From: Mesorhizobium alhagi CCNWXJ12-2
GTDB taxonomy: Bacteria; Pseudomonadota; Alphaproteobacteria; Rhizobiales; Rhizobiaceae
Reading direction: 5' to 3'
Assembly (NCBI RefSeq): GCF_000236565.1
Contig: NZ_AHAM01000058.1
Coordinates: 1-64,000 of the forward strand
DNA: 64,000 nt
The notes below the pieces were generated by a model. The model was not told the origin of the DNA. It was given only the letters and a program-made list of their open reading frames with translations, and ran no database searches. Position 1 is the stretch's first letter, and each line of letters opens with the position of its first letter. This document shows, piece after piece, positions 1-64,000 of this stretch. A program made the position numbers and the translations under genes.

Positions 1-178
1 TTACGGCGTCAACGGCAAAGTTCATCGTGGCTGCGCCGAACGCCTGGCGCACCGGGTCCGCCACCGCGTCGATCGACACGGAGGCCGAGCCCTCGAAGGT
101 CGTGGCGAAGTATCCGCCGTTCACCTCGAGGGCGTTGATCTCCCGTCCATTGATCGCGCCGCGGCCGAGCAAACTCAT
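1..178 (-). CDS. Phage virion/tail protein, 3'-truncated by window edge
   Basis: An open frame reads leftward from an ATG at 178 and has no stop before position 1, so about 59 N-terminal residues are visible (begins MSLLGRGAING). The ATG overlaps the TGA of the preceding gene as ATGA, which shows translational coupling in the late operon. The fragment contains a short glycine/alanine/valine-rich stretch typical of virion proteins. The family is not recognised and the function is inferred only from position downstream of adaptor and tail-fibre-like genes. Confidence 0.6.
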   Translation of the reverse strand, partial: MSLLGRGAINGREINALEVNGGYFATTFEGSASVSIDAVADPVRQAFGAATMNFAVDAV

Positions 179-591
179 GTGATGCTGACGTCCAGTTCGC
201 CGACGCGGATCAGCAGCTCGTCGGTGTTGTAGAGGATCTTCTCGACGGTCAGGTCATCCTCGATGAGGCAGTTGCCGGAAGTCGCGGCGTCCCAAATCGC
301 GAAGTGGGTTATCGTGAGTGGCCCGACGCCATCCATGGCCGGGAAAGCCATCTCCTTGGCGTTCTCCGTCGCCTTGGATGCGGCAGCATCAAAGCCAGAG
401 GCCACTGCTGCGGCGTCTGCCGGGTCCATGCGGACGTAATCCGGCCAAGCCGCCAGCGACACCTCGTTGGCGCCGGTACCGGCCGGGTCGGCCGTGTGCA
501 GCGAGACATAGACGCGGCTGGGGGCAGTGTACGTCACGCCGCGCAGCACGTGGTCGAGAAGGGCGTTGGCGAGATAGATCGAGGCTGCCAT
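175..591 (-). CDS. Phage tail fibre-like protein (Gp80-like)
   Basis: 138 residues. The N-terminal block, with NALLDHVLRGVTYTAPSRVY followed by a VSLHTADP segment, and the central THFAIWDAATSGN motif match a widespread small phage protein usually annotated as a tail fibre or tail-associated structural protein. It has no signal peptide or membrane segment. It sits between an unknown tail gene and the 208-aa virion protein, with one-base and four-base overlaps on either side, so it is co-translated in the late operon. The role in the virion is family-based inference. Confidence 0.6.
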   Translation of the reverse strand: MAASIYLANALLDHVLRGVTYTAPSRVYVSLHTADPAGTGANEVSLAAWPDYVRMDPADAAAVASGFDAAASKATENAKEMAFPAMDGVGPLTITHFAIWDAATSGNCLIEDDLTVEKILYNTDELLIRVGELDVSIT

Positions 592-1217
592 CAGAGGTAA
601 CTTCCTTTCGTCCGCAGCCGAGCGCCCTGCTGGCCCTTGGCGACACGGAATTTGAGACCGTTGACCAGGCGTTCGAAATCGCTCTCGAGCTTGAGCCCGA
701 GTTGCGGATTGGCGAACTCGCCCGGCGTTTGCAGGATCTTGGCGGCAGCGCCCTTGCCGAGCTCCTCGCCGAACTGGTCGACGAGGAAGGCGGGCAGGGT
801 CAGCGCGGTGCGCGACGGCTTGAGGATGAAGCGCACGGTTAGCGTGCCCGTTGCCGGCGGCACCACTGTCACGCTGTTGAGGTTCTTTTGCGTGATGAAG
901 CGGGCGGAGCCGGCGTCCGCGTCATCGTCCTCCCAGCCCGGGCGGTTGTCATCCAGCCAAGCGATCGTGCGTGGCGTCAGTTCGATGTCATCGAGCTTGG
1001 CGCGCTCGATCTCGATGATTTCGGCGTCGGGGATGGTGCAGAGCGCCTCCGCCTCGGGCGTGGCGACATCCAGTGTGTCGTTCTCGCGCCACATGCGGCC
1101 GGCCATGCAGATCCGGCGCGCCGCATCGCGGATATTGCGCAGCATCAGGGGCTCGGGTGCCCGTGGCGCATGCGTCATCACTTCGGGGAGGATGGCGTCG
1201 ATGTCGCGGGAGGCCAT
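591..1217 (-). CDS. Phage structural protein, probable connector/tail component
   Basis: 208 residues, soluble and mixed alpha/beta by composition, without a signal peptide. It lies directly downstream of the adaptor-like gene and upstream of the tail-fibre-like gene. In podovirus-type late operons that position is usually filled by a tail tube or connector subunit. An early segment (LRNIRDAARRICMAGRMW) resembles the helical start of head-to-tail adaptors. The family is not recognised with certainty. The start ATG at 1217 lies two bases from the stop of the upstream gene. Confidence 0.5.
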   Translation of the reverse strand: MASRDIDAILPEVMTHAPRAPEPLMLRNIRDAARRICMAGRMWRENDTLDVATPEAEALCTIPDAEIIEIERAKLDDIELTPRTIAWLDDNRPGWEDDDADAGSARFITQKNLNSVTVVPPATGTLTVRFILKPSRTALTLPAFLVDQFGEELGKGAAAKILQTPGEFANPQLGLKLESDFERLVNGLKFRVAKGQQGARLRTKGSYL

Positions 1218-1219
1218 GG

Positions 1220-1918
1220 TCAGCTACCCCGCGCGTTCGGGCTGGTGGCGCGTTCCACCTGGATCTTGAGGCCGACGGCGCTGGCGAACAGCTGGTAGTG
1301 CCCCTGCGCGCGGCCGGGATTGCCGCCGAGATCGTCCTTGCCGAGCGCGCGGAACATCACATAGTCGAGCAGCGGCACGGAGTATGGCTCCGGCAGGCCG
1401 ATTGAGCCTGTGTAGGAGCCGATCACGGTTTCGTCGCCGCTGGCCGCCAGCGGGGCCGGCAGCTGCGATACTACCGCCTCGACGATGCCATTGCCGTCAT
1501 TGCCGGGGTAGCAGTAGAACTCGAGCGGGTTCGCCTCGTCATAGACGTACTGGCGAACCTCTTTGCGGTAGGGCGTCTGGCCGCGATCGTGCCAGAAGGG
1601 ATCCACGGCATCGAGCGTCTCGCGCGATGTCGGCGTGACGATGCGGCCACCCTCGCGCGGATCGTTCTGGCTCTTGAGGTTGCGTACGATGCGCACCAGC
1701 ATCAGGGGGGTGGGAGTGCCTGTGGCCGGAACGCTCTGCAGCGTACCCACTGCCAGGGTCAGGATCCTGCTCGAGGTGGATGCCGATGGCTTGGCGAGCA
1801 CGATGGCCTTGATGCCATCGTTGATCCAGTCTCGCAGCTCATTGAGCGGCCAGCGGATATGGTCCTCGTCGTTGAGGAGGACCGCAGCGCGTTCCATGAT
1901 CTCCTGGCCGGTCGGCAT
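1220..1918 (-). CDS. Phage head-tail adaptor-like protein (DUF6682-like)
   Basis: 232 residues. The N-terminal helix block, with RAAVLLNDEDHIRWPLNEL followed by RDWINDGIKAIVLAKPSA, is the signature of a phage adaptor-like family that I associate with DUF6682. Such proteins form the ring under the portal that joins head and tail. The rest is beta-rich, and its C-terminal LPEPYSVPLLDYVMFRALGKD also fits the family. It is encoded between the helix-hairpin-helix protein and the 208-aa structural gene in the late operon. The assignment is from remembered family patterns. Confidence 0.65.
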   Translation of the reverse strand: MPTGQEIMERAAVLLNDEDHIRWPLNELRDWINDGIKAIVLAKPSASTSSRILTLAVGTLQSVPATGTPTPLMLVRIVRNLKSQNDPREGGRIVTPTSRETLDAVDPFWHDRGQTPYRKEVRQYVYDEANPLEFYCYPGNDGNGIVEAVVSQLPAPLAASGDETVIGSYTGSIGLPEPYSVPLLDYVMFRALGKDDLGGNPGRAQGHYQLFASAVGLKIQVERATSPNARGS

Positions 1919-1928
1919 CGGTCAGGCC

Positions 1929-2405
1929 TTAGCTCTGCGGGGCGTTCGCGGCCGCCTCGGCGATGAAGGCCTGCGCCTGCTCAACCCACTTGTCGCGGGT
2001 AATGCGGCCCATGAGCTTGAGATCAGCGTCGAGCTTGGCGATCTGCTCCTCGGTCAGGCCTGCAACCGCGGCCATGGTGCCGAAGCCGGCCGCCTCGAGC
2101 TTGGCTTTCAAGCCAGGTCCGATTCCGTTGATGCCGATGATGTCAGGCTCGTCGCCGCCCTGTCCAAGGCCCGGCTCGCCGGCGCCCTTTGCCGGATCCT
2201 TCGCAGGCTTGGCGGGCTTCGCCTTCTTCTCGGGCTCGGGAACCTCGGGTACTTCCCGGTAGTGGACAACCGAAAGCAGGATCGCGATGTGCCGCTGCTT
2301 GTCCACGTGGCAGACGAAGCGGCCATATTTGTCGCGCTGGAAAGTGTAGGTATCGCCGGCGACACTGGTTTCGACCTGGCGGCCGGCGGTGCATTCGATC
2401 AGCAT
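1929..2405 (-). CDS. Phage protein with helix-hairpin-helix domain
   Basis: 158 residues in three parts. There is an N-terminal domain of about 55 residues, then a low-complexity Pro/Glu/Lys/Ala/Gly linker at roughly 55-85, then a C-terminal helix-hairpin-helix motif at about 90-150 (GINGIGPGLKAKLEAAGF). Helix-hairpin-helix motifs bind DNA without sequence specificity. Here it could touch packaged DNA, or the fold may serve protein contacts at the neck. It is the first gene after a strong minus-strand terminator at 2424-2473, so its transcript probably depends on readthrough or a local promoter. Confidence 0.6.
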   Translation of the reverse strand: MLIECTAGRQVETSVAGDTYTFQRDKYGRFVCHVDKQRHIAILLSVVHYREVPEVPEPEKKAKPAKPAKDPAKGAGEPGLGQGGDEPDIIGINGIGPGLKAKLEAAGFGTMAAVAGLTEEQIAKLDADLKLMGRITRDKWVEQAQAFIAEAAANAPQS

Positions 2406-2423
2406 AACAGTCCTCCTGTTGGC

Positions 2424-2473
2424 AAAAGGCGGCCCGCGAAGGAGAGGAGGAAAGTTCCCCCTCGCGGGCCGCC
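2424..2473 (-). terminator. Rho-independent terminator after capsid-distal gene
   Basis: A perfect 12-bp GC-rich stem (2428-2439 with 2462-2473) encloses a 22-nt loop and is followed on the minus strand by TTTT. It lies between the 152-aa virion gene and the helix-hairpin-helix gene, so it would separate capsid expression from the downstream neck and tail genes. Confidence 0.75.
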
Positions 2474-2505
2474 TGTCTTACGGTGCTGCGACCTCGCCCC
2501 GATGG

Positions 2506-2964
2506 CTACGCAGCCACGTACGACACGGTGAGGCCGATGGTGCCCGCGGCCGCGGTGGCGGCGTCCGTGACCAGCTTCGCGCCGATCGAGCGCGCCTGGC
2601 CCGTCGCGGTGGTGCGGAAGGCGGTGACGATCGTCGGGCGCGCCACGCCGCCGGCCTGCGAAAGCGTGCTGCCGTCGAAGAACTCGTCGTCGGTGGTGCG
2701 GCCGGTATCGGTGCTGCCGACTTCGCCGGACATGATGCCGATGTCCCACACGATGGCGGGCGTGCCGGTGTCGAGATCGTCGCTGTCGAAGATCATGTCG
2801 ACGACGCGGCAGTTGGCGGGGAGGATGGCGAGTTCCACGGTGTCGCCTTCCACGATGTCCGCCGGCACGGCGAACGCAAAGCGGTGGGTGACAACGTGGC
2901 CGGCGAAGGCCGGGTAGGGGACAGGAGCGATGCCCTGCGCCTCGTTGCTCTGATGGATGGTCAT
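2506..2964 (-). CDS. Phage capsid-adjacent structural protein, possible decoration protein
   Basis: 152 residues, beta-rich, with no cysteine, signal peptide or membrane segment. It lies immediately after the major capsid gene, separated by an 82-bp spacer containing a GC hairpin, and before a terminator. Small beta-rich proteins in this position are often head decoration or stabilisation proteins. The family is not recognised, so this is a positional inference. The valine/threonine/alanine-rich composition and short turn motifs fit an abundant virion protein. Confidence 0.5.
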   Translation of the reverse strand: MTIHQSNEAQGIAPVPYPAFAGHVVTHRFAFAVPADIVEGDTVELAILPANCRVVDMIFDSDDLDTGTPAIVWDIGIMSGEVGSTDTGRTTDDEFFDGSTLSQAGGVARPTIVTAFRTTATGQARSIGAKLVTDAATAAAGTIGLTVSYVAA

Positions 2965-3017
2965 CGATGTTCTCCGGGTTTAGGGCGCTTCTGGCGCTGT
3001 CTGCGGAACAAGGCGGA

Positions 3018-3042
3018 AGCCGGCGCGCTGGGCGCGCCGGCT
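3018..3042 (-). terminator. GC hairpin directly after major capsid stop
   Basis: An 11-bp perfect stem with a 3-nt loop begins five bases after the capsid stop codon on the minus strand. The following bases are only weakly T-rich (TTCCGCCTTGTT), so it may attenuate transcription or protect the capsid mRNA 3' end rather than terminate fully. Confidence 0.5.
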
Positions 3043-3046
3043 CTCA

Positions 3047-4150
3047 TTACGCTGCGGCGTTCGGATCGGCGGCGGCGGTGTCGATCGACAGGACGCCGAA
3101 GTCCTTGCTGTTGAAGCGGGTCTTCTTGATGCCCATGATGATGCCGGAGGCGACGGTCGGCTCGTTGCCGTGGTCGAACGTCTCCTCGGTCCAGGTGAAG
3201 CGCAGGCCGCTCGAGGAGCCGTAGGCCACAACGCCGGCCTGGCGGCCCATGAACAGGGCGCGAGCCGCTACGACGTTGGCGCCAGCGCCGTAGTCGTTGA
3301 AGCGGATGACGCTCTCATGGCTGTGCAGGACAACCTTGTTGATCATCCCCAGCCCGCCCTTGAACAGCGGGTTGTTGCGCCCTTCGGCCGCCGCGGCGGC
3401 TTTCTGGATCTCGAGCCAGCCGCCGGAATCGGCGACGCGCAGATCGTGCTCCTGGAACGGCGACATGAGGCAGCAGTAGTGCGCTTCGCCGTTGATCATC
3501 ACCGGCATCATGTTGGCGGTGGTGGGATCGGTCGAGCGCATCATGCGCGCCTTAACCTCGGCCTTCTCGATGACCGTGCGGGTCATCTTGTCGGTCGCGG
3601 CCAGTCCCGCCTTGGCGGTCACGGCGCCGGCATAGATCAGGTGGCCCGTGTCGGGCGCCTGGATCGAGTTGCCGGCAAAGCCTGCCCAGGTGGTTTCCTC
3701 GGTGAAGTCCTCGTTGATGCCGCGCGCACCGGAGAGGTACACGAAGTTCATCTCGTCCGTGTACTTCGACCAGTAGTCGGACAGGCGGTCCTTGGCGATT
3801 TTGCGGATGTTGTGGACCGTGCGCTTGCGGCTCATCTTGCCGCCGGCGGACACGCCGTGGCGCATCTGGTCGATATAGACCTCATCCGAGAAGAAGCGCA
3901 GGTTTTCCTCGGAGCCCTGCAGACGGGCATCGCCGGTCTTGGGCTTCTGGCGGAGCTGCACGGACAGGTCGAAGGTGATGGTGTCGCCGGCGTCCGATTC
4001 GAGATCGGTCAGCCGCTGAATGACCTTGTTGTCATCCTCGCCGACGAACTTGCGGTCGAAGTAAGACTTCTTCACCATGTCGATGAAGAGCGAACCAGAC
4101 CACTTCTTTTGGGCTTTGGGATCGCCGAAGGCGATGACGGTACCAGCCAT
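3047..4150 (-). CDS. Phage major capsid protein, N4-gp56 family
   Basis: 367 residues from the ATG at 4150, chosen because AAAGGAG lies seven bases upstream. A longer in-frame start at 4177 has no such site. Features of the N4-gp56 major capsid family are visible: a SLFIDMVKKSYFDRKFVGED N-terminus, the DTITFDLSVQLR segment, LRFFSDEVYIDQMRHGVSAG, and a long HK97-fold-like body. It forms the icosahedral head shell around the scaffold encoded two genes upstream. Hairpins lie both before and after the gene, and a CsrA-like gene is immediately upstream, so its expression level is probably set separately from its neighbours. Confidence 0.88.
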   Translation of the reverse strand: MAGTVIAFGDPKAQKKWSGSLFIDMVKKSYFDRKFVGEDDNKVIQRLTDLESDAGDTITFDLSVQLRQKPKTGDARLQGSEENLRFFSDEVYIDQMRHGVSAGGKMSRKRTVHNIRKIAKDRLSDYWSKYTDEMNFVYLSGARGINEDFTEETTWAGFAGNSIQAPDTGHLIYAGAVTAKAGLAATDKMTRTVIEKAEVKARMMRSTDPTTANMMPVMINGEAHYCCLMSPFQEHDLRVADSGGWLEIQKAAAAAEGRNNPLFKGGLGMINKVVLHSHESVIRFNDYGAGANVVAARALFMGRQAGVVAYGSSSGLRFTWTEETFDHGNEPTVASGIIMGIKKTRFNSKDFGVLSIDTAAADPNAAA

Positions 4151-4250
4151 GACGTAGCTCCTTTGGAGTTGGAGCACGTCATGCGCTTTTCGAGGTTCTA
4201 ATTACCGCGATTGCGGCAAAAACACAACTGGCCGAAAGCGGAGGGCGGTT

Positions 4251-4274
4251 CAGCCGGCCAGAGGCGGCCGGCTG
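4251..4274 (-). terminator. GC hairpin between CsrA-like and capsid genes
   Basis: A perfect 9-bp stem with a 6-nt loop sits 17 bases after the stop of the CsrA-like gene and about 100 bases before the capsid start. No T-run follows, so attenuation, an mRNA processing barrier or a regulatory leader structure are all possible. Confidence 0.4.
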
Positions 4275-4290
4275 AGTGGTATAGCGAGCG

Positions 4291-4527
4291 TCAGGCAGCC
4301 GATATCTGCCGCACATCCTGCAGCACGCGGCGAGGCTCGCCGGTGATGCCATAGGTGAAGCTGGCCGGGACCAGGCCATCCCCAAGAATGCGGATGGGCG
4401 ACAGGTTCGTCTCAAACGCGAGCCGAACCCTGGTGCCGGACTTGTGCTTCACCTTCACGACGACGCCGGCGTCGGCATTCTTGCCGATCTGCACCGCCTC
4501 TCCGACGCTAACGTCGAGTGCTATCAT
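4291..4527 (-). CDS. CsrA-like phage protein
   Basis: 78 residues from the ATG at 4527, preferred over the ATG at 4533 because GGGGA then sits at proper spacing and the protein begins MIALDVSVGEAVQIG, which lines up with the CsrA start (M-hydrophobic strand-GExxxIG). The next strand block, VVVKVKHKSGTRVRLAFE, aligns with the CsrA strands that end in the RNA-binding VRLGIE region. CsrA dimers bind GGA-containing hairpins and control translation. The C-terminal about 25 residues do not look like the usual CsrA helix. The gene sits between scaffold and capsid, where a post-transcriptional regulator of virion protein ratios would make sense. Identity is by pattern only. Confidence 0.55.
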   Translation of the reverse strand: MIALDVSVGEAVQIGKNADAGVVVKVKHKSGTRVRLAFETNLSPIRILGDGLVPASFTYGITGEPRRVLQDVRQISAA

Positions 4528-4551
4528 GCCCATGTCCCCGTTTGCGGCCGT

Positions 4552-5499
4552 CTAGCTGGCCAGGTACTGTTCGCGCTTCTCGTCGGAGAGCTTCTCCAGC
4601 GCCTTTTCGTATTCGACGCCATCGAGGCGATCGAGGTAGGCGAACTCGCTGCCGTCATCCGTCTCCGTCAAGTCGGCCGCCGGCACATTGGCGAGGTTCG
4701 GCGGCAGATCGCGCCTCTTGTTCTTGTCGCGGTCCTCGACCTTCTTGCTGCCAGGCACCTCGCCCAACTCGCTGACGATCTTCTGATGCGCCTTTGCCAG
4801 GATGGCCGCGCTGAGCTTGCCCGAGCCGTCCGCCTCGGCCTGCAGGGCGCGCACCTCTGCGTCCAGCGCCCGGTAGCGGATCGTCCCCGGCTTGTACTCC
4901 GGGTGCGACTTGATGAAGTCCGGCACCGTGCGTTGCTTCCAGGTGTCGATAGCCGATTCGCTCGACAGCGCGGCCTTGAGCAGCTGCTCCTTGATCTGGT
5001 CCCGCTCATCGTCGAGGGGCTTCAAGGCCGCGCGCATCTCCTTGGCAGTGAGCTCGCCATCGTCGAACTTCTGCGCGATCTCGTCCTTCTTCGTCTCGAT
5101 CTCGTCGAGCTTGGTCTTGGCGTCGGCCGGGGCCTTCCATTCGGGAAGCGCCTGCTGGGGCTTCTCCGGCTCGGCATCATCGTCGCCGGCGTCCTCGCCC
5201 TTGTCCTTGGCAGCGGCCGCCGCGGTTGCGTCGTCAGCCGTGGCCTTGGCTTCCTCGGCCGCCTTGGCTTTCGCCGCCGCGTCCGCATCGTCGCCACCAG
5301 CGTCATCACCGCCGGCGTCGTCGTCATCACCCTTCTTGCCGTCGCCGGCGTCCGCTTCATCGTCGCCTTTGTCGCCATCATCACCGTCGCCGGCGCCAGC
5401 GTCATCGCCGTTTTCGTCGTCAGCGTCCTCCAGGAGGCCTTCACGCTCCTCGTCGGTGAGCATTTCGAGGTCTTCTTCGTCGTGTTTCGTGCCAGCCAT
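4552..5499 (-). CDS. Phage capsid scaffold protein
   Basis: 315 residues. The first about 115 are extremely acidic and repetitive (Asp/Gly/Ala/Glu runs such as GDDDDAGGDDAGGDDAD). A charged helical region follows (about 120-240) and then a C-terminal segment that could contact capsid. High charge, coiled-coil content and position between portal and capsid are the usual marks of an internal scaffold that guides head assembly and then leaves. The stop is 25 bases upstream of the CsrA-like start. The acidic head may be a counter-charge reservoir in the procapsid, which is inference. Confidence 0.75.
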   Translation of the reverse strand: MAGTKHDEEDLEMLTDEEREGLLEDADDENGDDAGAGDGDDGDKGDDEADAGDGKKGDDDDAGGDDAGGDDADAAAKAKAAEEAKATADDATAAAAAKDKGEDAGDDDAEPEKPQQALPEWKAPADAKTKLDEIETKKDEIAQKFDDGELTAKEMRAALKPLDDERDQIKEQLLKAALSSESAIDTWKQRTVPDFIKSHPEYKPGTIRYRALDAEVRALQAEADGSGKLSAAILAKAHQKIVSELGEVPGSKKVEDRDKNKRRDLPPNLANVPAADLTETDDGSEFAYLDRLDGVEYEKALEKLSDEKREQYLAS

Positions 5500-5581
5500 C
5501 GGGCTTTCTTCCTTCGTAAGTTGGGGGTCGGTCGGGGTGAGTGTGGCCTGCGCCTCCTGCGGTTCTCGAGCTCGTGAAGGA

Positions 5582-7843
5582 TCAGGCGGCCTGCATCAGG
5601 CCGAACTGCTCATTTGCTGCCTGTGGCTGCTGCGGGGCAGGCGCACCAAGCCCCGGCGCTTGCGGCTGCTGCTGTGCTGCCGCCTGCTGCGCCAAGGCCG
5701 CCATGGCCTCGTTCTTGTCGGTCTGCGACACGAATCCGCTCTCGGCGAGGATGTGGTCGGCGATGTGCGTCGCCGGCGGCATCGCGATCGCCATCGCGGC
5801 CGCGTCCAGCGCCTTCTGCTGGGCGTCGACGTGGTGTCCGGAGATCTTCGAGCGCAGTTCCTCTGCCTGGGCGGCGATCTTGTCGCCCTCGGCCATCAGC
5901 TTCTTCAACTGCGCCTCGAGCATCGCCTGCTGCGCCTGGCCGGCGGCCTGCTGCGCCTGCGCCTGGGCGATCTCCTCCTCGGTCGGCTCCTCGGCGTCCG
6001 GATCGCGCTGGCCCGTCGCGGCGCGAATGCGCTTGACGATCTCTTCGCGGTTCGGAAGGTCCATGTTCTCGACAACGAGATCCATGAACAGCACCGCCAG
6101 CTCGGGCGTCATCTTGCTCATCGCCTCGAGCAGCGAATCGACCGCGGCCGCGCGCATGGTGGCGTGGAACGCGCCCTCGGAGATGATGTAATCCGCCTTG
6201 CAGCGCACAATGTCGTTCTCGGGCAGGCCGTCGTTCACGTCGACATACTCGGGCTTGCCGCGCATGTTGGTGATGCGGAACGACTTCTGCTCCGACATGA
6301 ACTGCTCGACATTGGCGAGCAGTTTCTCGCCGTGGATCTGCCAGGCCAGCAGCAGGTTGTCGAAATACTTCGCTGTCGCCAGCGAGCCCTGGTCCTGCCG
6401 CTTGCCGATCGCCACGCCGGATGTGGCGTTGGTCTTGCGGCCGAGCAGCTCGTCGGTCACGCCGGATGCCTGTTGGATCATGGAAATGGAGCGCGACATA
6501 AGCTCGAGGTGCCACTGCGAAAGGTCGCGATCGGCATTGATGTCGATCGTCTTGCCGGCCTTCTTGCGGATAACCGCATCAGGGCGGGAGATTTCCTCCA
6601 GGAACTCCTCGATCGTCATGTCGTCGGGCAGCGCATCCTCATCCATGATGACTTTGCTGGTCGACAGGATGTGCAGGGCCTTGGAGGCGCGCTTGTTGAT
6701 GTCCTTCTGGATGTCCTTCAAGCGCCGGATCATGCCGTAGGGCATGCCGTCGCGGCCGCGGCGATGGCCCCAAATCGGCGTGAACGGGAAACGGTTGTGC
6801 CGGTAGGGCGATTCGGAGAACCACAGCATGCCGGCGGTGGTGAAGATGGCGACGTGCATGCGCATCGTCACGCGCTTGACCGTCTCGGCCTCGCCCCGCT
6901 CGACTTCCTCGCGGTGGCCGGGGGAGTGCGGATCGTAGATTTCGCCGGTGAAGCGGCCGCCCTTGACCTTCTCGACCTCGACGGGAAGCCGGATCCACAT
7001 CTCGATCAGGCGAACGCGCCGGCGCTGATAGCCCTGAATGCGATCGCTGGTGCGCGATTGCCCGGCCTGCTCGAGCGAAAGCTCCTGCTCGTCCATGGCC
7101 TGGTCGCCATAGTAGTCGAGGTGGTGATAGTCGTCATTGTCGGCCGCCGAGCGCTCGAGCAGGCCCTTGCGCTTCTTGAAGATCGCGCATGCAACGTCGA
7201 GGTCGGCCCATTTCGAGCGGATGACGTAGCGGGCGTCTTTCAGGTCCAGTTCGGTCGCCGCGCTGTCCCACAGCATGTTGCGCCAGTTTTCGTAGCGCGT
7301 GTAGAGCGGCTCGTCCTCGTCTTCCTCCTGCACGCCGTCCTCGATCCAGCCGAGCCCGACCTTCACGGCGTCCTCGAACGACCGCGAAATGTGGAACGGC
7401 TCGCGGTTCACGTCCGACAGGTACTTCAGCAGCTGCGTCTTCTTCTCGGCCGGCTTTGCCTCCTCCTTGCGGCGGGGCAGCACCTTGAAATCGGTGCGGG
7501 CGCGCTTCTCGGTGCCTGTGACCCAATCGACCGAAGCGGAGATGACGTTGTAGACCAGCGCATCCTGGCCGCGATCGTTGAGGGTTTCCTTGTCCTCCGC
7601 GCTCCACTGGATATTGTCGTAATAGTCCTCGTCGCCGGCCATGTCCTGCCGGTTGTCGAACTGTCGATCGAGCTCGCGGGTGTAGTAGTCGAGCAGCCGG
7701 TGGTGGAGCTCGATCATGTCCGGCTTGTCGAGCGCGGCGACGCGCGTGGCGCGCTTGCCGCTCTCCTGGTCGGCGCCGGCGGGGATGGGCGACTTGAACT
7801 GCGTCTTTCGGACGGAGCCGTCCTCGGATTTCAGATCAAACAT
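5582..7843 (-). CDS. Phage portal protein, P22-type
   Basis: 753 residues, the length expected for P22-like portals. The N-terminus contains DQAL-type signature residues (NDRGQDALVYNVISASVDWV) and the body carries the portal fold, with a long helical C-terminal region rich in Gln/Ala (about 600-745) resembling the barrel of large portals. The portal forms the dodecameric DNA entry vertex and docks the terminase encoded upstream. Its ATG overlaps the stop of the upstream 143-aa gene by eight bases. The C-terminal low-complexity stretch QQAAAQQQPQAPGLG suggests an internal barrel tail. Confidence 0.85.
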   Translation of the reverse strand: MFDLKSEDGSVRKTQFKSPIPAGADQESGKRATRVAALDKPDMIELHHRLLDYYTRELDRQFDNRQDMAGDEDYYDNIQWSAEDKETLNDRGQDALVYNVISASVDWVTGTEKRARTDFKVLPRRKEEAKPAEKKTQLLKYLSDVNREPFHISRSFEDAVKVGLGWIEDGVQEEDEDEPLYTRYENWRNMLWDSAATELDLKDARYVIRSKWADLDVACAIFKKRKGLLERSAADNDDYHHLDYYGDQAMDEQELSLEQAGQSRTSDRIQGYQRRRVRLIEMWIRLPVEVEKVKGGRFTGEIYDPHSPGHREEVERGEAETVKRVTMRMHVAIFTTAGMLWFSESPYRHNRFPFTPIWGHRRGRDGMPYGMIRRLKDIQKDINKRASKALHILSTSKVIMDEDALPDDMTIEEFLEEISRPDAVIRKKAGKTIDINADRDLSQWHLELMSRSISMIQQASGVTDELLGRKTNATSGVAIGKRQDQGSLATAKYFDNLLLAWQIHGEKLLANVEQFMSEQKSFRITNMRGKPEYVDVNDGLPENDIVRCKADYIISEGAFHATMRAAAVDSLLEAMSKMTPELAVLFMDLVVENMDLPNREEIVKRIRAATGQRDPDAEEPTEEEIAQAQAQQAAGQAQQAMLEAQLKKLMAEGDKIAAQAEELRSKISGHHVDAQQKALDAAAMAIAMPPATHIADHILAESGFVSQTDKNEAMAALAQQAAAQQQPQAPGLGAPAPQQPQAANEQFGLMQAA

Positions 7844-8267
7844 CGCTCAAGATCTCCACTTCCCTGACCTTGCCGGTTTCCCGCTCGGTCACTGTGAGTT
7901 CGGCAATTGCCGTTTGTGCGGGGGCGACGTAGGGGGGGATCGACAGCAGATCGCCGAGGCAATCGCGGATGAGCCCCAGCAGGCGGAAGATGGCGCGGGT
8001 ACCGGTGCCGAGTCGCAGCGGATCGAGGAAGCTTGCCACCTGGTGGGCGGCCTTCGCCATGTCGCCTATTTCCTCGGAGTAGATCCACGCCTTGTCCATG
8101 GTGACGACACAGGGGAACGTGTAGTCGCCCAGCTCCTCGCCGGTGCGCACGATCGCCATGCACGGGCGCATCTGCTCGTCGATGCAGATCCACGTGCCTA
8201 TGGCCGTCAGTTCGCCACGGGTGCGAACCCAGGCGCGTTTGGTCAGGTCGAGAACTGGTGCGCTCAT
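7836..8267 (-). CDS. Phage protein of unknown function
   Basis: 143 residues from the ATG at 8267. Longer open frames upstream are arginine-rich and look non-coding. The protein starts MSAPVLDLTKRAWVRTRGEL and shows alternating strands (WICIDEQMRPCMAIVRTGEE) followed by helices. There is no signal peptide. It overlaps the portal start by eight bases and the upstream protease-like gene by four. I do not recognise the family. Its place between terminase-linked genes and portal suggests a packaging or head-completion role, but nothing in the sequence proves it. Confidence 0.6.
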   Translation of the reverse strand: MSAPVLDLTKRAWVRTRGELTAIGTWICIDEQMRPCMAIVRTGEELGDYTFPCVVTMDKAWIYSEEIGDMAKAAHQVASFLDPLRLGTGTRAIFRLLGLIRDCLGDLLSIPPYVAPAQTAIAELTVTERETGKVREVEILSDV

Positions 8268-8731
8268 GCTTTGTGATCCTCGTTCGGGGCGAGGATTTGG
8301 GCGCTGAGTGACAGCGTGGTGATTCGCCCGCCGGTGTAAACATCGAATTTCGCAGCCGGATCGACTGGCGCGAGGAGCCAGATACACTCGGGACCGGCTA
8401 TTCCTGCCTTCGACGGGTGCGGATCATGGACAAGCAGCCCGCAGCGCATCAGAACCATGTGGTGTACGCCACGAGGCGAGATGCCCGAGGCCAAGTACAG
8501 GATGTCCGGAGCAAAGGTGCCGTGCATCATGATTGCTTCGAAGCCGCGATCGCGGAAGAACCTGTGAAACGACGGCCAGAACTGATCCAGGCCATTGGCG
8601 CGGAAGTCGGGGACATCTTCCAGCCTTATGCCAAGGAGGCTGGCGACGGCCGCTTCGGTGCAGTTGCCGCGCTCTTCCCGGGTCGCTGGGTCGTAGAGGA
8701 TGGTCTGGTCAACAAACGCCGGCCGGTTCAA
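8264..8731 (-). CDS. Putative papain-like cysteine protease/hydrolase of phage
   Basis: 155 residues from a TTG at 8731. This start is favoured because AAGGAG lies eight bases upstream and the TTG overlaps the previous stop (CTTGA). The motif GNCTEAAVASLLGI near residue 23 places a cysteine at the start of a helix, and a later HHMVLMRCGLLVHDPHPS supplies histidine and aspartate. That order (Cys, then His-Asp) is seen in C39/NlpC-like enzymes. It could be a prohead protease, a murein or peptide hydrolase, or an amidase. The assignment is from motif order only, and an upstream ATG at 8788 is a less likely start. Confidence 0.5.
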   Translation of the reverse strand: MNRPAFVDQTILYDPATREERGNCTEAAVASLLGIRLEDVPDFRANGLDQFWPSFHRFFRDRGFEAIMMHGTFAPDILYLASGISPRGVHHMVLMRCGLLVHDPHPSKAGIAGPECIWLLAPVDPAAKFDVYTGGRITTLSLSAQILAPNEDHKA

Positions 8732-8862
8732 GCGCGCTTCTCCTTCGCCGGAGGCAGCACGCTGATGACGCTCTGGCCGGCCAGGCAACGCCCAACGAGG
8801 CCCGGCAGGCCTTCGCCGACGCGGCGCGCGAGTCGCGGATCCTGGTGGAGTAGGGCGCTCAC
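8728..8862 (-). CDS. Small phage protein (44 aa), GTG start
   Basis: A short frame starting GTG at 8862, overlapping the stop of the gene before it (GTGA) and ending four bases inside the next start. The product begins with SALLHQDPRLARRVGEGLPG and is basic and helical. The tight coupling on both sides and the absence of any alternative gene in this 130-base gap support it. No family is recognised. Confidence 0.5.
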   Translation of the reverse strand: MSALLHQDPRLARRVGEGLPGLVGRCLAGQSVISVLPPAKEKRA

Positions 8863-9032
8863 GCCTGCCTCCGATAGTCGGCCACGGCCTGCTCGAGCAC
8901 GTCTAGTTCGCGGCGCTTGGTGATGATCTCGAGCTCGGGCCGCTTGTTGCGGCCGGATGAGAACGTATCCAGCCAGGTCGCCTTTGCCCGCGCCATCTTC
9001 TCGAGCTCGATCGCCATCTCGGAGGGGCTCAT
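8859..9032 (-). CDS. Small helical phage protein (57 aa)
   Basis: The ATG at 9032 overlaps the terminase stop as ATGA. The product begins MSPSEMAIELEKMARAKATW and is predicted to be almost entirely helical with many charged residues (EIITKRRELDVLEQ). Short coiled-coil proteins directly downstream of terminase are common in related prophages and are sometimes head-assembly or neck accessory proteins. No specific family is recognised. It fills what would otherwise be a 170-base gap. Confidence 0.6.
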   Translation of the reverse strand: MSPSEMAIELEKMARAKATWLDTFSSGRNKRPELEIITKRRELDVLEQAVADYRRQA

Positions 9033-10606
9033 GCTGCCATCCCCGACTTGTTGGAGCGGCGCGGCCGGCTGCGGCCATGCGGGCCGCGCATGTTGTGGGC
9101 CATCTGCGCCTTCTGGCGGATCGCGTCGGCCGCGTGCTCATGGCCGTTCTTCTCGATCGCCGGCATGAACAGGCTCATGCGCTGGTTCCACACCTTGGCG
9201 AAGCCCTCGAGGTGCTTGATGCCCTCCTTGCAGCGCGTCTCGTCGATGCGGTAGTTCGCGAAGTCGTCGCGCAGCTGGTCGATGCCCACTTCGACATCGA
9301 GGATGCGCGGCACGATCTCGATGTCGCGCAAGCCAAGGTCGGTCAGCATGTCGGCCGGCGTCTTCAGGATCTCTGCGCCATCGTGCTTGGTGTCGCCATC
9401 GTGCGGCAGGTAGTGCTTGCCCCACACGAAGTTTCGCTCGGATGCCCGCTCCTTCATCACGCGGACAACCGCGCTGTAGGGCTCGCCTGACGATTCGAGG
9501 AAATCAATCCAGTGATCCCACGGCCCGACCTTCTGGTGCATCCACACCACCTTGTTGCCGCGCAGATCCCAAAACGTGTTGACCGGCAGGCTGGGCACCA
9601 GCGGCACGGCGCATATGCGGCCGTCGCGGCGGGCCTCGGCGATCTGTGTCGACAGCCACAGCCCCTCGGACGAGACGGTGAAGGCCTCCTTGAGCGTGGA
9701 CGGATACTGCCGCCACATCTTCTCGTCGCTGCCGCCGAAGTCGTTCTTGCGCTTCGCCACGTACCAGGCGCGCTTGCGGGGGCTGATATCGCGCCCGATC
9801 TCGCCCTCGAGGCGGTGGAAGTAGGCGTTGTCCTTCGGCGAGATGACAACCAGGTCGGGGTCAGTCTCGTACTCGTCCGCATCCCACCATGAGGCGAAAT
9901 GCAGCTTGTAATCCATCGGCGAGAGCTTGCGGCCGGTCTCGAGAGTGGCCTGCGCCTCCTTCACCATGTCGGAGAAGTTGCCGTAGGGCGTCTCCACGGT
10001 CGATTCGACCACCACAACGCCGTGCTGGTCGACGGAGGGCAACGCGCCCTCCTGGATCTCGTTGGCGTGGTCGGGGTTCTTCGCGCAGATCTTGCCGTAC
10101 TCGGACACATGCAGGTACTGCAGCGTCGTTCCGCGTGTCGACGTCGCCACGGTGATGGATGAGCCGTGCTGCCAGTCCATCGCGTGCTTGGTGTCGTATT
10201 TCAGCGGGAACATTCCGCGCACCGCGGCCGGCAGGCGGTCCCACGCGAACTTGATCTTCTTCTGGAAGATGGTGAGGGCGGTTTGATCGTCCTGGGCGAT
10301 GACGGCGGCGCCGGTGTTCGGCACGAATATGCAGGCGTCCAGCATCATGATCTGCACCACGGTCGAGAAACCGCGCTGCCGGGCTTTCGGGATGACGTTC
10401 CGGTACCAGACCTCGTTAAGGAACTTGTCCTGCTCGGGCCACGGCACGAAGCGGACCGCGTTGCCGTCCTTGTCCGAAACCCAATACATGTTGCGGATGC
10501 GCCAGTGCGGATCCTTGAGCAGCTTGACGAGCTCGGCCGCGTCGATCGGCGCGACGAGCTCCGCCTGGTCGATCGCGGACGCCAGCGATGCGTAATCCCC
10601 GCTCAT
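9029..10606 (-). CDS. terL: Phage terminase large subunit
   Basis: 525 residues. An ATPase core is visible, with a Walker A-like ARQRGFST at about 75-82 and a Walker B region at about 163-171 in which HVSEYGKI supplies the acidic Glu169. The C-terminal half has nuclease-like acidic clusters (SWWDADEYETDPD, FWDLRG, LPHDGD). The enzyme cuts and pumps phage DNA into the head through the portal encoded two kilobases downstream. The basic C-terminal tail (GPHGRSRPRRSNK) may contact DNA or portal. It overlaps the small subunit by four bases. Confidence 0.88.
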   Translation of the reverse strand: MSGDYASLASAIDQAELVAPIDAAELVKLLKDPHWRIRNMYWVSDKDGNAVRFVPWPEQDKFLNEVWYRNVIPKARQRGFSTVVQIMMLDACIFVPNTGAAVIAQDDQTALTIFQKKIKFAWDRLPAAVRGMFPLKYDTKHAMDWQHGSSITVATSTRGTTLQYLHVSEYGKICAKNPDHANEIQEGALPSVDQHGVVVVESTVETPYGNFSDMVKEAQATLETGRKLSPMDYKLHFASWWDADEYETDPDLVVISPKDNAYFHRLEGEIGRDISPRKRAWYVAKRKNDFGGSDEKMWRQYPSTLKEAFTVSSEGLWLSTQIAEARRDGRICAVPLVPSLPVNTFWDLRGNKVVWMHQKVGPWDHWIDFLESSGEPYSAVVRVMKERASERNFVWGKHYLPHDGDTKHDGAEILKTPADMLTDLGLRDIEIVPRILDVEVGIDQLRDDFANYRIDETRCKEGIKHLEGFAKVWNQRMSLFMPAIEKNGHEHAADAIRQKAQMAHNMRGPHGRSRPRRSNKSGMAA

Positions 10607-11319
10607 GCGTCATCCTTCGGCCGGATGCCACGGGGCGCATCGTCATCCGCCGGCGCGCCGGCGGCCTTGGGCTTCACGCTCTGGCCGATGATCTCGCGTG
10701 CCAGCGCCTCGAGCGGGTCGCTGAACTCGACCTTCTTGTTCTCCTTGAACGCCTGGACGTTGGTGTGCTTGCCGATCATCTCGAGGCGGCGGGTACGATC
10801 GGAGAGCTTGATCTTCCGCACCAGGGCGATGACGGGCTTTGGCTTGCCGTCCTCCTCGCTGGCGCCGAGCACTTCCTCGACCTCGATGCCCGCCACCAGG
10901 CCCTTGCGCCAGATCAGCGGCCACTCGCGCATCGGCAGCAGGTTGCCGTCATCGTCGTACAGGTCGGCGAGGTCCGCCTCTACCTCGTCGACCAGGCGCG
11001 CAAGCACCCTGTCGGAATCGTACGTGGCGCGCTCCACCTGGCGCTCCAACTTCGGCTGGCTTAACATGCGCGACGCCTGCGCCTCGGCGGTTTTCGCGCT
11101 GTATCCAGCCCGGGTTGCAGCCTGCTTGCCGTTGAAATCCTTGAGATATTCCGCAACGAACAGCTTCTGCTGGTCCGTCAGCACGCCCGCATTGACCTTT
11201 GCCGCCGTTTTTGCAGCCGCCTTCACAGGCTTAACGGGCCGCTTCGCAGGCTTCGCAGCAGGCTTGGCGGCCGGCTTTTTAGCCGGCTTTTTGGTGGTCT
11301 TTGCGGGCTTCTTCGCCAT
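10603..11319 (-). CDS. terS: Phage terminase small subunit with basic N-terminal tail
   Basis: 238 residues. The first about 42 residues are a lysine/alanine/proline repeat (KKPAKKPAAKPAAKPAKR) like the tails of histone H1 or HU-type proteins. The Terminase_2 domain follows at about 45-215, recognised by LTDQQKLFVAEYLKDFNGKQ and ATRAGYSAKTAEAQASRML. It recognises the packaging site and loads the large subunit. The basic tail probably adds non-specific DNA affinity. The gene starts just downstream of the 138-aa twin-arginine protein and ends overlapping terL by four bases. Confidence 0.85.
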   Translation of the reverse strand: MAKKPAKTTKKPAKKPAAKPAAKPAKRPVKPVKAAAKTAAKVNAGVLTDQQKLFVAEYLKDFNGKQAATRAGYSAKTAEAQASRMLSQPKLERQVERATYDSDRVLARLVDEVEADLADLYDDDGNLLPMREWPLIWRKGLVAGIEVEEVLGASEEDGKPKPVIALVRKIKLSDRTRRLEMIGKHTNVQAFKENKKVEFSDPLEALAREIIGQSVKPKAAGAPADDDAPRGIRPKDDA

Positions 11320-11321
11320 AG

Positions 11322-11738
11322 TCAGTCGAACAGCCCCGCAAGGATGCCGCGATAGTCCGCGATCTCGATGGCGCGGCGGCGCTCGTACTGTCGCAAGCGC
11401 TGGATCCGCATCTTCTCGGTGAGGCTGACAGAGCGAAGCGAAGCGACGTTCGGATCCAAGGCGCTGACGTACTGGTCGCGCTTCTCTTTGGCGACCTGCG
11501 CGTCCGATTTGCCGATCAGGCGCTCGAGGCGGCGCGTTGTGCGCTGCATCCTGCTTTCGGACATCACCTCGCAGGCGTCATCGCCGGCGCTATCAACCTC
11601 GCCATCCTTGCCGCCGAGATACTGGCCGACGCCTGGCATGTTGAGATCAGCCATGCTCATCTCGGCCGCCGACTTCACGGCCGAAGGGCCGGCGGCAGCG
11701 CCGACGCCAAGGAACTGCAGGAAGGCGCGGCGTTTCAT
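11322..11738 (-). CDS. Phage protein with twin-arginine-like N-terminus
   Basis: 138 residues. The N-terminus MKRRAFLQFLGVGAAAGPSA looks like a Tat signal: RR followed by FLQFLG and a small hydrophobic stretch. The rest is a charged helical region (RTTRRLERLIGKSDAQVAKE) ending hydrophobic. If the signal is used, the product would be exported folded to the periplasm or membrane, which is unusual for a gene beside terminase. If not, the segment may be a membrane or capsid anchor. It overlaps the upstream 79-aa gene by four bases. The family is not recognised. Confidence 0.6.
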   Translation of the reverse strand: MKRRAFLQFLGVGAAAGPSAVKSAAEMSMADLNMPGVGQYLGGKDGEVDSAGDDACEVMSESRMQRTTRRLERLIGKSDAQVAKEKRDQYVSALDPNVASLRSVSLTEKMRIQRLRQYERRRAIEIADYRGILAGLFD

Positions 11739-11974
11739 TCGGCCGGCGTCTCCACAGAGTTCAACGCCTCGGCCGCCGCGGTTAGTTGGGCGGCATAGCG
11801 CAGTTGCTCATCGGCTGCCGCCCGAATGCTGCGGGCCTCTGCTTCGGTGTCTGCCGCGTCACTGAGCTTTCGGTCGGCGCTATGGGTGGCGCGCTTCGCC
11901 TGCTCGAGCAGAAGCTTCTGTGCTTCCGCCATTGGGTGATCCTCGCGGTAAAAGCCCTGTTTGGTGTCGCTCAT
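11735..11974 (-). CDS. Small coiled-coil phage protein (79 aa)
   Basis: 79 residues, alanine- and glutamate-rich and almost wholly helical (AEAQKLLLEQAKRATHSADR and similar heptads), no cysteine, no signal. It overlaps both neighbours by four bases. No family is recognised. Such proteins near small terminase can be packaging cofactors, but that is only positional. Confidence 0.55.
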   Translation of the reverse strand: MSDTKQGFYREDHPMAEAQKLLLEQAKRATHSADRKLSDAADTEAEARSIRAAADEQLRYAAQLTAAAEALNSVETPAE

Positions 11975-12282
11975 TGCGTCCTCCTGAGATCAAGCGCCGA
12001 TCGGCCGGGCAGGGGATCGCCAAGCGCGCGGCTGGTGAAGTTGCGGGTGTCGTCGGCTCGGCGGATGCGCCGGTGCCATTCGTCCTCCTGGTCGCGGATG
12101 GCGGCGATCGGCACGAACACGCTCATGTCGCCGGCGTCCTGACCGCGCCTGGCGCGCAGCTGCTCGAGGTTTGCGGCGCGGCGTTCACGCTCGCGGTCGC
12201 GCAGCTTGCGCTTGGCCTCGGCGGCCATCTGCAGGCGGGTCTTGCCCCATGGGGCGTCGTCGTCTCTGATGCGGTCAGTCAT
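11971..12282 (-). CDS. Small basic phage protein (103 aa)
   Basis: 103 residues, strongly charged with a long arginine/glutamate helix (KRKLRDRERERRAANLEQLR) in the N-terminal half and a short hydrophobic patch in the middle (MSVFVPIAAIRDQ). It overlaps neighbours by four bases on each side. No recognised family; it could be a small nucleic-acid-binding or scaffold-like protein. Confidence 0.55.
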   Translation of the reverse strand: MTDRIRDDDAPWGKTRLQMAAEAKRKLRDRERERRAANLEQLRARRGQDAGDMSVFVPIAAIRDQEDEWHRRIRRADDTRNFTSRALGDPLPGRSALDLRRTQ

Positions 12283-12713
12283 TGCGGTACTCCTGTCACC
12301 ATGTACGCTTTGGTCCGGCCCTTCTTGGCCGCCTCCACCTCGACGAGCACGCCATTGGCGAGCAGGTTTGTGATCTGTCCCCTGACGTGCTCGTAGGTCA
12401 TGTTGCAGCGGTCGCCGATCTCGCGGAGGCTGGTATCGACGATGCCGAAGGCGCCGGCCGCTTCGTCCATAGCCTTGAGCACGATCTTGGCTGCCGGGGA
12501 GAGCGGCCGCGCCGGCTTAGGTGCAGCCACCACGGGCTTTGGCGCGGCGGCGCCGGCGTCCTCCTCGGCGAAGATGCCGTCGAAATGGCGCTGGACGTAA
12601 GCTGTGGGTGAGACGCCCGCTGCCTTCGCGGCTCGCTCGAGGCGGCGGTTGAAGTCACGGTCGCATCTGACCGTGAACCGATAGACCTGCATGTCGTCGT
12701 AGTTGGTCATCAC
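12279..12713 (-). CDS. DNA-binding protein: RHH-like N-terminus plus winged helix
   Basis: 144 residues. Residues about 8-45 ([20 protein letters not shown], then [12 protein letters not shown]) look like a ribbon-helix-helix module. A Pro/Ala linker follows at about 55-75. The C-terminal half is a winged helix, with an ATPase-free helix-turn-helix around [20 protein letters not shown] and a wing ending [16 protein letters not shown]-like. It may be a phage regulator or a replication accessory. It is directly downstream of the GapR-like gene with a four-base overlap. Two start codons (12713 and 12710) are adjacent. Confidence 0.6.
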
Positions 12714-13099
12714 GCCATCCCAAGCGCGGCCATGTAGAGATCGAGGATCGCCTCCTCCTCCTGCCGCTCGGCCTGGTCCTTCTTGCGAAGTTTGATGATG
12801 GTGCGGACCGCCTTCACGTCAAATCCGGTTCCCTTCAACTCCTGGAAGATCTCGCGGATATCCTCGGCGATCGTGGCCTTCTCCTCCTCGAGGCGCTCGA
12901 CGCGCTCGATGAAGGCGCGCAGTTGGCCGGCGGCCACGGTCTGATAGGTTTCCTCCCCGGTTTCCTTCTCGGTGAACATTTCCGTGGTGTTCGGATCCCT
13001 GTCGCTGTTCAAGACCTTGAGCGCGGCCTTGACCGTGCTCATCGGGATGTCGCCGGTGTCTTTGCCGCCGCTACGGATGCGGATCGTGGGCTCGCTCAT
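12710..13099 (-). CDS. Phage-encoded GapR-like nucleoid protein (DUF2312)
   Basis: 129 residues from the ATG at 13099, chosen for its GGAGG site at good spacing. A longer frame from 13135 has none. Residues about 56-128 match the GapR/DUF2312 family closely: [20 protein letters not shown], then [20 protein letters not shown], then [17 protein letters not shown]. GapR in Caulobacter binds overtwisted DNA ahead of replication and transcription forks and helps gyrase. The first about 55 residues, beginning [15 protein letters not shown], are an extra domain not found in the short cellular form. It lies immediately downstream of the replication initiator, overlapping it by four bases, which suggests a role in phage DNA replication. 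Confidence 0.85.
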
Positions 13100-13968
13100 G
13101 CCGGTCCTCCTTGTTGCTGGATGTGCTCCGGCCAACGGGTCTTCCGGAGAAATTTGCGTAAGCTGACCGCGCGCTCGACGGCGGCCGGCGTGAGGTCGCG
13201 GCGCTTTTTCAGGTCAGCGAGCCATGCGCTCCATTCGGGCCGGTCGGGGGTGATGATGAAATCGCCGTCCTTGTCGAAGGGAGGCGCGCCGTCGAGCTCG
13301 CGGAACTGCTTGAGGCGAAGGTAGGGGAGCATGTGGGCAGGTTTGCCGCGCAGCGCCCTGAGGCGGCAGAAGGCCTCGGCGCACAGCGATGCTGTCGCCT
13401 GCTCGTCGGGTGTCAGGCGATCGAACACTGTCTCGGCCGCGGCGCGGCTGTCGGGAAGCTGGCTCTGCGGCCATCCTTTCCACAATATCTTGAAAGCCCC
13501 CCCAACCTCCGGGCGCGCTTGCGCGCTAGGTGGATTGGTGTTGGAAGATACTGGATTGGTAGTAGGAACGTCGTTCCGGACCTTTCGGAAAGAGGTTCCG
13601 GACCTTTCGGAAAGAGCTTCCGCACCTTCTGGAAAAGGACCGGAACCACGTTCCGCACCTTTTTCTACATCTTGTGCCTCTGGCCATGCGGCCTGGTATT
13701 CGTGATTGCGCCATTTCTGGCCCCGGAAACCGTGTTCAGTGCGCTTGATCCAACCGGCGGTTTCCGCAATTTCAAGGTGCGTGCGGACGCTGCGATCGGT
13801 GAGGCCGGTTGCGCTCGCCAAATCCTCTTGCGTTGGGTAACAGCCGCCACCGAGATCGTTCATGAAACAGGAAACCGTCAGTAGGAGATGCCTAGTCGTC
13901 GGTGGCAAGTCCGACCTGATGATGCGGTGACGCCATGACCACGCCCGGCTGATACCTGTCTCACTCAT
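13096..13968 (-). CDS. Phage replication initiator, helix-turn-helix (lambda O-like layout)
   Basis: 290 residues. An N-terminal winged-helix region at about 25-75 ([20 protein letters not shown]) is of the type found in phage replication proteins. Residues about 95-155 are low-complexity and encoded by iteron-like DNA repeats (13573-13668). The C-terminal part (about 160-290) is helical. This resembles lambda O, whose gene contains the origin it binds. It would open the origin and recruit host helicase, with loader and helicase coming from the host because none is visible here. The family assignment of the C-terminal part is uncertain. Confidence 0.7.
13573..13668. repeat. Iteron cluster inside replication gene, candidate phage origin
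   Basis: Repeats with a core of TTCCGGACCTTTCGGAA start at 13573, 13595 and 13617, an exact 22-bp period, with the first two identical over 21 bp and the third diverged. A fourth partial copy starts at 13650. Each carries short inverted arms TTCCG and CGGAA. A more AT-rich tract follows on the left (13540-13572). Iterons nested in the initiator gene, next to an AT-rich tract, are the arrangement of the lambda origin. Confidence 0.65.
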
Positions 13969-14339
13969 GCGTGCCTCATCCGGCGATTGAACCGGCTCTG
14001 GCGGGTGCGGTACTCCTTATCGGTGCGGACCTGCATGCGGTGGTTTGACTTCCTGCGCGGCGAGCAGATCGTGGCGACGATGCCGGCGTGGATGACGAGC
14101 CGCATGCGTGGCGTGTTGACGTTGGTGAGCCCAGCGAGGGCTGCGGCAAGCACGGCCGGCGTCAGGATGTCGGCGCGAACCTTTTCCATCGTCGTGCCGG
14201 CGGCCGCGCAATGCGCCTTGGCGACGGCGCGGGGGTTCATGGCGTCGTCGCAGGCGATCTCAACGCCGAGGATGCGCTGCACGTAGCGCGTGACGGCGTG
14301 ATAGCTCACGCGGTGTGCGTGCTCTGCTATCGCGTCCAT
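13965..14339 (-). CDS. Phage early protein of unknown function (124 aa)
   Basis: 124 residues, basic. The middle (LTPAVLAAALAGLTNVNTPR) is a hydrophobic-helical stretch and the C-terminus is arginine-rich (SPRRKSNHRMQVRTDKEYR) as in nucleic-acid-binding proteins. It overlaps the replication gene by four bases and the 46-aa gene by 13. No family is recognised. Its place between the Cro-like gene and the initiator suggests an early function. Confidence 0.55.
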   Translation of the reverse strand: MDAIAEHAHRVSYHAVTRYVQRILGVEIACDDAMNPRAVAKAHCAAAGTTMEKVRADILTPAVLAAALAGLTNVNTPRMRLVIHAGIVATICSPRRKSNHRMQVRTDKEYRTRQSRFNRRMRHA

Positions 14340-14467
14340 CGGCCCCCTGGCAGCCTCCCGTACGGCTTGTGACCCTCGATCTCCTGCCGGGCTTTCCAGT
14401 CGACCAACTCGGCGATGATGTCGGCGACGGTGCGGACTGGACGCGAATCGTCAGGCTGCTGCGTCAT
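14327..14467 (-). CDS. Small phage early protein (46 aa)
   Basis: Frame from ATG 14467 to TAG at 14327. It begins MTQQPDDSRPVRTVADIIAE and is overlapped by the ends of both neighbours (17 and 13 bases). Continuity of the coupled operon supports it. No family is recognised. Confidence 0.5.
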   Translation of the reverse strand: MTQQPDDSRPVRTVADIIAELVDWKARQEIEGHKPYGRLPGGRWTR

Positions 14468-14693
14468 GGGCGGCCTCCTCGACCATCCCCCACACCGAGG
14501 CGGGGGCTTCGCAACCCAGCGCAGCGAGATCGGCTGTCATGGCGAGGTAGTATTTCGGCGGGATTTCGCCGCGGTCGCGCCACGCCCATACGGCCTGCGG
14601 TGTTTTCAGGCCGTAGCGGGTTGCCAACGCAGAATTTCCGCCGAGATGGTCAATGACCTCATCGACGGTAGTAAGGCTTTTGGTGGGTGACAC
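14451..14693 (-). CDS. Cro-like regulator, first gene of left operon
   Basis: 80 residues from a GTG at 14693. The segment TTVDEVIDHLGGNSALATRY, then GLKTPQAVWAWRDRGEIPPK, is the helix-turn-helix pattern of small Cro-like phage proteins that bind near a repressor operator. It is the first gene read from the left early promoter and is divergent from the C1-type repressor, the classical arrangement for a lytic switch. It probably binds the 17-bp operators described at 14733 and 14758. Partner specificity is inferred from position. Confidence 0.7.
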   Translation of the reverse strand: MSPTKSLTTVDEVIDHLGGNSALATRYGLKTPQAVWAWRDRGEIPPKYYLAMTADLAALGCEAPASVWGMVEEAAHDAAA

Positions 14694-14726
14694 TTCGCAA
14701 CCATCCTCATTGGACGTTGGTTGCGG

Positions 14727-14755
14727 ACGTTAATCAACAATTCATTGATCTGCAA
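14727..14755 (-). promoter_or_regulatory. Left early promoter (minus strand) with nested operator
   Basis: On the minus strand TTGCAG (14755-14750) and TAACGT (14732-14727) are separated by exactly 17 bases, and the whole spacer (14733-14749) is the dyad ATCAACAATTCATTGAT. It would drive the Cro-like gene at 14693. Binding of repressor in the spacer would block RNA polymerase directly. Confidence 0.6.
14733..14749. promoter_or_regulatory. Phage operator, 17-bp site (left)
   Basis: The 17-bp sequence ATCAACAATTCATTGAT has ATCAA/TTGAT inverted arms. An identical copy lies at 15415-15431, where it occupies the corresponding position in the right promoter. Confidence 0.7.
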
Positions 14756-14757
14756 CC

Positions 14758-14774
14758 ATCAATAAGTTGGTGAT
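14758..14774. promoter_or_regulatory. Phage operator, second 17-bp site
   Basis: ATCAATAAGTTGGTGAT matches the reverse complement of the main operator at 14 of 17 positions. It lies between the left promoter and the repressor start, where it could autoregulate the repressor. Confidence 0.55.
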
Positions 14775-14808
14775 GGCAATTGCCTTTGAGTTGTAAGATA
14801 TTGTTGAA

Positions 14809-15117
14809 ATGGACAGGGGGCTTCCAGATACCAGCAAAGAATCGATCGGCCAGCGCTTGGCGCGGGTGCGCGAAGCGCTGGGCTGGAACCAATCCACGCT
14901 GGCAACTTCGCTCGGGATGTCGACCCAGCGATGGAACAACTACGAGAAGGGCAAGACCCTGCCTCCGCCCGACGTGCTCGCAAAATTCTGGCAGACTACC
15001 GGAGCGACGTCCGACTACATCCTGTTCGGGCGCCGCGACGGTATGTCCGTTGAGCTGATAAAGAAGTTGGACGCGCAGCAGCGCGCCCAGCGTGGCTCTG
15101 GCTCTATCGCTGGATAG
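14809..15117 (+). CDS. C1-type phage repressor (HTH_3), possibly leaderless
   Basis: 102 residues. The helix-turn-helix SIGQRLARVREALGWNQSTL, then ATSLGMSTQRWNNYEKGKTL, is a clear XRE/HTH_3 domain at about 12-65. The remaining C-terminal segment is too short to be a LexA-type peptidase, so induction would need another signal. The repressor maintains lysogeny by silencing both early promoters. The start ATG has no ribosome site, and a -10-like TAAGAT (14794-14799) places transcription almost at the ATG, as for lambda cI from PRM. The gene converges with a minus-strand 66-aa gene. Confidence 0.75.
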   Translation: MDRGLPDTSKESIGQRLARVREALGWNQSTLATSLGMSTQRWNNYEKGKTLPPPDVLAKFWQTTGATSDYILFGRRDGMSVELIKKLDAQQRAQRGSGSIAG

Positions 15118-15304
15118 AAACGACCTTCTTTTGAAGACTATGGCCGTCCTCCTCATCCCTCTTCGGGGTCAGGAAGTCGTCGAGCAGCTCGCTCATGTAG
15201 CGCAGCACGATCCTCGCATCGGCCGCCTTTTCCGGTAACTGCGTAGCGATTTGCATCGCCTGGCGACGTAGCCACGCGTCTCGTCCACGTTCTTCCTCAG
15301 TCAT
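15104..15304 (-). CDS. Small phage protein opposite the repressor (66 aa)
   Basis: 66 residues from the ATG at 15304, with TTG at 15322 as a longer alternative. The protein begins MTEEERGRDAWLRRQAMQIA and continues acidic and helical to LRYMSELLDDFLTPKRDEE. It converges on the repressor gene and overlaps its end by 14 bases, so antisense interplay is possible. It could be an antirepressor or a moron, but no family is recognised. Confidence 0.45.
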   Translation of the reverse strand: MTEEERGRDAWLRRQAMQIATQLPEKAADARIVLRYMSELLDDFLTPKRDEEDGHSLQKKVVSIQR

Positions 15305-15384
15305 TTCGCCCCAAAACTCCAACTACTGCCCGCGAATCGGCCCCGCATCAATCAAGAGCCATCATTCCTGTTGCCTGTCCTGAA

Positions 15385-15401
15385 ATCAATAGATTGTTGA
15401 A
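15385..15401. promoter_or_regulatory. Phage operator, third 17-bp site
   Basis: ATCAATAGATTGTTGAA matches the reverse complement of the main operator at 14 of 17 positions. It lies just upstream of the right promoter -35 box. Confidence 0.5.
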
Positions 15402-15407
15402 AAGTGT

Positions 15408-15436
15408 TTGACTGATCAACAATTCATTGATAGCTT
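15408..15436 (+). promoter_or_regulatory. Right early promoter with nested operator
   Basis: TTGACT at 15408-15413 and TAGCTT at 15431-15436 are separated by 17 bases. The identical operator ATCAACAATTCATTGAT (15415-15431) occupies the spacer, mirroring the left promoter. It would drive the right operon starting at 15498, giving a leader of about 55 bases. The -10 box is a weak match, so the exact start point is uncertain. Confidence 0.55.
15415..15431. promoter_or_regulatory. Phage operator, fourth 17-bp site (right)
   Basis: Exact copy of the 17-bp left operator at 14733, about 680 bp away, with the same inverted arms. Confidence 0.7.
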
Positions 15437-15497
15437 TATGCCATAGTCTGTTGCGCCCCGGGGTATTTTGTCGGCGCTCGGATCATGAGGGAACACG

Positions 15498-15626
15498 ATG
15501 GCGAGACACCTCTTCATTGCAGCATTCGCGGCCTGGGCGCTTGTCGGCTTGGTTCTTCCTGACGGCATGCTTGAGTGTCAGGAGCGGCAGAGCTTCGACA
15601 CCTGCCACACCGTCCTCCATCGGTAA
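15498..15626 (+). CDS. Small exported or membrane phage protein (42 aa)
   Basis: ATG at 15498 with GAGGGAA seven bases upstream. The product begins MARHLFIAAFAAWALVGLVL: a basic start followed by a hydrophobic helix, then LECQERQSFDTCHTVLHR with two cysteines that could form a disulfide outside the membrane. It is the first gene of the right operon. It could act on the host envelope, for example in superinfection exclusion, but no evidence beyond topology is available. Confidence 0.6.
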   Translation: MARHLFIAAFAAWALVGLVLPDGMLECQERQSFDTCHTVLHR

Positions 15627-15640
15627 CGGGAGTTTGCACG

Positions 15641-16039
15641 GTGACACACCCGCTTCAACCGAAAGTTATTACATCAAATTGTAGTGATCGCGTTGCAACC
15701 GAGCGTCGCGGCCCGGATCGGCCGTTTTCGTCGAAGAATTTTCAACAGGCGGACGCTGCGGAAGGCAATGTTTCCACGCTATCCACAGCCTGCGCCATGT
15801 GGTCGCAGTGGCACCTTGATTGCCCTCCCGCTGGCACAACCGGCGATATCGCCCTTGACAAGCGACTTGCCGACGCTTTCCGCGCGCTGATCGCGCGTCC
15901 CGATCTCCCCTCCCGGCTGACCTGGCTAGAGGGTGAAGTGTTTCTCACCGACCATTTCCCGAACCCCAACGCGCCGGCTGACCGCTACCGCGCGACGCTC
16001 ATCCGTTGGTGGCTCGATCTCCATGGGGAGGCGATCTGA
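15641..16039 (+). CDS. Phage early protein of unknown function (132 aa)
   Basis: 132 residues from a GTG at 15641, preferred because CGGGAG lies eight bases upstream and longer frames run through the previous gene. The C-terminal half (LTWLEGEVFLTDHFPNPNAP, then DRYRATLIRWWLDLHGE) is more conserved-looking, with hydrophobic and aromatic residues. The N-terminal half is polar. No family is recognised. The gene overlaps the next start by one base. Confidence 0.55.
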   Translation: MTHPLQPKVITSNCSDRVATERRGPDRPFSSKNFQQADAAEGNVSTLSTACAMWSQWHLDCPPAGTTGDIALDKRLADAFRALIARPDLPSRLTWLEGEVFLTDHFPNPNAPADRYRATLIRWWLDLHGEAI

Positions 16040-16263
16040 TGGCACGGACACCAAGGAAGGGCGGCCCCGCATTTCCCGTGGTCCCACCGGACGCGAAGAT
16101 CCAGGGCAGCTCCGGCATGACGTACCGGCAGTGGCTGGTTGGGCAGGCGATCGCCGGTTGCGCCCACAGTGGCGGCAGCACGTCGCAGTGCGAGCATATG
16201 GCGGCCAACGCCCACCGGATCGCCGACGCCGTGATCGCCGAAGGCGAAAAGGTGCATCCATGA
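16039..16263 (+). CDS. Small phage protein (74 aa)
   Basis: ATG at 16039 shares one base with the upstream stop and has GGAGG eight bases before it. The product has a proline/glycine-rich start and then a helix with YRQWLVGQAIAGCAHSGGST and SQCEHMAANAHRIADAVIAE. The pattern of histidines and cysteines (CAHS, CEHM) could bind metal, but the spacing is not a known motif. It overlaps the next gene by four bases (ATGA). Confidence 0.55.
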   Translation: MARTPRKGGPAFPVVPPDAKIQGSSGMTYRQWLVGQAIAGCAHSGGSTSQCEHMAANAHRIADAVIAEGEKVHP

Positions 16264-16562
16264 TTTGGGCCGCCGGCGCTGCCGTCATCGTATTTATTCT
16301 GGTGCCAGACGGAGCCGTCGTCGCCTTGGCGTGGGCGTTCACGCGCCAGGCGCACCCCTTCATGGCCAACTGCAGCCACATCGTCGTTGTCGGCCGCCTC
16401 AAATGGATCCCCGGCAGCGAGCACACCGGCATGGAGAGCGTCGCCTGGTACCGCTTCCACGCGCAGCACGTCGACGGCCCCCGCCTCATTCCGGCCCGGC
16501 CCGAAAAGGCCAGCCACGTAGAGCCAGACGATCAACCCAACGCTGAAAGGACACTCGCATGA
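16260..16562 (+). CDS. Phage membrane protein (100 aa)
   Basis: ATG at 16260 overlaps the upstream stop as ATGA. The first about 33 residues (MIWAAGAAVIVFILVPDGAV, then VALAWAFT) are strongly hydrophobic and should form a transmembrane or signal-anchor helix. The following soluble segment (KWIPGSEHTGMESVAWYRFH) is polar and probably faces one side. Together with the 42-aa protein upstream it gives the right operon an envelope-directed start. No family is recognised. Confidence 0.55.
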   Translation: MIWAAGAAVIVFILVPDGAVVALAWAFTRQAHPFMANCSHIVVVGRLKWIPGSEHTGMESVAWYRFHAQHVDGPRLIPARPEKASHVEPDDQPNAERTLA

Positions 16563-18352
16563 CGCAGATCCTGGTACCGCTCGATCAACTCGACTTCGGG
16601 CACAACGCCAACCCGCCGATCAACGCCCGCAAGACCGGCCGCCTGGTCGAGATCGAGGCGCTTGCCGCTTCCATGACCGCGCACGGCCATCGTGTGGCCC
16701 TCGACGTCCAGTCGATCGACGGCAAGTGGTATGTCGGCGACGGCAACCGCCGGCTGGCGGCCTTGCGGCTTCGTGCCGAGCGCGGCGAGATCGCGCCCGA
16801 CGAGCCGATCAAGTGTGACGACAACTCCGAGAGCGACAGCAACGCCGCCGGCGACGAGCTTTCAGTGGCGCTGAACATCATGCGCGAGCCGCTGCACGAA
16901 GCCGACCAGTACGAAGTGTTCCGCGATATGGCCGAGCGCGGACTTGGTGAGGAGCAGATCGCCGCAAGGTTCGGCATCGAGCCCATCCGCGTTCGCCGCA
17001 AACTGGCGATCGGCCGGCTTGCGCCCTGCATCCTCGAGGCGTGGCGCAACGGCACGTTCGATAAGTATCACGGCGGCGCCGACACTGTGCGCGCCTTCAC
17101 GCTCGCCCCGTCGATCGAGGCGCAGGAACGGGTGTTCGAGAAGCTGCTCAAAGACGGCCAGCTCTGGTCGCACACGATCCGCAACGAGTTCGGCGCGAAC
17201 GGCAACGGGACCGCAAGCAAATGGCTCAAGATCATTGGCGTTGATGCCTATACCGCTGCCGGCGGCGGCATCGTCGAGGATCTGTTCGGCGACCACCACG
17301 TCATTCAGGATCCGGCGCTCGCCGAGCGCTTGGGCAACGAGCACGTCGAAAAGGTGATGCAGGACCTGCTCGAGCAGGGCTGGTCATGGGTGGCAAGGTC
17401 CGAGGACTGCCCCAACAGCTACTCCTGGGAGAGACTGACGCCCGGCAAGGGCCAGCCGACCAAGGAGGAGAAGCGGCGCATCAAGGCGCTTGAGCACATC
17501 CTCAACAAGCCCGGCGGCTCGATCGGCGAGGAAGCCGAGGAGGTCGATGCCGAGTTGGAGAAGCTCGAGGCGGAGATCGAAGCGCGCGCATGGAACGCCG
17601 ACCAGATGGCGATATCGGGTGTCAAGCTCGAGGTAACCAACTGGCGCGGTATCGAACTCACCTATGGCCTGGTGAAGCCACAGGCTTCGCGGAAGGCGGC
17701 CAACGACGGCAAGCCGGCCGAGAAGGCCGCACCCACCGTCTCCGCTGCGTTGACCTTCCGGCTTTCCCAGCAGGCTACGCTGGCAACCCGGGCCGCACTG
17801 GCCGAGGAGCCCCGCGTCGGATTCGTCGCGCTGCTGGCCGGCTTTCTGGCTGGCAGCGGGCGTTCACCGGTCAAGGTGGTGCAGAATGGATTTGGCGCGG
17901 TCGACCGCTACGGCGTCCGCAACGATGACGGCGATAGGGAAAGCTTTGCCGACGCCTTCCTGCGGCTGTCGTCGATGAAGGATGTCGATCTGTTCCGCAT
18001 CGCCGCCGGCATCGCCGCCCAGGCGATCGACATGCAGGGCCACTCGCCATTCACCAAGGGCGCTGACGTGCTGGCCGCGTCTATCACACCCGAGCGTATC
18101 ACGGCGCGCCTGGCCGAGCAGTTCGACGCCAAGGATTATTTCAGCGGTGTGGCCAAGCCGCTGGTGCTGCAGGCGATCGCGGAGGCCGTCAACGAGGACG
18201 AGGCCCGCAAGGCCGGCGCTTCGCTCAAGAAGGATGAGCTGGTCGACTTCGCCATCAAGAACGTGGTGCCCACCGGCTGGTTGCCGCCGCTGCTGCGCAC
18301 CGCCGCCTATGCCGGCCCGGCCGCCGTCCAGCTTGCGGAGGCGGCGGAATGA
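16559..18352 (+). CDS. ParB/Spo0J-like phage protein
   Basis: 597 residues. The N-terminal ParB-type domain is visible at about 5-130: VPLDQLDFGHNANPPINARK, then the box YVGDGNRRLAALRLRAERG (about 58-76). A helix-turn-helix-like region (GLGEEQIAARFGIEPIRVRR) is at about 130-150. The C-terminal half is long, helical and unlike plasmid ParB. ParB-like proteins bind CTP and DNA, but phage versions also act as nucleases or regulators. No ParA gene is visible, so partitioning is not implied. Confidence 0.75.
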   Translation: MTQILVPLDQLDFGHNANPPINARKTGRLVEIEALAASMTAHGHRVALDVQSIDGKWYVGDGNRRLAALRLRAERGEIAPDEPIKCDDNSESDSNAAGDELSVALNIMREPLHEADQYEVFRDMAERGLGEEQIAARFGIEPIRVRRKLAIGRLAPCILEAWRNGTFDKYHGGADTVRAFTLAPSIEAQERVFEKLLKDGQLWSHTIRNEFGANGNGTASKWLKIIGVDAYTAAGGGIVEDLFGDHHVIQDPALAERLGNEHVEKVMQDLLEQGWSWVARSEDCPNSYSWERLTPGKGQPTKEEKRRIKALEHILNKPGGSIGEEAEEVDAELEKLEAEIEARAWNADQMAISGVKLEVTNWRGIELTYGLVKPQASRKAANDGKPAEKAAPTVSAALTFRLSQQATLATRAALAEEPRVGFVALLAGFLAGSGRSPVKVVQNGFGAVDRYGVRNDDGDRESFADAFLRLSSMKDVDLFRIAAGIAAQAIDMQGHSPFTKGADVLAASITPERITARLAEQFDAKDYFSGVAKPLVLQAIAEAVNEDEARKAGASLKKDELVDFAIKNVVPTGWLPPLLRTAAYAGPAAVQLAEAAE

Positions 18353-18852
18353 TGACCGCCCAGCATCCACGCCCGACGCGGCTCACGCCAGAAGCTGCCT
18401 TGCGCGCTGCGCAGGGCATAGCCGAAGAACTTTTCCGGGCAGGTCACATCGAGCAGCGCGAGCTCGAGGACGCCGCGAAGGATATCGCAAAGCACGCCGG
18501 CCGGCACATGGACGGCTACGAATTGGCGAAGACGCTGGACAGCTATGCCCGCTGGGACTGCAATCTGGAAATGGCGGAAGTTCTCGACGGCTTCTCCAGC
18601 ACGGCCGACGAGGAGATCAAAGCCGCACAGCAGGAATGGGCGACAGCGCACAACATCCAGCCGCCATTCCCCGTAGGCACCCACGTCATCGCCCGCTGGG
18701 GTGGCCAGGACTATTGCGGCACGATCGACGAGATCTATCGCCATGGCGTCGCGCAATATGCCGTGAAGGCAGATGGAGAAACCGGCTCCAGCCGCATGAT
18801 CGTCAATTTCGAGAATGTGCGGGCAATCGATGTTGCAGGGGAATCGTCATGA
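18349..18852 (+). CDS. Phage protein of unknown function (167 aa)
   Basis: 167 residues. The N-terminal half (LTPEAALRAAQGIAEELFRA) is a helical bundle with a DGYELAKTLDSYARWDCN segment. The C-terminal half is strand-rich (GTHVIARWGGQDYCGTIDEI) and resembles a small beta-barrel or Tudor/SH3-like fold. It overlaps the ParB-like stop by four bases and the next gene by four. No family is recognised. Confidence 0.6.
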   Translation: MMTAQHPRPTRLTPEAALRAAQGIAEELFRAGHIEQRELEDAAKDIAKHAGRHMDGYELAKTLDSYARWDCNLEMAEVLDGFSSTADEEIKAAQQEWATAHNIQPPFPVGTHVIARWGGQDYCGTIDEIYRHGVAQYAVKADGETGSSRMIVNFENVRAIDVAGESS

Positions 18853-19190
18853 CCCCGCACCGGTTCCACAACGGCCTGCGGATCCTGCTCAACCTCGATC
18901 GCATCGAATTAGTGGATGCCGGCGTTCTTCGCCGGGGCGATCACGCCGCATGGGAAACGTTCTGCGGCGATCCCTACCGTTTCTTCATCCGCGTCGACGA
19001 CGCTAAACGCGAAGCGCTCTGGAAGCTTATCGAGGCGCGTCAGCCGCCTGCAGTGAACCTCATCACGCCGCTACAGGCCGCTTACCATGCGCTCCGGTCC
19101 TATCAGTACGGCAACGGCTCGCCGGATCTGGCGATAGCTACCGCCGACGCCTGCGCCGCGGCCCTTACCGAAGCGGGGGCAACGCCATGA
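18849..19190 (+). CDS. Phage protein of unknown function (113 aa)
   Basis: 113 residues starting at the ATG at 18849 that overlaps the previous stop. It begins MTPHRFHNGLRILLNLDRIE and contains a globular aromatic core (WETFCGDPYRFFIRVDDAKR). The end is helical and alanine-rich. It matches a recurrent small-protein type of temperate alphaproteobacterial phages, but I cannot name a function. Confidence 0.55.
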   Translation: MTPHRFHNGLRILLNLDRIELVDAGVLRRGDHAAWETFCGDPYRFFIRVDDAKREALWKLIEARQPPAVNLITPLQAAYHALRSYQYGNGSPDLAIATADACAAALTEAGATP

Positions 19191-19363
19191 CGCCCGACAC
19201 ATTCGTCCGCACCGAAGATCTCGCGACGGAGGAAGCGCTGCGCGACCTGTTCAGCATGGGGCGGGACGAGGAAATGCCGCTGTGCATTCCCGTCTGCTCC
19301 GGCGAGTGGCGATCCGACGAGGACCGCTGGCGCTTCTTCGCCGATCCGGCCTGGGAGGACTGA
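19187..19363 (+). CDS. Small acidic phage protein (58 aa)
   Basis: ATG at 19187 overlaps the previous stop by four bases and the frame ends one base into the next start. The product is acidic (FVRTEDLATEEALRDLFSMG), with two cysteines and an aromatic C-terminus (WRSDEDRWRFFADPAWED). No family is recognised. Tight coupling to the HNH gene supports it. Confidence 0.55.
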   Translation: MTPDTFVRTEDLATEEALRDLFSMGRDEEMPLCIPVCSGEWRSDEDRWRFFADPAWED

Positions 19364-19761
19364 TGAGCAACCGCCTGCTCCTGCTAAGCGACCGCCGCGC
19401 TCAAATCGCGGCGCGCATCTTCGCCTGCGTCGAGGTTGTCCACACGGGCTATATCGACCCCAAGACCGGCCTGCCATCAGCGTGTCACCTGTGGTGCGGA
19501 GCCGACAGCGGCACCGGCCGGGGCGGCGGCTATCCGCGCATGAAGCTGAATGACCGCACCGTCGCGGTTCACATCGTCTCCTTCACGAACGCCCATGGCT
19601 ACGTGCCGGCAAACAAGCAGATCGACCACATGTGCAGGCAGCGCCGGTGCGTCAATGACGAACACCTCGAGATGGTCAGCCATCGCGAGAACCAGAAGCG
19701 GCGCGACATAGCGCGCGGCCTGGTGCCGAAGCGCAAGCGCAAGAAACGGGTGCGGGCATGA
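19363..19761 (+). CDS. HNH endonuclease
   Basis: 132 residues. The HNH_3-like core is at about 68-112: VHIVSFTNAHGYVPANKQID, then HMCRQRRCVNDEHLEMVSHR. The histidine of the IDHMC motif, the asparagine of RCVNDEHL and the histidine of VSHREN give the nuclease triad, and cysteines flank a zinc site. A lysine/arginine-rich tail (KRKRKKRVRA) probably binds DNA. It could be a homing-type or packaging-associated nuclease. It lies away from terminase, so the role is open. Confidence 0.75.
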   Translation: MSNRLLLLSDRRAQIAARIFACVEVVHTGYIDPKTGLPSACHLWCGADSGTGRGGGYPRMKLNDRTVAVHIVSFTNAHGYVPANKQIDHMCRQRRCVNDEHLEMVSHRENQKRRDIARGLVPKRKRKKRVRA

Positions 19762-20216
19762 CAGCGGCGGCGGCCTACATGGAAAATCCCGACGAGATCA
19801 TGACCCTGCGCGAGGCGCTGGAGCGGTTTTTTCCGGCCGCCTATGCCAAGGGCCAAGTTACCCCGGCGACGTTGAGGGCGGAGGCCAGGCGTGGCAAGCT
19901 GACTGTCATGCGGATAGGGCGGTCCGATTGGGTCACCGCCGCCGCCATGAGGGAGATGATGAACAAATGCCGCGTCCCGCAAAAGGAGCCCGCCTCGAAC
20001 TCCGAACAGAACGGATCAAAGACCGATCCGGCAAGCTCGTCCGGATCGAGAAGACATGGATCATCCGCGACCGAGGAGCGTTTTTCCGACGCACAGGCTG
20101 CGGCGAGCTCGATAGCGGAGGAGCTGAAAAAGCGCTCAACGACTATCTCTCCGAAAAATTCCAACCAGCCAGCCGGGAAAGTGATCTCAATCGCCTCCCG
20201 GTCGCCGAAGTCCTGA
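19758..20216 (+). CDS. Excisionase-like DNA-binding protein overlapping integrase
   Basis: 152 residues. Residues about 15-70 (MTLREALERFFPAAYAKGQV, then TPATLRAEARRGKLTVMRIG) look like a MerR/excisionase winged helix, with RSDWVTAAAMREMMNKCRV after it. The C-terminal about 80 residues are serine/threonine/lysine-rich and low complexity. They are encoded in a second frame over the first 250 bases of the integrase. An excisionase directly before the integrase, coupled to it, is the usual recombination directionality arrangement. It starts by overlapping the HNH stop. Confidence 0.65.
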   Translation: MTAAAAYMENPDEIMTLREALERFFPAAYAKGQVTPATLRAEARRGKLTVMRIGRSDWVTAAAMREMMNKCRVPQKEPASNSEQNGSKTDPASSSGSRRHGSSATEERFSDAQAAASSIAEELKKRSTTISPKNSNQPAGKVISIASRSPKS

Positions 20217-21178
20217 CCGCCTATGGCCGCGAATATGCGCCTCACAAGAAGTCGGCCGAGCGAAGCGGCTACGCGATCGCGGCGTTGGTACCTTGGTGGG
20301 GAACCAAGACGCTCGCGGACGTGCGCGGCAAGACGTGCCGCGACTACGCGGCCCACCGCCGGCGCGGTGGCGTCGGCGACGGTACGATTCGGCGCGAACT
20401 GGCCGAACTGTCCAAGGCCATCAACCACTGGCACGCCGAGCATGGTCCGCTCGCTTCGGTGCCCATCGTCACCATGCCCGATGCCGCGCCGCCCAAGGAG
20501 CGCTGGCTTACCCGATCGGAGGCCGCCATGCTCTTAGCTGGCGCGCTGGGCTGGTATCGCGAGTTCTGGTCGGACGTGGCGACGCGGAAGGTTCATTGCC
20601 GCTGGCGCCGCAATCCGTTCCAGATCAACCGCCACCTGGCCCGCTTCATCCTGCTCGGCCTCGCCACGGGCTCGAGGCGTGGCTCGATGTTCCACGTGAA
20701 GTGGATGGCGAACACCAGCGGCGGCTGGATAGATCTCGATCGAGGCGTGATGCACAGGCGCGGCGAGGGCGTCGGCGAGACGAACAAGCGGCAACCGCCC
20801 GTGCGCCTCGGCAGGCGCATCATGGCCCACGCCACGCGCTGGAAGCGCCTCGACGACGCGGCGCGCGCCGACGCGGCCGAGCAGGCCGGCGAGCCGGTGG
20901 CGCTGTTTCTCAACGTGGTGCACTGGATGGGCCGCGGCGTCTCGTCCGTCCGCACATCATGGGCGAATGCCGTCGACTACGCCTGGCTCGAGCCGCGATC
21001 CACGCGCAAAGCCAAGGTCACGCCGCACGTGATGCGTCACACCCGCGCGACCTGGTTGATGTCGAGCGGCATCGAGATTTGGGAGGCCGCCGGCTCGGTC
21101 GGCATGTCGGCCAAGACGCTCGAGAAGGTGTACGGCCACCACCATCCCGATTTCCAGAAGAAGGCAGCGGAGGTTTGA
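19967..21178 (+). CDS. int: Tyrosine integrase
   Basis: 403 residues from the ATG at 19967, chosen because GGGAG sits upstream and longer starts overlap more of the excisionase. The catalytic box is recognisable: the first arginine in TGSRRGSMFHVKW at about 236, HVMRHTRATW at about 353-362 with the HxxR pair, and the nucleophile tyrosine in EKVYGHHHPDF at about 388. An N-terminal arm- and core-binding half precedes it. It should recombine the phage att site with the tRNA-Val gene 1.3 kb downstream. Confidence 0.88.
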   Translation: MPRPAKGARLELRTERIKDRSGKLVRIEKTWIIRDRGAFFRRTGCGELDSGGAEKALNDYLSEKFQPASRESDLNRLPVAEVLTAYGREYAPHKKSAERSGYAIAALVPWWGTKTLADVRGKTCRDYAAHRRRGGVGDGTIRRELAELSKAINHWHAEHGPLASVPIVTMPDAAPPKERWLTRSEAAMLLAGALGWYREFWSDVATRKVHCRWRRNPFQINRHLARFILLGLATGSRRGSMFHVKWMANTSGGWIDLDRGVMHRRGEGVGETNKRQPPVRLGRRIMAHATRWKRLDDAARADAAEQAGEPVALFLNVVHWMGRGVSSVRTSWANAVDYAWLEPRSTRKAKVTPHVMRHTRATWLMSSGIEIWEAAGSVGMSAKTLEKVYGHHHPDFQKKAAEV

Positions 21179-21181
21179 GAC

Positions 21182-21538
21182 ATGACACCTTACAGCATCG
21201 GCCGGTACGACATGCGCAGGGCGCGCGCCGAGCAGTTGATCGGCGCCATCATGCAAAAGGTTGGGCACCTGGTGGAAGATGGGCGGCAGGAGGAGGTTTA
21301 CTACCTGCTCCACGAGCTGCTCAGCCAAGGCGGGATCGAGGTCTTGAGCGATTACGACCGACAGCGAATCGGGCTCCCGCCACGCGGCCCTGATGGCTGG
21401 ACGGTAGAGGAGATCATGGCGCTGGAGCAGCGGCGATTGGACGCGATTTTGACGCCGGTTGTTGCCTCCATGCCAACTTATGACCCCAACCTTGGCGCGG
21501 CCGCCAACAATCCGCCGCCCGAAGCGAAGCGGCCATGA
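21182..21538 (+). CDS. Phage protein of unknown function (118 aa)
   Basis: 118 residues. The helical middle (RARAEQLIGAIMQKVGHLVE) is followed by a short hydrophobic segment and an acidic C-terminal region (PDGWTVEEIMALEQRRLDAI). It starts three bases after the integrase stop and overlaps the next gene by four. No family is recognised. It may be a small accessory or regulatory protein. Confidence 0.5.
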   Translation: MTPYSIGRYDMRRARAEQLIGAIMQKVGHLVEDGRQEEVYYLLHELLSQGGIEVLSDYDRQRIGLPPRGPDGWTVEEIMALEQRRLDAILTPVVASMPTYDPNLGAAANNPPPEAKRP

Positions 21539-21765
21539 AGAAAATCACGTACGGCGGCCGTCACGGCGGCAAGGCGCTGGCGGCCATAGAAGAAGCCGCC
21601 ACCATGAGGGAGCGTGAGAGGTGCGCGCTCGTTGCCGAGGCGACGGCGTTCCGGGCGGAGAAGTTTGAACGTGAGAGGCTTGACCGCCCGAGCTTGGATT
21701 TCCAGCGATTCCGCGAGGGCTGCAATGCCGCCGCCGAGAGCATCCGCCGAGGGGACCAGCCATGA
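21535..21765 (+). CDS. Small phage protein (76 aa)
   Basis: 76 residues beginning MKKITYGGRHGGKALAAIEE, charged and helical to the end (FRAEKFERERLDRPSLDFQR). It overlaps both neighbours by four bases. No family is recognised. Confidence 0.5.
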   Translation: MKKITYGGRHGGKALAAIEEAATMRERERCALVAEATAFRAEKFERERLDRPSLDFQRFREGCNAAAESIRRGDQP

Positions 21766-22007
21766 AGGAAGTCACCATCACGCTCGACCAGATGAAGTTC
21801 GAGACGACGATCGAGTTCATCGAGCCGAGCCCAGCGACCGAGGCGATTCGCAAGCAGCTGGACAATGCGTTCGCCGAGATCGCCGAGGCACTGTTCATGG
21901 ATCTCGCCGGCGGCTACGCGGTGTCGGAAACCACCACCACCTGGCCGCCCAAGCCCAAGCGCATCGCCCCTGCCGATTTCTGGAAGGTGAAGGAAGTGCG
22001 GTCATGA
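21762..22007 (+). CDS. Small phage protein (81 aa)
   Basis: 81 residues beginning MKEVTITLDQMKFETTIEFI. Strands in the first half and a C-terminal WPPKPKRIAPADFWKVKEVR segment give it a mixed composition. It overlaps both neighbours by four bases. No family is recognised. Confidence 0.5.
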   Translation: MKEVTITLDQMKFETTIEFIEPSPATEAIRKQLDNAFAEIAEALFMDLAGGYAVSETTTTWPPKPKRIAPADFWKVKEVRS

Positions 22008-22393
22008 GCCTCACATCGATCGAAGATCCGAGCAAGGATCGAGACCGCGAAGAGTTCTCCAAAGCCCTGAGAAGGCTGCCGCCTCCTGTTTCGTGCTTCT
22101 CGAATGGGGCATGTTGCCCTTGGTGTGGAGGTCTCGCAAAGACCGTCACGTTCGGGATGAACAATTGCGAGGAATGCGGCAAATCATATGCGTTTGGCTA
22201 TCCCGATGGCGGCTGGCATGAAGGGAAAGACCCCATTAGCTGGGTGCCATTCCCGTTTCGTGAGTTCGACGCCACAGGCAGGCGTGCAGACCTCCTTCCT
22301 GTGTGGGAGCCCAACGAACGGCTCAAAGAGGTTTACTTCAGGAAGGCCGAAGAGACGCTGGGCGTCTACGCCGACACAGCGCAGGCGAACTGA
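22004..22393 (+). CDS. Phage zinc-ribbon-like protein (129 aa)
   Basis: 129 residues from the ATG overlapping the previous stop. Two CxxC pairs, in CCPWCGG and NNCEECGK, about 20 residues apart at about 37-60, look like a zinc ribbon. The rest is strand-rich, with a GYPDGGWHEGKDPISWVPFP region. It is the last gene of the right operon, 70 bases before the tRNA. It probably binds nucleic acid or a partner protein, but the family is unnamed. Confidence 0.55.
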   Translation: MSLTSIEDPSKDRDREEFSKALRRLPPPVSCFSNGACCPWCGGLAKTVTFGMNNCEECGKSYAFGYPDGGWHEGKDPISWVPFPFREFDATGRRADLLPVWEPNERLKEVYFRKAEETLGVYADTAQAN

Positions 22394-22410
22394 GGTGCGA
22401 GGCGTGGTTT

Positions 22411-22429
22411 TTGTGCGGTTGTTGTGCGG
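22411..22429. repeat. Short direct repeat near attachment site
   Basis: TTGTGCGG occurs at 22411-22418 and 22422-22429, spaced by one helical turn (11 bp), between the last right-operon gene and the tRNA. This is the place where integrase arm-type sites are expected; the function is inferred only. Confidence 0.3.
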
Positions 22430-22464
22430 ACGGGAGATAGAGATTGGCTAAGTCTTTGAAAGGA

Positions 22465-22539
22465 TGGTGGGCGTGGCAAGGATTGAACTTGCGACCCCTG
22501 CAATGTCAATGCAGTGCTCTCCCGCTGAGCTACACGCCC
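22465..22539 (-). tRNA. tRNA-Val (anticodon GAC), prophage attachment site
   Basis: A complete 75-nt cloverleaf on the minus strand: acceptor GGGCGTG pairs with CACGCCC, the anticodon arm has loop TTGACAT with anticodon GAC, the T-arm contains GTTCAATCC, and CCA is encoded. It reads GUC/GUU valine codons. The 3' end (22465) faces the prophage, so the att core probably lies within the 3' half of the gene, and the gene stays intact after integration. The other att copy is outside the window. Confidence 0.93.
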
Positions 22540-22625
22540 ATCCGAAGCCGCGCATACACCATATTATGGCCGAGCGCGTCAATAGCGAGAATTGCCGAAA
22601 GGCCGGCTATCTCCGCCGCGCGCCG

Positions 22626-22988
22626 TCAGGCGGCCTGCAGCATCTTTTCGACCTCGTTGACGAGATCGCGCAGGTGGAACGGCTTCGACAGCACCTTGGC
22701 ATCCTTCGGCGCCTTGGAATCGGGATTGAGCGCCACCGCGGCAAAGCCGGTGATGAACATCACCTTCAGGTCGGGGTCGATCTCGGTTGCGCGCCGTGCC
22801 AGTTCGATGCCGTCCATTTCCGGCATGACGATGTCGGTCAGAAGCAGCGAGAAGGGCTCTTCGCGCAGCCGCTCATAGGCGCTGGCGCCATTGTCGAAAT
22901 CGCTGACGTCATAGCCGGCGCGCTCGAGCGCCTTGACCAGAAACCGACGCATGTCATCGTCGTCTTCCGCCAGAAGAATGCGTGCCAT
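22626..22988 (-). CDS. cpdR: Response regulator CpdR
   Basis: 120 residues, a single receiver domain with no output domain. The acceptor aspartate is Asp52 in LLLTDIVMPEMDGIELARRA, with acidic Asp9/Asp10 near the start, Thr80 and Lys102 (VLSKPFH). It closely matches rhizobial CpdR, which in its unphosphorylated form directs the ClpXP protease to the cell pole to degrade cell-cycle proteins including CtrA. A TTAACCAT motif lies upstream (23036-23043), consistent with cell-cycle control. It is divergent from an N-formylglutamate amidohydrolase gene. Confidence 0.85.
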   Translation of the reverse strand: MARILLAEDDDDMRRFLVKALERAGYDVSDFDNGASAYERLREEPFSLLLTDIVMPEMDGIELARRATEIDPDLKVMFITGFAAVALNPDSKAPKDAKVLSKPFHLRDLVNEVEKMLQAA

Positions 22989-23035
22989 GTTTTCCCGTCC
23001 GAATCACCTGCAAAGACTGCTTGCAGCCAGTCTGG

Positions 23036-23043
23036 TTAACCAT
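23036..23043. promoter_or_regulatory. CtrA-like half-site upstream of cpdR
   Basis: TTAACCAT, the alphaproteobacterial CtrA half-site, lies in the intergenic region between cpdR and the N-formylglutamate amidohydrolase gene. A single half-site is weak evidence. Confidence 0.35.
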
Positions 23044-23196
23044 CTCTATATGAAGAGCCGACGGTAAACATCAAGTGAATGCCGCCATGCCGGCGCCGAA
23101 ACGCAGCGTCCATGTTTGCACCGTATAGCTGGACAGAATGGCCGCCAGATGGCAGTTTCGAAGCTATGATGGAGTGGCGTTCACGGGCAGGTGTCG

Positions 23197-24087
23197 ATGA
23201 CGGCGGGCGATGACTTTTCGGCGCTTGCGCCGTTCGAGATCCGCACCGCCGCCGAACAGCGGGTGCCGTTCGTCTTCAACTCACCGCATAGCGGCTCCCA
23301 CTATCCCGACCGGTTCCTCGCCATGATCCGGCTCGACCGCAACGCGATCCGCCGCTCCGAGGATTGCTATGTCGACGAACTGTTCGGCAGCGCCGTTTCG
23401 CTGGGCGCGCCGATGCTGGCGGCGAACTTTCCGCGCGCCTACCTCGACGTCAACCGCGAGCCCTGGGAACTCGACCCGCGCATGTTCGTCGAGCCGGTGC
23501 CGCCTTACGCCAATATCCGCTCGGCGCGCGTGGCGGGCGGCCTCGGCACGGTGCCGAAGCTCGTCGGCGAGGGGCTCGACATCTATGCCGGCCGCCTGCC
23601 GCTCACCGAGGCGGTGGCGCGCATCGAGGCCGTCTACAAGCCCTATCACGATGCGCTGAAGCGGCTTTTGACCCGCACCCACCAGCGCTTCGGCTATGGC
23701 GTGCTGATCGACTGCCATTCGATGCCGGCCAGCATCCGCATCGGCGACAGCGGCGTGCGGCCCGATTTCATCATCGGCGACCGCTTCGGAGCGTCCGCCG
23801 CGCCTGCGCTCACCGAAAGAGCAATCCGGCTCCTGACGTCGATGGGCTACACCGTCGCGCACAACAAGCCTTATGCCGGCGGCTTCATCACCGAGCATTA
23901 CGGCCGGCCGGCGCGCGGCCTCCACGCGCTGCAGATCGAGGTCAATCGGGGGCTCTACATGAACGAGCGGACGTTGCAGAAATCGGCAGGGTTCGATGCG
24001 CTGGCCGACGATCTGGCGCGGTTCTGCGCCGACCTGATGGCGATGCCCGACCGCGATTTGGTGGACCTGCCGCTTGCCGCCGAATAG
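23197..24087 (+). CDS. N-formylglutamate amidohydrolase family protein
   Basis: 296 residues from the ATG at 23197, with a GTG at 23191 as an alternative. The family signature is visible: FVFNSPHSGSHYPDRF near the start, an RSEDCYVDELFGSA segment, NREPWELDPRMF, and the metal-binding LIDCHSMPAS. Related enzymes hydrolyse N-formylglutamate to glutamate and formate in histidine degradation. In Rhizobiales this gene commonly sits beside cpdR without other hut genes, so its substrate may differ. Confidence 0.8.
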   Translation: MTAGDDFSALAPFEIRTAAEQRVPFVFNSPHSGSHYPDRFLAMIRLDRNAIRRSEDCYVDELFGSAVSLGAPMLAANFPRAYLDVNREPWELDPRMFVEPVPPYANIRSARVAGGLGTVPKLVGEGLDIYAGRLPLTEAVARIEAVYKPYHDALKRLLTRTHQRFGYGVLIDCHSMPASIRIGDSGVRPDFIIGDRFGASAAPALTERAIRLLTSMGYTVAHNKPYAGGFITEHYGRPARGLHALQIEVNRGLYMNERTLQKSAGFDALADDLARFCADLMAMPDRDLVDLPLAAE

Positions 24088-24104
24088 CCGGCGCATCCGC
24101 GGTC

Positions 24105-24190
24105 AAAAAAAACCGCGTTGTTCGCACAACGCGGTCGAAGTCTAGGGAGGAAACGCCCAAGGAGGGCATAGACAGGAGAACCTGTCCGAC
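24105..24190 (-). ncRNA. suhB/alpha-r14-like small RNA
   Basis: On the minus strand TTGACA (24222-24217) and a -10-like TAAGTT (24200-24195) precede a transcript of about 86 nt. It has a first hairpin (GACAGG/CCTGTC around TTCT), a second hairpin whose loop carries TCCTT between GCCC and GGGC, an unpaired TTTCCTCCCTAG, and a 10-bp terminator stem (24112-24135) followed by eight T. Anti-Shine-Dalgarno pyrimidine motifs in loops are the mark of the rhizobial alpha-r14 group, and related Rfam suhB RNAs are named for this location beside an inositol-monophosphatase-family gene. Confidence 0.75.
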
Positions 24191-24402
24191 TGAAAACTTA
24201 TTGTGCGCTGCACAAATGTCAAGCGCATACATGAATAATTAATTCATATTGATGTGCAGATCGGGCAATCGGCGTCGAATGTTGCGCTCGCGCAACACCA
24301 AAAACGCGCCAAATTGCCCGGTTAGCCTGCGGAAATAGCCCTGAATCGACACGAGCACGGCTATAGTCGGCCAAAGTGATTCGTACGTCGGGAGACGGGA
24401 TT

Positions 24403-25179
24403 TTGAAGATTTCGGCCGAATTCATGCGGCGTGTCGCCGAGGCTGCCGCCGCCGAGACCCTGCCGCGCTTTCGCGGCCGGGGGTCGGTCTCCAACAAGCT
24501 TTCAGCCGGGTTCGATCCGGTGACCGAGGCGGACCAGCGAGCGGAGCAGGCGATCCGCGCGGTCATCCGGGAAGAATATCCCGATCACGGCATACTGGGC
24601 GAGGAATTCGGTCCCGAGAATGCCGCGAGCAGCCACATCTGGGTCATCGACCCGATCGACGGCACGCGCTCCTTCATCTCCGGCGTTCCGCTCTGGGGCA
24701 CGCTGGTCGGCCTGACCGTTGATGGCGACGCGGTGGCCGGCATGATGTCGCAGCCCTTTATCGGCGAGCTCTTTCGCGCCGACAGCGGCGGCACGTTCTA
24801 TGAAGGCCCCGGCGGCGCCCGCAAGCTGGCGACGCGCAAGAGGGATGCGCTTGCGGAGGCGACTTTGTGCACGACGACGCCGGCGCTGTTTCTTGGCGGC
24901 CGGCGCGAATCCTACAACCGGCTGGAAGCTGCGATCCAACTGTCGCGCTACGGGACCGACTGCTACGCCTACGCCATGCTCGCCGCCGGCCATATCGACC
25001 TCGTCGTCGAGGTCGGCCTGCAGGCTTACGACATTGTGGCGCTGATCCCGATCATCGAAAGGGCCGGCGGCAAGATCACCAATTGGGACGGCGGACCGGC
25101 CGAGAATGGCGGCGAGATCGTCGCGGCCGGCTCGCCCAAGCTGCACGACGCGGCGCTGGAGTTGCTGCACAAAAGCTGA
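24403..25179 (+). CDS. hisN: Histidinol-phosphatase HisN-like (inositol monophosphatase family)
   Basis: About 258 residues from a TTG at 24403, placed because GGAG lies eight bases upstream. A GTG at 24376 is an alternative. The metal-binding motifs of the family are present: VTEADQRAEQ, GEEFG, and WVIDPIDGTRSFISGVPLWG, with the C-terminal AYDIVALIPIIERAGGKITN. Rhizobial members of this size and context usually dephosphorylate histidinol phosphate in histidine synthesis, but inositol or other phosphates cannot be excluded. It is read divergently from the small RNA at 24105-24190. Confidence 0.78.
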   Translation: MKISAEFMRRVAEAAAAETLPRFRGRGSVSNKLSAGFDPVTEADQRAEQAIRAVIREEYPDHGILGEEFGPENAASSHIWVIDPIDGTRSFISGVPLWGTLVGLTVDGDAVAGMMSQPFIGELFRADSGGTFYEGPGGARKLATRKRDALAEATLCTTTPALFLGGRRESYNRLEAAIQLSRYGTDCYAYAMLAAGHIDLVVEVGLQAYDIVALIPIIERAGGKITNWDGGPAENGGEIVAAGSPKLHDAALELLHKS

Positions 25180-25182
25180 TCC

Positions 25183-26136
25183 TCAGCCGCCGCTTCCCGG
25201 GATGAACGCATCGAAGGCGGCGAAGAACTGCTCGCGGAAAATGTCGGCTTCCTGCAGGATTTCGTGGCGAGCGCCATAGATGGTCAGCAGCGAACCATTG
25301 CGCAGCCTGCGCGCCAGATCCTCGATCGGGCGGAAGGCCACCACCTCGTCGGCTCCCGCCGCGACGATCAGGATCGGCGTCTGGATTTTCGCGATGAAGT
25401 CCGGATCCTGGACGGTCGCCGAGGCTTCGGCCGCCGCGCGGATCCACGCCACAGTCGGGCCGCCCAGTCCCAGCAGCGGATAGGCCTCGTAAAGCTCGCA
25501 GTTTCGCGCATAGCGAGCCGGGTCGGACGTAAGCTTGTTGGAAGCGAACGGGTATCGTTGGAGCGGGCGCGGACCGCCGGTGACGTAAAGCCGGCCCAGT
25601 CCGAGACAATAGAGCGCCGTTGCCAGACGGCGGATGGTCGTGAGCGTCAGCGTGGTGCCCGTCACCATCAGGAAGGGTGCGATCAGCACCATGCGGCTGA
25701 CGCGGTTGGCAAGGGCGGGCGCCGCCAGAAGCGCCACCAGCGCTCCTGCCGAATGGGCGAGCACGTAGTAGGGGCCGCGGCAGTCGGGCAGCACGAATTC
25801 GGCGAAGAACTGGTCGAGATCGTTGGCGTAATCGAAGAAGCTGCGCACATAGCCGCGCTGCGGGTCCTTGATCAGCCGGTCGGAAGCACCCTGGCCGCGC
25901 CAGTCCAGGGTCGCCACGGCGAGGCCGCGCGCGGTCAGGTCGCGGATGGTCTCGAAATATTTCTCGATGCACTCGTTGCGGCCGGGCAGCAGGATCACCG
26001 TTCCCTTGAAGGGACGCGCCGAGGCCGGAAAAAAGGCATGGCGGAGCACCTTGCCGTCGCTGGCCGTAAAAAAACCGGCGGTGGCGTTTTCCGGGACCGG
26101 ATTGCCGGCAAGTTCATGGAAAGGAGTGCTCATCAT
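25183..26136 (-). CDS. Alpha/beta hydrolase, lysophospholipase-like
   Basis: 317 residues. The alpha/beta-hydrolase fold shows TVILLPGRNECIEKYFETIR for the oxyanion region, the nucleophile elbow LAHSAGA near 125-131, an aspartate in VVAAGADEVVAF and a histidine in IYGARHEILQE. It resembles PldB-type lysophospholipases or monoglyceride lipases. No signal peptide is seen, so it acts in the cytoplasm or at the inner membrane. The gene converges with hisN, ending four bases from it. Confidence 0.75.
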   Translation of the reverse strand: MMSTPFHELAGNPVPENATAGFFTASDGKVLRHAFFPASARPFKGTVILLPGRNECIEKYFETIRDLTARGLAVATLDWRGQGASDRLIKDPQRGYVRSFFDYANDLDQFFAEFVLPDCRGPYYVLAHSAGALVALLAAPALANRVSRMVLIAPFLMVTGTTLTLTTIRRLATALYCLGLGRLYVTGGPRPLQRYPFASNKLTSDPARYARNCELYEAYPLLGLGGPTVAWIRAAAEASATVQDPDFIAKIQTPILIVAAGADEVVAFRPIEDLARRLRNGSLLTIYGARHEILQEADIFREQFFAAFDAFIPGSGG

Positions 26137-26205
26137 CCACTTCGCTCTCGGCGCGCCGAAAGCGACAGCGCTGCCAAGGTGATAGAATCATGACGGGCAA
26201 AAGCA

Positions 26206-26292
26206 AAGAAAATCCGGGAGCAAGTCCATAACGTAAGAGACCGGAAGCTGCTTGCGGCTGGCTTCCGGTCTCTGTCGATCCGGGAGGAAGGG
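26206..26292. repeat. Nested inverted repeats in intergenic gap
   Basis: A perfect 13-bp inverted repeat (AGAGACCGGAAGC and its complement) with a 12-nt spacer lies inside an outer pair of ACGTTA/TAACGT arms. No T-run follows either side, so a terminator is not obvious. The 395-base gap 26137-26531 shows no convincing gene; the function of the repeat is unknown. Confidence 0.45.
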
Positions 26293-26531
26293 ACGTTACA
26301 CCCGGCTCGGCTTCGTCGCGATGCGCACCGGCGCATCGCCGAACCTGATTTCGACGCCAAATCTAACAGCCGCCGCCTGAACGCTCGCCGAAGCCGCGGT
26401 TCATCCTGCGTTCATGTTCGAGACCGTTTTAGAGCCCCGCGCGCGTCCTTTTTCGGGCGCTAGGCTTTGGATATCCAAAGTGGCGAGCGCTGGCAGGCGA
26501 TCGACGTCGGGCACAGCCTTCCTTCCCGCGC

Positions 26532-27560
26532 TCAAGATGCCTTGGCGCGACGCGGCTTGCGCAAATGCTTGATGCCGCGCATTTCCACGAAATTGGTCGC
26601 CGCTTCCCACAGATAGTCGCCGTAAAGGAACGGTTCGAAGGGGTTAGCGCCCGGGACCGGAAGAGGCGTTATCTCGGCGTCGACGCGAGGCTCGTAAAAG
26701 AACGGAATGGAGTAGCGCGCCCGGTTCGGGGCAATCACCCGGTGCAAGGTGGCGCGCACCCTGCCGCCGGTCCAGCGCTCGAGCAACTGGCCGAAATTGA
26801 CCGCAAGCGTTCCATCGGCCGGCGGCACGTCGATCCATTCGCCGCCATGGTCCTTCGCCTGAAGACCTTCCACGCCATCCTGCGCCAGCAGCGTGACGAA
26901 ACCGGAATCGACATGCTCCTTCCCGATGATTGTGCGTGTCTCGCCCTTGTGGACGACCGAATAGTCCGGGCCGCTGAGATCGACCGCGGCTTTCGCATCG
27001 CGCAAAGGATATCGGATCAGACGCAGGGTCGAGATTCCGCCCTTGAAATAGGCATCGAACGTGTCTTGCGGCAGGTCGAGGCCGCGGGCGATGGCGCGCA
27101 TCAGCGTGTTGCCGACCTTTTCCATCGCCCTGTAATAGTCGGCCGCAGCGTCCCGCCATCCGGGAAGTTCCGCCTCGTTCGGCAACGGCGTAGCTTCGCA
27201 CAACGGATCGTTCGGATCGAAGGCGGCGTCCTCATGGGCGACGTCCGGCCCCATGTCTATGCCTTCCTTGTAGGAAACCGCCGTCGGCTGCAGCGGGAAC
27301 CAGCCGCGATAGAAGTTGGATTTGGTGTTGTCGAAGTTCCAGCGCAGCAGATCGGCCTTGCGCGCGTCGGGAAGGCTGAATATGCGGAGCAGCCGGGCGC
27401 GGTTCTCGCCGGTCAACAGATCGCTGCCCGGAAAGCCCGCTATCGTCATGAATCCGACGCCGGAAGCCGCCTGCAGCACCGCTTGGTCGGCTGCGTCGCG
27501 TTCGGGCGAAGCGGGTCCGAACAAGGCCTTGATGTCGATTGCAGGAATGCCTTCGCTCAT
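26532..27560 (-). CDS. 2-oxoglutarate/Fe(II) dioxygenase, isopenicillin N synthase family
   Basis: 342 residues. The Fe(II) ligands are visible as an HxD in GKEHVDSGFVTLL (near 217-219) and a distal His in RATLHRVIAPNRARYSIPFF, whose RxS also binds 2-oxoglutarate. The N-terminal part (IPAIDIKALFGPASPERDAA) is the usual cap. Bacterial members hydroxylate or cyclise small molecules, and the substrate cannot be told here. It lies alone on the minus strand between two gaps. Confidence 0.78.
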   Translation of the reverse strand: MSEGIPAIDIKALFGPASPERDAADQAVLQAASGVGFMTIAGFPGSDLLTGENRARLLRIFSLPDARKADLLRWNFDNTKSNFYRGWFPLQPTAVSYKEGIDMGPDVAHEDAAFDPNDPLCEATPLPNEAELPGWRDAAADYYRAMEKVGNTLMRAIARGLDLPQDTFDAYFKGGISTLRLIRYPLRDAKAAVDLSGPDYSVVHKGETRTIIGKEHVDSGFVTLLAQDGVEGLQAKDHGGEWIDVPPADGTLAVNFGQLLERWTGGRVRATLHRVIAPNRARYSIPFFYEPRVDAEITPLPVPGANPFEPFLYGDYLWEAATNFVEMRGIKHLRKPRRAKAS

Positions 27561-27826
27561 GATCAGTCTCCTCTAAGAATCTCTATTTCCCCATGCGGAA
27601 GGCGCCCGACGCGATGCCATTCGCGGGATTTGGCGGAATGATCAGGCCGTAAGGATCGACCGCTCCTACTAGGTAAGATGGGGGAGGCGGAGCCGCAGGT
27701 GCAATGGGGTGATCCGGCCATCTGGGTGCAAAACTCAATGTTATGCACCGATGAGAGGGATAGCCGGGGCCTGCCACTACCAACGATCTCCTGCGCCCAG
27801 CCGCGAATTATTCTGGCCGGAAATGC

Positions 27827-27857
27827 CTTGAAAGCCGTTTTTCCGCTTCCCAAATTA
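27827..27857 (+). promoter_or_regulatory. Candidate RpoH (sigma-32) promoter of hsp20
   Basis: CTTGAA (27827-27832) and CCCAAATTA (27849-27857) are separated by 16 bases, as in the heat-shock sigma consensus. Transcription would begin near 27863, exactly where the RNA-thermometer structure starts. Confidence 0.5.
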
Positions 27858-27862
27858 GTGCC

Positions 27863-27961
27863 GTGGCCGCCGAAACGGGGCCACTGGTCCATGCAATACG
27901 CCGCTCAAGGGTTTGCACCGGGCCAAACGCAAAACAGTGTTGCTCAACAGGAGAACAGACC
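27863..27961 (+). promoter_or_regulatory. ROSE-like RNA thermometer leader of hsp20
   Basis: The predicted leader folds into three stems. Stem 1 pairs GTGGCC with GGCCAC (27863-27884) and stem 2 pairs GTTTG with CAAAC (27911-27928). The third pairs GUU (27939-27941) with AAC (27954-27956) and CUC with the GAG of the Shine-Dalgarno (27951-27953), leaving a bulged G at 27942. The UUGCU segment with a bulged G opposite the ribosome site is the hallmark of rhizobial ROSE elements, which melt on heating to permit translation. No energy calculation was made. Confidence 0.6.
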
Positions 27962-28432
27962 ATGCGTCACGTTGATTTTTCGCCCCTCTATCGTTCGACC
28001 GTCGGCTTCGACCGGCTTTTCACCATGCTGGACTCGCTTGCCCAGCCGGACAACGGACAGACCTATCCGCCCTACAATATCGAGCGGACCGGTGAAGACG
28101 CCTACCGCATTTCGATGGCCGTCGCCGGCTTTGCCGAAGACGAAATCGCCATTGAGGCGCATCGTAACGTGCTGAGCGTCAAGGGCGAGCGGAAGGATGA
28201 AGGCAATGGCGAGGGCTCGGAAGTCCTCTATCGCGGCATTGCCTCGCGCTCTTTCGAGCGTCGTTTCCAGCTTGCCGACCATGTCGAGGTCAACGGCGCA
28301 TTCCTCAAGAACGGCCTGCTTCACATCGACCTGAAGCGCAACGTTCCCGAGGAGATGAAGCCGCGCAAGATCGCGATCGCTACGGCGCCTGCCAAGGCCG
28401 CCAAGCAGATCGAGGCCACGACTACCAAGTAA
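27962..28432 (+). CDS. Small heat-shock protein Hsp20 (IbpA-type)
   Basis: 156 residues from the ATG at 27962, preferred because AGGAG lies nine bases upstream. The alpha-crystallin domain at about 35-125 contains YRISMAVAGFAEDEIAIEAH and the strand pair RSFERRFQLADHVEVNGAFL, then NGLLHIDLKR. The product binds unfolding proteins as an oligomer in the cytoplasm. A candidate RpoH promoter and ROSE-type leader lie directly upstream, and a terminator follows at 28453. Confidence 0.88.
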   Translation: MRHVDFSPLYRSTVGFDRLFTMLDSLAQPDNGQTYPPYNIERTGEDAYRISMAVAGFAEDEIAIEAHRNVLSVKGERKDEGNGEGSEVLYRGIASRSFERRFQLADHVEVNGAFLKNGLLHIDLKRNVPEEMKPRKIAIATAPAKAAKQIEATTTK

Positions 28433-28452
28433 TCGCTCCTCCCAAGCGAATG

Positions 28453-28479
28453 GCGGCGCCTTCGGGCGCCGCTTTTTTT
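28453..28479 (+). terminator. Terminator after hsp20
   Basis: An 8-bp stem (GCGGCGCC with GGCGCCGC) and TTCG loop followed by seven T on the plus strand. It overlaps the stop of the convergent threonine aldolase gene. Confidence 0.85.
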
Positions 28480-29527
28480 ATGCGATCAGTTCGCTGAAGC
28501 GGTCGATTTCCTCGGCCGTCGTGGCGAAGCTGGTGACGAACCGGCATATCGTCTCGTCGCCGCCGATCGCGCCGGCATATCCGTGCGGCGTGTTCCAGAG
28601 ATGGAAGACCGCGCCCGCCGCGGTCAATCTCTCCGCCAGATCCTTGCTCATGATCGCGAAGAGTTCGTTGGCCTGCGGCTCCCAGGCGACGCGGACCCTG
28701 GACGACGCTTCGACGCGCGTGGCGAGTCGCCGCGTCATCTCATTTGCGTGCCGCGCCGTTTCCAGCCAGAGCCCGTCCCTGAAATAGGCGTCGAACTGCG
28801 CAGCGATGAAGCGCGACTTGGAAAATAGCTGCGCGGCGCGCTTGCGTATGAACGAAAAATCCCTCGCCCGCCCGGTGTCAAACAGCACCACCGCCTCGGC
28901 GCACCAGCAGCCGTTCTTGGTGCCGCCGAACGAAACGATGTCGACGCCGCGCTTCCAGGTCATCTCGGCCGGGGTCGCATCGAGCGCCACCAGCGCATTG
29001 GCGAAGCGTGCGCCGTCCATGTGCAGCGGCAGGCCGTGCCGTTTGGCGATCGCCGAAATCGTCTCGATCGCATCGAGGCTGTAGATGGTGCCTACCTCGG
29101 TCGCCTGGGTGATCGAAACCGCCATCGGCCGGCCGGCATGGACGAATTCCGGCACGAAGCGCCCAATCGCCTTCTCCAGCGTCTCGGGCGTCATCCGGCC
29201 GAGAGCGCCGTCGACGGCATGAAGCCGGGATCCGCCGGTGAAATGTTCCGGAGCCCCGCACTCGTCCTCCAATATGTGAGCCTCTCGGTGGCAGAACGAG
29301 ATGCCGCCCGGCCGATTGTACAAAGCGAGTGACAGCGAATTGGCCGCAGTGCCGGTGCCGACGAAGAAAACGGCCACCTCGCGCTCGAAAATCTCGTTGA
29401 ACCGCTCGGCGACCATCCGGTCCAGCGCACCGTCGCCATAGGCGGGGTCGTAGCCGGATGCATGGGCCGAAAGCCCGGCTGCGATATTTGGGTGCGCGCC
29501 GGCCCAATTGTCTGATGCGAAAATCAT
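28478..29527 (-). CDS. ltaE: Low-specificity L-threonine aldolase
   Basis: 349 residues from the ATG at 29527, which has GGAAAGA upstream; a longer start at 29563 lacks it. The pyridoxal-phosphate fold-type I pattern is visible: VGTGTAANSLSLALYNRPGG, LHMDGARFANALVALDA, and the lysine of SFGGTKNGCWCAEAVVLFD that carries the cofactor. The enzyme cleaves L-threonine or L-allo-threonine to glycine and acetaldehyde. It converges on hsp20. Confidence 0.85.
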   Translation of the reverse strand: MIFASDNWAGAHPNIAAGLSAHASGYDPAYGDGALDRMVAERFNEIFEREVAVFFVGTGTAANSLSLALYNRPGGISFCHREAHILEDECGAPEHFTGGSRLHAVDGALGRMTPETLEKAIGRFVPEFVHAGRPMAVSITQATEVGTIYSLDAIETISAIAKRHGLPLHMDGARFANALVALDATPAEMTWKRGVDIVSFGGTKNGCWCAEAVVLFDTGRARDFSFIRKRAAQLFSKSRFIAAQFDAYFRDGLWLETARHANEMTRRLATRVEASSRVRVAWEPQANELFAIMSKDLAERLTAAGAVFHLWNTPHGYAGAIGGDETICRFVTSFATTAEEIDRFSELIA

Positions 29528-29747
29528 TTTCTTTCCAAGCGATCGAGGAAACGCGACATTCACCGGTTTTGCAGCCGTAGTTCAAGGGGCCGGTTGTCCC
29601 ATCCGTGTCGAACCACATATTGCCGCAGTGGAAATGGCTGAAAGTTACCTATGTCGGCCCTGAGGCGAAATTTTATGTCGTGCACGTATCAAGATGTTTG
29701 CAAATCGGTCTTGTTTCACCGGGAAAATTCTGACATAAGAAATTTAG

Positions 29748-29762
29748 GACAGCAGTGCTGTC
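29748..29762. promoter_or_regulatory. Palindrome upstream of gltB
   Basis: GACAGCAGTGCTGTC is a perfect odd palindrome in the 458-base gap before gltB, flanked by AAAT and ATTT. It is a candidate binding site for a nitrogen or amino-acid regulator. No other gene is visible in the gap. Confidence 0.35.
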
Positions 29763-29985
29763 GTATTTATCTTCGCAATGTGTGCTGGATTTGGCGTATG
29801 ATCGCGCCTGTCCGGCTGCCGCTGCGGGTGGCGCCGGGACATCGACAGGCGGTGACGGCGCCGCAACAGGCGAAAACCATCTGGCTTGTCCGGATGTTTT
29901 CGCCGAATTTCGCAACATTTCCGCTCGTCGGGCGCCGTCAGGCACTGCGATGAAGCGGCGCGCGAGCAAGAACGGAGGAAGGACG

Positions 29986-32900
29986 ATGATGGACATTTCA
30001 TCTGTGACGACGGAGCAGACAGCCCCCGCGCAGACGAAAGCCGTCGCCGTCAAACGCGCCGTCGAGCACGGCCTCTACGATCCGCGCAACGAGCATGATG
30101 CATGCGGCGTCGGCTTCATCGCGCAGATGAAGGGCGTGAAGTCGCACCAGATCGTCGAAGACGGTCTGGCCATGCTGCAGAACCTGACGCATCGCGGCGC
30201 CGTGGGCTCGGACCCGCTGATGGGCGATGGGGCGGGCGTGCTGGTGCAGATTCCCGATCGCTTCTTTCGCGAGGAAATGGCCAGCCAAGGCATCGAACTG
30301 CCGCCTGCCGGACAGTATGGCGTCGGCCACTGGTTCATGCCGCAGGACGCGGCGATGCGGGCGCATGTCGACGAGATCATCCGCGAATCGGCGCAGTCGG
30401 AAGGGCTGCCGCTTATCGGTTTTCGCGACGTTCCGGTCGACAATTCCTCGCTGTCCAAGGCGCCCGATATTGCGGCCGCCGAGCCGTACCACCGCCAGGT
30501 CTTTATCGGACGCACGCCCGACATCGACGATGACGAAGAGTACGAGGCGCGGCTCTATCTTCTGCGCAAGGTGATTTCCGGCCGCATCTATGCGGAGAAT
30601 AACGACCGCGACATCGGCGCCTACTGCGTGTCGCTGTCGGCGCGCACGATCGTCTATAAGGGCATGTTCCTGGCCTACCAGGTCAGTTCCTACTACAAGG
30701 ACCTCAGCGATCCGCGCTTTGAGACGGCGCTGATCCTCGTCCACCAGCGTTTTTCGACCAACACCTTCCCGTCGTGGAAGCTGGCGCACCCTTACCGCAT
30801 GGTCGCACATAACGGCGAAATCAACACGGTGCGCGGCAACAACAACTGGATGGCGGCGCGCCAGGCGTCGGTCGATTCCGAACTGTTCGGCAACAACATC
30901 TCCAAGCTGTGGCCGATCTCCTATGAGGGGCAGTCGGACACTGCCTGCTTCGACAATGCGCTCGAATTCCTGTTCCAGGGCGGCTATTCGCTCGCGCATT
31001 CCATGATGATGCTGATCCCGGAAGCCTGGGCCGGCAACAAGCTTATGGATGAAGACCGCAAGGCGTTCTACGAATACCACGCAGCCCTGATGGAGCCGTG
31101 GGACGGCCCCGCCGCCGTTGCCTTCACCGACGGCCGCCAGATCGGCGCGACGCTGGACCGCAACGGGCTGCGCCCCGCCCGTTATATCGTGACCCACGAC
31201 GACCGGGTCATCATGGCGTCGGAAGCCGGCGCGTTCACCGTGCCGGAGGAAAAGATCGTCAGGAAGTGGCGGCTGCAGCCCGGAAAGATGCTGCTGATCG
31301 ACCTCCTGAAGGGCCGGATCATTTCCGACGAGGAGATCAAGTCGGAGATCGCGGGCAAGCATCCCTACAAGAAGTGGCTTTCCAACACGCAGCTCATCCT
31401 GGAAGAGCTGAAGCCGGTCGAGCCGCGGGCGCTGCGCAAGGATGTGACGCTGCTCGATCGCCAGCAGGCCTTCGGCTACACGCAGGAAGACGTGAAGCTT
31501 TTGATGTCGCCGATGGCGACGACGGGCCAGGAAGCGGTCGGCTCGATGGGCACCGATACGCCGATTTCGGCGATGTCGGACCGCTCCAAGCTGCTCTACA
31601 CCTATTTCAAGCAGAACTTCGCCCAGGTCACCAATCCGCCGATCGACCCGATCCGCGAGGAGCTGGTGATGAGCCTGGTCTCCTTCATCGGGCCGCGGCC
31701 GAACATCTTCGACCTCGTCGGCTCGTCGCGCCGCAAGCGGCTCGAAGTGCCCCAGCCGATCCTTACCAATGCCGATCTCGAAAAGATCCGCTCGATCGGC
31801 CACACCGAGGACCGGTTCGACACCAAGACCATCGACGTCACCTATTCGACGGCGGAAGGCGCCGCCGGCATGCAGGGCGCGGTCGAGCGCCTCTGCGAGC
31901 GCGCCGAGGCGGCGGTCGCCGGCGGCTACAACATCATCATCCTGTCGGATCGCCAGATAGGTCCGGACCGCATCGCCATTCCGGCGCTGCTGGCGACCGC
32001 GGCGGTCCATCATCACCTTATCCGCAAGGGCCTGCGCACCTCCGTCGGCCTCGTGGTCGAATCCGGCGAGCCGCGCGAGATCCATCATTTCTGCTGCCTC
32101 GCCGGCTACGGCGCGGAGGCGATCAACCCCTATCTCGCCTTCGACACGCTGCTCGACATGCACAAGCGCGGCGAGATGCCGGCCGAGGTCGATGCGGGCG
32201 AGGTCGTCACGCGCTACATCAAGTCGATCGGCAAGGGCATCCTCAAGGTCATGTCCAAGATGGGCATTTCGACCTACCAGTCCTATTGCGGCGCACAGAT
32301 TTTCGACGCGGTCGGCCTGCGGACCGATTTCGTCGACAGGTATTTCACCGGCACCGCGACGATGATCGAGGGCGTCGGCCTGGAAGAGGTCGCGGCCGAG
32401 ACGGTCAGCCGGCATCACGACGCGTTCGGCAACGATCCGGTGCTGCGCAACGCGCTGGAAGTCGGTGGCGAATATCTGTTCAGGATGCGCGGCGAGGCCC
32501 ATATCTGGTCGCCAGACGCGGTCGCCTCGCTGCAGCATGCCGTGCGCCAGGGTTCGTGGGACACGTTCAAGGAATATTCCGCCCAGATCGACAGCCACAC
32601 GGCGCACGCCCAGACCATTCGCGGACTGTTCAAGATCAGGACCGCCGAGGAGAGCGGGCGCAAGCCTGTGCCGATCGAGGAGGTCATGCCGGCGGCCGAG
32701 ATCGTCAAGCGCTTCTCGACCGGCGCCATGTCGTTCGGCTCGATCTCCAGAGAGGCGCATACCACGCTGGCGCGCGCCATGAACCAGATCGGCGGCAAGT
32801 CGAACACCGGCGAAGGCGGCGAAGAGCCGGACCGCTACCTGCCGCTGCCTGGCGGCGGCCGGAACCCCGAACGCTCGGCCATCAAGCAGGTCGCCTCGGG

Positions 32901-34689
32901 ACGGTTCGGCGTTACCGCGGAATATCTGGTCAACTCCGATGTCATGCAGATCAAGGTTGCGCAGGGCGCAAAGCCCGGCGAGGGCGGCCAGTTGCCGGGC
33001 CACAAGGTCGATGCGACCATCGCCAAGGTGCGCCATTCGACGCCGGGCGTCGGGCTGATCTCGCCGCCGCCACACCATGACATCTATTCCATCGAGGATC
33101 TGGCGCAGCTGATCTTCGACCTGAAGAACGTCAATCCCGAAGCGGATGTCTCGGTCAAGCTGGTCTCGGAAGTGGGCGTCGGCACGGTCGCCGCCGGCGT
33201 CGCCAAGGCGCGCGCCGACCACATCACGATATCCGGCTATGACGGCGGCACCGGTGCGTCTCCGCTTACGTCGCTCAAGCATGCCGGCTCGCCTTGGGAG
33301 ATGGGCCTCGCCGAGACGCACCAGACGCTGGTGCTTAATGATCTGCGCAGCCGAGTGGCGCTTCAGGTCGACGGCGGTCTCAGAACCGGCCGCGACGTGA
33401 TCATCGGTGCGCTGCTCGGCGCCGACGAGTTCGGTTTCTCGACCGCGCCGCTGATCGCAGCCGGCTGCATCATGATGCGCAAGTGCCATCTGAACACCTG
33501 TCCGGTCGGCGTCGCGACGCAGGATCCGGTGCTGCGCAAGCGCTTCAAGGGCACGCCAGAACACGTCATCAACTTCTTCTTCTATGTCGCGGAAGAGGTG
33601 CGCGCGCTGCTGGCCGAAATGGGCTTCACCCATCTCGATCAGATCGTCGGCGATACCGATCTCCTGGAAAAGCGGGCCGTGATCGAGCACTGGAAAGCCC
33701 GGGGCCTCGACTTCAGCCGCGTGTTCTACAAGCCCGAGGCGCCGCGCGATGCGACGCACTGGACCGAGCGCCAGAAGCATCCGATCGATGAGGTGCTCGA
33801 CCGCAAGCTGATCGAGCTCGCCGGGCCGGCGCTCGAATCGAAGCTGCCGGTCAAGATCGAGGTCGACATCCGCAATGTGGATCGCTCGACCGGCGCCATG
33901 CTGTCAGGCGAGGTGGCCAAGCGCTACAAGCACAAGGGGCTGCGCGACGACACGATTTCGGTGAAGCTGACGGGCACGGCCGGCCAGTCCTTCGGCGCCT
34001 TCCTGGCGCGCGGCATTTCGTTCGAGCTGATCGGCGACGGCAACGACTATGTCGGCAAGGGTCTGTCGGGCGGCCGCATCGTCATCCGCCCGCCCGACGA
34101 TGCGAAGATCGTCGCCGAGGATTCCATCATCGTCGGCAACACCGTTCTCTACGGCGCGACCGAAGGCGAGTGCTATTTCCGCGGCGTCGCCGGCGAACGC
34201 TTCGCCGTGCGCAATTCGGGCGCTGTCGCGGTCGTCGAAGGCGTCGGCGACCATGGCTGCGAATACATGACCGGCGGCGTGGTCGTCGTCATCGGCCAGC
34301 CCGGCCGCAACTTCGCCGCCGGCATGTCGGGCGGCGTCGCCTATGTGCTCGACGAGGCGGGCGACTTCGCCAAGCGCTGCAACATGGCCATGGTCGAACT
34401 CGAGCCGGTTCCCGAAGAGGACGACATGCTGGAGAAGCTGCACCACCATGGCGGCGACCTCGACCATAAGGGCCGCGTCGACGTCTCCGGCGATATGACC
34501 AGCCACGACGAGGAGCGCCTCCATCTGCTCATCTCGAACCACGTGCACTACACAGGCTCGACGCGCGGCAAGGAGATCCTCGAGAACTGGGCGAGCTACC
34601 GGCCGAAATTCCGCAAAGTGATGCCGGTCGAATATCGCCGCGCCCTGCAGGAGATGGAGCGGCTGCGGATGAGCGTGGCGGCGGAGTAG
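29986..34689 (+). CDS. gltB: Glutamate synthase large subunit
   Basis: 1567 residues from the ATG at 29986 with GGAGGA six bases upstream. Frames reaching 29755 are longer but unsupported. Cys40 in [10 protein letters not shown] is the amidotransferase nucleophile, exposed after removal of a propeptide. The central and FMN-binding (beta/alpha)8 regions follow, with the 3Fe-4S cysteines in [13 protein letters not shown] near 1166-1177 and a C-terminal GXGXG beta-helix repeat ([20 protein letters not shown]). With GltD it makes glutamate from glutamine and 2-oxoglutarate using NADPH. Unusually, a toxin-antitoxin pair separates it from gltD. Confidence 0.95.
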
Positions 34690-34716
34690 GCCCCGAAACT
34701 TGAATTAAAGGCCCGA

Positions 34717-34742
34717 TTGGCATATGCTTTGTCATATGCCAA
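34717..34742. promoter_or_regulatory. VapBC operator palindrome
   Basis: A perfect 10-bp inverted repeat TTGGCATATG/CATATGCCAA with a 6-bp spacer lies 13 bases before the antitoxin start, between gltB and vapB. VapBC-type complexes usually bind such palindromes to repress their own operon. Confidence 0.6.
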
Positions 34743-34755
34743 CTGGAGACTTGCC

Positions 34756-35028
34756 ATGAACGCGCACGATAGGCAGCTGGAAAAACGCACTGCTCGACTG
34801 TTCCGCAACGGGCGTAGTCAGGCAGTCAGAATACCAAAGGAGTTCGAATTTGAAGGAGATGAAGTTGTCATCACCAAAGGGCAAAATGGGAAGCTGATCT
34901 TGGAGGGTGCGAAAAAAAAGCCGTCACTCCTGGAGGTTTTGGCAAACCTTGAACCGCTGAGCGACGAAGAGGCTCTGCCGGAAATCACCGATGACGATCT
35001 TCTGCCTCTCGACGATGTCGAGTTGTGA
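34756..35028 (+). CDS. VapB-type antitoxin (AbrB fold)
   Basis: 90 residues from the ATG at 34756. The segment RTARLFRNGRSQAVRIPKEF, then EFEGDEVVITKGQNGKLILE, is the SpoVT/AbrB swapped-hairpin domain of VapB-type antitoxins. The acidic C-terminus (LPEITDDDLLPLDDVEL) is the part that neutralises the toxin. It binds the palindrome upstream and the VapC partner encoded after it. It is inserted between gltB and gltD. Confidence 0.85.
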   Translation: MNAHDRQLEKRTARLFRNGRSQAVRIPKEFEFEGDEVVITKGQNGKLILEGAKKKPSLLEVLANLEPLSDEEALPEITDDDLLPLDDVEL

Positions 35029-35426
35029 GCATGTATCTGCTCGATACGAACATGATTTCGGACCTTGTCAAGAACCCGCTTGGTCAGGTCATGCAAGGGA
35101 TCAAGAAGGTCGATGCGAAAAACATCTGCACCAGTGTGATCGTGACTGGAGAAGTGCTTTTTGGTTTGGAGGATCGCGGCGGGCACCGCTTGAAGAAGAA
35201 TATCGAGGGCGTTTTGGCTTCCATCCCGACATTGCCGCTTCAGGCACCCGCCGATCAGCACTATGGACGAATCCGGGCGCATTTCAAACGCCAAGGCAAA
35301 CCTATTGGCCCAAATGACCTATGGATCGCCGCACACGCGCTTGCGCTTGATGCGATTCTCGTCACGGCAAACGAGAAAGAGTTTCGTCGGGTACCCGATT
35401 TGAAGATCGAAAATTGGTTGCGGTGA
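35025..35426 (+). CDS. VapC-type PIN-domain toxin
   Basis: 133 residues from a GTG at 35025 that overlaps the antitoxin stop; an ATG at 35031 is an alternative. The PIN motifs are visible: YLLDTNMISDLV with the first Asp, VTGEVLFGL with the Glu, and PIGPNDLWIAAHALALDAIL plus VTANEKEFRRVPDL with the later acid and asparagine. VapC toxins cleave tRNA or rRNA when unbound. The pair could stabilise the locus or act in stress. It is read with, and just before, gltD. Confidence 0.88.
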   Translation: MSMYLLDTNMISDLVKNPLGQVMQGIKKVDAKNICTSVIVTGEVLFGLEDRGGHRLKKNIEGVLASIPTLPLQAPADQHYGRIRAHFKRQGKPIGPNDLWIAAHALALDAILVTANEKEFRRVPDLKIENWLR

Positions 35427-35452
35427 ATACCGCGAATTGAGTTGAGACTGAT

Positions 35453-36907
35453 ATGGGCAAGGTAACAGGTTTTCTCGAGATCGACCGGCAGGTGCACAAG
35501 TACCAGCCGGCTTCCGACCGCATACGGCATTTTCGCGAATTCACGCTGCCGATGTCGGACAAGGAGGTCGAGAAACAGGCCGCGCGCTGCATGGATTGCG
35601 GCATACCTTTCTGCCATGGCCCGACCGGCTGCCCGATCCACAACCAGATCCCGGACTGGAACGACCTCGTCTATGCCGGCGATTGGGACAACGCGATCCG
35701 CAACCTCCATTCGACCAACAATTTCCCCGAGTTCACCGGCCGCATCTGCCCGGCGCCGTGCGAGGAAGCCTGCACCCTTAACCTCGAGGACATCCCGGTC
35801 GCCATCAAGACGATCGAGCAGGCGATCGCCGACAAGGCCTATGAGCTCGGCCATATCCGGCCCTATCCGCCGGAGAGGAAGACCGGCAAGCGCGTCGCTG
35901 TCATCGGCTCCGGCCCGGCGGGCATGGCGGCGGCCCAGCAGCTCGGCCGCGCCGGGCACGATGTGCATGTCTATGAGCGCGAGAGCCGCCCAGGCGGGCT
36001 GATGCGCTTCGGCATTCCCGACTTCAAGATGGAAAAGCATTTCATCGATCGGCGCGTCGAACAGATGCAGGGCGAAGGCGTCACCTTCCATTGCGGGGTC
36101 AATGTCGGCCTCGACAAACCAGTCGAGGAACTGCTCGCCGAGTACGATTCGGTGCTCTATTGCGGCGGCTCCGAAACGCCGCGGGCGGCGGGCATTCCCG
36201 GCGACGACCTCGACGGCGTGCATGACGCGATGCCTTATCTCGTCCAGCAGAACAAGCGCGTCGGCGGCGAGGACATCCAGTCGGTGGCGTGGCCGGAAAA
36301 GCCGATCGTGGCGGCGGGCCAGCACGTCGTCGTGGTCGGCGGCGGCGATACGGCGTCCGACTGCGTCGGCACCGCCTTCCGGCAGGGCGCGGTGCGCGTC
36401 ACCCAGCTCGACATCCGGCCGCAGCCGCCGGAAAGGGAAAACAAGCTCGCGGTATGGCCTTACTGGGCGACCAAGATGCGGACCTCGTCCAGCCAGGCGG
36501 AGGGCGCGGAGCGCGAATTCCAGGTGGCGACGCTGGAATTCATCGGCGAGGAAGGGCAACTGACCGGCGTGCGATGCTGCGAGGTCGACGAAAAGCGCCA
36601 GCCGATCGCCGGCACCGAATTTGTCATCCGCGCTGATCTCGCCTTCATCGCAATCGGCTTCGCCGGACCCTTCCGCGATGGCGTCGTCAAGGAGCTGGAA
36701 GGAAAGCTAGCAATCGGCACAGACGCGCGGCGCTCGACCAACGTCCAGGCCAATGATCGCGACTACCGGACCAGCGTCGAGCGGCTCTACGCCGCCGGCG
36801 ATGTCCGCCGCGGCCAGTCTCTCGTGGTGTGGGCGATCCGCGAGGGCCGCCAAGCCGCTCGCTCGATCGACGAAGCCCTTATGGGGTCCAGCGTCCTGCC
36901 GAGATAG
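35453..36907 (+). CDS. gltD: Glutamate synthase small subunit
   Basis: 484 residues. The N-terminal iron-sulfur cluster cysteines are in [20 protein letters not shown] (about 44-63), with [12 protein letters not shown] following. FAD is bound by [18 protein letters not shown] (about 143-160) and NADPH by [15 protein letters not shown] (about 285-300). It passes electrons from NADPH to GltB. The gene is 27 bases downstream of the VapC-type toxin rather than directly after gltB. Confidence 0.93.
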
Positions 36908-36931
36908 CGTCGTTCGCGGCAACTATCCCGC

Positions 36932-38203
36932 TTAGCGGCCGATTGCAGTCGTCGTCTCCGCGTCCTCGGGCGTGGCGGCTGGAGCGGGCGGCTTGCGCGG
37001 CCGCGAAAAATCGTCGGCCCTGCCCGGAGCCGCTTCGGGCGCCACGCCCTCGATCGCCAGTCTTTCGCCGGGGGTGCGGGCCTCTTGCTTCTTGGGCGCC
37101 TGCGCGCCGAGAAGCTCGGTCGCACCATCAAGCTGCGGGTCAGCGAGCGAGATCGGAGCCGTGCGGTCGACAGGCGCGGCGTTCGGCGCACCGGGTGCAA
37201 CGGCCGGCAGCGTCGCCGGCGCCATGGCGACCGGTTCCGGACCAGTGGTCTCGCCCAGGATCTTGTTCAGTGGCTTTTCGGCGTAGAAGGCGAGCTTGCG
37301 CTTGCCGGCCGCCGTCATGTTGATGCCGTCGCCCGAGCGCAGCCGCGCCGGCTGTCCGTTCACGTCCGGGCCGGTGGTCACGAAGGCGCCGTTCTCGTCC
37401 ACGAAGCCATCCCAGATATCGATGAACTCCGCACCGGCGCCCTTGGCCGAAGTCCGATAGATGTCATTGAAGGCGAGCATGTCGGAGGTCATCTTGGATG
37501 ATTTGAAAGCCGGCATGCCGACCCAGATGAACGGCACCTTGCCATCCGCTATGGTCTTCCCGAACTTGTCGGCGCGCAGGGTGTACTCCTTGGTCCAGCC
37601 TTCGGACCTGACCGGTTCGCGCTCTCCCGCCGCCTTCATCTGCTGGCGGTCGTTGGAGCCGAGCATGACCACTATCGCGGAAGGCTTTTCCTCCTCGACA
37701 ATGCCGGCGATTTCGCCCGGCCAGTCGAAGAAGTCGTCGCGCACTAAGCCCGACGAGCCGTTCGACCTGTCGACCACTTTCACACGCGGGTTTTCGGCAT
37801 AGGCCTCAGTCAGCCCCTCGGCCAGCCCACTGGCAAGAAAATCGCCGACCACCAGCACGATCTTTGCGTCGTCAATCTTTTCGACGGCCTGTACTTCCGG
37901 CTCCACCGCCTCCGCCCTCTCCGCCCTCTCGACATTGCGACGGGGAACCGACTTGCGCGCCTGGCCAGTGCTCCTGCGGACGGCTTTCCGTCTTACCTCG
38001 CGCCGCGGCACGGTCCGCCGAATGACCCGCCGCTCCCGCTCCCTGCGCGGAAATACCCAAAGATTACGCAGCCACGGACGATATTCCTGCGCAGCGACCT
38101 GAATCGGCGCTGCAATCGAAATGCCGGTGACCAAAACCGCGAGCGCAAGCACCAGGGCAAACAAGCGCCGTGCGGCGAACCAGATGCGCTGATGCGATGG
38201 CAA
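36932..38203 (-). CDS. DUF459/SGNH-type periplasmic protein
   Basis: 423 residues. The start is a long signal peptide or anchor ([20 protein letters not shown]), followed by an arginine-rich stretch (about 50-95). The SGNH-like esterase fold shows [54 protein letters not shown] with the glycine-asparagine block, and later [20 protein letters not shown] for the Asp/His block. The C-terminal about 120 residues are Pro/Ala-rich. DUF459 proteins are common in Rhizobiales envelopes and may deacetylate or modify cell-wall or surface sugars. Confidence 0.75.
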
Positions 38204-38229
38204 TGTCTTCTCCCGCTAGGAACCAGAAG

Positions 38230-38259
38230 CGAAGGTTCGCGGAGCGTCGCGAACCTTCG
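38230..38259. terminator. Hairpin between transglycosylase and DUF459 genes
   Basis: A perfect 12-bp stem (CGAAGGTTCGCG and its complement, 6-nt loop) lies 27 bases upstream of the DUF459 start and downstream of the transglycosylase stop. There is no T-run, so its termination strength is uncertain. Confidence 0.4.
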
Positions 38260-38320
38260 GTAGTGCGCTCAGGTCAATAGATCAGAGCCCCTTCCGGTTC
38301 CACCCGGAACGGAATGTGCG

Positions 38321-39547
38321 CTAGCGCTGCCTGAGCGTCGACAGCACTTCCATGCTCGGATGGCCGTCCGGCTCCAGGCCCAACTGGACCTGGAAAGCCT
38401 TGATCGCAGAGCGGGAGCCTTGGCCGATCTTGCCATCGAACTTGCCGTCGTAATAGCCGTGAGCGGACAGCCTTTGCTGAAGCTCCTGCTTTTCCTCGAA
38501 CGTCAGTTTGGTGAACGGCCGTTTCCAGTCCTGCACAAGCCCGCCATAGCCGGCGATTTCATCGGCGAGAAGGCCGACCGCCAGCGCGTATTTGTCGGCA
38601 TTGTTGTAGCGCTTGATGACGGAGAAGTTTTTTGTCATCAGGAATGCCGGTCCGCCGCGTCCGTCCGGCACTTTCAATTCCGCGCTATCGGAACCGTGCG
38701 GGAAACCCTTGCCATTGACGCGGGTGACGCCGATGCTCTGCCACTTCGCGAGCGACATCGAGCCGCTGGGGAATTTCCGGCCCGCCGGCAGGGTGACTTC
38801 GTAACCCCAGGTCTTACCGGCCTGCCAGCCATTCTTGCGCAGGAGATTGGCGGCGGTCGCCAGCGCGTCCGGGATAGAGGTCCAGATGTCGCGCCGGCCG
38901 TTGCCGTCGGCGTCGACCGCGTAGGCCTGGTAGGAGGTCGGGATGAACTGCGTGTGGCCCATGGCGCCGGCCCAGGAGCCGGTGAGGTGGCTCACGTCTA
39001 TGTCGCCGCTTTGCAGGATCTTCAGCGCCGCTATCAACTGGGTGCGCGCGAATTTGGCGCGCCTCTTGTCGGCGTAAGCGAGAGTGGCGAGCGAGCGCAC
39101 GACACTCCGCATCACCTTGTCGTTCTTCAGGATCTCGCCGTAATTCGATTCCATCGACCAGATGGCCAGCAGGATGTGCCTGTCGACGCCGAATTTAGCC
39201 TCGATGCGGTCGAGCCACGGTTTCCATTTGCGCGCCATTTGGCGGCCGACCGCGACCGAATTCTCATGCACGCGGTTGTCGAAATAGTCCCATACCGGCG
39301 CGGTGAATTCCGGCTGGTAGCGGGCCTTCTCGAGAACCTCGGGATCGATGTCGGTGACACCCCGGAAGGCGCGGTCGTAGGTCGCGCCCGAGACGCCGTT
39401 CTTAGCGGCGGTGGCCCGGAAGCTTGCGACCCAGTTCTGGAAGCCGGCGTCGGCCAAGGCAGGGCCGGCCGAGAAGAAAAGGGCGAGCGATAGGCCGGCA
39501 GCCGCCAAGACGCTCCCCAGGCGAATTGAGGTCTTGCGAACGAGCAT
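38321..39547 (-). CDS. Lytic murein transglycosylase, MltB-type with peptidoglycan-binding domain
   Basis: 408 residues from the ATG at 39547 with AAGGAGG upstream; a longer frame from 39580 lacks it. A signal peptide (VLAAAGLSLALFFSAGPALA) precedes the SLT_2-like catalytic domain, with Glu133 in LLAIWSMESNYGE as the catalytic acid and GSWAGAMGHTQFIPTSYQAY as the structural core. The C-terminal peptidoglycan-binding module holds QQRLSAHGYYDGKFDGKIGQ and AFQVQLGLEPDGH. The enzyme cleaves glycan strands in the periplasm, giving anhydro ends. Confidence 0.88.
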   Translation of the reverse strand: MLVRKTSIRLGSVLAAAGLSLALFFSAGPALADAGFQNWVASFRATAAKNGVSGATYDRAFRGVTDIDPEVLEKARYQPEFTAPVWDYFDNRVHENSVAVGRQMARKWKPWLDRIEAKFGVDRHILLAIWSMESNYGEILKNDKVMRSVVRSLATLAYADKRRAKFARTQLIAALKILQSGDIDVSHLTGSWAGAMGHTQFIPTSYQAYAVDADGNGRRDIWTSIPDALATAANLLRKNGWQAGKTWGYEVTLPAGRKFPSGSMSLAKWQSIGVTRVNGKGFPHGSDSAELKVPDGRGGPAFLMTKNFSVIKRYNNADKYALAVGLLADEIAGYGGLVQDWKRPFTKLTFEEKQELQQRLSAHGYYDGKFDGKIGQGSRSAIKAFQVQLGLEPDGHPSMEVLSTLRQR

Positions 39548-39754
39548 CTTTTTCCCTCCTTGGACGTGCGGAAAGCTCATTTTCGTCGAAGCCGGTTATC
39601 AATCGGTTTACCATAGCCCCGCGGGAACCAAAATCGGCCGGAACGATTGACTGCTCCGCACTGAAATTTGATTTTTCGCACTAATGTTCAATTCTGGCAT
39701 CAACATGTCATTCTTTGTGATTGCAGCCGGCCCATCGGAACGGATAATTGCCGC

Positions 39755-40657
39755 ATGAAAAAAGTCCGCAAAGCAGTCTTCCCGGTCGCCGGCCTCGGCA
39801 CGCGCTTCCTCCCGGCTACGAAATCTATCCCCAAGGAAATGCTGACCATCGTCGACAAGCCGGTGATCCAGTATGTCGTGGACGAGGCGCGCGAAGCCGG
39901 CATCGAGCACTTCATCTTCGTGACCGGCCGCAACAAGGGCGTCATCGAGGATCATTTCGATCTGCAGTTCGAACTTTACGACACGCTGGCGCAGCGCGGC
40001 AAGGATGACCAGCTTGCACATCTTCAGCGCCTGCAGCCGGGTCCGGGCCAGACCAGCTTTACCCGCCAGCAGGTTCCGCTCGGCCTCGGCCATGCCGTCT
40101 GGTGCGCGCGAGACCTGGTCGGCGATGAGCCGTTCGCGCTGCTCCTGCCCGACATGATCATGCAGGCCGACAAGAGCTGTCTGAAGGCCATGGTCGATCT
40201 CTATGCCGAGACCGGCAACAACATCATCGCCGTGCAGGAGTGCGATCCGGCCGAAACCCACAAATACGGCATCGTCGGCAAGGGCGAGGACGTCCATACC
40301 GGCTTCGAGATCACCGGCATGGTCGAGAAGCCGAAGGCTGGAACCGCACCTTCCAATCTCTACATCAACGGCCGCTACATCCTCCAACCCGAGATTTTCA
40401 AGGTTCTGGAAGGGCAGGAGCGGGGCGCGGGCAATGAAATCCAGCTCACCGACGCCATGCTGAAGCTCGAAAAGCAGCAGCCCTTCTTCGGCTATCATTA
40501 TCGGGGGCGCACCTTCGATTGCGGCTCGCCGGAAGGCTTCATCGAGGCCAATGTCGCGTTCGCGCTGTGGCGCGCCGATATGCACGAGAGCATGTCGGCT
40601 ACCATTGAGGCACTTCTGGACGATATCCAGCCGCTTGAGCGCCGCGAGGTGGGCTGA
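39755..40657 (+). CDS. galU: UTP-glucose-1-phosphate uridylyltransferase
   Basis: 300 residues from the ATG at 39755. The nucleotidyltransferase signature [20 protein letters not shown] and the following [20 protein letters not shown] are standard GalU, as are the substrate motifs [15 protein letters not shown] and [15 protein letters not shown]. It makes UDP-glucose for envelope and exopolysaccharide pathways. It converges with the outer-membrane gene, ending four bases from its stop. Confidence 0.92.
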
Positions 40658-40660
40658 ACG

Positions 40661-42355
40661 CTACCGCTGCAGCTTCAAACCCAGAAAGACGCTGTTGGCC
40701 TCGTATTCCCGGTCGGGTAGATTGCTGTCCATCGTCTCGTGACGCAGCCGGCCGCTGAGGCCGGCATAGCGGTTCAGCCACCATGTCGCGCCGGCTTCGG
40801 CGGTCAGGATCAGGTCGTGGCCGTCGGATTCGGCATAGTTGCGGTAGCCGGCGCCGACCGAGGCGTTGGCCGTCAGATTGGCGCGGATTTCGCGCTCGAC
40901 CCCTATGCGCGCCGCATGCAGGATGGAGCCGCTTTCGCCGGCGGTCGTGGTGCCCTCCACGGAGGTCGCCGCCGCAAGATTGACGATCGTGCCGCGCTCG
41001 GGCGACCAGGCGAGGTCGGCGTTCAGCGTCGGGCCCGAAAGCGGGTCCAGCCGGTCGTCGTCGAACGTTTCCCGTATCCACCCTGCCGAGAATTCGCCGG
41101 TCAGCTTTTCGGTGAGGTCGAGTTCCAGTCCCGCCCGCGCGCCGACCCGGTCCGAAGACCGCTGGAAGCCGCTTGCATCTTCTTCCAGCGTATATTGCCG
41201 TCGGCCGAATTCGGCCTCGACGAAGGGCGTCAGCGCCGGTGAAATCTCGTAGCCGCCGCGCAGCACGACGGCCCCCAGCGTGAAATCGCGGTCTTCCTGC
41301 GAAAGCGTTCCGCCGCTCGACAGATCCGCGTCGCCATAGGTGTGGTGTTCGACCAGGCCGGTGATGCCGAAGCGGGCCTTGCCGACATCCTTTTCGAAAC
41401 CGAGGCTTCCGTTGAAGGTCTGGCGCAGCGGCTGCGACGCGGTTCCCTCGATCACCACCGGCGACGAAGCCGATTCCGGCCCGGCCTCGTAGCCGAGTTC
41501 GGCCAGTGCGCGGTAGTCGTTGGCAAGATCCAGTTCCAGCGCGGCGTCGATGCCGCCCCTGGTCTCGTCTATCTCGTCGCCTGAAATCGTCTTGCGGAAA
41601 TTGCCATAGGCGTCGACCCTCGCGGTGTGGCGGCTCCAGTCCGATATGGCGTTGAGCCGCAAGGTCGTTTCCGAAAGCGTGGCCGGCTCGCCGCCGCTGC
41701 TCGCATCGGCGTTGGACGTCGCCGTCACGCCCTGTTCCAGCGTCGGCCGTATGATGAATGTGCCGACCCGGATGCCCGTGGCGGCGAACGGATTGTCCTC
41801 TTCGATCCCGTCGAGCCCTTCGATCGCCTCGATGCGTCCCGCGCCTTCGTCGAGCACCAGATCTGCCGCCGAATCGATGGTGTCGACGCGCTCCGTCCCG
41901 GTGATCACTTCATCAACTGTAGCGCTTTCGGTGGTTTCGGCCGTGCGCCGCTCAGACTCCGTCTGATCTGATGATACGCGTGCCCGCGCTTCCTCGGCGC
42001 GCTGCCTGGCGGTCGTCGGCACGCGGGAGGGAATGGGCGGATCGCCGGCGAAAGGATCGTCGGCGACATCCGCCGGCGCGAAAATGCTGTCGGTTTCGGT
42101 TTCGTCCGGCACCGCGCCGGGGCTCACTGGGAGATAGCGGGGGAAGGGCTGGTTCTGCGGGATAGCCGCCTGGCCCGCGGCGCGCGGCAGCAGCGAACCG
42201 GTGATCTCCGTCTCGGCGACGGCTCCGCGAAGGCTGCTTTCCTGGGCATGAGCCGGCGCGGCCCACAGCAATGCCGCCGCGCTCGCCGACAGCAGCCGGT
42301 AACCGGCTGCCGGGCGAGGCGCGCTTCTCGTCGATACTGGGCGAACCTGCGGCAT
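40661..42355 (-). CDS. Outer-membrane beta-barrel protein (BBP2-like)
   Basis: 564 residues from the ATG at 42355, with AAGG upstream; a GTG at 42361 is an alternative. A signal peptide (LLSASAAALLWAAPAHA) is followed by a long disordered Pro/Thr/Glu-rich region (about 35-185), then a repeated-strand barrel with alternating aromatic and polar residues, ending ANSVFLGLKLQR as a C-terminal outer-membrane strand. This matches the BBP2_2 group found in Rhizobiales. It is expected in the outer membrane, possibly porin-like or linked to polysaccharide export. It is divergent from kdsD. Confidence 0.75.
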   Translation of the reverse strand: MPQVRPVSTRSAPRPAAGYRLLSASAAALLWAAPAHAQESSLRGAVAETEITGSLLPRAAGQAAIPQNQPFPRYLPVSPGAVPDETETDSIFAPADVADDPFAGDPPIPSRVPTTARQRAEEARARVSSDQTESERRTAETTESATVDEVITGTERVDTIDSAADLVLDEGAGRIEAIEGLDGIEEDNPFAATGIRVGTFIIRPTLEQGVTATSNADASSGGEPATLSETTLRLNAISDWSRHTARVDAYGNFRKTISGDEIDETRGGIDAALELDLANDYRALAELGYEAGPESASSPVVIEGTASQPLRQTFNGSLGFEKDVGKARFGITGLVEHHTYGDADLSSGGTLSQEDRDFTLGAVVLRGGYEISPALTPFVEAEFGRRQYTLEEDASGFQRSSDRVGARAGLELDLTEKLTGEFSAGWIRETFDDDRLDPLSGPTLNADLAWSPERGTIVNLAAATSVEGTTTAGESGSILHAARIGVEREIRANLTANASVGAGYRNYAESDGHDLILTAEAGATWWLNRYAGLSGRLRHETMDSNLPDREYEANSVFLGLKLQR

Positions 42356-42409
42356 CGTCACCTTGCTGGAAGGCGCGCTGGCGCCATGCTTACCGAACCG
42401 TAAACGGCG

Positions 42410-42417
42410 ATGGTTAA
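42410..42417. promoter_or_regulatory. CtrA-like half-site between barrel and kdsD
   Basis: ATGGTTAA (TTAACCAT on the other strand) lies in the divergent promoter region 42356-42502. It is a single half-site. Confidence 0.3.
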
Positions 42418-42502
42418 TGGAGGGTTGAGGCGGCGTCCTCGAACTGTCGAGCCTGCGATAAATGTTGGACAGCCGCGCGGCAAAACGCTAAGCGCATCGT
42501 CC

Positions 42503-43504
42503 ATGCATGTAGAGACTTTGAAGAAGCGCAAGCCCGAGCGGGAGGCATCGATCGCATCCGCGCTCCGCACGGTCCGCACCGAACAGGCCGGCGTGGCCGC
42601 GCTCGCGGACGCTCTGGAGAACGGCGTCGCCGGACCGTTCGCCGAAGCGGTCGAACTCCTGTCGCAGATCAATGGCCGGGTGATCGTCACCGGCGTCGGC
42701 AAGAGCGGCCATATCGGCTCCAAGATCGCCGCCACACTCGCCTCGACCGGCACGCCCGCCTTCTTCGTCCACCCGTCCGAGGCCAATCACGGCGATCTCG
42801 GCATGATCGCGCGCGACGACGCCATCGTGGCCATATCGTGGTCGGGCGAAACCGCCGAACTCAAGGGCATCATCGCCTATTCGCGCCGCTTCCTCAATCC
42901 GCTGATCGCGGTCACCGCCGGGCATAGTTCGGCGCTGGCCCGCCAGGCGGACGTGGTGATAAGTCTGCCGCGCGCCGCGGAGGCCTGCCCGCACGGGCTG
43001 GCGCCGACCACTTCGACGCTGCTGCAGCTCGTCGTCGGCGACGCGCTGGCGATCGCGCTGCTTGAGGCGCGGGGCTTCACGCCCGACCATTTCCGCACCT
43101 TCCATCCGGGCGGCCAGCTCGGCGCAAACCTGACCCAGGTGCGCGAGATCATGCACACCGGCGACGAACTTCCACTCGTCCGGCTGGGCGCCGGCATGCC
43201 GGAGGCCATCCGGGAGATTTCGCAGAAGGGTTTCGGCTGCGTCGGTGTGATAGCCGCCGACGGGGCGCTGAAGGGCGTCATCACCGACGGTGACATCAGG
43301 CGTCACCTCGGCAACAACCTTCTGGCCATGACGGTTGAAGAGGTGATGACCAGGGAGCCGAAGTCGGTCGGGCCTGAAACGATCGTCGCCACCGCGCTGC
43401 AGACGATCAATTCCTCGTCGATCACTAGCCTGATGGTCATCGAGGGCGGCCGCACGGTCGGCCTCGTGCATCTGCACGACCTGCTCAGGATCGGCGCGGC
43501 TTAA
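42503..43504 (+). CDS. kdsD: Arabinose-5-phosphate isomerase (KpsF/GutQ family)
   Basis: 333 residues from the ATG at 42503. The SIS domain at about 30-185 contains RVIVTGVGKSGHIGSKIAAT and DAIVAISWSGETAELK for sugar-phosphate binding. Two CBS domains follow at about 210-330. It converts ribulose-5-phosphate to arabinose-5-phosphate, the first step toward Kdo of lipopolysaccharide. It is divergent from the barrel gene and convergent with an nfeD-like gene. Confidence 0.9.
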   Translation: MHVETLKKRKPEREASIASALRTVRTEQAGVAALADALENGVAGPFAEAVELLSQINGRVIVTGVGKSGHIGSKIAATLASTGTPAFFVHPSEANHGDLGMIARDDAIVAISWSGETAELKGIIAYSRRFLNPLIAVTAGHSSALARQADVVISLPRAAEACPHGLAPTTSTLLQLVVGDALAIALLEARGFTPDHFRTFHPGGQLGANLTQVREIMHTGDELPLVRLGAGMPEAIREISQKGFGCVGVIAADGALKGVITDGDIRRHLGNNLLAMTVEEVMTREPKSVGPETIVATALQTINSSSITSLMVIEGGRTVGLVHLHDLLRIGAA

Positions 43505-43508
43505 AAAT

Positions 43509-43967
43509 TCAGATCGCTTCGACGATCAGTTCCGAATCCGATGCGGCCTTGACCCGGACACGCGTGCCGGGCGGCAAATCAGGTCCCGACACCCGCCAAA
43601 GCGTGTCGCCGAGCTGGATACGCCCGCGTCCCTCGCGGATCGGCTCGGTCAGGGTGGCGGTACGCCCGATCAGCTGTTCGGCGCGCAGATTGAGCAGCGG
43701 CTGGTCGCTCACCGTGTTCCTGCCTCCCATGACCCTGTTGCCTACATAGGCCGAGACCAGCGCCAGCGCGAGGAAGGAGATGACCTGCACCTGCCAGGTC
43801 CAGAACGCGGCATCCCACATCAGCAGCGAATTCGCGCCGATGATCAGCGCGGCAATGCCGATCCAAAGCAGGAAAACGCCGGGAACGAGAATTTCCAAGG
43901 CGAGCAGCGCGAAGCCGAGAACAATCCAGTTCCAAGGTCCGAGTTCGACAAAAATGCTTTCGAGCAT
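43509..43967 (-). CDS. NfeD-like membrane protein
   Basis: 152 residues from the ATG at 43967 with GAGGA upstream. Two or three hydrophobic helices (WNWIVLGFALLALEILVPGV, and a second span ending LALVSAYVGNRV) occupy the first 75 residues. The C-terminal OB-fold region ends LPPGTRVRVKAASDSELIVE. NfeD proteins partner SPFH/stomatin proteins, and the partner is encoded 12 bases upstream, so the two genes form an operon that probably organises membrane microdomains. Confidence 0.85.
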   Translation of the reverse strand: MLESIFVELGPWNWIVLGFALLALEILVPGVFLLWIGIAALIIGANSLLMWDAAFWTWQVQVISFLALALVSAYVGNRVMGGRNTVSDQPLLNLRAEQLIGRTATLTEPIREGRGRIQLGDTLWRVSGPDLPPGTRVRVKAASDSELIVEAI

Positions 43968-43978
43968 TGCCGCTATCC

Positions 43979-44929
43979 TCAACCCTGGTCGGGCCGCACC
44001 ACCGGCGGCCTCGCCGCCTGGCGCTGCGCGCCCGCGGTGCCTTCGTTGCGGAAGACCTCCTGCGCAATTGCGCCGATGCCGCCCAGCGAGCCGATCAGCG
44101 AAGCGGCTTCTATCGGCAGCAGCACGACCTTGCTGTTGTTGGCGGAGCCGATCTTGGCCATCGCCTCGGTATATTTGAGCGCGACGAAATAGTTCAGCGC
44201 CTGCACGTCGCCCTTGGCGATCGCCTCGGAAACGACCTGCGTGGCGCGCGCCTCGGCCTCGGCCGCGCGCTCGCGCGCCTCCGCGTCGCGGAAAGCTGCT
44301 TCCTTGCGGCCCTCGGCCTCCAGAACCTGCGCCTGCTTCAGGCCCTCGGCCTCGAGGATCTGGGCCCGCTTGGTGCGCTCGGCCATCATCTGCCGGGCCA
44401 TGGAGTCGACCAGATTGGCCGGCGGGTTGATGTCCTTGATCTCGACGCGGGTCATCTTGATACCCCACGGGCTCGCCGCCTCGTCGACGATGCGCAGCAG
44501 GCGGTCGTTGATGGTGTCGCGGTTGGACAGCAACTCGTCCAGATCCATCGAACCCATGACCGAGCGGATGTTGGTCATGGTCAGATTGAGGATCGCGTTC
44601 TGAAGGTTTGTTATCTGATAGGCCGCCTGCGGCGCGTTGAGCACCTGGAAGAAAGCCACGCCGTCGACCGCGACGATGGCGTTGTCGCGGGTGATGACCT
44701 CCTGCGTCGGCACGTCCAGCACCTGCTCCATCATGTTCATCTTGGCGCCGATCCGGTCGATGAAAGGAATGATCAGGTTCAAGCCCGGCGTCAGCGTCTT
44801 GGTGTAGCGGCCGAAGCGCTCGACCGTATAGTTGTAGCCCTGGCCGACCGTCTTGATGCCGGTGAACAGCACCAGCAGGACGAGGATAACGAGGACCGGA
44901 ATGATGATGTCGAGGCCAGTGAACGGCAT
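43979..44929 (-). CDS. SPFH/Band 7 (stomatin-like) protein
   Basis: 316 residues. One N-terminal transmembrane helix ([20 protein letters not shown]) is followed by the Band 7 domain ([20 protein letters not shown]), then a long coiled-coil region ([20 protein letters not shown]). It resembles QmcA or paraslipin. It assembles at the inner membrane and is commonly linked to protease or lipid-domain functions through NfeD. Its stop is 12 bases from the downstream NfeD-like start. Confidence 0.88.
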
Positions 44930-45068
44930 GAAGCTTCCCCCTGTGTTGCCCGGCGCGGCCTTCGCAACAGCTCAGGGCCAGCGTCCCGCAAACATCTAAG
45001 TGGGAAATTGCGCGGTTACAATCGCGCTGCCGTCAATTGTTGGTTGAATCGCACTGGACGGCAGACTC

Positions 45069-46133
45069 TCAGATCCAGCCTGACAATTCGCGGCGCACCA
45101 GGGCCTCGATCACCGCCATGCCGCCGGGGCTGTCGTTGAGGCAGGGGATGTGGGCGAAGTTCGCGCCGCCCGCATGCAGGAAGATTTCGCGGGCCTCGAC
45201 CGCGATCTCCTCCAAGGTCTCGATGCAATCCGACGAGAAACCGGGATTGACGATTGCGATCGACTTCACGCCTTCCCGAGCGAGCCTTTCCACAGTCTTG
45301 TCGGTATAGGGCTGCAACCATTCCTGCGCGCCGAAACGCGACTGGAAGGTGGTGATCAGCTTTTCCTCTCCCCAGCCCAGCCGCTCGCGCACCAGCCGCG
45401 TCGTCTCCAGGCAGTGCCAGTAATAGGGATCGCCCTTGTCGGAATAGGGTTTAGGGATCCCGTGATAGGAGGCGATGACCACCTCCGGCGCGAAATCGAG
45501 AGAGACGAGGTGGGTCTCGATCGAGCGGGCGACGGCATCGACATAGACTGGATCGTCGTAATAGGCCGGCACGCTGCGGACAGCCGGCTGCCGGCGCATT
45601 TTCGCAAGGGCGGCAAAGAGCTTGTCGTTGGCGGTTGCAGTCGTCGTTGCCGAGTATTGCGGATAGAGCGGCAGGACCAGCAGGCGGTCGCAGCCCTGCG
45701 CCACCAGGCGATCGGCCACGCTTTTCGTGGACGGGTTGCCGTAGCGCATCGCCCAGCCGACGACGATTTGCGGCTCGTCGCGCAACGCCTCGGCAAGCTT
45801 CTCGCTTTGCGCCCGCGTATAGGTGCGCAGCGGGGATTCGTCGCGCTCCCGGTTCCAGATCTTGCGATAGTTCGCGCCGGATTTCGTCGGCCTGGTGTTC
45901 AGCACGATTCCGTAGAGGATCGGGTACCAGGCGATGCGCGGCAGCTCTATGACGCGCGGGTCGGACAGGAATTCCCTGAGATAACGCCACATCGAGCCGA
46001 AATCGGTGCCGTCGGGCGTGCCGAGATTGACCAGCATGACACCGATCTTTGGAGATTTCAGCGCCGGATGCGCGACCGGCAACTGCCTGCCTGCCTCGGC
46101 TTTCGATGTCTTGCTGGTTTTCGCGGCATCCAT
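45069..46133 (-). CDS. hemH: Ferrochelatase
   Basis: 354 residues. The class signature is present: IGVMLVNLGTPDGTDFGSMW near the start, the metal-site histidine in IASYHGIPKPYSDKGDPY and the conserved glutamate in FQSRFGAQEWLQPYT. It inserts iron into protoporphyrin IX as the last step of haem synthesis at the inner membrane. The N-terminal about 25 residues (lysine/serine-rich) are an extension. No clear operon partner is seen. Confidence 0.92.
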   Translation of the reverse strand: MDAAKTSKTSKAEAGRQLPVAHPALKSPKIGVMLVNLGTPDGTDFGSMWRYLREFLSDPRVIELPRIAWYPILYGIVLNTRPTKSGANYRKIWNRERDESPLRTYTRAQSEKLAEALRDEPQIVVGWAMRYGNPSTKSVADRLVAQGCDRLLVLPLYPQYSATTTATANDKLFAALAKMRRQPAVRSVPAYYDDPVYVDAVARSIETHLVSLDFAPEVVIASYHGIPKPYSDKGDPYYWHCLETTRLVRERLGWGEEKLITTFQSRFGAQEWLQPYTDKTVERLAREGVKSIAIVNPGFSSDCIETLEEIAVEAREIFLHAGGANFAHIPCLNDSPGGMAVIEALVRRELSGWI

Positions 46134-46214
46134 TCAGCGCTTCTCCGGTAACGGCCGGGAACCTAGCCGGGTGGCCGTGGAATACAATGCTGCGTCTGGC
46201 CGCACCTCGCCATG

Positions 46215-46246
46215 AAAAAAGCCCGCCCGGGCGTTCCGGACGGGCT
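46215..46246 (-). terminator. Terminator after 5'-nucleotidase gene
   Basis: An 11-bp stem (AGCCCGTCCGG with CCGGGCGGGCT, one G-U pair, 5-nt loop) followed by six T on the minus strand. It lies 24 bases after the corrected stop at 46270. Confidence 0.8.
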
Positions 46247-46269
46247 CTCCTTCATCGTAGCCGAAACGC

Positions 46270-48478
46270 TCAGCTTGCCGGCGGCACCTTCAGCGTCACG
46301 CCTATCGGCAGCGCCTCCGGCTTGTATTCCGGATTGGCCTCGGCGAGGCCCTTCCACTTGAAGCCGTCGCCGTAGATCTTCTCGGCGATATCCCAGAAAT
46401 TGTCGCCGGGAGCGACAACATGGCTGTCGGACGTGGCCGCCGCTGCAGGCTCGGCCCCGGCCAGGGGTCGCCCCCCCTTCCGCGTCGGCCGGTTTTGGGG
46501 CCTCGGCCGCGGAAGCGGGCTCAGCGGCAGGGGGGGGGGCCCCCCCCCCTGCGGCCCCTGCCGCTGAACCCGCTCCGGCCGCCGAGCCCGCGAAACCGGC
46601 CGAACCGGAAGTGGCGGCCGGGCCCGCGGGAGGGGGCTCAGCGGCAGGCGCTGCCGCTGCGGTTTCAGGCGCGGCTTCGACCTTCGGCGCGGCCGCTGCG
46701 ATCTCGCCGGAGGCGGCCGGCAAATCGGGCAGCTTGATCGCGGCTTCGGGCGCGGGGGTTGGTTCAGCGGCGGCGACAGCCGGGGCAGGCTCTGCCGCCG
46801 GGGCGGCCTCAGCGGCCTTCGGAGCTTCCGCCGCCGGCGCAGGCTCCGCTGCCGGTGCTGCCGCTGCGGCCGCTATCTCCGTGATGCGCCCGTCGAGCTT
46901 CGGCGTGTAGGGCTGGTTGGCCGCGAGATAGTCAGCGACCACCTGTTCCAGGCTCGGGCCGTAATCATAGGCGTTCTGCGCGTTCTCCTCGAACAGCTTG
47001 TAGCCGTCACCGCCGCCGCGCACGAAATTGTTGGTGGCGATCGTGTAGGTCTTGGCCTCGTCGATCGGCGCCCATGCGCCGCCTTCCATCACTTCCAGCG
47101 ACTTAAGCCGCCCCTCGTTCGGCGCGACCGATTTGTCGAAGGAATATTTCAGGCCGGCAACCTGCGGGAACTTGCCTTTGCCTTCCTCGATCTCGGAAAG
47201 CCCGGCTTCGATCGAGGCCTTGAGGTCCTTGCCGGTCAGCTGGAAGGTCGAGAGTGTATTCTGGAACGGCAGCACGTTCAGCACTTCGCCCATCGTCACC
47301 TTGCCGGCGTCGATGGAGGCGCGGATGCCGCCGCCGTTCTGGATAGCGATCGTCACGCCCTGGTCCTTGGTGCGGTCGATCATCGCGTCGGCAATCAGAT
47401 TGCCCATCTCGCATTCCTTGGCGCGGCAGGTTTCGCGGCCGCCGTCGATCGGGGCGGTGGTCTCGGCGACCTCCTTGTTCTTCAACTCCTCGATCGGCGC
47501 GCCGAGTTCCTTGATGCGCGCCAGTACCGCCTCGTCCGGCTTGATGGAATTGTCCAGGTAGAGCGGATCGCCCTTGGCCTCCTTGACGACGCCATTGTCG
47601 TCGAAGGTCACGGTGAACTCGCCGAGATATTTGGAATAGGACGCGGCCTGCGTCACCGGAACCTTGTAGCCCTCGGGGTTGTCGACCATGGTCGGGTAGG
47701 GGCCTTCGGCCTTGTCATCGGTGTTGGAAAGCAGCGAGTGCGAGTGCCCGCCCACCACCACGTCGACACCCGGAATCTTGGCGATAAGCTCCTTGTCACG
47801 GGGATAGCCGACATGGGTGAGCGCGATGATCTTGTTGACGCCTGCGGCCTTCAGCTTCTCGACCTCGGCGGTAATCGTCTTGATGTCGTCCTCGATCGTT
47901 ATGTTCGGGCCGGGCGCGGCGACTTCGGGCGTGTCGTTTGTGACAGCCCCGACGATGCCGATCTTCTGGCCGCCGACGTCGAGCGTGATCGACGGCTCGA
48001 TGCGGTCGCCGACCTTCGACTGCGCGTTGGCGCTTACATTGGCGGAGAGCACGGGGAATTTGATCACGTCGAGGAACGGCGCCAGCGCATCTTCGCCGTC
48101 GTCGAACTCATGGTTGCCGACGGTCATGGCGTCGAACTTCATCAGGTTCAGGAATTCGGCTTCGACCGCACCTTTGAAGGTGGTGTAGAACAGCGAGCCC
48201 TGGAAATTGTCGCCGCCATTCAGCAGCAGCACGTTCTGGCCTTCGAGCGCCTTGCGGCGGTCGGCGATCGCTGTGACCAGGCGGGCTGCGCCGCCGATGC
48301 ACTCGCCCTTGCCTTCCTCTTCGGCCGAGCAGGTCGATTCGTATTTGTTGTTGGATTCGATGCGGCTGTGCCAGTCGTTGATGTGCAGGATGTTCAGCGT
48401 GTAGTCGGCAAAGGAAGCGCCCGCCGACATGGCGACTGCCGATGCGGATAGGGCTGCGATGGCGGCGAACTTCTTCAT
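46270..48478 (-). CDS. Periplasmic 5'-nucleotidase with LysM domain (apparent frameshift in linker)
   Basis: From the ATG at 48478 a signal peptide (KKFAAIAALSASAVAMSAGA) precedes a calcineurin-type phosphatase domain (LHINDWHSRIE, TVGNHEFDDGED, VVGGHSHSLLS) and a 5'-nucleotidase C-terminal domain (GNLIADAMIDRTKDQGVTIA). A long Ala/Pro/Glu linker follows, then a LysM domain (SHVVAPGDNFWDIAEKIYGD) ending at 46270. Linker and LysM are in different frames. The shift most simply falls at a run of seven C (46470-46476). A G10/C10 tract and an inverted segment (46530-46620) are also in the linker. An assembly error or a true disruption are both possible. Confidence 0.75.
46484..46600. repeat. Imperfect inverted repeat with G10C10 centre
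   Basis: The arms (46484-46530 and about 46555-46600) are roughly 85 percent identical as inverted copies, centred on ten G followed by ten C. The right arm read on the plus strand encodes PAAEPAPAAEPAKPAEP-like linker peptide, while the gene is on the minus strand. Confidence 0.6.
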
Positions 48479-48620
48479 TTCTGTCTCCCGAGTGATCCCC
48501 TGTCGGAGCGCTAACGCGACTCCCTCGACCGCTCTGCGAGACGGTCCCCAAACCATGTTCACATTGCGGTTTGCCGGATGCAAGAGGAATCCCGGGCCTT
48601 GGTGGGACCTTCCAGTGCAA

Positions 48621-49876
48621 TCAGGCGCTGTAGTCGCGCTCGTCGGAAATGACCTTGCCGTCATTGGCGAGCGAGCCGGGCGCCGCCAGGCGAACCGCGC
48701 CGCCGAGCTTGGTGATTTCACGCAGCGAAGCTTCGACGGCGGGAAGATCGGGCGCTGCTCCGCCTGCTGCCTCGACATGCAGCACCATCGCGTCGCGGTC
48801 GCCGTCGCGGGCGACCACCAGGCGGGCCTTGGCTATCTCTGGGTGCCGCCGGACTACCGCCGCGATCTGGGCCGGATCGACGAACATACCCTTGACCTTG
48901 GTGCGCTGGTCGGCGCGGCCCATCCAGCCCTTGATGCGGGCGTTGGTCCGGCCGCAGGGCGACAGGCCGGGAAGGATCGCCGACATGTCGCCGGTGCCGA
49001 GCCGCACCAGCGGATAGCCGGCGTCGAAGCCGGTGCCGCGACGATCTCGCCGACCTCGCCCTCGGCGACCGGGTCGCCGGTGCCGGGTCGGACGATCTCG
49101 ACGATCAGCTTCTCATTGAGGATCATGCCCGGATTGGGCGAGCCGTCCGCGGCAGCGCTTTCATAGGCTATGACGCCGAATTCGCCGGTGGCGTAGCACT
49201 GGAAGACCTGGATCCCGCGCGAAAAATACTCGGCGCGCAGCGAGGGAAACAACGCTCCGCCCGACACCAGCGCCAACTTGAACGAGGACAGGTCCTTGCC
49301 GGTCTCGGCGGCGCGGTCGAGAATCACCTTGAGGAAATCCGGCGTGCCGCAATAGACCGAGGGCTTCAGCGCCGCCGCGGCCTCGACCTGCATGTCGGTG
49401 TTGCCGGCGCCGGCGGGAAACACGGTGCAGCCGAGCGCGCGTGCGCCGGCGTCGAGTATGAAGCCGCCCGGCGTCATATGATAGGCGAAGCTGTTGTGGA
49501 CGATGTCGCCGGCGCGAATGCCGGCAGCGAAGAAGGCGCGGGCGGTGTTTTCCGCAACTTCGGCGCCGAGTTCAGGCTCCCATAGCGGGCCGGGCGAGTG
49601 GAACACGCGGTTGCCCCGCAATGCCGCCGGATCGGCGAAGCCGCCGAAGGGCGGATCGCCCTGCTGGAATTCCATCAGTTCGGATTTCCTGAGCACCGGC
49701 AGGCGAGCGAGCTCCGCGCGGCTCGTCACCGCCTCCGGGTCGATATCGCCGAGCCAGCGGGCCAGGCCGGGCGCTGCCACTGTCGCTTTGCGCAAAAATC
49801 CGGGAAGCGCTGCAAGCAGCGCCGCCTCGCGCTCGGCGGGGTCTCGCGTTTCAAGGTCGTCGAAATGGGAGGCCAT
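48621..49876 (-). pseudogene. AMP-dependent ligase (phenylacetate-CoA ligase-like), frameshifted
   Basis: Two frames make one protein. The first part (start 49876) has RVFHSPGPLWEPELGAEVAE, HNSFAYHMTPGGFILDAGAR and the acid of FQCYATGEFGVIAYESA, as in AMP-binding ligases of the PaaK group. Near 49045 the frame changes so that the reading continues as LVRLGTGDMSAILPGLSPCG and GWMGRADQRTKVKGMFVDP to the stop at 48621. One missing base near GTCGCGGC(G)ACCGGC would explain it. The product would activate an aromatic acid with CoA. It may be a genuine pseudogene or a sequencing error. Confidence 0.7.
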
Positions 49877-49902
49877 GAATTTCCGTCCGTTGCCAGATGC
49901 CG

Positions 49903-50580
49903 TTATCGCAGCAGCCTTATCCAGCGCGCAAGGTTGATCAACGATATGAGTGCGCCCGCAAGATAGGTAAATGCGGCTGCGCGCAGGACGCTTCGTATGG
50001 CCGGCATGTATGCGGCGTCGACATAGCGGCCTTTCTCCAGAATGGGCAGCGCCTTGGAGAAGCTGGCGTCCATCTCCACGGGCAATGTGACAAGGTTGAC
50101 GAGGACACGAACTGCCAGCAGTGCAATGCCAATTCCGAGCACCGCAAAGAAAGCCATGGGCGTTCGCGTAAGGGCGGCGAGCAAGGGAGCAGCTATGAAA
50201 AAGATGCCGGCAATCCGATCCGTGATGGCGGTAAACCTGGCAAGGCGCTGACGCAACGCCAGCAGGCGCTCGCCGCGCGCATCCTGAAGCGCATGAGAAA
50301 CTTCGTGCGCTGCGATCGCAACGGCGGAAAGAGAGCGGCCGTCATGATGCTTGGCCAGCAGCCTCACTGCCTTGGCATCCGGATCGTAGTGGTCGCCGCG
50401 GTCCGTCGTTTCAACCTTGACGTCGGCGAGGTCGAAGCGATCGAGAAGGTGGCGTGCAAGTTCTGCGCCCGTGCCTTGCAGATCCGGACGGTCGGTCCCG
50501 TGCCGGTCTATGGTGAACCGCACCCAGATCTGCGGAAGCACGATGACGCAAATGAGGGCGAAAAGAATGACGACCGCCAT
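49903..50580 (-). CDS. Neutral zinc metallopeptidase (YugP-like)
   Basis: 225 residues. Membrane helices at about 3-20, 120-140, 145-165 and near the end bracket a zinc site: HEVSH at 92-96 in AIAAHEVSHALQDARGE, with acidic residues nearby. This is the Zn_peptidase_2/YugP pattern. It is probably an integral inner-membrane protease or a membrane protein with a zinc motif. It is followed by the AMP-ligase-like gene and preceded by the lipoprotein gene. Confidence 0.8.
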   Translation of the reverse strand: MAVVILFALICVIVLPQIWVRFTIDRHGTDRPDLQGTGAELARHLLDRFDLADVKVETTDRGDHYDPDAKAVRLLAKHHDGRSLSAVAIAAHEVSHALQDARGERLLALRQRLARFTAITDRIAGIFFIAAPLLAALTRTPMAFFAVLGIGIALLAVRVLVNLVTLPVEMDASFSKALPILEKGRYVDAAYMPAIRSVLRAAAFTYLAGALISLINLARWIRLLR

Positions 50581-50604
50581 TCCTGCCGCCTCCAGCGGCT
50601 AACG

Positions 50605-50988
50605 TCAGCCGACCGCCGGACGCCTCGTCAGCACGAATTGCTGGCCGGTGGAGCTCGTGCAATTGAGCTGGTTGGAGGCGACCAGGGCGCAATTGACGCT
50701 TGAGGTCGTCTGGCGAATGAGCGACCTGACTGTGATCGCGACGTTCCGGTTGTCCACCATCTGGTAGCTGCCGTCGGCAAGCTTGTTGCCGGTATCGAGA
50801 GCCGAAGTCTGGAACACCCCGCCCGAGAAGCGCGACACGGCGACGCCGTCGGTGCTCAACCATTCGCCTTCCACGCCCGTCGGGGCGGCGGCCAATGGTC
50901 CCCCGCCGCCGGGGCCGCCGGTCATGCAGCCGGCGAGGCTCGCCGCCACAGCGGCAATGGCAGCCGCGGAAAACAGTTTGCGCACCAT
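50605..50988 (-). CDS. Omp19-like lipoprotein with protease-inhibitor fold
   Basis: 127 residues from the ATG at 50988, with GAGAGG about ten bases upstream. A lipobox (AAVAASLAGCMTGG) places the lipidated cysteine at about residue 21. The rest has strands of the Inh/Omp19 group (VEGEWLSTDGVAVSRFSGGV, and NCALVASNQLNCTSSTGQQF with two cysteines). Brucella Omp19 inhibits proteases. The protein should be anchored in the outer membrane facing the periplasm or outside. Confidence 0.75.
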   Translation of the reverse strand: MVRKLFSAAAIAAVAASLAGCMTGGPGGGGPLAAAPTGVEGEWLSTDGVAVSRFSGGVFQTSALDTGNKLADGSYQMVDNRNVAITVRSLIRQTTSSVNCALVASNQLNCTSSTGQQFVLTRRPAVG

Positions 50989-51323
50989 GGCGATCATCCC
51001 TCTCTTTTCAAATCGTGATTGTGTCGCTTGGCGCACGCGGAAAATCAAGGCGCTCGCCGTTTTCAGGTCCCGCCTGGCCGGGTTTGCCCGAAAACTGTTT
51101 CGCATTTGTCACGGTCCCGCGCCCCCCCGCAAATATTCTGCTTGCAGCTTCAGGCGCGAAGACTAGCATCCCGGCGAACGGAAGCGACCCCGATGCTCAC
51201 CGAACCAAATCGCAATCCCGGATCGCACCGTTATGGCAAGCCGAGCCTGTGGTGGCCGCCGCCGCGGGCGGAATGAGCTTTTTTCATCCGAGAGAAGTGA
51301 ATTCCAGCTGACGAGACATCACC

Positions 51324-52436
51324 ATGAACACCATGCTTTCCGTGAATGCCGGGGAGGCCGGGCTTGCCGTCACCTTCGCGTCCGGCGAAACCGTTTCCTA
51401 TCCGTGGCTCTGGCTGAAGGACAACGCGCCTTCGTCATTCCATCCCCAAACCGAGGAGCGGATTTTCGACCTGACCAGCGTCGAGCCCTCGCTCCAGCCG
51501 CTGCGGGTCGAGGCGACCGGCAACGGCGTCGCCATCACCTGGTCGAACGATACCGCCGAGGACTTGCTGCCGGCGGGTTTCTTCGACGCCCATCGGCCCG
51601 GCCGCGCACGCGACGACCCGGCCGACATCGCCCCCCGGCTCTGGGACGGATCGCTCCGCTTCGAGGCTGTCCCGCGCCGTGCCGCGCCGGCGCTCATGAA
51701 GGACGATGACGCCCTGCTTGCCTGGCTCAAGGCCACTGCCGCATTCGGCCTTTCCATCGTGGACGGCCTCGACGACGACCCCGAAGCGGGCAGGCTCGTG
51801 GCGGAACGGATCGCGTTCCTCAGGCAGACCAATTTCGGCACGATTTTCGAAGTTGTTTCCATGCCCAATCCCAACAACCTCGCCTATACGCCCGTCGCAC
51901 TGCCGCTGCACACCGACCTGGCCAATCAGGAGGTGCCGCCCGGCTACCAGTTCCTGCATTGCGTTTCCAACGGGGCGGAAGGCGGCGGATCGACCTTCGC
52001 CGACGGGTTCGCCGTCGCGGCGGCGCTGAAGGACGAGGACCCGGAGGCCTATCGCCTGCTGTGCGAAGTCGAGATTCCCTTCCGGTTCCATGACGCGGAT
52101 TACGATATCAGGGGCCGGTTTCCCGTGATCGTCACCGACAGCAGAGGCGAAGTCACCGAACTGCGCTTCAATGCGCATCTGGTCGACGTCATCGACCTTC
52201 CTTCAGAGAAGGCGGTATCGTTCTACGCTGCCTATCGAAAGCTCATGGGCATGATCCGCAGCGAGCGGTTCATGATCGCCTACCGGCTGAAAGCCGGCGA
52301 GATGGCGGTGTTCGACAATCGCCGCGTGCTCCACGGGCGGCAGGCGTTCAACCCCAACACCGGACGCCGCCATTTGCGCGGCTGCTATGTCGATCGCGGC
52401 GAGTTCCTGAGCCGCATCCGGGTCCTGTCGCGGTAG
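51324..52436 (+). CDS. Gamma-butyrobetaine hydroxylase-like dioxygenase
   Basis: 370 residues. An N-terminal DUF971-type domain (VTFASGETVSYPWLWLKDNA) and a TauD domain are fused as in gamma-butyrobetaine dioxygenase. The iron ligands are the HxD in LPLHTDLANQEVPPGYQFLH and a distal His in FDNRRVLHGRQAF, with an RHLRG arginine for 2-oxoglutarate. It probably hydroxylates gamma-butyrobetaine to carnitine or a related betaine. No carnitine gene is adjacent, so the substrate is inferred. Confidence 0.8.
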   Translation: MNTMLSVNAGEAGLAVTFASGETVSYPWLWLKDNAPSSFHPQTEERIFDLTSVEPSLQPLRVEATGNGVAITWSNDTAEDLLPAGFFDAHRPGRARDDPADIAPRLWDGSLRFEAVPRRAAPALMKDDDALLAWLKATAAFGLSIVDGLDDDPEAGRLVAERIAFLRQTNFGTIFEVVSMPNPNNLAYTPVALPLHTDLANQEVPPGYQFLHCVSNGAEGGGSTFADGFAVAAALKDEDPEAYRLLCEVEIPFRFHDADYDIRGRFPVIVTDSRGEVTELRFNAHLVDVIDLPSEKAVSFYAAYRKLMGMIRSERFMIAYRLKAGEMAVFDNRRVLHGRQAFNPNTGRRHLRGCYVDRGEFLSRIRVLSR

Positions 52437-52450
52437 CATCCACCGAAAGG

Positions 52451-52478
52451 AAAATGGCGGCGTCGCCGCCGCCATTTT
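52451..52478. terminator. Bidirectional terminator between convergent genes
   Basis: An 11-bp stem (AAAATGGCGGC with GCCGCCATTTT, 6-nt loop) ends in four T on each strand, between the dioxygenase and the homospermidine synthase stops. Confidence 0.75.
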
Positions 52479-52481
52479 CAG

Positions 52482-53927
52482 TCACCGGACCAGTATGTTG
52501 CGGAACTGCCAGGCGTCCTTCGTATCGAGGTCTTCCGGGAACAGGCCGGGGCGGCCCTCCAGCGGCGTCCAGTCGGTGTAATAGCCCCTCACCGGCCCGA
52601 GATAGGGCGTCTGCACTTCGAGGCAACGCCGATAGTCCATCTCGTCGGCCTCGACGATGCCTGCCTGAGGATTTTCCAGCGCCCAGACCATTCCGGCCAG
52701 AACCGCAGAGGTGACCTGCAGGCCGGTTGCGTTCTGGTAGGGCGCCAACTTGCGCGCCTCGGCGAGCGAAAGCTGCGAGCCGTACCAATAGGCGTTCTTC
52801 GCGTGGCCGTAGAGCAGCACGCCGAGTTCGTCCACGCCGTCGACAAGTTCGTCCTCGTCGAGCACGTGATGCACCGGCTGCGCGTTGCCGCCCGACCCGA
52901 ACATCTCGTGCAGCGACAGTATGGCGTCATTGCAGGGATGGTAGGCGTAGTGACAGGTCGGACGGTAGGAGACCTTGCCCTTCTTGTCGCGCAGGGTGAA
53001 GAAATCGGCGATCGAGATCGCCTCATTGTGGGTAACGAGAAAGCCGTATTGCGGCCCGGGCGTCGGGCACCATGTCCGCACCCGCGTGTTGGCGCCCGGT
53101 TGTTCGAGGAAGATCGCGGCCTTCGAGCCCTTCTTCTGCTTGCGGGCGTTTTTCGGCATCCATTTCTCATGCGTGCCCCAGCCGAGTTCGGCCGGCTGCA
53201 GCCCCTCGGAAATGAAGCCCTCGACCGACCAGGTGTTCCAGAACACGTTCATCGGCTTGGGGTTCTTGGTGCGCTGCGTGTCGCGCTCGGCGATGTGGAT
53301 GCCTTTGACGCCGGCCTGCTTCATCAGCCGCGCCCAGCCCTCGCGGTCGCCTTCCGCCGGCTCGGCGAATTCGAGCCCAAGGTCGTTTGCGAGATTGACC
53401 AGCGCCTGCTTGACGAACCACGAAACCATGCCCGGATTGGCGCCGCAGGTGGAAATTGCCGTCGCGCCGCCGGGATTCTTGCGCTTCTCCTCGAGAAGCG
53501 CTTCGCGGAGCGCATAGTTGGTGCGGCTGGCATTGTCGGCCGTGGCATCGAAGTAGAAACCGAGCCAGGGCTCGATCACCGTATCGACGTAGAGAACGCC
53601 GAGCTTGCGGCAGAGCCGCATCAGGTCGACCGAGCCGGTGTCCACCGAAAGGTTGACGCAAAAGCCCTGGCCGCCGCCCGCGGTCAGAAGCGGCGTCAGC
53701 AACTTCTTGTAGTTCTTCTTGGTCACCGACTCCTGCAGGAAGGCGATGCCGCGTTCGTCGAGCAGCTTGCGGTCGTCGTCGCGCGGATCGATGACCGTCA
53801 TGCGGGATTTGTCGAATTTGAAATGGCGCTCGATGAGGGGAAGCGTGCCGCGGCCGATCGACCCGAAGCCGATCATCACCACCGGGCCGGTAATTTCACC
53901 GTGGACGGGCCATTTTTCTTTCGCCAT
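52482..53927 (-). CDS. hss: Homospermidine synthase
   Basis: 481 residues. The nucleotide-binding start VVMIGFGSIGRGTLPLIERH is followed by the family core, with VDTVIEPWLGFYFDATADNA, TAISTCGANPGMVSWFVKQA, and the C-terminal NAYWYGSQLSLAEARKLAPY. It condenses two putrescines (or spermidine and putrescine) to homospermidine with NAD as cofactor, the common polyamine of rhizobia. A gene on the other side of a terminator is unrelated. Confidence 0.92.
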   Translation of the reverse strand: MAKEKWPVHGEITGPVVMIGFGSIGRGTLPLIERHFKFDKSRMTVIDPRDDDRKLLDERGIAFLQESVTKKNYKKLLTPLLTAGGGQGFCVNLSVDTGSVDLMRLCRKLGVLYVDTVIEPWLGFYFDATADNASRTNYALREALLEEKRKNPGGATAISTCGANPGMVSWFVKQALVNLANDLGLEFAEPAEGDREGWARLMKQAGVKGIHIAERDTQRTKNPKPMNVFWNTWSVEGFISEGLQPAELGWGTHEKWMPKNARKQKKGSKAAIFLEQPGANTRVRTWCPTPGPQYGFLVTHNEAISIADFFTLRDKKGKVSYRPTCHYAYHPCNDAILSLHEMFGSGGNAQPVHHVLDEDELVDGVDELGVLLYGHAKNAYWYGSQLSLAEARKLAPYQNATGLQVTSAVLAGMVWALENPQAGIVEADEMDYRRCLEVQTPYLGPVRGYYTDWTPLEGRPGLFPEDLDTKDAWQFRNILVR

Positions 53928-54030
53928 TCTTCAGACACTCCTGGTTCGCGCGTTATGCGTGCATCTCGACGGGTGGTCGAGTTGAAGACCATAGTTCCTC
54001 GTCACAATAAAGCGAAAACCGCCAAGCTGG

Positions 54031-54921
54031 TTAGCGCCGAGCCAAGCCCCGCAGCACCGCCACCAGCCTGTCGCGGTCGGCGGTCAGGCCCTTATAGTCC
54101 AGTTGCGCCGCGTCGAGCCCTTCGAGCTGACCGGCAAAGGACGCGGCGAGCGCGGCGCGCTTGGGATGTTTTTCGATCGTCGCCAGCGGGTCGAGATGGA
54201 TGCGGATGGTGAAAAGAATGTCGCCCGAAACCGGCAGCTTGCGCAGCGTCTGGCGCTCGACGCGGATGAAGGCCTGAGCCGCGATCTCGTCGCTCGAGAA
54301 ATTTGACGGCCGGTATGTCGCCCGGTCGACGCGCTCCTGGTGCGAGAACGGCAGGTAAAGGTCGTTGCCGGCCTGCAGCGACCAATTCCAGCGCAGCACC
54401 GCCTGGCCCTGGAGGCTGTCGAACATGCGGCTTATCAGATCGGCATTGCGGGTGCCGCCGCCGAAGCCCGGCACCGGCGCGTGAATTTCATGCAGCGGCC
54501 GCCCGAATTTTTCGCGCAGAGACCAGGATGACGGAAAGCACAGCGACCCCGCCGCCAGCCGCCAGCCGTTCTCGCCTCTGCGCATCAGGATCAGGTCTTC
54601 CGGGACGAGCAGGGATGCGGTGAGGAGCGGCGGCTCCGCCGCGTCGCCGGTCCGCGTGTCGGCTCTCAACCGCTCGAGGAGCTCCGGATGATATCGGGCC
54701 AGATGCGCCTCGATGAGGTCGAGCACCTCGCGCTGCGCTTCCCGCGTATCCGGCTCCTCGACGAAAACCTTGTCGGGAACTGTCGCGTAGAGCCGGCGTT
54801 TCTCGGCCAGATACATGTCCAGATCGTCGCCGACCTCAATCCATTCGGCGAGGTTCAGCGGCTTCAGGCCGATCGAGAACGGTTTTGATGAGCCGTCATA
54901 GGGGGTGTGGAGGGGAGACAT
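54031..54921 (-). CDS. DUF3445 protein (heme-dependent oxidative N-demethylase-like)
   Basis: 296 residues from the ATG at 54921; a longer start at 54969 is less likely because the extra residues look non-conserved. The family shows FSIGLKPLNLAEWIEVGDDL near the start, SSWSLREKFGRPLHEIHAPV with the heme-region histidine pair (about 150-170), and LRKLPVSGDILFTIRIHLDP. Characterised relatives use heme to demethylate dimethylamine-type substrates. The substrate here is unknown. Confidence 0.75.
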   Translation of the reverse strand: MSPLHTPYDGSSKPFSIGLKPLNLAEWIEVGDDLDMYLAEKRRLYATVPDKVFVEEPDTREAQREVLDLIEAHLARYHPELLERLRADTRTGDAAEPPLLTASLLVPEDLILMRRGENGWRLAAGSLCFPSSWSLREKFGRPLHEIHAPVPGFGGGTRNADLISRMFDSLQGQAVLRWNWSLQAGNDLYLPFSHQERVDRATYRPSNFSSDEIAAQAFIRVERQTLRKLPVSGDILFTIRIHLDPLATIEKHPKRAALAASFAGQLEGLDAAQLDYKGLTADRDRLVAVLRGLARR

Positions 54922-55043
54922 TGCTACGAGGTCAAAATCACATGTGTTTCGGACAGTAGCACCCTTCATAACGCACGTGAAAATAGCGTGTGATGGCCAC
55001 TTTCCGTCAAGGTCATTCGAGGGGAAGCGATCAGGCAGGGTTG

Positions 55044-55229
55044 TTACTGGCCGTTGTCGATGTCCAAAGTTGCTGACTCGCGACGGCTGTCTCTCTGCTG
55101 CGGCCCGTGGGCGGCGATGGCTTCCCTGATCACGGCGGACCTGCTTTGTCCGGACGCTCGGGCGTAATCTTCCAACTCTCGCTTCAAGGCGGTGGGAAGA
55201 CGAAGGGTCAATTGCTTGCTTAAAGTCAT
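55044..55229 (-). CDS. Ribbon-helix-helix (CopG/MetJ-like) antitoxin or regulator
   Basis: 61 residues from the ATG at 55229. MTLSKQLTLRLPTALKRELE and the following DYARASGQSRSAVIREAI form a ribbon-helix-helix domain as in small antitoxins. The end is polar. No toxin gene follows or precedes within the neighbourhood, so it is an orphan regulator or a decayed toxin-antitoxin pair. It borders a large inverted repeat. Confidence 0.75.
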   Translation of the reverse strand: MTLSKQLTLRLPTALKRELEDYARASGQSRSAVIREAIAAHGPQQRDSRRESATLDIDNGQ

Positions 55230-55291
55230 GGCGGAATCGTAGCGCGTTTTATCTCGCGGCGGTAGAAGATAATGAGACGATCTGCGCAACT

Positions 55292-55474
55292 GCGCATTCT
55301 TCTCCGCCCCCTCTGTCCTGCCGGACATCTCCCCCGCAAGGGGGGGAGATTAGCGGCTTCGCTGCCGCCACCAATCTTTCGGCGCTGCAAGGTGGTCGCG
55401 GCATTTGTGGCGGCCAATTTCCCCCCTTGCGGGGGAGATGTCCGGCAGGACAGAGGGGGTGGAGAAGAATGCGC
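55292..55474. repeat. Large intergenic inverted repeat
   Basis: Arms of about 54 nt (55292-55345 and 55421-55474) are nearly identical inverted copies, with sequences such as CTGTCCTGCCGGACATCTCC shared, separated by about 75 nt. They would form a long hairpin in RNA or a cruciform. The same style of repeat, rich in CCCCC and GGGGG, occurs at 57421-57569, suggesting a dispersed element family. Confidence 0.75.
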
Positions 55475-55477
55475 TGT

Positions 55478-56137
55478 CTAACCCAGGCGCGCCCTGATCA
55501 GACCTCTTAGCGAGTTTCCGACGAAAATCGCGTTCGCGCGACGCAGATCCTCCTCGGTCAGCATTGCCTCCTTGGCCTTGCCGCTTTCCAGCAGTTCGCC
55601 GCGAAGCACGCCGGGCAGCAGGCCGCATCGCAACGGTGGCGTCAGCAGGACGCCGTCGCCCATATCGGCAAAGATGTTAGTAATCGTGCCTTCGCAGACC
55701 TCGCCGCGCTGGTTCAGCAGGATCACCTCGTCCGCCTCCTCGCGCGAAAATTCCGCGCGTGCCGCATCATAGACGGCGCGGCGCGTCGTCTTGTGGCGCA
55801 GCAGCGGATCGTTCGCGTCCAGCCGCGTTTCGGCAATTCGCAACGCCCAGACGACGTCCGGCGCGAGCGGCGTGAACGGCTGCGTCGTAACCTCCGGCTT
55901 ACCGTCTCGTGCCAGCGTCAGGCGAACGCGCAGCGCCGCGTCGCCGCCCACTGCATCCCGAAGCGCGCGGTCGATCCCGGCCGGCGACAGGTCGAACCCA
56001 AGCTCGCGCGCCGAGGCTGCTAGCCGCGCCATGTGCCGCTCCAGCCGCACAAAGCCCCGTGCCGGCTCCCAGCGCAGCGTCTCGATCAGCTCGAAGCCGG
56101 CACCGTTCCCGTCGCGAACCGCGCTTTCAGAAGGCAT
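55478..56137 (-). CDS. pabC: 4-amino-4-deoxychorismate lyase-like (class IV aminotransferase)
   Basis: 219 residues from the ATG at 56137. The family fold IV markers are visible: FELIETLRWEPARGFVRLER near the start, the lysine of DPLLRHKTTRRAVYDAARAE that should bind pyridoxal phosphate, and EVILLNQRGEVCEGTITNIF. It releases pyruvate to give 4-aminobenzoate for folate. It overlaps pabB by 52 bases in another frame, so the two genes are co-translated. Confidence 0.82.
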   Translation of the reverse strand: MPSESAVRDGNGAGFELIETLRWEPARGFVRLERHMARLAASARELGFDLSPAGIDRALRDAVGGDAALRVRLTLARDGKPEVTTQPFTPLAPDVVWALRIAETRLDANDPLLRHKTTRRAVYDAARAEFSREEADEVILLNQRGEVCEGTITNIFADMGDGVLLTPPLRCGLLPGVLRGELLESGKAKEAMLTEEDLRRANAIFVGNSLRGLIRARLG

Positions 56138-57231
56138 TCCGCATATTCCTCCTCGACGGTGGAATCGAACACTATGCCGCCGCCGATATTGTAGACGGCT
56201 TCGCCGCCCGGAAAGAGCGAGATGGTGCGGATCGCCACCGAGAACCGCATCGTGCCGTCCGGCGCAATCCAGCCTATGGCGCCGCAATAGACGTCGCGCG
56301 GCTTGCCCTCCAGCGCGTGCAGGATTTCCATGGCGCGGATCTTCGGCGCTCCAGTGATCGACCCGCACGGAAACAGCGCCGCAAAGATTTGAGCGATGGT
56401 CAGGTCAGGCAGGAGTTTCGCGCGCACCCGGCTCACCATCTGGTGCACGGTCGGGTAGGTCTCGATGCGGAAAAGCTCCGGCACGTCGAGCGTGCCGACT
56501 TCGCTGATCAGCGAGATGTCGTTGCGCAACAGATCGACGATCATGCGGTTTTCCGCCTGGTTCTTCGGGTCGTTGCGCAGGAACTCGCGCTGCGCCTCGT
56601 CCTCCTCCTTCGTCGTGCCGCGCGGGGCGGTGCCCTTCATCGGATGCGTCTCGATCCAGCCTTCGCGGTCGATCTCGAAGAAGAGTTCCGGCGAGCGCGA
56701 CAGGACGAGCGGCTCGCCCAGCGAAACCAGCGCGCCGTATTTTACCGGCTGGCGCGCCGTCAGCGCATTGAAGGCAGCGAGCGCCTCGCCCGACCATTGC
56801 GCGTTTACCGGAAAGGTCAGATTGGCCTGGTAGCAGTCGCCCTCGCGCAGATGCCGGTGCAGCCGCGCGAACCGTTTTTCGTAATCTTCGAACGACCAGC
56901 TTGCTCGCGCGTCGAAGATCGGCCCGTTGCTGGGCGGCGCTTGCCGGTCGGGCGGGGAGGTATCGGATGGGCCGTCGAACACGCCGAGACAGAAGAGCGG
57001 CGCGCGCCGGCCTTCAGGCAGAAGCGGCCTGAGCTTCGGCTCGAACAGATAGCCGGCCTCGTAGGAGAAATAGCCGGCAAGCCACTTTCCCGATTCATGG
57101 GCGGCCTGCGCCGCTTCCAGCGCCGGGAAGAAACTTTCCGCCGTATCAGGGGCGATGATTTCGCGCGGCTGCTCGAACAGCACCTCGCGCCCGGCCGGGT
57201 CGTCGCGGAAGAGGACGAAGGGTGAGGACAT
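56086..57231 (-). CDS. pabB: Aminodeoxychorismate synthase component I
   Basis: 381 residues from the ATG at 57231; an ATG at 57252 would add seven residues. The chorismate-binding core is present: SPELFFEIDREGWIETHPMK, MKGTAPRGTTKEEDEAQREF, and ALFPCGSITGAPKIRAMEIL. The N-terminus (MSSPFVLFRDDPAGREVLFE) is a typical PabB start. It makes aminodeoxychorismate from chorismate and ammonia for folate synthesis, with PabA presumably elsewhere. The C-terminal 52 bases overlap pabC. Confidence 0.88.
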   Translation of the reverse strand: MSSPFVLFRDDPAGREVLFEQPREIIAPDTAESFFPALEAAQAAHESGKWLAGYFSYEAGYLFEPKLRPLLPEGRRAPLFCLGVFDGPSDTSPPDRQAPPSNGPIFDARASWSFEDYEKRFARLHRHLREGDCYQANLTFPVNAQWSGEALAAFNALTARQPVKYGALVSLGEPLVLSRSPELFFEIDREGWIETHPMKGTAPRGTTKEEDEAQREFLRNDPKNQAENRMIVDLLRNDISLISEVGTLDVPELFRIETYPTVHQMVSRVRAKLLPDLTIAQIFAALFPCGSITGAPKIRAMEILHALEGKPRDVYCGAIGWIAPDGTMRFSVAIRTISLFPGGEAVYNIGGGIVFDSTVEEEYAECLLKARFATGTVPASS

Positions 57232-57279
57232 TGTCGCCAATTCTAATGCCATCTAACGGGGAGGGCTGGTGATCCTTCG

Positions 57280-57385
57280 CGCCCCCTGCAAGGGGGGAGA
57301 TCAGTTGATGCCTCAGGCGCCGCCCATTCTGCGACGGTCAAAGTTGGCGAAGACGTCAATGACAGCCAATCTCCCCCCGTGTGGG
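57280..57385. repeat. Degenerate copy of the intergenic inverted repeat
   Basis: Inverted segments CCCCCTGCAAGGGGGGAGAT and ATCTCCCCCC are recognisable about 80 bases apart, resembling the element at 55292. It lies in the 406-base gap 57232-57637, which contains no convincing gene. Confidence 0.5.
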
Positions 57386-57420
57386 CAGTGCTGTTGCATA
57401 TGGATGAAGCACGACGCTGA

Positions 57421-57569
57421 CGACCCCCTCCCCCTTGAGGGGAGGGATAGAGGGTGGGGGTAGAAACCACGCCGATCGCCTCCGAACCACCCTGTTTTTG
57501 CGGCAAATCGGATAGGAAAGCTGTCTTCATACCCCCACCCTCTATCCCTCCCCTCAAGGGGGAGGGAGT
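57421..57569. repeat. Second large intergenic inverted repeat
   Basis: Arms of 41 nt (57421-57461 and 57529-57569) match at 40 of 41 positions as inverted copies (for example GGGGAGGGATAGAGGGTGGG) around a 67-nt centre. A further short palindrome CCCTGCCC/GGGCAGGG follows at about 57602-57622. Confidence 0.8.
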
Positions 57570-57637
57570 CGCCAGCGCCTCATTCCAATTATATGCGATT
57601 GCCCTGCCCTTAAGGGGCAGGGTAACGCCGACCTGGC

Positions 57638-59473
57638 TCACTCCAGCGCTTCCAATTCGTCGATCAGGTCGCCGATGACGCCGAGCCCGATCTGCCAGAA
57701 GGCCGGATCCGTGGCATCGAGCCCGAACGGCGCCAGGATCTCGGAATGATGCTTGGTGCCGCCGGCTCGCAGCATGTCGAAATACTTCTCCTGAAAACCG
57801 CGTTCGGCGTTCTGGTAGACGGCGTAGAGCGAGTTCACCAGGCAGTCGCCGAATGCATAGGCATAGACGTAGAAGGGCGAGTGGATGAAGTGCGGTATGT
57901 AGGTCCAGAACGTCTCGTAGCCCTCGCGCAGCCTGATCGCCGGGCCCAGGCTGTCGGCCTGCACCTCCAGCCAAAACTGGCCGAGTCGGTCGGCGGTCAG
58001 CTCGCCATTCTTGCGCTCGGTATGCACCTTGCGCTCGAACTCGTAGAAGGCGATCTGGCGCACCACCGTGTTGATCATGTCCTCGACCTTCTGGGCGAGC
58101 ATGGCCTTGCGCTCCCGACGGTCGCTGGTCTTGTCGAGCAGCGAACGGAAGGTCAGCATCTCGCCGAATACCGAGGCGGTTTCGGCGAGCGTCAGCGGCG
58201 TCGAGGCCATGAGGGGCCCCTGCGCCCCGGCCAGCACCTGGTGCACGCCATGCCCGAGTTCGTGCGCGAGCGTCATCACATCGCGCGGCTTGCCCATGTA
58301 GTTGAGGAGCACATAGGGGTGCGCCGACGGCACCGTCGGATGCGCGAACGCGCCCGGCGCCTTGCCGGGCCGCACAGGCGCGTCGATCCAGCGGCGGTCG
58401 AAGAACTTCCGCGCAATATCCGCCATGTCCGGCGAAAAACGGTGATAGGCCGACAGAACCGTGTTTTTTGCTTCGTCCCATCCGATGGTCGCCTGCGGTG
58501 TTTCGGGCAGCGGCGCGTTGCGGTCCCAATGGTTCATGGTCTCCATGCCGAGCCAGCGCGCCTTCATCGCATAATAGCGATGCGACAGACGCGGATAGGC
58601 CTCGCGAACGGCCATGGCAAGCGCATCAACGACGCTCCGCTCGACGCGGTTGGCCAGATGCCGCGAATCGGCGATGTCCTCGAAGCCGCGCCAGCGGTCG
58701 GAGATCTCCTTGTCCTTCGACAGCGTGTTGGTGATCAGCGTGAAGGTGCGCAGATTCGCCTTGAAGGTCTTCGCCAGCGCCTCGGCGGCGGCGCGGCGCA
58801 CCTCGCCGTCGGGATCCTGAAGCTTGTTGAGCGTCGGCTCCAGCGTCAGTTCCTCGCCGCCGACCTCGAAGCGCAGATCGGTCATCGTCTCGTCGAACAG
58901 CCGGTTCCAGGCGCCGCGTCCGGTGATCGACTTTTCGTGGAAGAGCTGTTCGATGCGGTCCTCGAGCTGGTAGGGCTTGTCCTTCCGGAGGTCGAGCACC
59001 CATGGCCGGTAGTGGCCGAATGCGGGGTCGGCGTCGAGCGCGGAGAGAATCAGCGAATCGTCCACCAGGTTCAGTTCGAGCGCGAAGAAAAGCAGGTGCG
59101 CGCTGGCGTCGGTCATCTTCTCCTGCACGTCGCCATAGAGCTTGGCGCGCTGCGGGTCGGAAGTGTCGCCGGCATAGACCAGCCCGGCATAGGAGGCGAT
59201 CTTGCCGACCAGTTCCTCGATCGCCTCATATTCGCGCAGCGCCTCGCCAAGGCGGCCTTCGGCGCCGCGCGCGGCTTCGCTCGAAAGCGTGCCTTTCCAG
59301 CGTTCCTCGAAAGCGATGGCCTGTTCAGCCGCCTTCGCCAGGTCGCGCTTCAGCTCCGGCGCATCCATGCCCGGATAGAGATCGCCGAGATCCCACTCAG
59401 GCAGGTCTCCGAGTGCGGAGGAAACCTGGCTTGCCGCCAGGGCCGCGGCCTTTGCGCCGGGGTTCAGTGCCAT
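57638..59473 (-). CDS. pepF: Oligoendopeptidase F (M3 family)
   Basis: 611 residues. The zinc motif HELGH lies at about 401-405 in VMTLAHELGHGVHQVLAGAQ, and the third ligand lies downstream in TLAETASVFGEMLTFRS. Family sequence WVLDLRKDKPYQLEDRIEQL and the C-terminal HFIHSPFYVYAYAFGDCLVN are typical. It degrades short peptides in the cytoplasm. No operon partner is evident, and the gene follows a repeat-rich gap. Confidence 0.9.
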   Translation of the reverse strand: MALNPGAKAAALAASQVSSALGDLPEWDLGDLYPGMDAPELKRDLAKAAEQAIAFEERWKGTLSSEAARGAEGRLGEALREYEAIEELVGKIASYAGLVYAGDTSDPQRAKLYGDVQEKMTDASAHLLFFALELNLVDDSLILSALDADPAFGHYRPWVLDLRKDKPYQLEDRIEQLFHEKSITGRGAWNRLFDETMTDLRFEVGGEELTLEPTLNKLQDPDGEVRRAAAEALAKTFKANLRTFTLITNTLSKDKEISDRWRGFEDIADSRHLANRVERSVVDALAMAVREAYPRLSHRYYAMKARWLGMETMNHWDRNAPLPETPQATIGWDEAKNTVLSAYHRFSPDMADIARKFFDRRWIDAPVRPGKAPGAFAHPTVPSAHPYVLLNYMGKPRDVMTLAHELGHGVHQVLAGAQGPLMASTPLTLAETASVFGEMLTFRSLLDKTSDRRERKAMLAQKVEDMINTVVRQIAFYEFERKVHTERKNGELTADRLGQFWLEVQADSLGPAIRLREGYETFWTYIPHFIHSPFYVYAYAFGDCLVNSLYAVYQNAERGFQEKYFDMLRAGGTKHHSEILAPFGLDATDPAFWQIGLGVIGDLIDELEALE

Positions 59474-59617
59474 GATGTCCGCCTTCCGATTCCAGGTATG
59501 CGCCGCGTAAACCCGACCGCTCGATTCCCCGGCTTTTTCGAAGCCATTTATTTAGAACCCTGTGCCAGGATGATCCAGACGGCAATAACGCCCGTACCCG
59601 CCATCTCCTAACCAAAT

Positions 59618-61132
59618 ATGTCATTCATGGCAGCCTGCATACTCATAGTCGATGACGATCCCGTGCAGCGCCGGCTGCTCGAGGCTGCGGTCACGAAATT
59701 CGGCCACTCGGCGCTCGTCGCCGATGGCGGCGAGGCGGCGCTCAGGCTGCTGGAGGGGCCGGATGCCCGTCCGGTCGCCGTCGTCATCCTCGATCTCTCA
59801 ATGCCCGGGCTGGACGGCATAGGCGTGCTCAAGGCCATGGCCGAGCGCGGCATCCATCTGCCGGTAATCGTGCAGACGGCGCAGGGCGGCATCGAGACCG
59901 TGGTGCTGGCGATGCGCAACGGCGCGTTCGACTTCGTCGTCAAGCCGGCCTCGCCGGATCGGCTGCGCACCGCGATCGACAATGCGCTCAAGGTCGAGGC
60001 GCGCGAGATGGAGGCGAAGCGCTCCTCCAAACGCGGCGGCGGCACGCTCTCCTTCAAGGACATCGTCACCCGCAGCCCGGCCATGGACCGCGTGCTCAGG
60101 CTGGCGCAGAAGGCCGCCGCCTCCAACATTCCGATCCTCATCGAGGGCGAATCGGGCGTCGGCAAGGAACTCGTCGCCCGCGCCATCCAGGGCTCCGGCG
60201 AGCGCCGTTCAAAACCCTTCGTCACGGTCAATTGCGGCGCCATCCCCGATAATCTTGTCGAAAGCATCCTGTTCGGGCACGAGAAGGGCTCCTTCACGGG
60301 CGCGACCGAAAAGCATGCCGGCAAGTTTGTCGAGGCGCATTCGGGAACGCTGTTCCTCGACGAGATCGGCGACCTGCCGCTCGACGTGCAGGTCAAGCTC
60401 TTGCGCGCGGTGCAGGACGGCGAGGTCGACCCGGTCGGCGGGCGCTCTACAGTCAAGGTGGACATCCGCCTGATCTCGGCCACCCACCGCAACCTCCTGC
60501 AGCAGGTCAAGGACGGAAAATTCCGCGAGGACCTGTTCTACCGGCTGAACGTCTATCCGATCTTCGTTCCGCCGCTGCGCGACCGCCGCGACGACATTCC
60601 GCATCTCGTGCGCCATTTCATGGGCCGCGTCGCGCCCACCGAGGCGCGCGGCCGCATCACCGACATTTCGGCCCGCGTTTTGTCCATGCTTCAGGCCTAT
60701 GACTGGCCGGGCAATATAAGGCAGCTCGAAAACGCCATCTTCCGGGCAACCGTGCTGTGCGAAGGCGATACGCTGACCGAGGAGGAATTCCCGCAGATCA
60801 GGGCGCAGGTCGAGGGCACCGTCAATCTGGACCGCGGCGAGCCCGAACCCGCTGCCGCCCCGCTGGAGGCTCCAGCCGAGGACAGGACCACGCCGTTCCG
60901 GCCCGCCGCGGAAATCCGTTTCGGCATATTGAAGGCGCTCGATGAGCGCGGCAATGTCCGCTCGCTGGCCGAGGTCGAACTCGAAATGATCAGGATGGCC
61001 ATCGACCATTACAACGGCCAGATGAGCGAGGTGGCGCGCCGGCTCGGCATCGGCCGCTCGACCCTCTACCGCAAGCTGAAGGAGTACGGGATCGACCCCG
61101 AAACGGGCCGCTCCGAAAAGCTCGCTTCCTGA
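59618..61132 (+). CDS. Sigma-54-dependent response regulator (NtrC/DctD type)
   Basis: 504 residues. A receiver domain (about 7-120) has the acceptor Asp59 in VVILDLSMPGLDGIGVLKAM. The AAA+ domain has Walker A IEGESGVGKELVA at about 173-185, the sigma-54 contact loop GSFTGA near 222 (serine in place of the usual alanine), and Walker B LFLDEIGDLP near 247. A Fis-type helix-turn-helix ends the protein (MSEVARRLGIGRSTLYRKLK). It activates sigma-54 promoters on phosphorylation. Its sensor kinase is not adjacent. Confidence 0.9.
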   Translation: MSFMAACILIVDDDPVQRRLLEAAVTKFGHSALVADGGEAALRLLEGPDARPVAVVILDLSMPGLDGIGVLKAMAERGIHLPVIVQTAQGGIETVVLAMRNGAFDFVVKPASPDRLRTAIDNALKVEAREMEAKRSSKRGGGTLSFKDIVTRSPAMDRVLRLAQKAAASNIPILIEGESGVGKELVARAIQGSGERRSKPFVTVNCGAIPDNLVESILFGHEKGSFTGATEKHAGKFVEAHSGTLFLDEIGDLPLDVQVKLLRAVQDGEVDPVGGRSTVKVDIRLISATHRNLLQQVKDGKFREDLFYRLNVYPIFVPPLRDRRDDIPHLVRHFMGRVAPTEARGRITDISARVLSMLQAYDWPGNIRQLENAIFRATVLCEGDTLTEEEFPQIRAQVEGTVNLDRGEPEPAAAPLEAPAEDRTTPFRPAAEIRFGILKALDERGNVRSLAEVELEMIRMAIDHYNGQMSEVARRLGIGRSTLYRKLKEYGIDPETGRSEKLAS

Positions 61133-61257
61133 GAAAAGGCCCGGCCAGCACCGCGTAAGCCACGCGCTATAAGGTGCCGTTTACCATGAACTTCGTTCGG
61201 TATTTTTGCCGGGATATCGCCATGGGGCTGCCGCATTTCGACTTCAATAAACAGTGA

Positions 61258-61265
61258 TTAACCAT
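61258..61265. promoter_or_regulatory. CtrA-like half-site upstream of DUF882 gene
   Basis: TTAACCAT lies 76 bases before the DUF882 start. It is a single half-site. Confidence 0.3.
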
Positions 61266-61341
61266 TAGGATCGATATTCGGACGTCACAATCACGCGTCC
61301 GGGCTTCAAATCCGGGGACAAACGGCTGAAGGCCTTTTGAT

Positions 61342-63243
61342 TTGAACAGAACCGAGCCACACACGACCCGGCGACTCGTATCGACCGGCTGGCCGAAATG
61401 GCTTGCAGCTTTCATGCTCGCCCTCAGCTTTCTCATGATGGCGGCGCCCGTCGCCAGCGCCGAAACGCGGACGCTTAAGCTCTATTACATCCACACCAAG
61501 GAAAAGGCCGAGATCACCTTCAAGCGCAACGGGCGCTACGATCAGTCCGGCCTCAACCAGATCAACCGCTTCCTGCGCGACTGGCGCCGCAACGAGCCGA
61601 CCCGGATGGACCCGCGCCTGCTCGACCTTGTCTGGGAAACCTACAAGGCGGTCGGCGCGCGCGACTATATCCACGTCGTTTCAGCCTACCGCTCGCCCGC
61701 CACCAATTCGATGCTGCGCAAGCGCTCCAAGGGCGTCGCCAACAAGAGCCAGCATATGCTCGGCAAGGCGATGGACTTCTACATTCCGGGCGTCAGCCTG
61801 AAGAAGCTGCGTGACACCGGCCTCAGGGCGCAGGGCGGCGGCGTCGGCTATTATCCGCGCTCGGGCTCGCCCTTCGTCCACATGGATGTCGGCAATGTCC
61901 GCCACTGGCCGCGCATGAGCCGCAGCGAACTCGCTTCCGTCTTCCCGAATGGCAAGACGCTGCATGTGCCGACCGACGGCAAGCCGCTGCCCGGTTTCGA
62001 GACGGCGCTGGCTTCCTACAAGGCGCGCAGCAAGAGCGGCGCCACGGCGCTGGCGCTTGCAAGCTCCTCCAGCAGCAGCAAGCGCACCAATCTCTTTGCG
62101 GCCATTTTCGGCGGCGGCGCGGACGAGGAAGAAGAGAGCAGCGGCGAGGTCGCCGTCGTTGCGGCCGCAAGCTCGCGGGCCGAGAAGCCCCAGCCCGCCA
62201 GGAAGGCCGTGGCGGAACAGCCGCAGCCCCGGCAGGCTGACAAGAAGCAGCTGCCGGGCATTCAGATCGTCTCGCCCGACCAGGCGCAGCGCACCGAAAT
62301 TCCGCAGGTCGCCGAGGCCGAGGAGCCGCGCGAGGAGACGCCCGAAACCATTATCGCCGCGCTGCCCGCGCGCAGCGTTCCGGTGCCGATGCTCGCGCCG
62401 CGTCCCGACGCCGAGGTCGACCTGACCGTCGCCGCATTGGCCGAAGCCGAACAGGTTCCGTTCGGAGCCGCAGCAGCGCCACTGCCGGAGGAAGCGCCTG
62501 CCGCCACGGCCGAGCAGGTTCCGTTCGGGGCCGCAGCAGCGCCGTTGCCGGAGGAAGCGCCTGCCGCCAAGGCCGAGCTTGCCCTTGGCATCCCGCTGCC
62601 GACGCGCCGTCCCGATTACGCCCCGCCGGCTGCGGTGCTCGCCAAGGCTGATGTCGCGACCGCTCCGGTCCTGCTCGCCATGGCCGCTTCGGACGAGGGT
62701 CCGATGAGCTCATTCGCGCCGTTGCCGTCCGGCCGTCCGAGCGACGCCGACGCCGTTTTCGACCTCGCCGCGGTTCCCGCCGCGCGGTCCGAGCCGGCCA
62801 GCACAGGTGCGGTCCCGGCCGATTCGAAAGCCGCGCTTGAAGCGGTCATCAAGTCCAACGGCGCCCGTGTCGCCGCACTCGCCACGACGACGCCGCGTGC
62901 GGCCGTCGCCAGCCGTCCGGCTGGAACCGACGCGGCTTCGGCGCTGGATTCCGGCGTCAAGACGACGCGCAAATCGCCGCGGCCGAGCGCCCGCGACACC
63001 AGGCCCGATCCGAAACCGGTGGTGGTAGCCGCTCAGCCGCAGGCCGCGCGCTGGGTGCTGCACAGCGACTATGTCACCACGGCCGGGCAGAACACGACCG
63101 CGCCGTCCTTCGCCTACAACATCGTGCGAACCGCGCCGCGCGCTGTCTATACCGCCGGCTTCCAGCAGGACGACCAGGTGGCAGACGCCAACCGCTTCTC
63201 CGGCAAGGCCGTCAAATTCCTGTCGGTCGCCCGCTTCCAGTAG
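61342..63243 (+). CDS. DUF882/peptidase M15-like envelope protein
   Basis: 633 residues from a TTG at 61342 with GAAGG about nine bases upstream. A signal peptide (WLAAFMLALSFLMMAAPVAS) precedes the DUF882 domain, with the zinc motif in SQHMLGKAMDFYIPG (near 137-150) and a second pair in FVHMDVGNVRHW near 178. It resembles D-Ala-D-Ala endopeptidases that trim peptidoglycan. The C-terminal about 400 residues are Ala/Pro/Glu-rich and low complexity, including a 21-residue tandem duplication at about 373-414 (EQVPFGAAAAPLPEEAPAA repeated). The tail may span the periplasm. Confidence 0.82.
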   Translation: MNRTEPHTTRRLVSTGWPKWLAAFMLALSFLMMAAPVASAETRTLKLYYIHTKEKAEITFKRNGRYDQSGLNQINRFLRDWRRNEPTRMDPRLLDLVWETYKAVGARDYIHVVSAYRSPATNSMLRKRSKGVANKSQHMLGKAMDFYIPGVSLKKLRDTGLRAQGGGVGYYPRSGSPFVHMDVGNVRHWPRMSRSELASVFPNGKTLHVPTDGKPLPGFETALASYKARSKSGATALALASSSSSSKRTNLFAAIFGGGADEEEESSGEVAVVAAASSRAEKPQPARKAVAEQPQPRQADKKQLPGIQIVSPDQAQRTEIPQVAEAEEPREETPETIIAALPARSVPVPMLAPRPDAEVDLTVAALAEAEQVPFGAAAAPLPEEAPAATAEQVPFGAAAAPLPEEAPAAKAELALGIPLPTRRPDYAPPAAVLAKADVATAPVLLAMAASDEGPMSSFAPLPSGRPSDADAVFDLAAVPAARSEPASTGAVPADSKAALEAVIKSNGARVAALATTTPRAAVASRPAGTDAASALDSGVKTTRKSPRPSARDTRPDPKPVVVAAQPQAARWVLHSDYVTTAGQNTTAPSFAYNIVRTAPRAVYTAGFQQDDQVADANRFSGKAVKFLSVARFQ

Positions 63244-63389
63244 CGGCGGACGCAAGCTGAAAAAGCGCCCGTCTCCGGCGCTTCAGGACTGGTGACAAAC
63301 GTTGCCGCTCCAAACACCGTCATCAACTCTGAGCGTGCTGTTCATCTGTGCATCGAGGGAAGCGTACACTGATTGGCGCCGTGCTCGTC

Positions 63390-63419
63390 ATTCCGGGGCC
63401 GCGGAGCGGAACCCGGAAT
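63390..63419. repeat. REP-like palindromic element
   Basis: ATTCCGGG and CCCGGAAT form inverted arms around a GC-rich spacer. The sequence resembles REP-type palindromes of rhizobial intergenic regions. The rest of the gap 63244-63484 shows no gene. Confidence 0.55.
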
Positions 63420-63484
63420 CCAGAGCGTCGGCACTGAAGAAATGAGATGTGTCCGATGCGATTTCAAAGCACACGAAACGTCAG

Positions 63485-64000
63485 CTATTTGATAGCACGA
63501 ATAGCGCTTGGCGCATTTCGCTCAGGACGTTGATCTGCACCCGCAAGGTTCCAGATCAAGCCCTCTAGCTCATCAAGCGGAAGATGCAGGCTCGCTGCGA
63601 TGTCATTCTTTGTGGTTCTTTCTGACCAGAGCTGCGTAAGAACCTTGTGCCAGATTGGCGACGTTTCTCTCTCGATCCCGTTCGGTTCGCCGAGTCTGTA
63701 GCCTCTCTTGCCGAGTTCGATACAAATTGACTTGTACTGCCAGTCCGAGACCAATCGAAGAGTACTCAGGCGATACGCCATCGCCATTGCGGAAACACGC
63801 CATCGGAACTTCCCCCGCAAGACAGTGTCTATCGTGACCATCCGCGAAACTCGTGCCTTCACATCTCGCGCAGGCATAAGGAATGCAGACGCGAACCGGT
63901 CTGCCTCACGCTCTGCCGACCGCGTCTCCTTCGGATCGCCATGCTTGTGCATGACCAGATGGCCTAACTCATGCGCCGCATCAAAGATGCTGCTCTCGGC
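63485..64000 (-). CDS. ImmA/IrrE-family metallopeptidase, 5'-truncated by window edge
   Basis: The frame is open to the right edge, so only the C-terminal about 171 residues are seen. FDAAHELGHLVMHKHGDPKE contains the HELGH zinc motif and ADRFASAFLMPARDVKARVS is the downstream third-ligand region of ImmA/IrrE (DUF955) proteins. Such peptidases cleave phage or mobile-element repressors or act in stress regulons, often fused to an N-terminal XRE domain. A REP-like element precedes it. It may belong to a further accessory region beyond the edge. Confidence 0.8.
   Translation of the reverse strand, partial: AESSIFDAAHELGHLVMHKHGDPKETRSAEREADRFASAFLMPARDVKARVSRMVTIDTVLRGKFRWRVSAMAMAYRLSTLRLVSDWQYKSICIELGKRGYRLGEPNGIERETSPIWHKVLTQLWSERTTKNDIAASLHLPLDELEGLIWNLAGADQRPERNAPSAIRAIK

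Follow-up and report, generated by a model that had tools for sequence, protein, structure and literature searches.

A probable prophage immunity region of Mesorhizobium alhagi CCNWXJ12-2 with matched operator-like sites on both sides of a short repressor gene

Results

Genes of the module and their prophage surroundings

The window, the whole 64,000-nucleotide stretch that was analysed, carries a module of three small genes, here called cro, rep, and the small gene, together with a set of 17-bp operator-like sites (Table 1). The 80-aa product of cro gave Pfam matches to YdaS_toxin (1.1e-06, 28.7 bits vs a curated cut-off of 30) and to P22_Cro (0.00097, 19.3 bits vs 30.2), both below threshold. 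The 102-aa product of rep matched HTH_31 (9.5e-12) and HTH_3 (1.4e-07) in Pfam and transcriptional regulators in PHROG. Its Pfam matches were to HTH families only, and no Peptidase_S24 match was detected. The initial annotation had placed a C1-type repressor in the middle of the switch: the position holds, but with a single HTH domain and no S24 domain the protein is not of the lambda CI type. Given this absence of S24, induction of the lambda type should not be assumed. Repressor length was 91-119 aa across the 18 loci described below.

Table 1. Predicted features of the module in the window
Feature	Position	Strand	Remarks
Cro/YdaS-like 80-aa protein	14451-14693	-	GTG start; first gene of left early operon; outside left site pair
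Candidate leftward promoter toward cro	14755-14727	-	TTGCAG (14755-14750), 17-bp spacer = left site 1, TAACGT (14732-14727)
Left operator site 1	14733-14749	+	ATCAACAATTCATTGAT, exact copy; predicted operator
Left operator site 2	14758-14774	-	14/17 match; predicted operator
Tentative third left half-site	14792-14808	+	TGTAAGATATTGTTGAA; directly 5' of repressor ATG
102-aa repressor	14809-15117	+	One HTH domain; between left and right sites
72-aa protein	15104-15322	-	TTG start as listed; convergent with repressor, tails overlap by 14 bp
Right inner operator site	15385-15401	-	14/17 match; predicted operator
Candidate rightward early promoter	15408-15436	+	TTGACT-17-TAGCTT; spacer = right outer site
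Right outer operator site	15415-15431	+	ATCAACAATTCATTGAT, exact copy; predicted operator

For the 72-aa protein of the window, neither a Pfam nor a PHROG match was detected; in a scan of 16 relatives, one or two members were matched by single PHROG families of unknown function, with a best E-value of 0.0027. The protein was predicted to form a two-helix hairpin (residues 9-26 and 33-51), with a mean pLDDT of 78.3 and a pTM of 0.51 for the whole model and a mean pLDDT above 90 for residues 11-50. Sequence search of PDB returned no credible relative, the five matches at 0.02-0.36 being mostly designed proteins, and fold search against the viral library gave 0 matches at E<=0.001. We conjecture that the 72-aa protein is a modulator of the repressor. 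In two Bradyrhizobium phages (L053, 5218-5805; L054, 5173-5808), the small-protein domain was found fused to a DUF4118-like hydrophobic segment, with E-values of 5.6e-05 (under the cut-off) in one and 1e-09 (over the cut-off) in the other; this is probably a membrane segment.

On the left of the switch, all on the minus strand, a replication initiator-like gene lies downstream of cro, followed by terminase, portal, and head genes. These last are long open reading frames whose family matches are full-length, and the head genes reach the left edge of the contig. On the right are a ParB-like gene, an HNH gene, a tyrosine-recombinase-like frame, and then tRNA-Val at 22465. The ParB-like protein of 597 aa (16559-18352; phrog_7783) has two more relatives in its own genome, and 7 of 20 related genomes contain others; no module was detected in the 4-kb stretches examined for these relatives. 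The open frame beside tRNA-Val (19928-21178) carries, as judged by eye, the tyrosine-recombinase residues R, HxxR, and H..Y. It gave no Pfam match at 1e-4, and its sequence and position suggest that it is probably a divergent integrase. Beyond tRNA-Val, an Rfam match to suhB/mmgR sRNA was observed at 24098-24174 on the minus strand.

Operator-like sites in the window

By scanning the 64-kb window at <=3 mismatches, the 17-mer was found at four places and none besides, against 0.06 expected, and none of 100 shuffled sequences reached four matches. In the whole 6.97-Mb assembly, exact copies were found only at 14733 and 15415, with seven more places at 3 mismatches on seven other contigs. The exact repeat reported in the initial annotation was confirmed by both scans, as were its two 14/17 matches by the mismatch scan, which located both on the minus strand. 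A matrix built from the four sites gave them scores of 20.4-23.7, the runner-up place in the window scoring 13.2. Chance repeats were ruled out by the match count relative to that expected, by the uniqueness within the assembly, and by the within-locus permutation result given below. The operator of the window is an odd palindrome, ATCAA-N7-TTGAT. Of the symmetrical four-site switch that had been proposed, the four sites remain and the symmetry is loose, the spacing of the pairs being 25 bp on the left and 30 bp on the right.

The tentative third left half-site is weak, ranking 51 of 63,984 with the window's own four-site matrix, and it may instead be just the -10 or leader of the repressor gene. 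Its position is conserved in locus L046, where the counterpart TGTAACATATTGTTTAA scored 15.8 by that locus's own matrix. The left offsets from the cro start were 41/66/100 in L046 vs 40/65/99 in the window, with L046 using its own bases and the third site weak in the window.

Relatives of the module

The first relative, L011, carries all three orthologs in the same order with 37-47% identity, that of the Cro-like ortholog being 47%. An identical repressor (100%) was found in IMG/VR contig 2513237351_000008, of which the flanking stretch looks the same; this contig probably derives from the genome of the window or from a very close one. Further loci were found in viral contigs and four genomes with the small protein as query. 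Matches to this protein were detected in 3 of 394 family genomes and 5 of 397 order genomes, both counts including its own genome and two family genomes, and, with a different profile (A4), in the own genome only among 385 class genomes. At E<=1e-12 the repressor was likewise detected in its own genome only among 3 genus and 394 family genomes. Against phage records, the 72-aa protein gave no match at 0.01, and the DNA of 13000-18000 matched three records with just 1-3% covered. The repressor matched 18 phage records; the two of these that were examined, Bradyrhizobium phages ppBeUSDA76-1 and ppBdUSDA122-1, both carry the module, in each case with the DUF4118-like fusion of the small-protein domain. 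Phage matches and relatives together suggest a rhizobium-like host.

The analysed set consisted of 18 loci, the window included. The order cro(-) rep(+) small(-) was observed in 16 of them; in L037 and L038, which entered no operator test, the repressor and the small gene are present and Cro was not detected. Convergence of rep and the small gene was common to all 18 loci, with overlap in 17 (by 4 bp in seven). L012 and L013 gave HTH matches without Cro or small-protein matches, L032 at a contig end showed no module and was dropped, and L029 was left out as a near-copy of L028. L028 and L049, near-duplicates of L027 and L039, were included in the 16-locus palindrome-pair and 14-locus promoter tests, and were left out of the half-site, covariation, 14-locus permutation, and 13-locus geometry counts. 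L035 was included in the matching tests, but in no promoter, spacing, or covariation count.

Left and right sites match within most loci

In each locus, a left region of 120 bp next to the cro start was compared with a right region of roughly 300 bp located upstream of the small gene. Palindromic pairs of width 17 scored 26.06 within loci vs 21.97 across loci (16 loci). After dropping the near-duplicates L028 and L049 and correcting the cro start of L053, own left/right pairs of the resulting 14 loci agreed at a mean of 15.00 of 17 positions vs 12.45 across loci, and the own-pair mean was reached by none of 20,000 permutations of these distinct loci. For 13 of the 14, no right region from another locus was a better fit to the left region than the locus's own. 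The exception was L035, in which the module genes are present and matched sites are absent. When palindrome quality was added, the same held for 11 of 14 loci (L031, L035, and L040 missed), still with 0 of 20,000 permutations. The palindrome term gave a gain of about 4 points for the odd widths 15 and 17 and about 1 for the even widths 16 and 18 (still p 0.002-0.003).

The operator sequence is phage-specific, as represented by TTCCAAACTATTTGGAA in L030, AGCCACCTTTGGTGGCG in L033, TTACAGTGAGACTGTAA in L051, ATCGAAAATTTTTCGAT in L050, and TTAAACAAATAGTTTAA in L046; in some loci, for instance L034, L040, and L054, the operators are alike. Position 5 of the half-site was A in all 13 loci counted. 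Since identical sites flank the repressor gene and the same layout recurs in relatives with phage-specific sequences, the arrangement looks like an on/off switch.

Promoters and geometry

The candidate rightward promoter agrees with the consensus at 8 of 12 positions, a score reached by 11% of flank shuffles. On the left, the best score nearby was 6/12, reached by 62% of flank shuffles. As such a score is common in shuffles, the left promoter is unsupported on the window alone, and its support comes from the family average. A strict consensus promoter/terminator scan of 14300-15800 returned 0 promoters. Among 13 distinct loci, the sequences around the spacer occupied by left site 1, read toward cro, gave a mean of 7.77/12 vs 5.83 for shuffled flanks, and those around the right outer site, read toward the right arm, 7.46/12 vs 5.69, with 0 of 1000 shuffles reaching either value. 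For four control combinations of site and orientation, 273, 608, 994, and 945 of 1000 shuffles reached the score. The 14-locus version gave 7.79 (left) and 7.50 (right) of 12 vs 5.84 and 5.68 after shuffling, with 0 of 300 each.

In 12 of 14 loci the start of left site 1 is 10-15 bp away from that of cro; in the other two, the window and L046, the distance is 40-41 bp. Of 13 distinct loci, 11 have a distance of 30-31 bp between the inner and outer right sites, L053 has 32 bp, and L033 has 21 bp; these spacings would be close to whole helical turns. The layout common to the family combines left sites that vary in number with a right pair spaced mostly 30-31 bp; it is not the symmetrical two-plus-two arrangement first proposed.

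Neither for the repressor gene (23 of 60 shuffles reached the score) nor for the small gene (42 of 60) was a full promoter above chance detected. Hexamers resembling a -10 box, located 4-11 nt 5' of the start, exceeded shuffles for cro (0 of 300) and rep (1 of 300) and did not for the small gene (246 of 300), all in 13 loci. Shine-Dalgarno runs were no different from shuffles for any of the three genes in the same number of loci; cro of the window carries GAGG. The -10-like hexamers hint that cro and repressor messages may be leaderless.

Which protein may bind the sites

In the search of PDB with the repressor family profile, matches to the 434 repressor (6.4e-09) and P22 C2 (1.2e-06) were obtained. 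Among 13 loci, similarity of the repressor recognition helix correlated with operator similarity (r 0.41, p 0.007), as did the remainder of the repressor (r 0.28, p 0.03) and the whole Cro (r 0.31, p 0.03); for the Cro helix, r was 0.22 (p 0.07). The top-ranked repressor columns, L51, A23, and T50, are outside the helix, with the helix residues Q40 and R41 next. Covariation of the repressor helix is thus a hint and not proof, because three columns outside the helix rank highest. Since the rest of the repressor and the whole Cro also track the operators and n is 13, the contributions of the repressor, of Cro, and of phage ancestry are confounded. Both proteins may share the sites.

Discussion

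Proposed function of the region

Very probably, the module serves a tailed prophage as its immunity (lysis-lysogeny) region, with the same layout as lambda OR-cI-OL and 16-3 OR-c-OL. Two operator-like regions flank the repressor and 72-aa genes, the left one at the promoter of the arm with cro, replication, and late genes, and the right one within that of the arm leading to the probable integrase. The claim that these are predicted operators of a repressor/Cro switch in two early promoters is backed by the comparison of relatives, both in the matching and in the spacer tests. The switch interpretation is likewise supported, but the unit also includes a third gene, the 72-aa gene convergent with rep, which was absent from the initial annotation.

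We propose that a dimer of the 102-aa repressor would bind each 17-bp site through its two half-sites. With the -35/-10 spacers at 14733 and 15415 filled, RNA polymerase would be blocked and the prophage would stay silent. With a separation of about three helical turns, the two right sites would lie on the same face of the DNA and probably hold two cooperative dimers. The repressor's promoter could be tuned through left site 2 and perhaps also through the half-site beside the repressor start codon. Once repression fails, the 80-aa Cro/YdaS-like protein would be produced and compete for the same sites. As the repressor has no S24 self-cleavage domain, its release probably needs another signal, for which the 72-aa protein would be the obvious candidate modulator. 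Taken together, the comparisons point to a switch that is real and probably works; its kind is known, and it apparently represents an undescribed variant with a strong comparative signature.

A further-reaching proposal is that the switch has three parts and is of an undescribed type: a short non-cleavable repressor would work together with a conserved convergent small protein, which would act as antirepressor or signal input in place of SOS self-cleavage and possibly sense the envelope; the family would also comprise about a dozen specificities on one scaffold. We regard this as rather unlikely.

It is improbable that the sites are mainly operators of the Cro/YdaS-like protein, or of both proteins equally, with the 102-aa protein acting elsewhere or as an antitoxin-like factor. 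Left site 1 is indeed at the cro promoter, 10-15 bp from the cro start in most loci (12 of 14), whole-Cro similarity tracks the operators, and in Pfam the 80-aa protein comes closest to a toxin family. The repressor helix, however, tracks the operators better than the Cro helix does (p 0.007 vs 0.07), and it is the 102-aa family that resembles 434 and P22 C2. Such a role of Cro is only partly a rival to the repressor/Cro switch, because in lambda CI and Cro bind the same OR sites (PMC4488713). We consider it very improbable that the locus is a relic without a working switch, whether as a toxin-antitoxin-like pair or as part of a dead prophage in which repeats are left over. The YdaS label of the 80-aa protein and the head genes running up to the left edge of the contig would fit a relic, but the neighbouring terminase, portal, and head genes are long and have full-length family matches. 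A dead or toxin-antitoxin locus was rejected, as the module and its site geometry are kept in other phages, including ppBeUSDA76-1 and ppBdUSDA122-1. There is a negligible probability that the repeats resemble each other only in composition, as promoter elements in AT-rich islands or as parts of a replication origin: they coincide with promoter spacers, but the match is within loci and not across, the palindrome term lifts the odd widths more than the even ones, and the inner right site, outside the promoter spacer, still lies mostly 30-31 bp away.

Implications of the predicted switch

The repressor/Cro switch as predicted here maps the regulators, candidate operators, and candidate promoters of a temperate phage group on whose switch no paper was found. 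Matching left and right regions phage by phage offers a route to unknown operators from sequence alone. With about a dozen distinct operators on one repressor scaffold, the recognition rules of HTH repressors become testable, and separate repressor/operator pairs could serve bacterial genetics. What signal induces these prophages becomes a concrete question, given the conserved convergent gene and a repressor without S24 domain.

Comparison with known systems

In lambda, 17-bp operators form two regions at two early promoters, with three sites in each. One arm of lambda contains cro and the replication genes and leads toward the late genes, and integrase is on the other arm. The region of the window is similar in the 17-bp sites, in their two regions at early promoters, and in the Cro-like second regulator; it differs in the short repressor, in the variable number of left sites, and in the two right sites, mostly 30-31 bp apart. 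The CI protein of lambda carries a C-terminal domain for cleavage and oligomerisation. Membership in the lambda CI-type S24 repressors was ruled out for the 102-aa protein by its length and its restriction to HTH families. The lambda rex genes sit between the repressor gene and an operator region, the place at which the 72-aa gene stands here, but in the opposite direction. The DNA-binding domains of 434 and P22 C2 belong to longer repressors, and the two systems differ from the window in operator length and sequence.

In immC of Rhizobium phage 16-3, as in the window, operator regions (OL1, OL2, OR1, and OR2) flank an HTH repressor gene. According to the annotation of NC_011103, c of 16-3 is flanked by a pair of operators to either side, with OL2 lying within the 17-bp -35/-10 spacer of PL; an operator within the early-promoter spacer is also the family average of the module. 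The 16-3 C protein differs in its 263 aa with an S24 domain, the module repressor having 102 aa without S24, and the 16-3 operators differ in being of 12-14 bp and ACAA-type. Similarity of C to the module repressor family was at the HTH level only (E 0.00046); membership in the 16-3 C family was ruled out by this and by the S24 domain in C. The small-protein and Cro profiles gave no match in 16-3 at E<=1 (50 of 60 kb scanned). The other strand of 16-3 OL2, ACAATTGATTGT (L057, 35629-35640), agrees at 10 of 12 positions with ACAATTCATTGA of the window operator; the palindrome centres differ, and the resemblance is probably due to chance.

For immB of the telomere phages PY54, N15, and phiKO2, the accessible part of the published account describes divergent cI and cro genes with operators between them, two further OL sites of N15 at another gene, and leaderless cI and cro mRNAs of PY54 (PMC4488713). 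These phages differ from the window in that OL is at a plasmid replication gene and in that a convergent small gene is not mentioned in that part of the account (PMC4488713). A likeness to the leaderless mRNAs of PY54 is hinted here by the -10-like hexamers near the start codons. In phiLM21-like Sinorhizobium prophages, operators identical to those of lambda or 16-3 were not found, according to the accessible part of PMC12429752. The putative Cro-like protein of phiLM21 (L058, 11273-11503) matched the module Cro profile (2.7e-08), and phiLM21 gave no match to the repressor or small-protein profiles. As far as titles and the beginnings of abstracts go, the subscription literature being mostly out of reach, no published account of a cro-rep-small module was found. 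The plan of the region is thus known from lambda and 16-3, and the combination of repressor, small protein, and geometry is apparently an undescribed variant of it.
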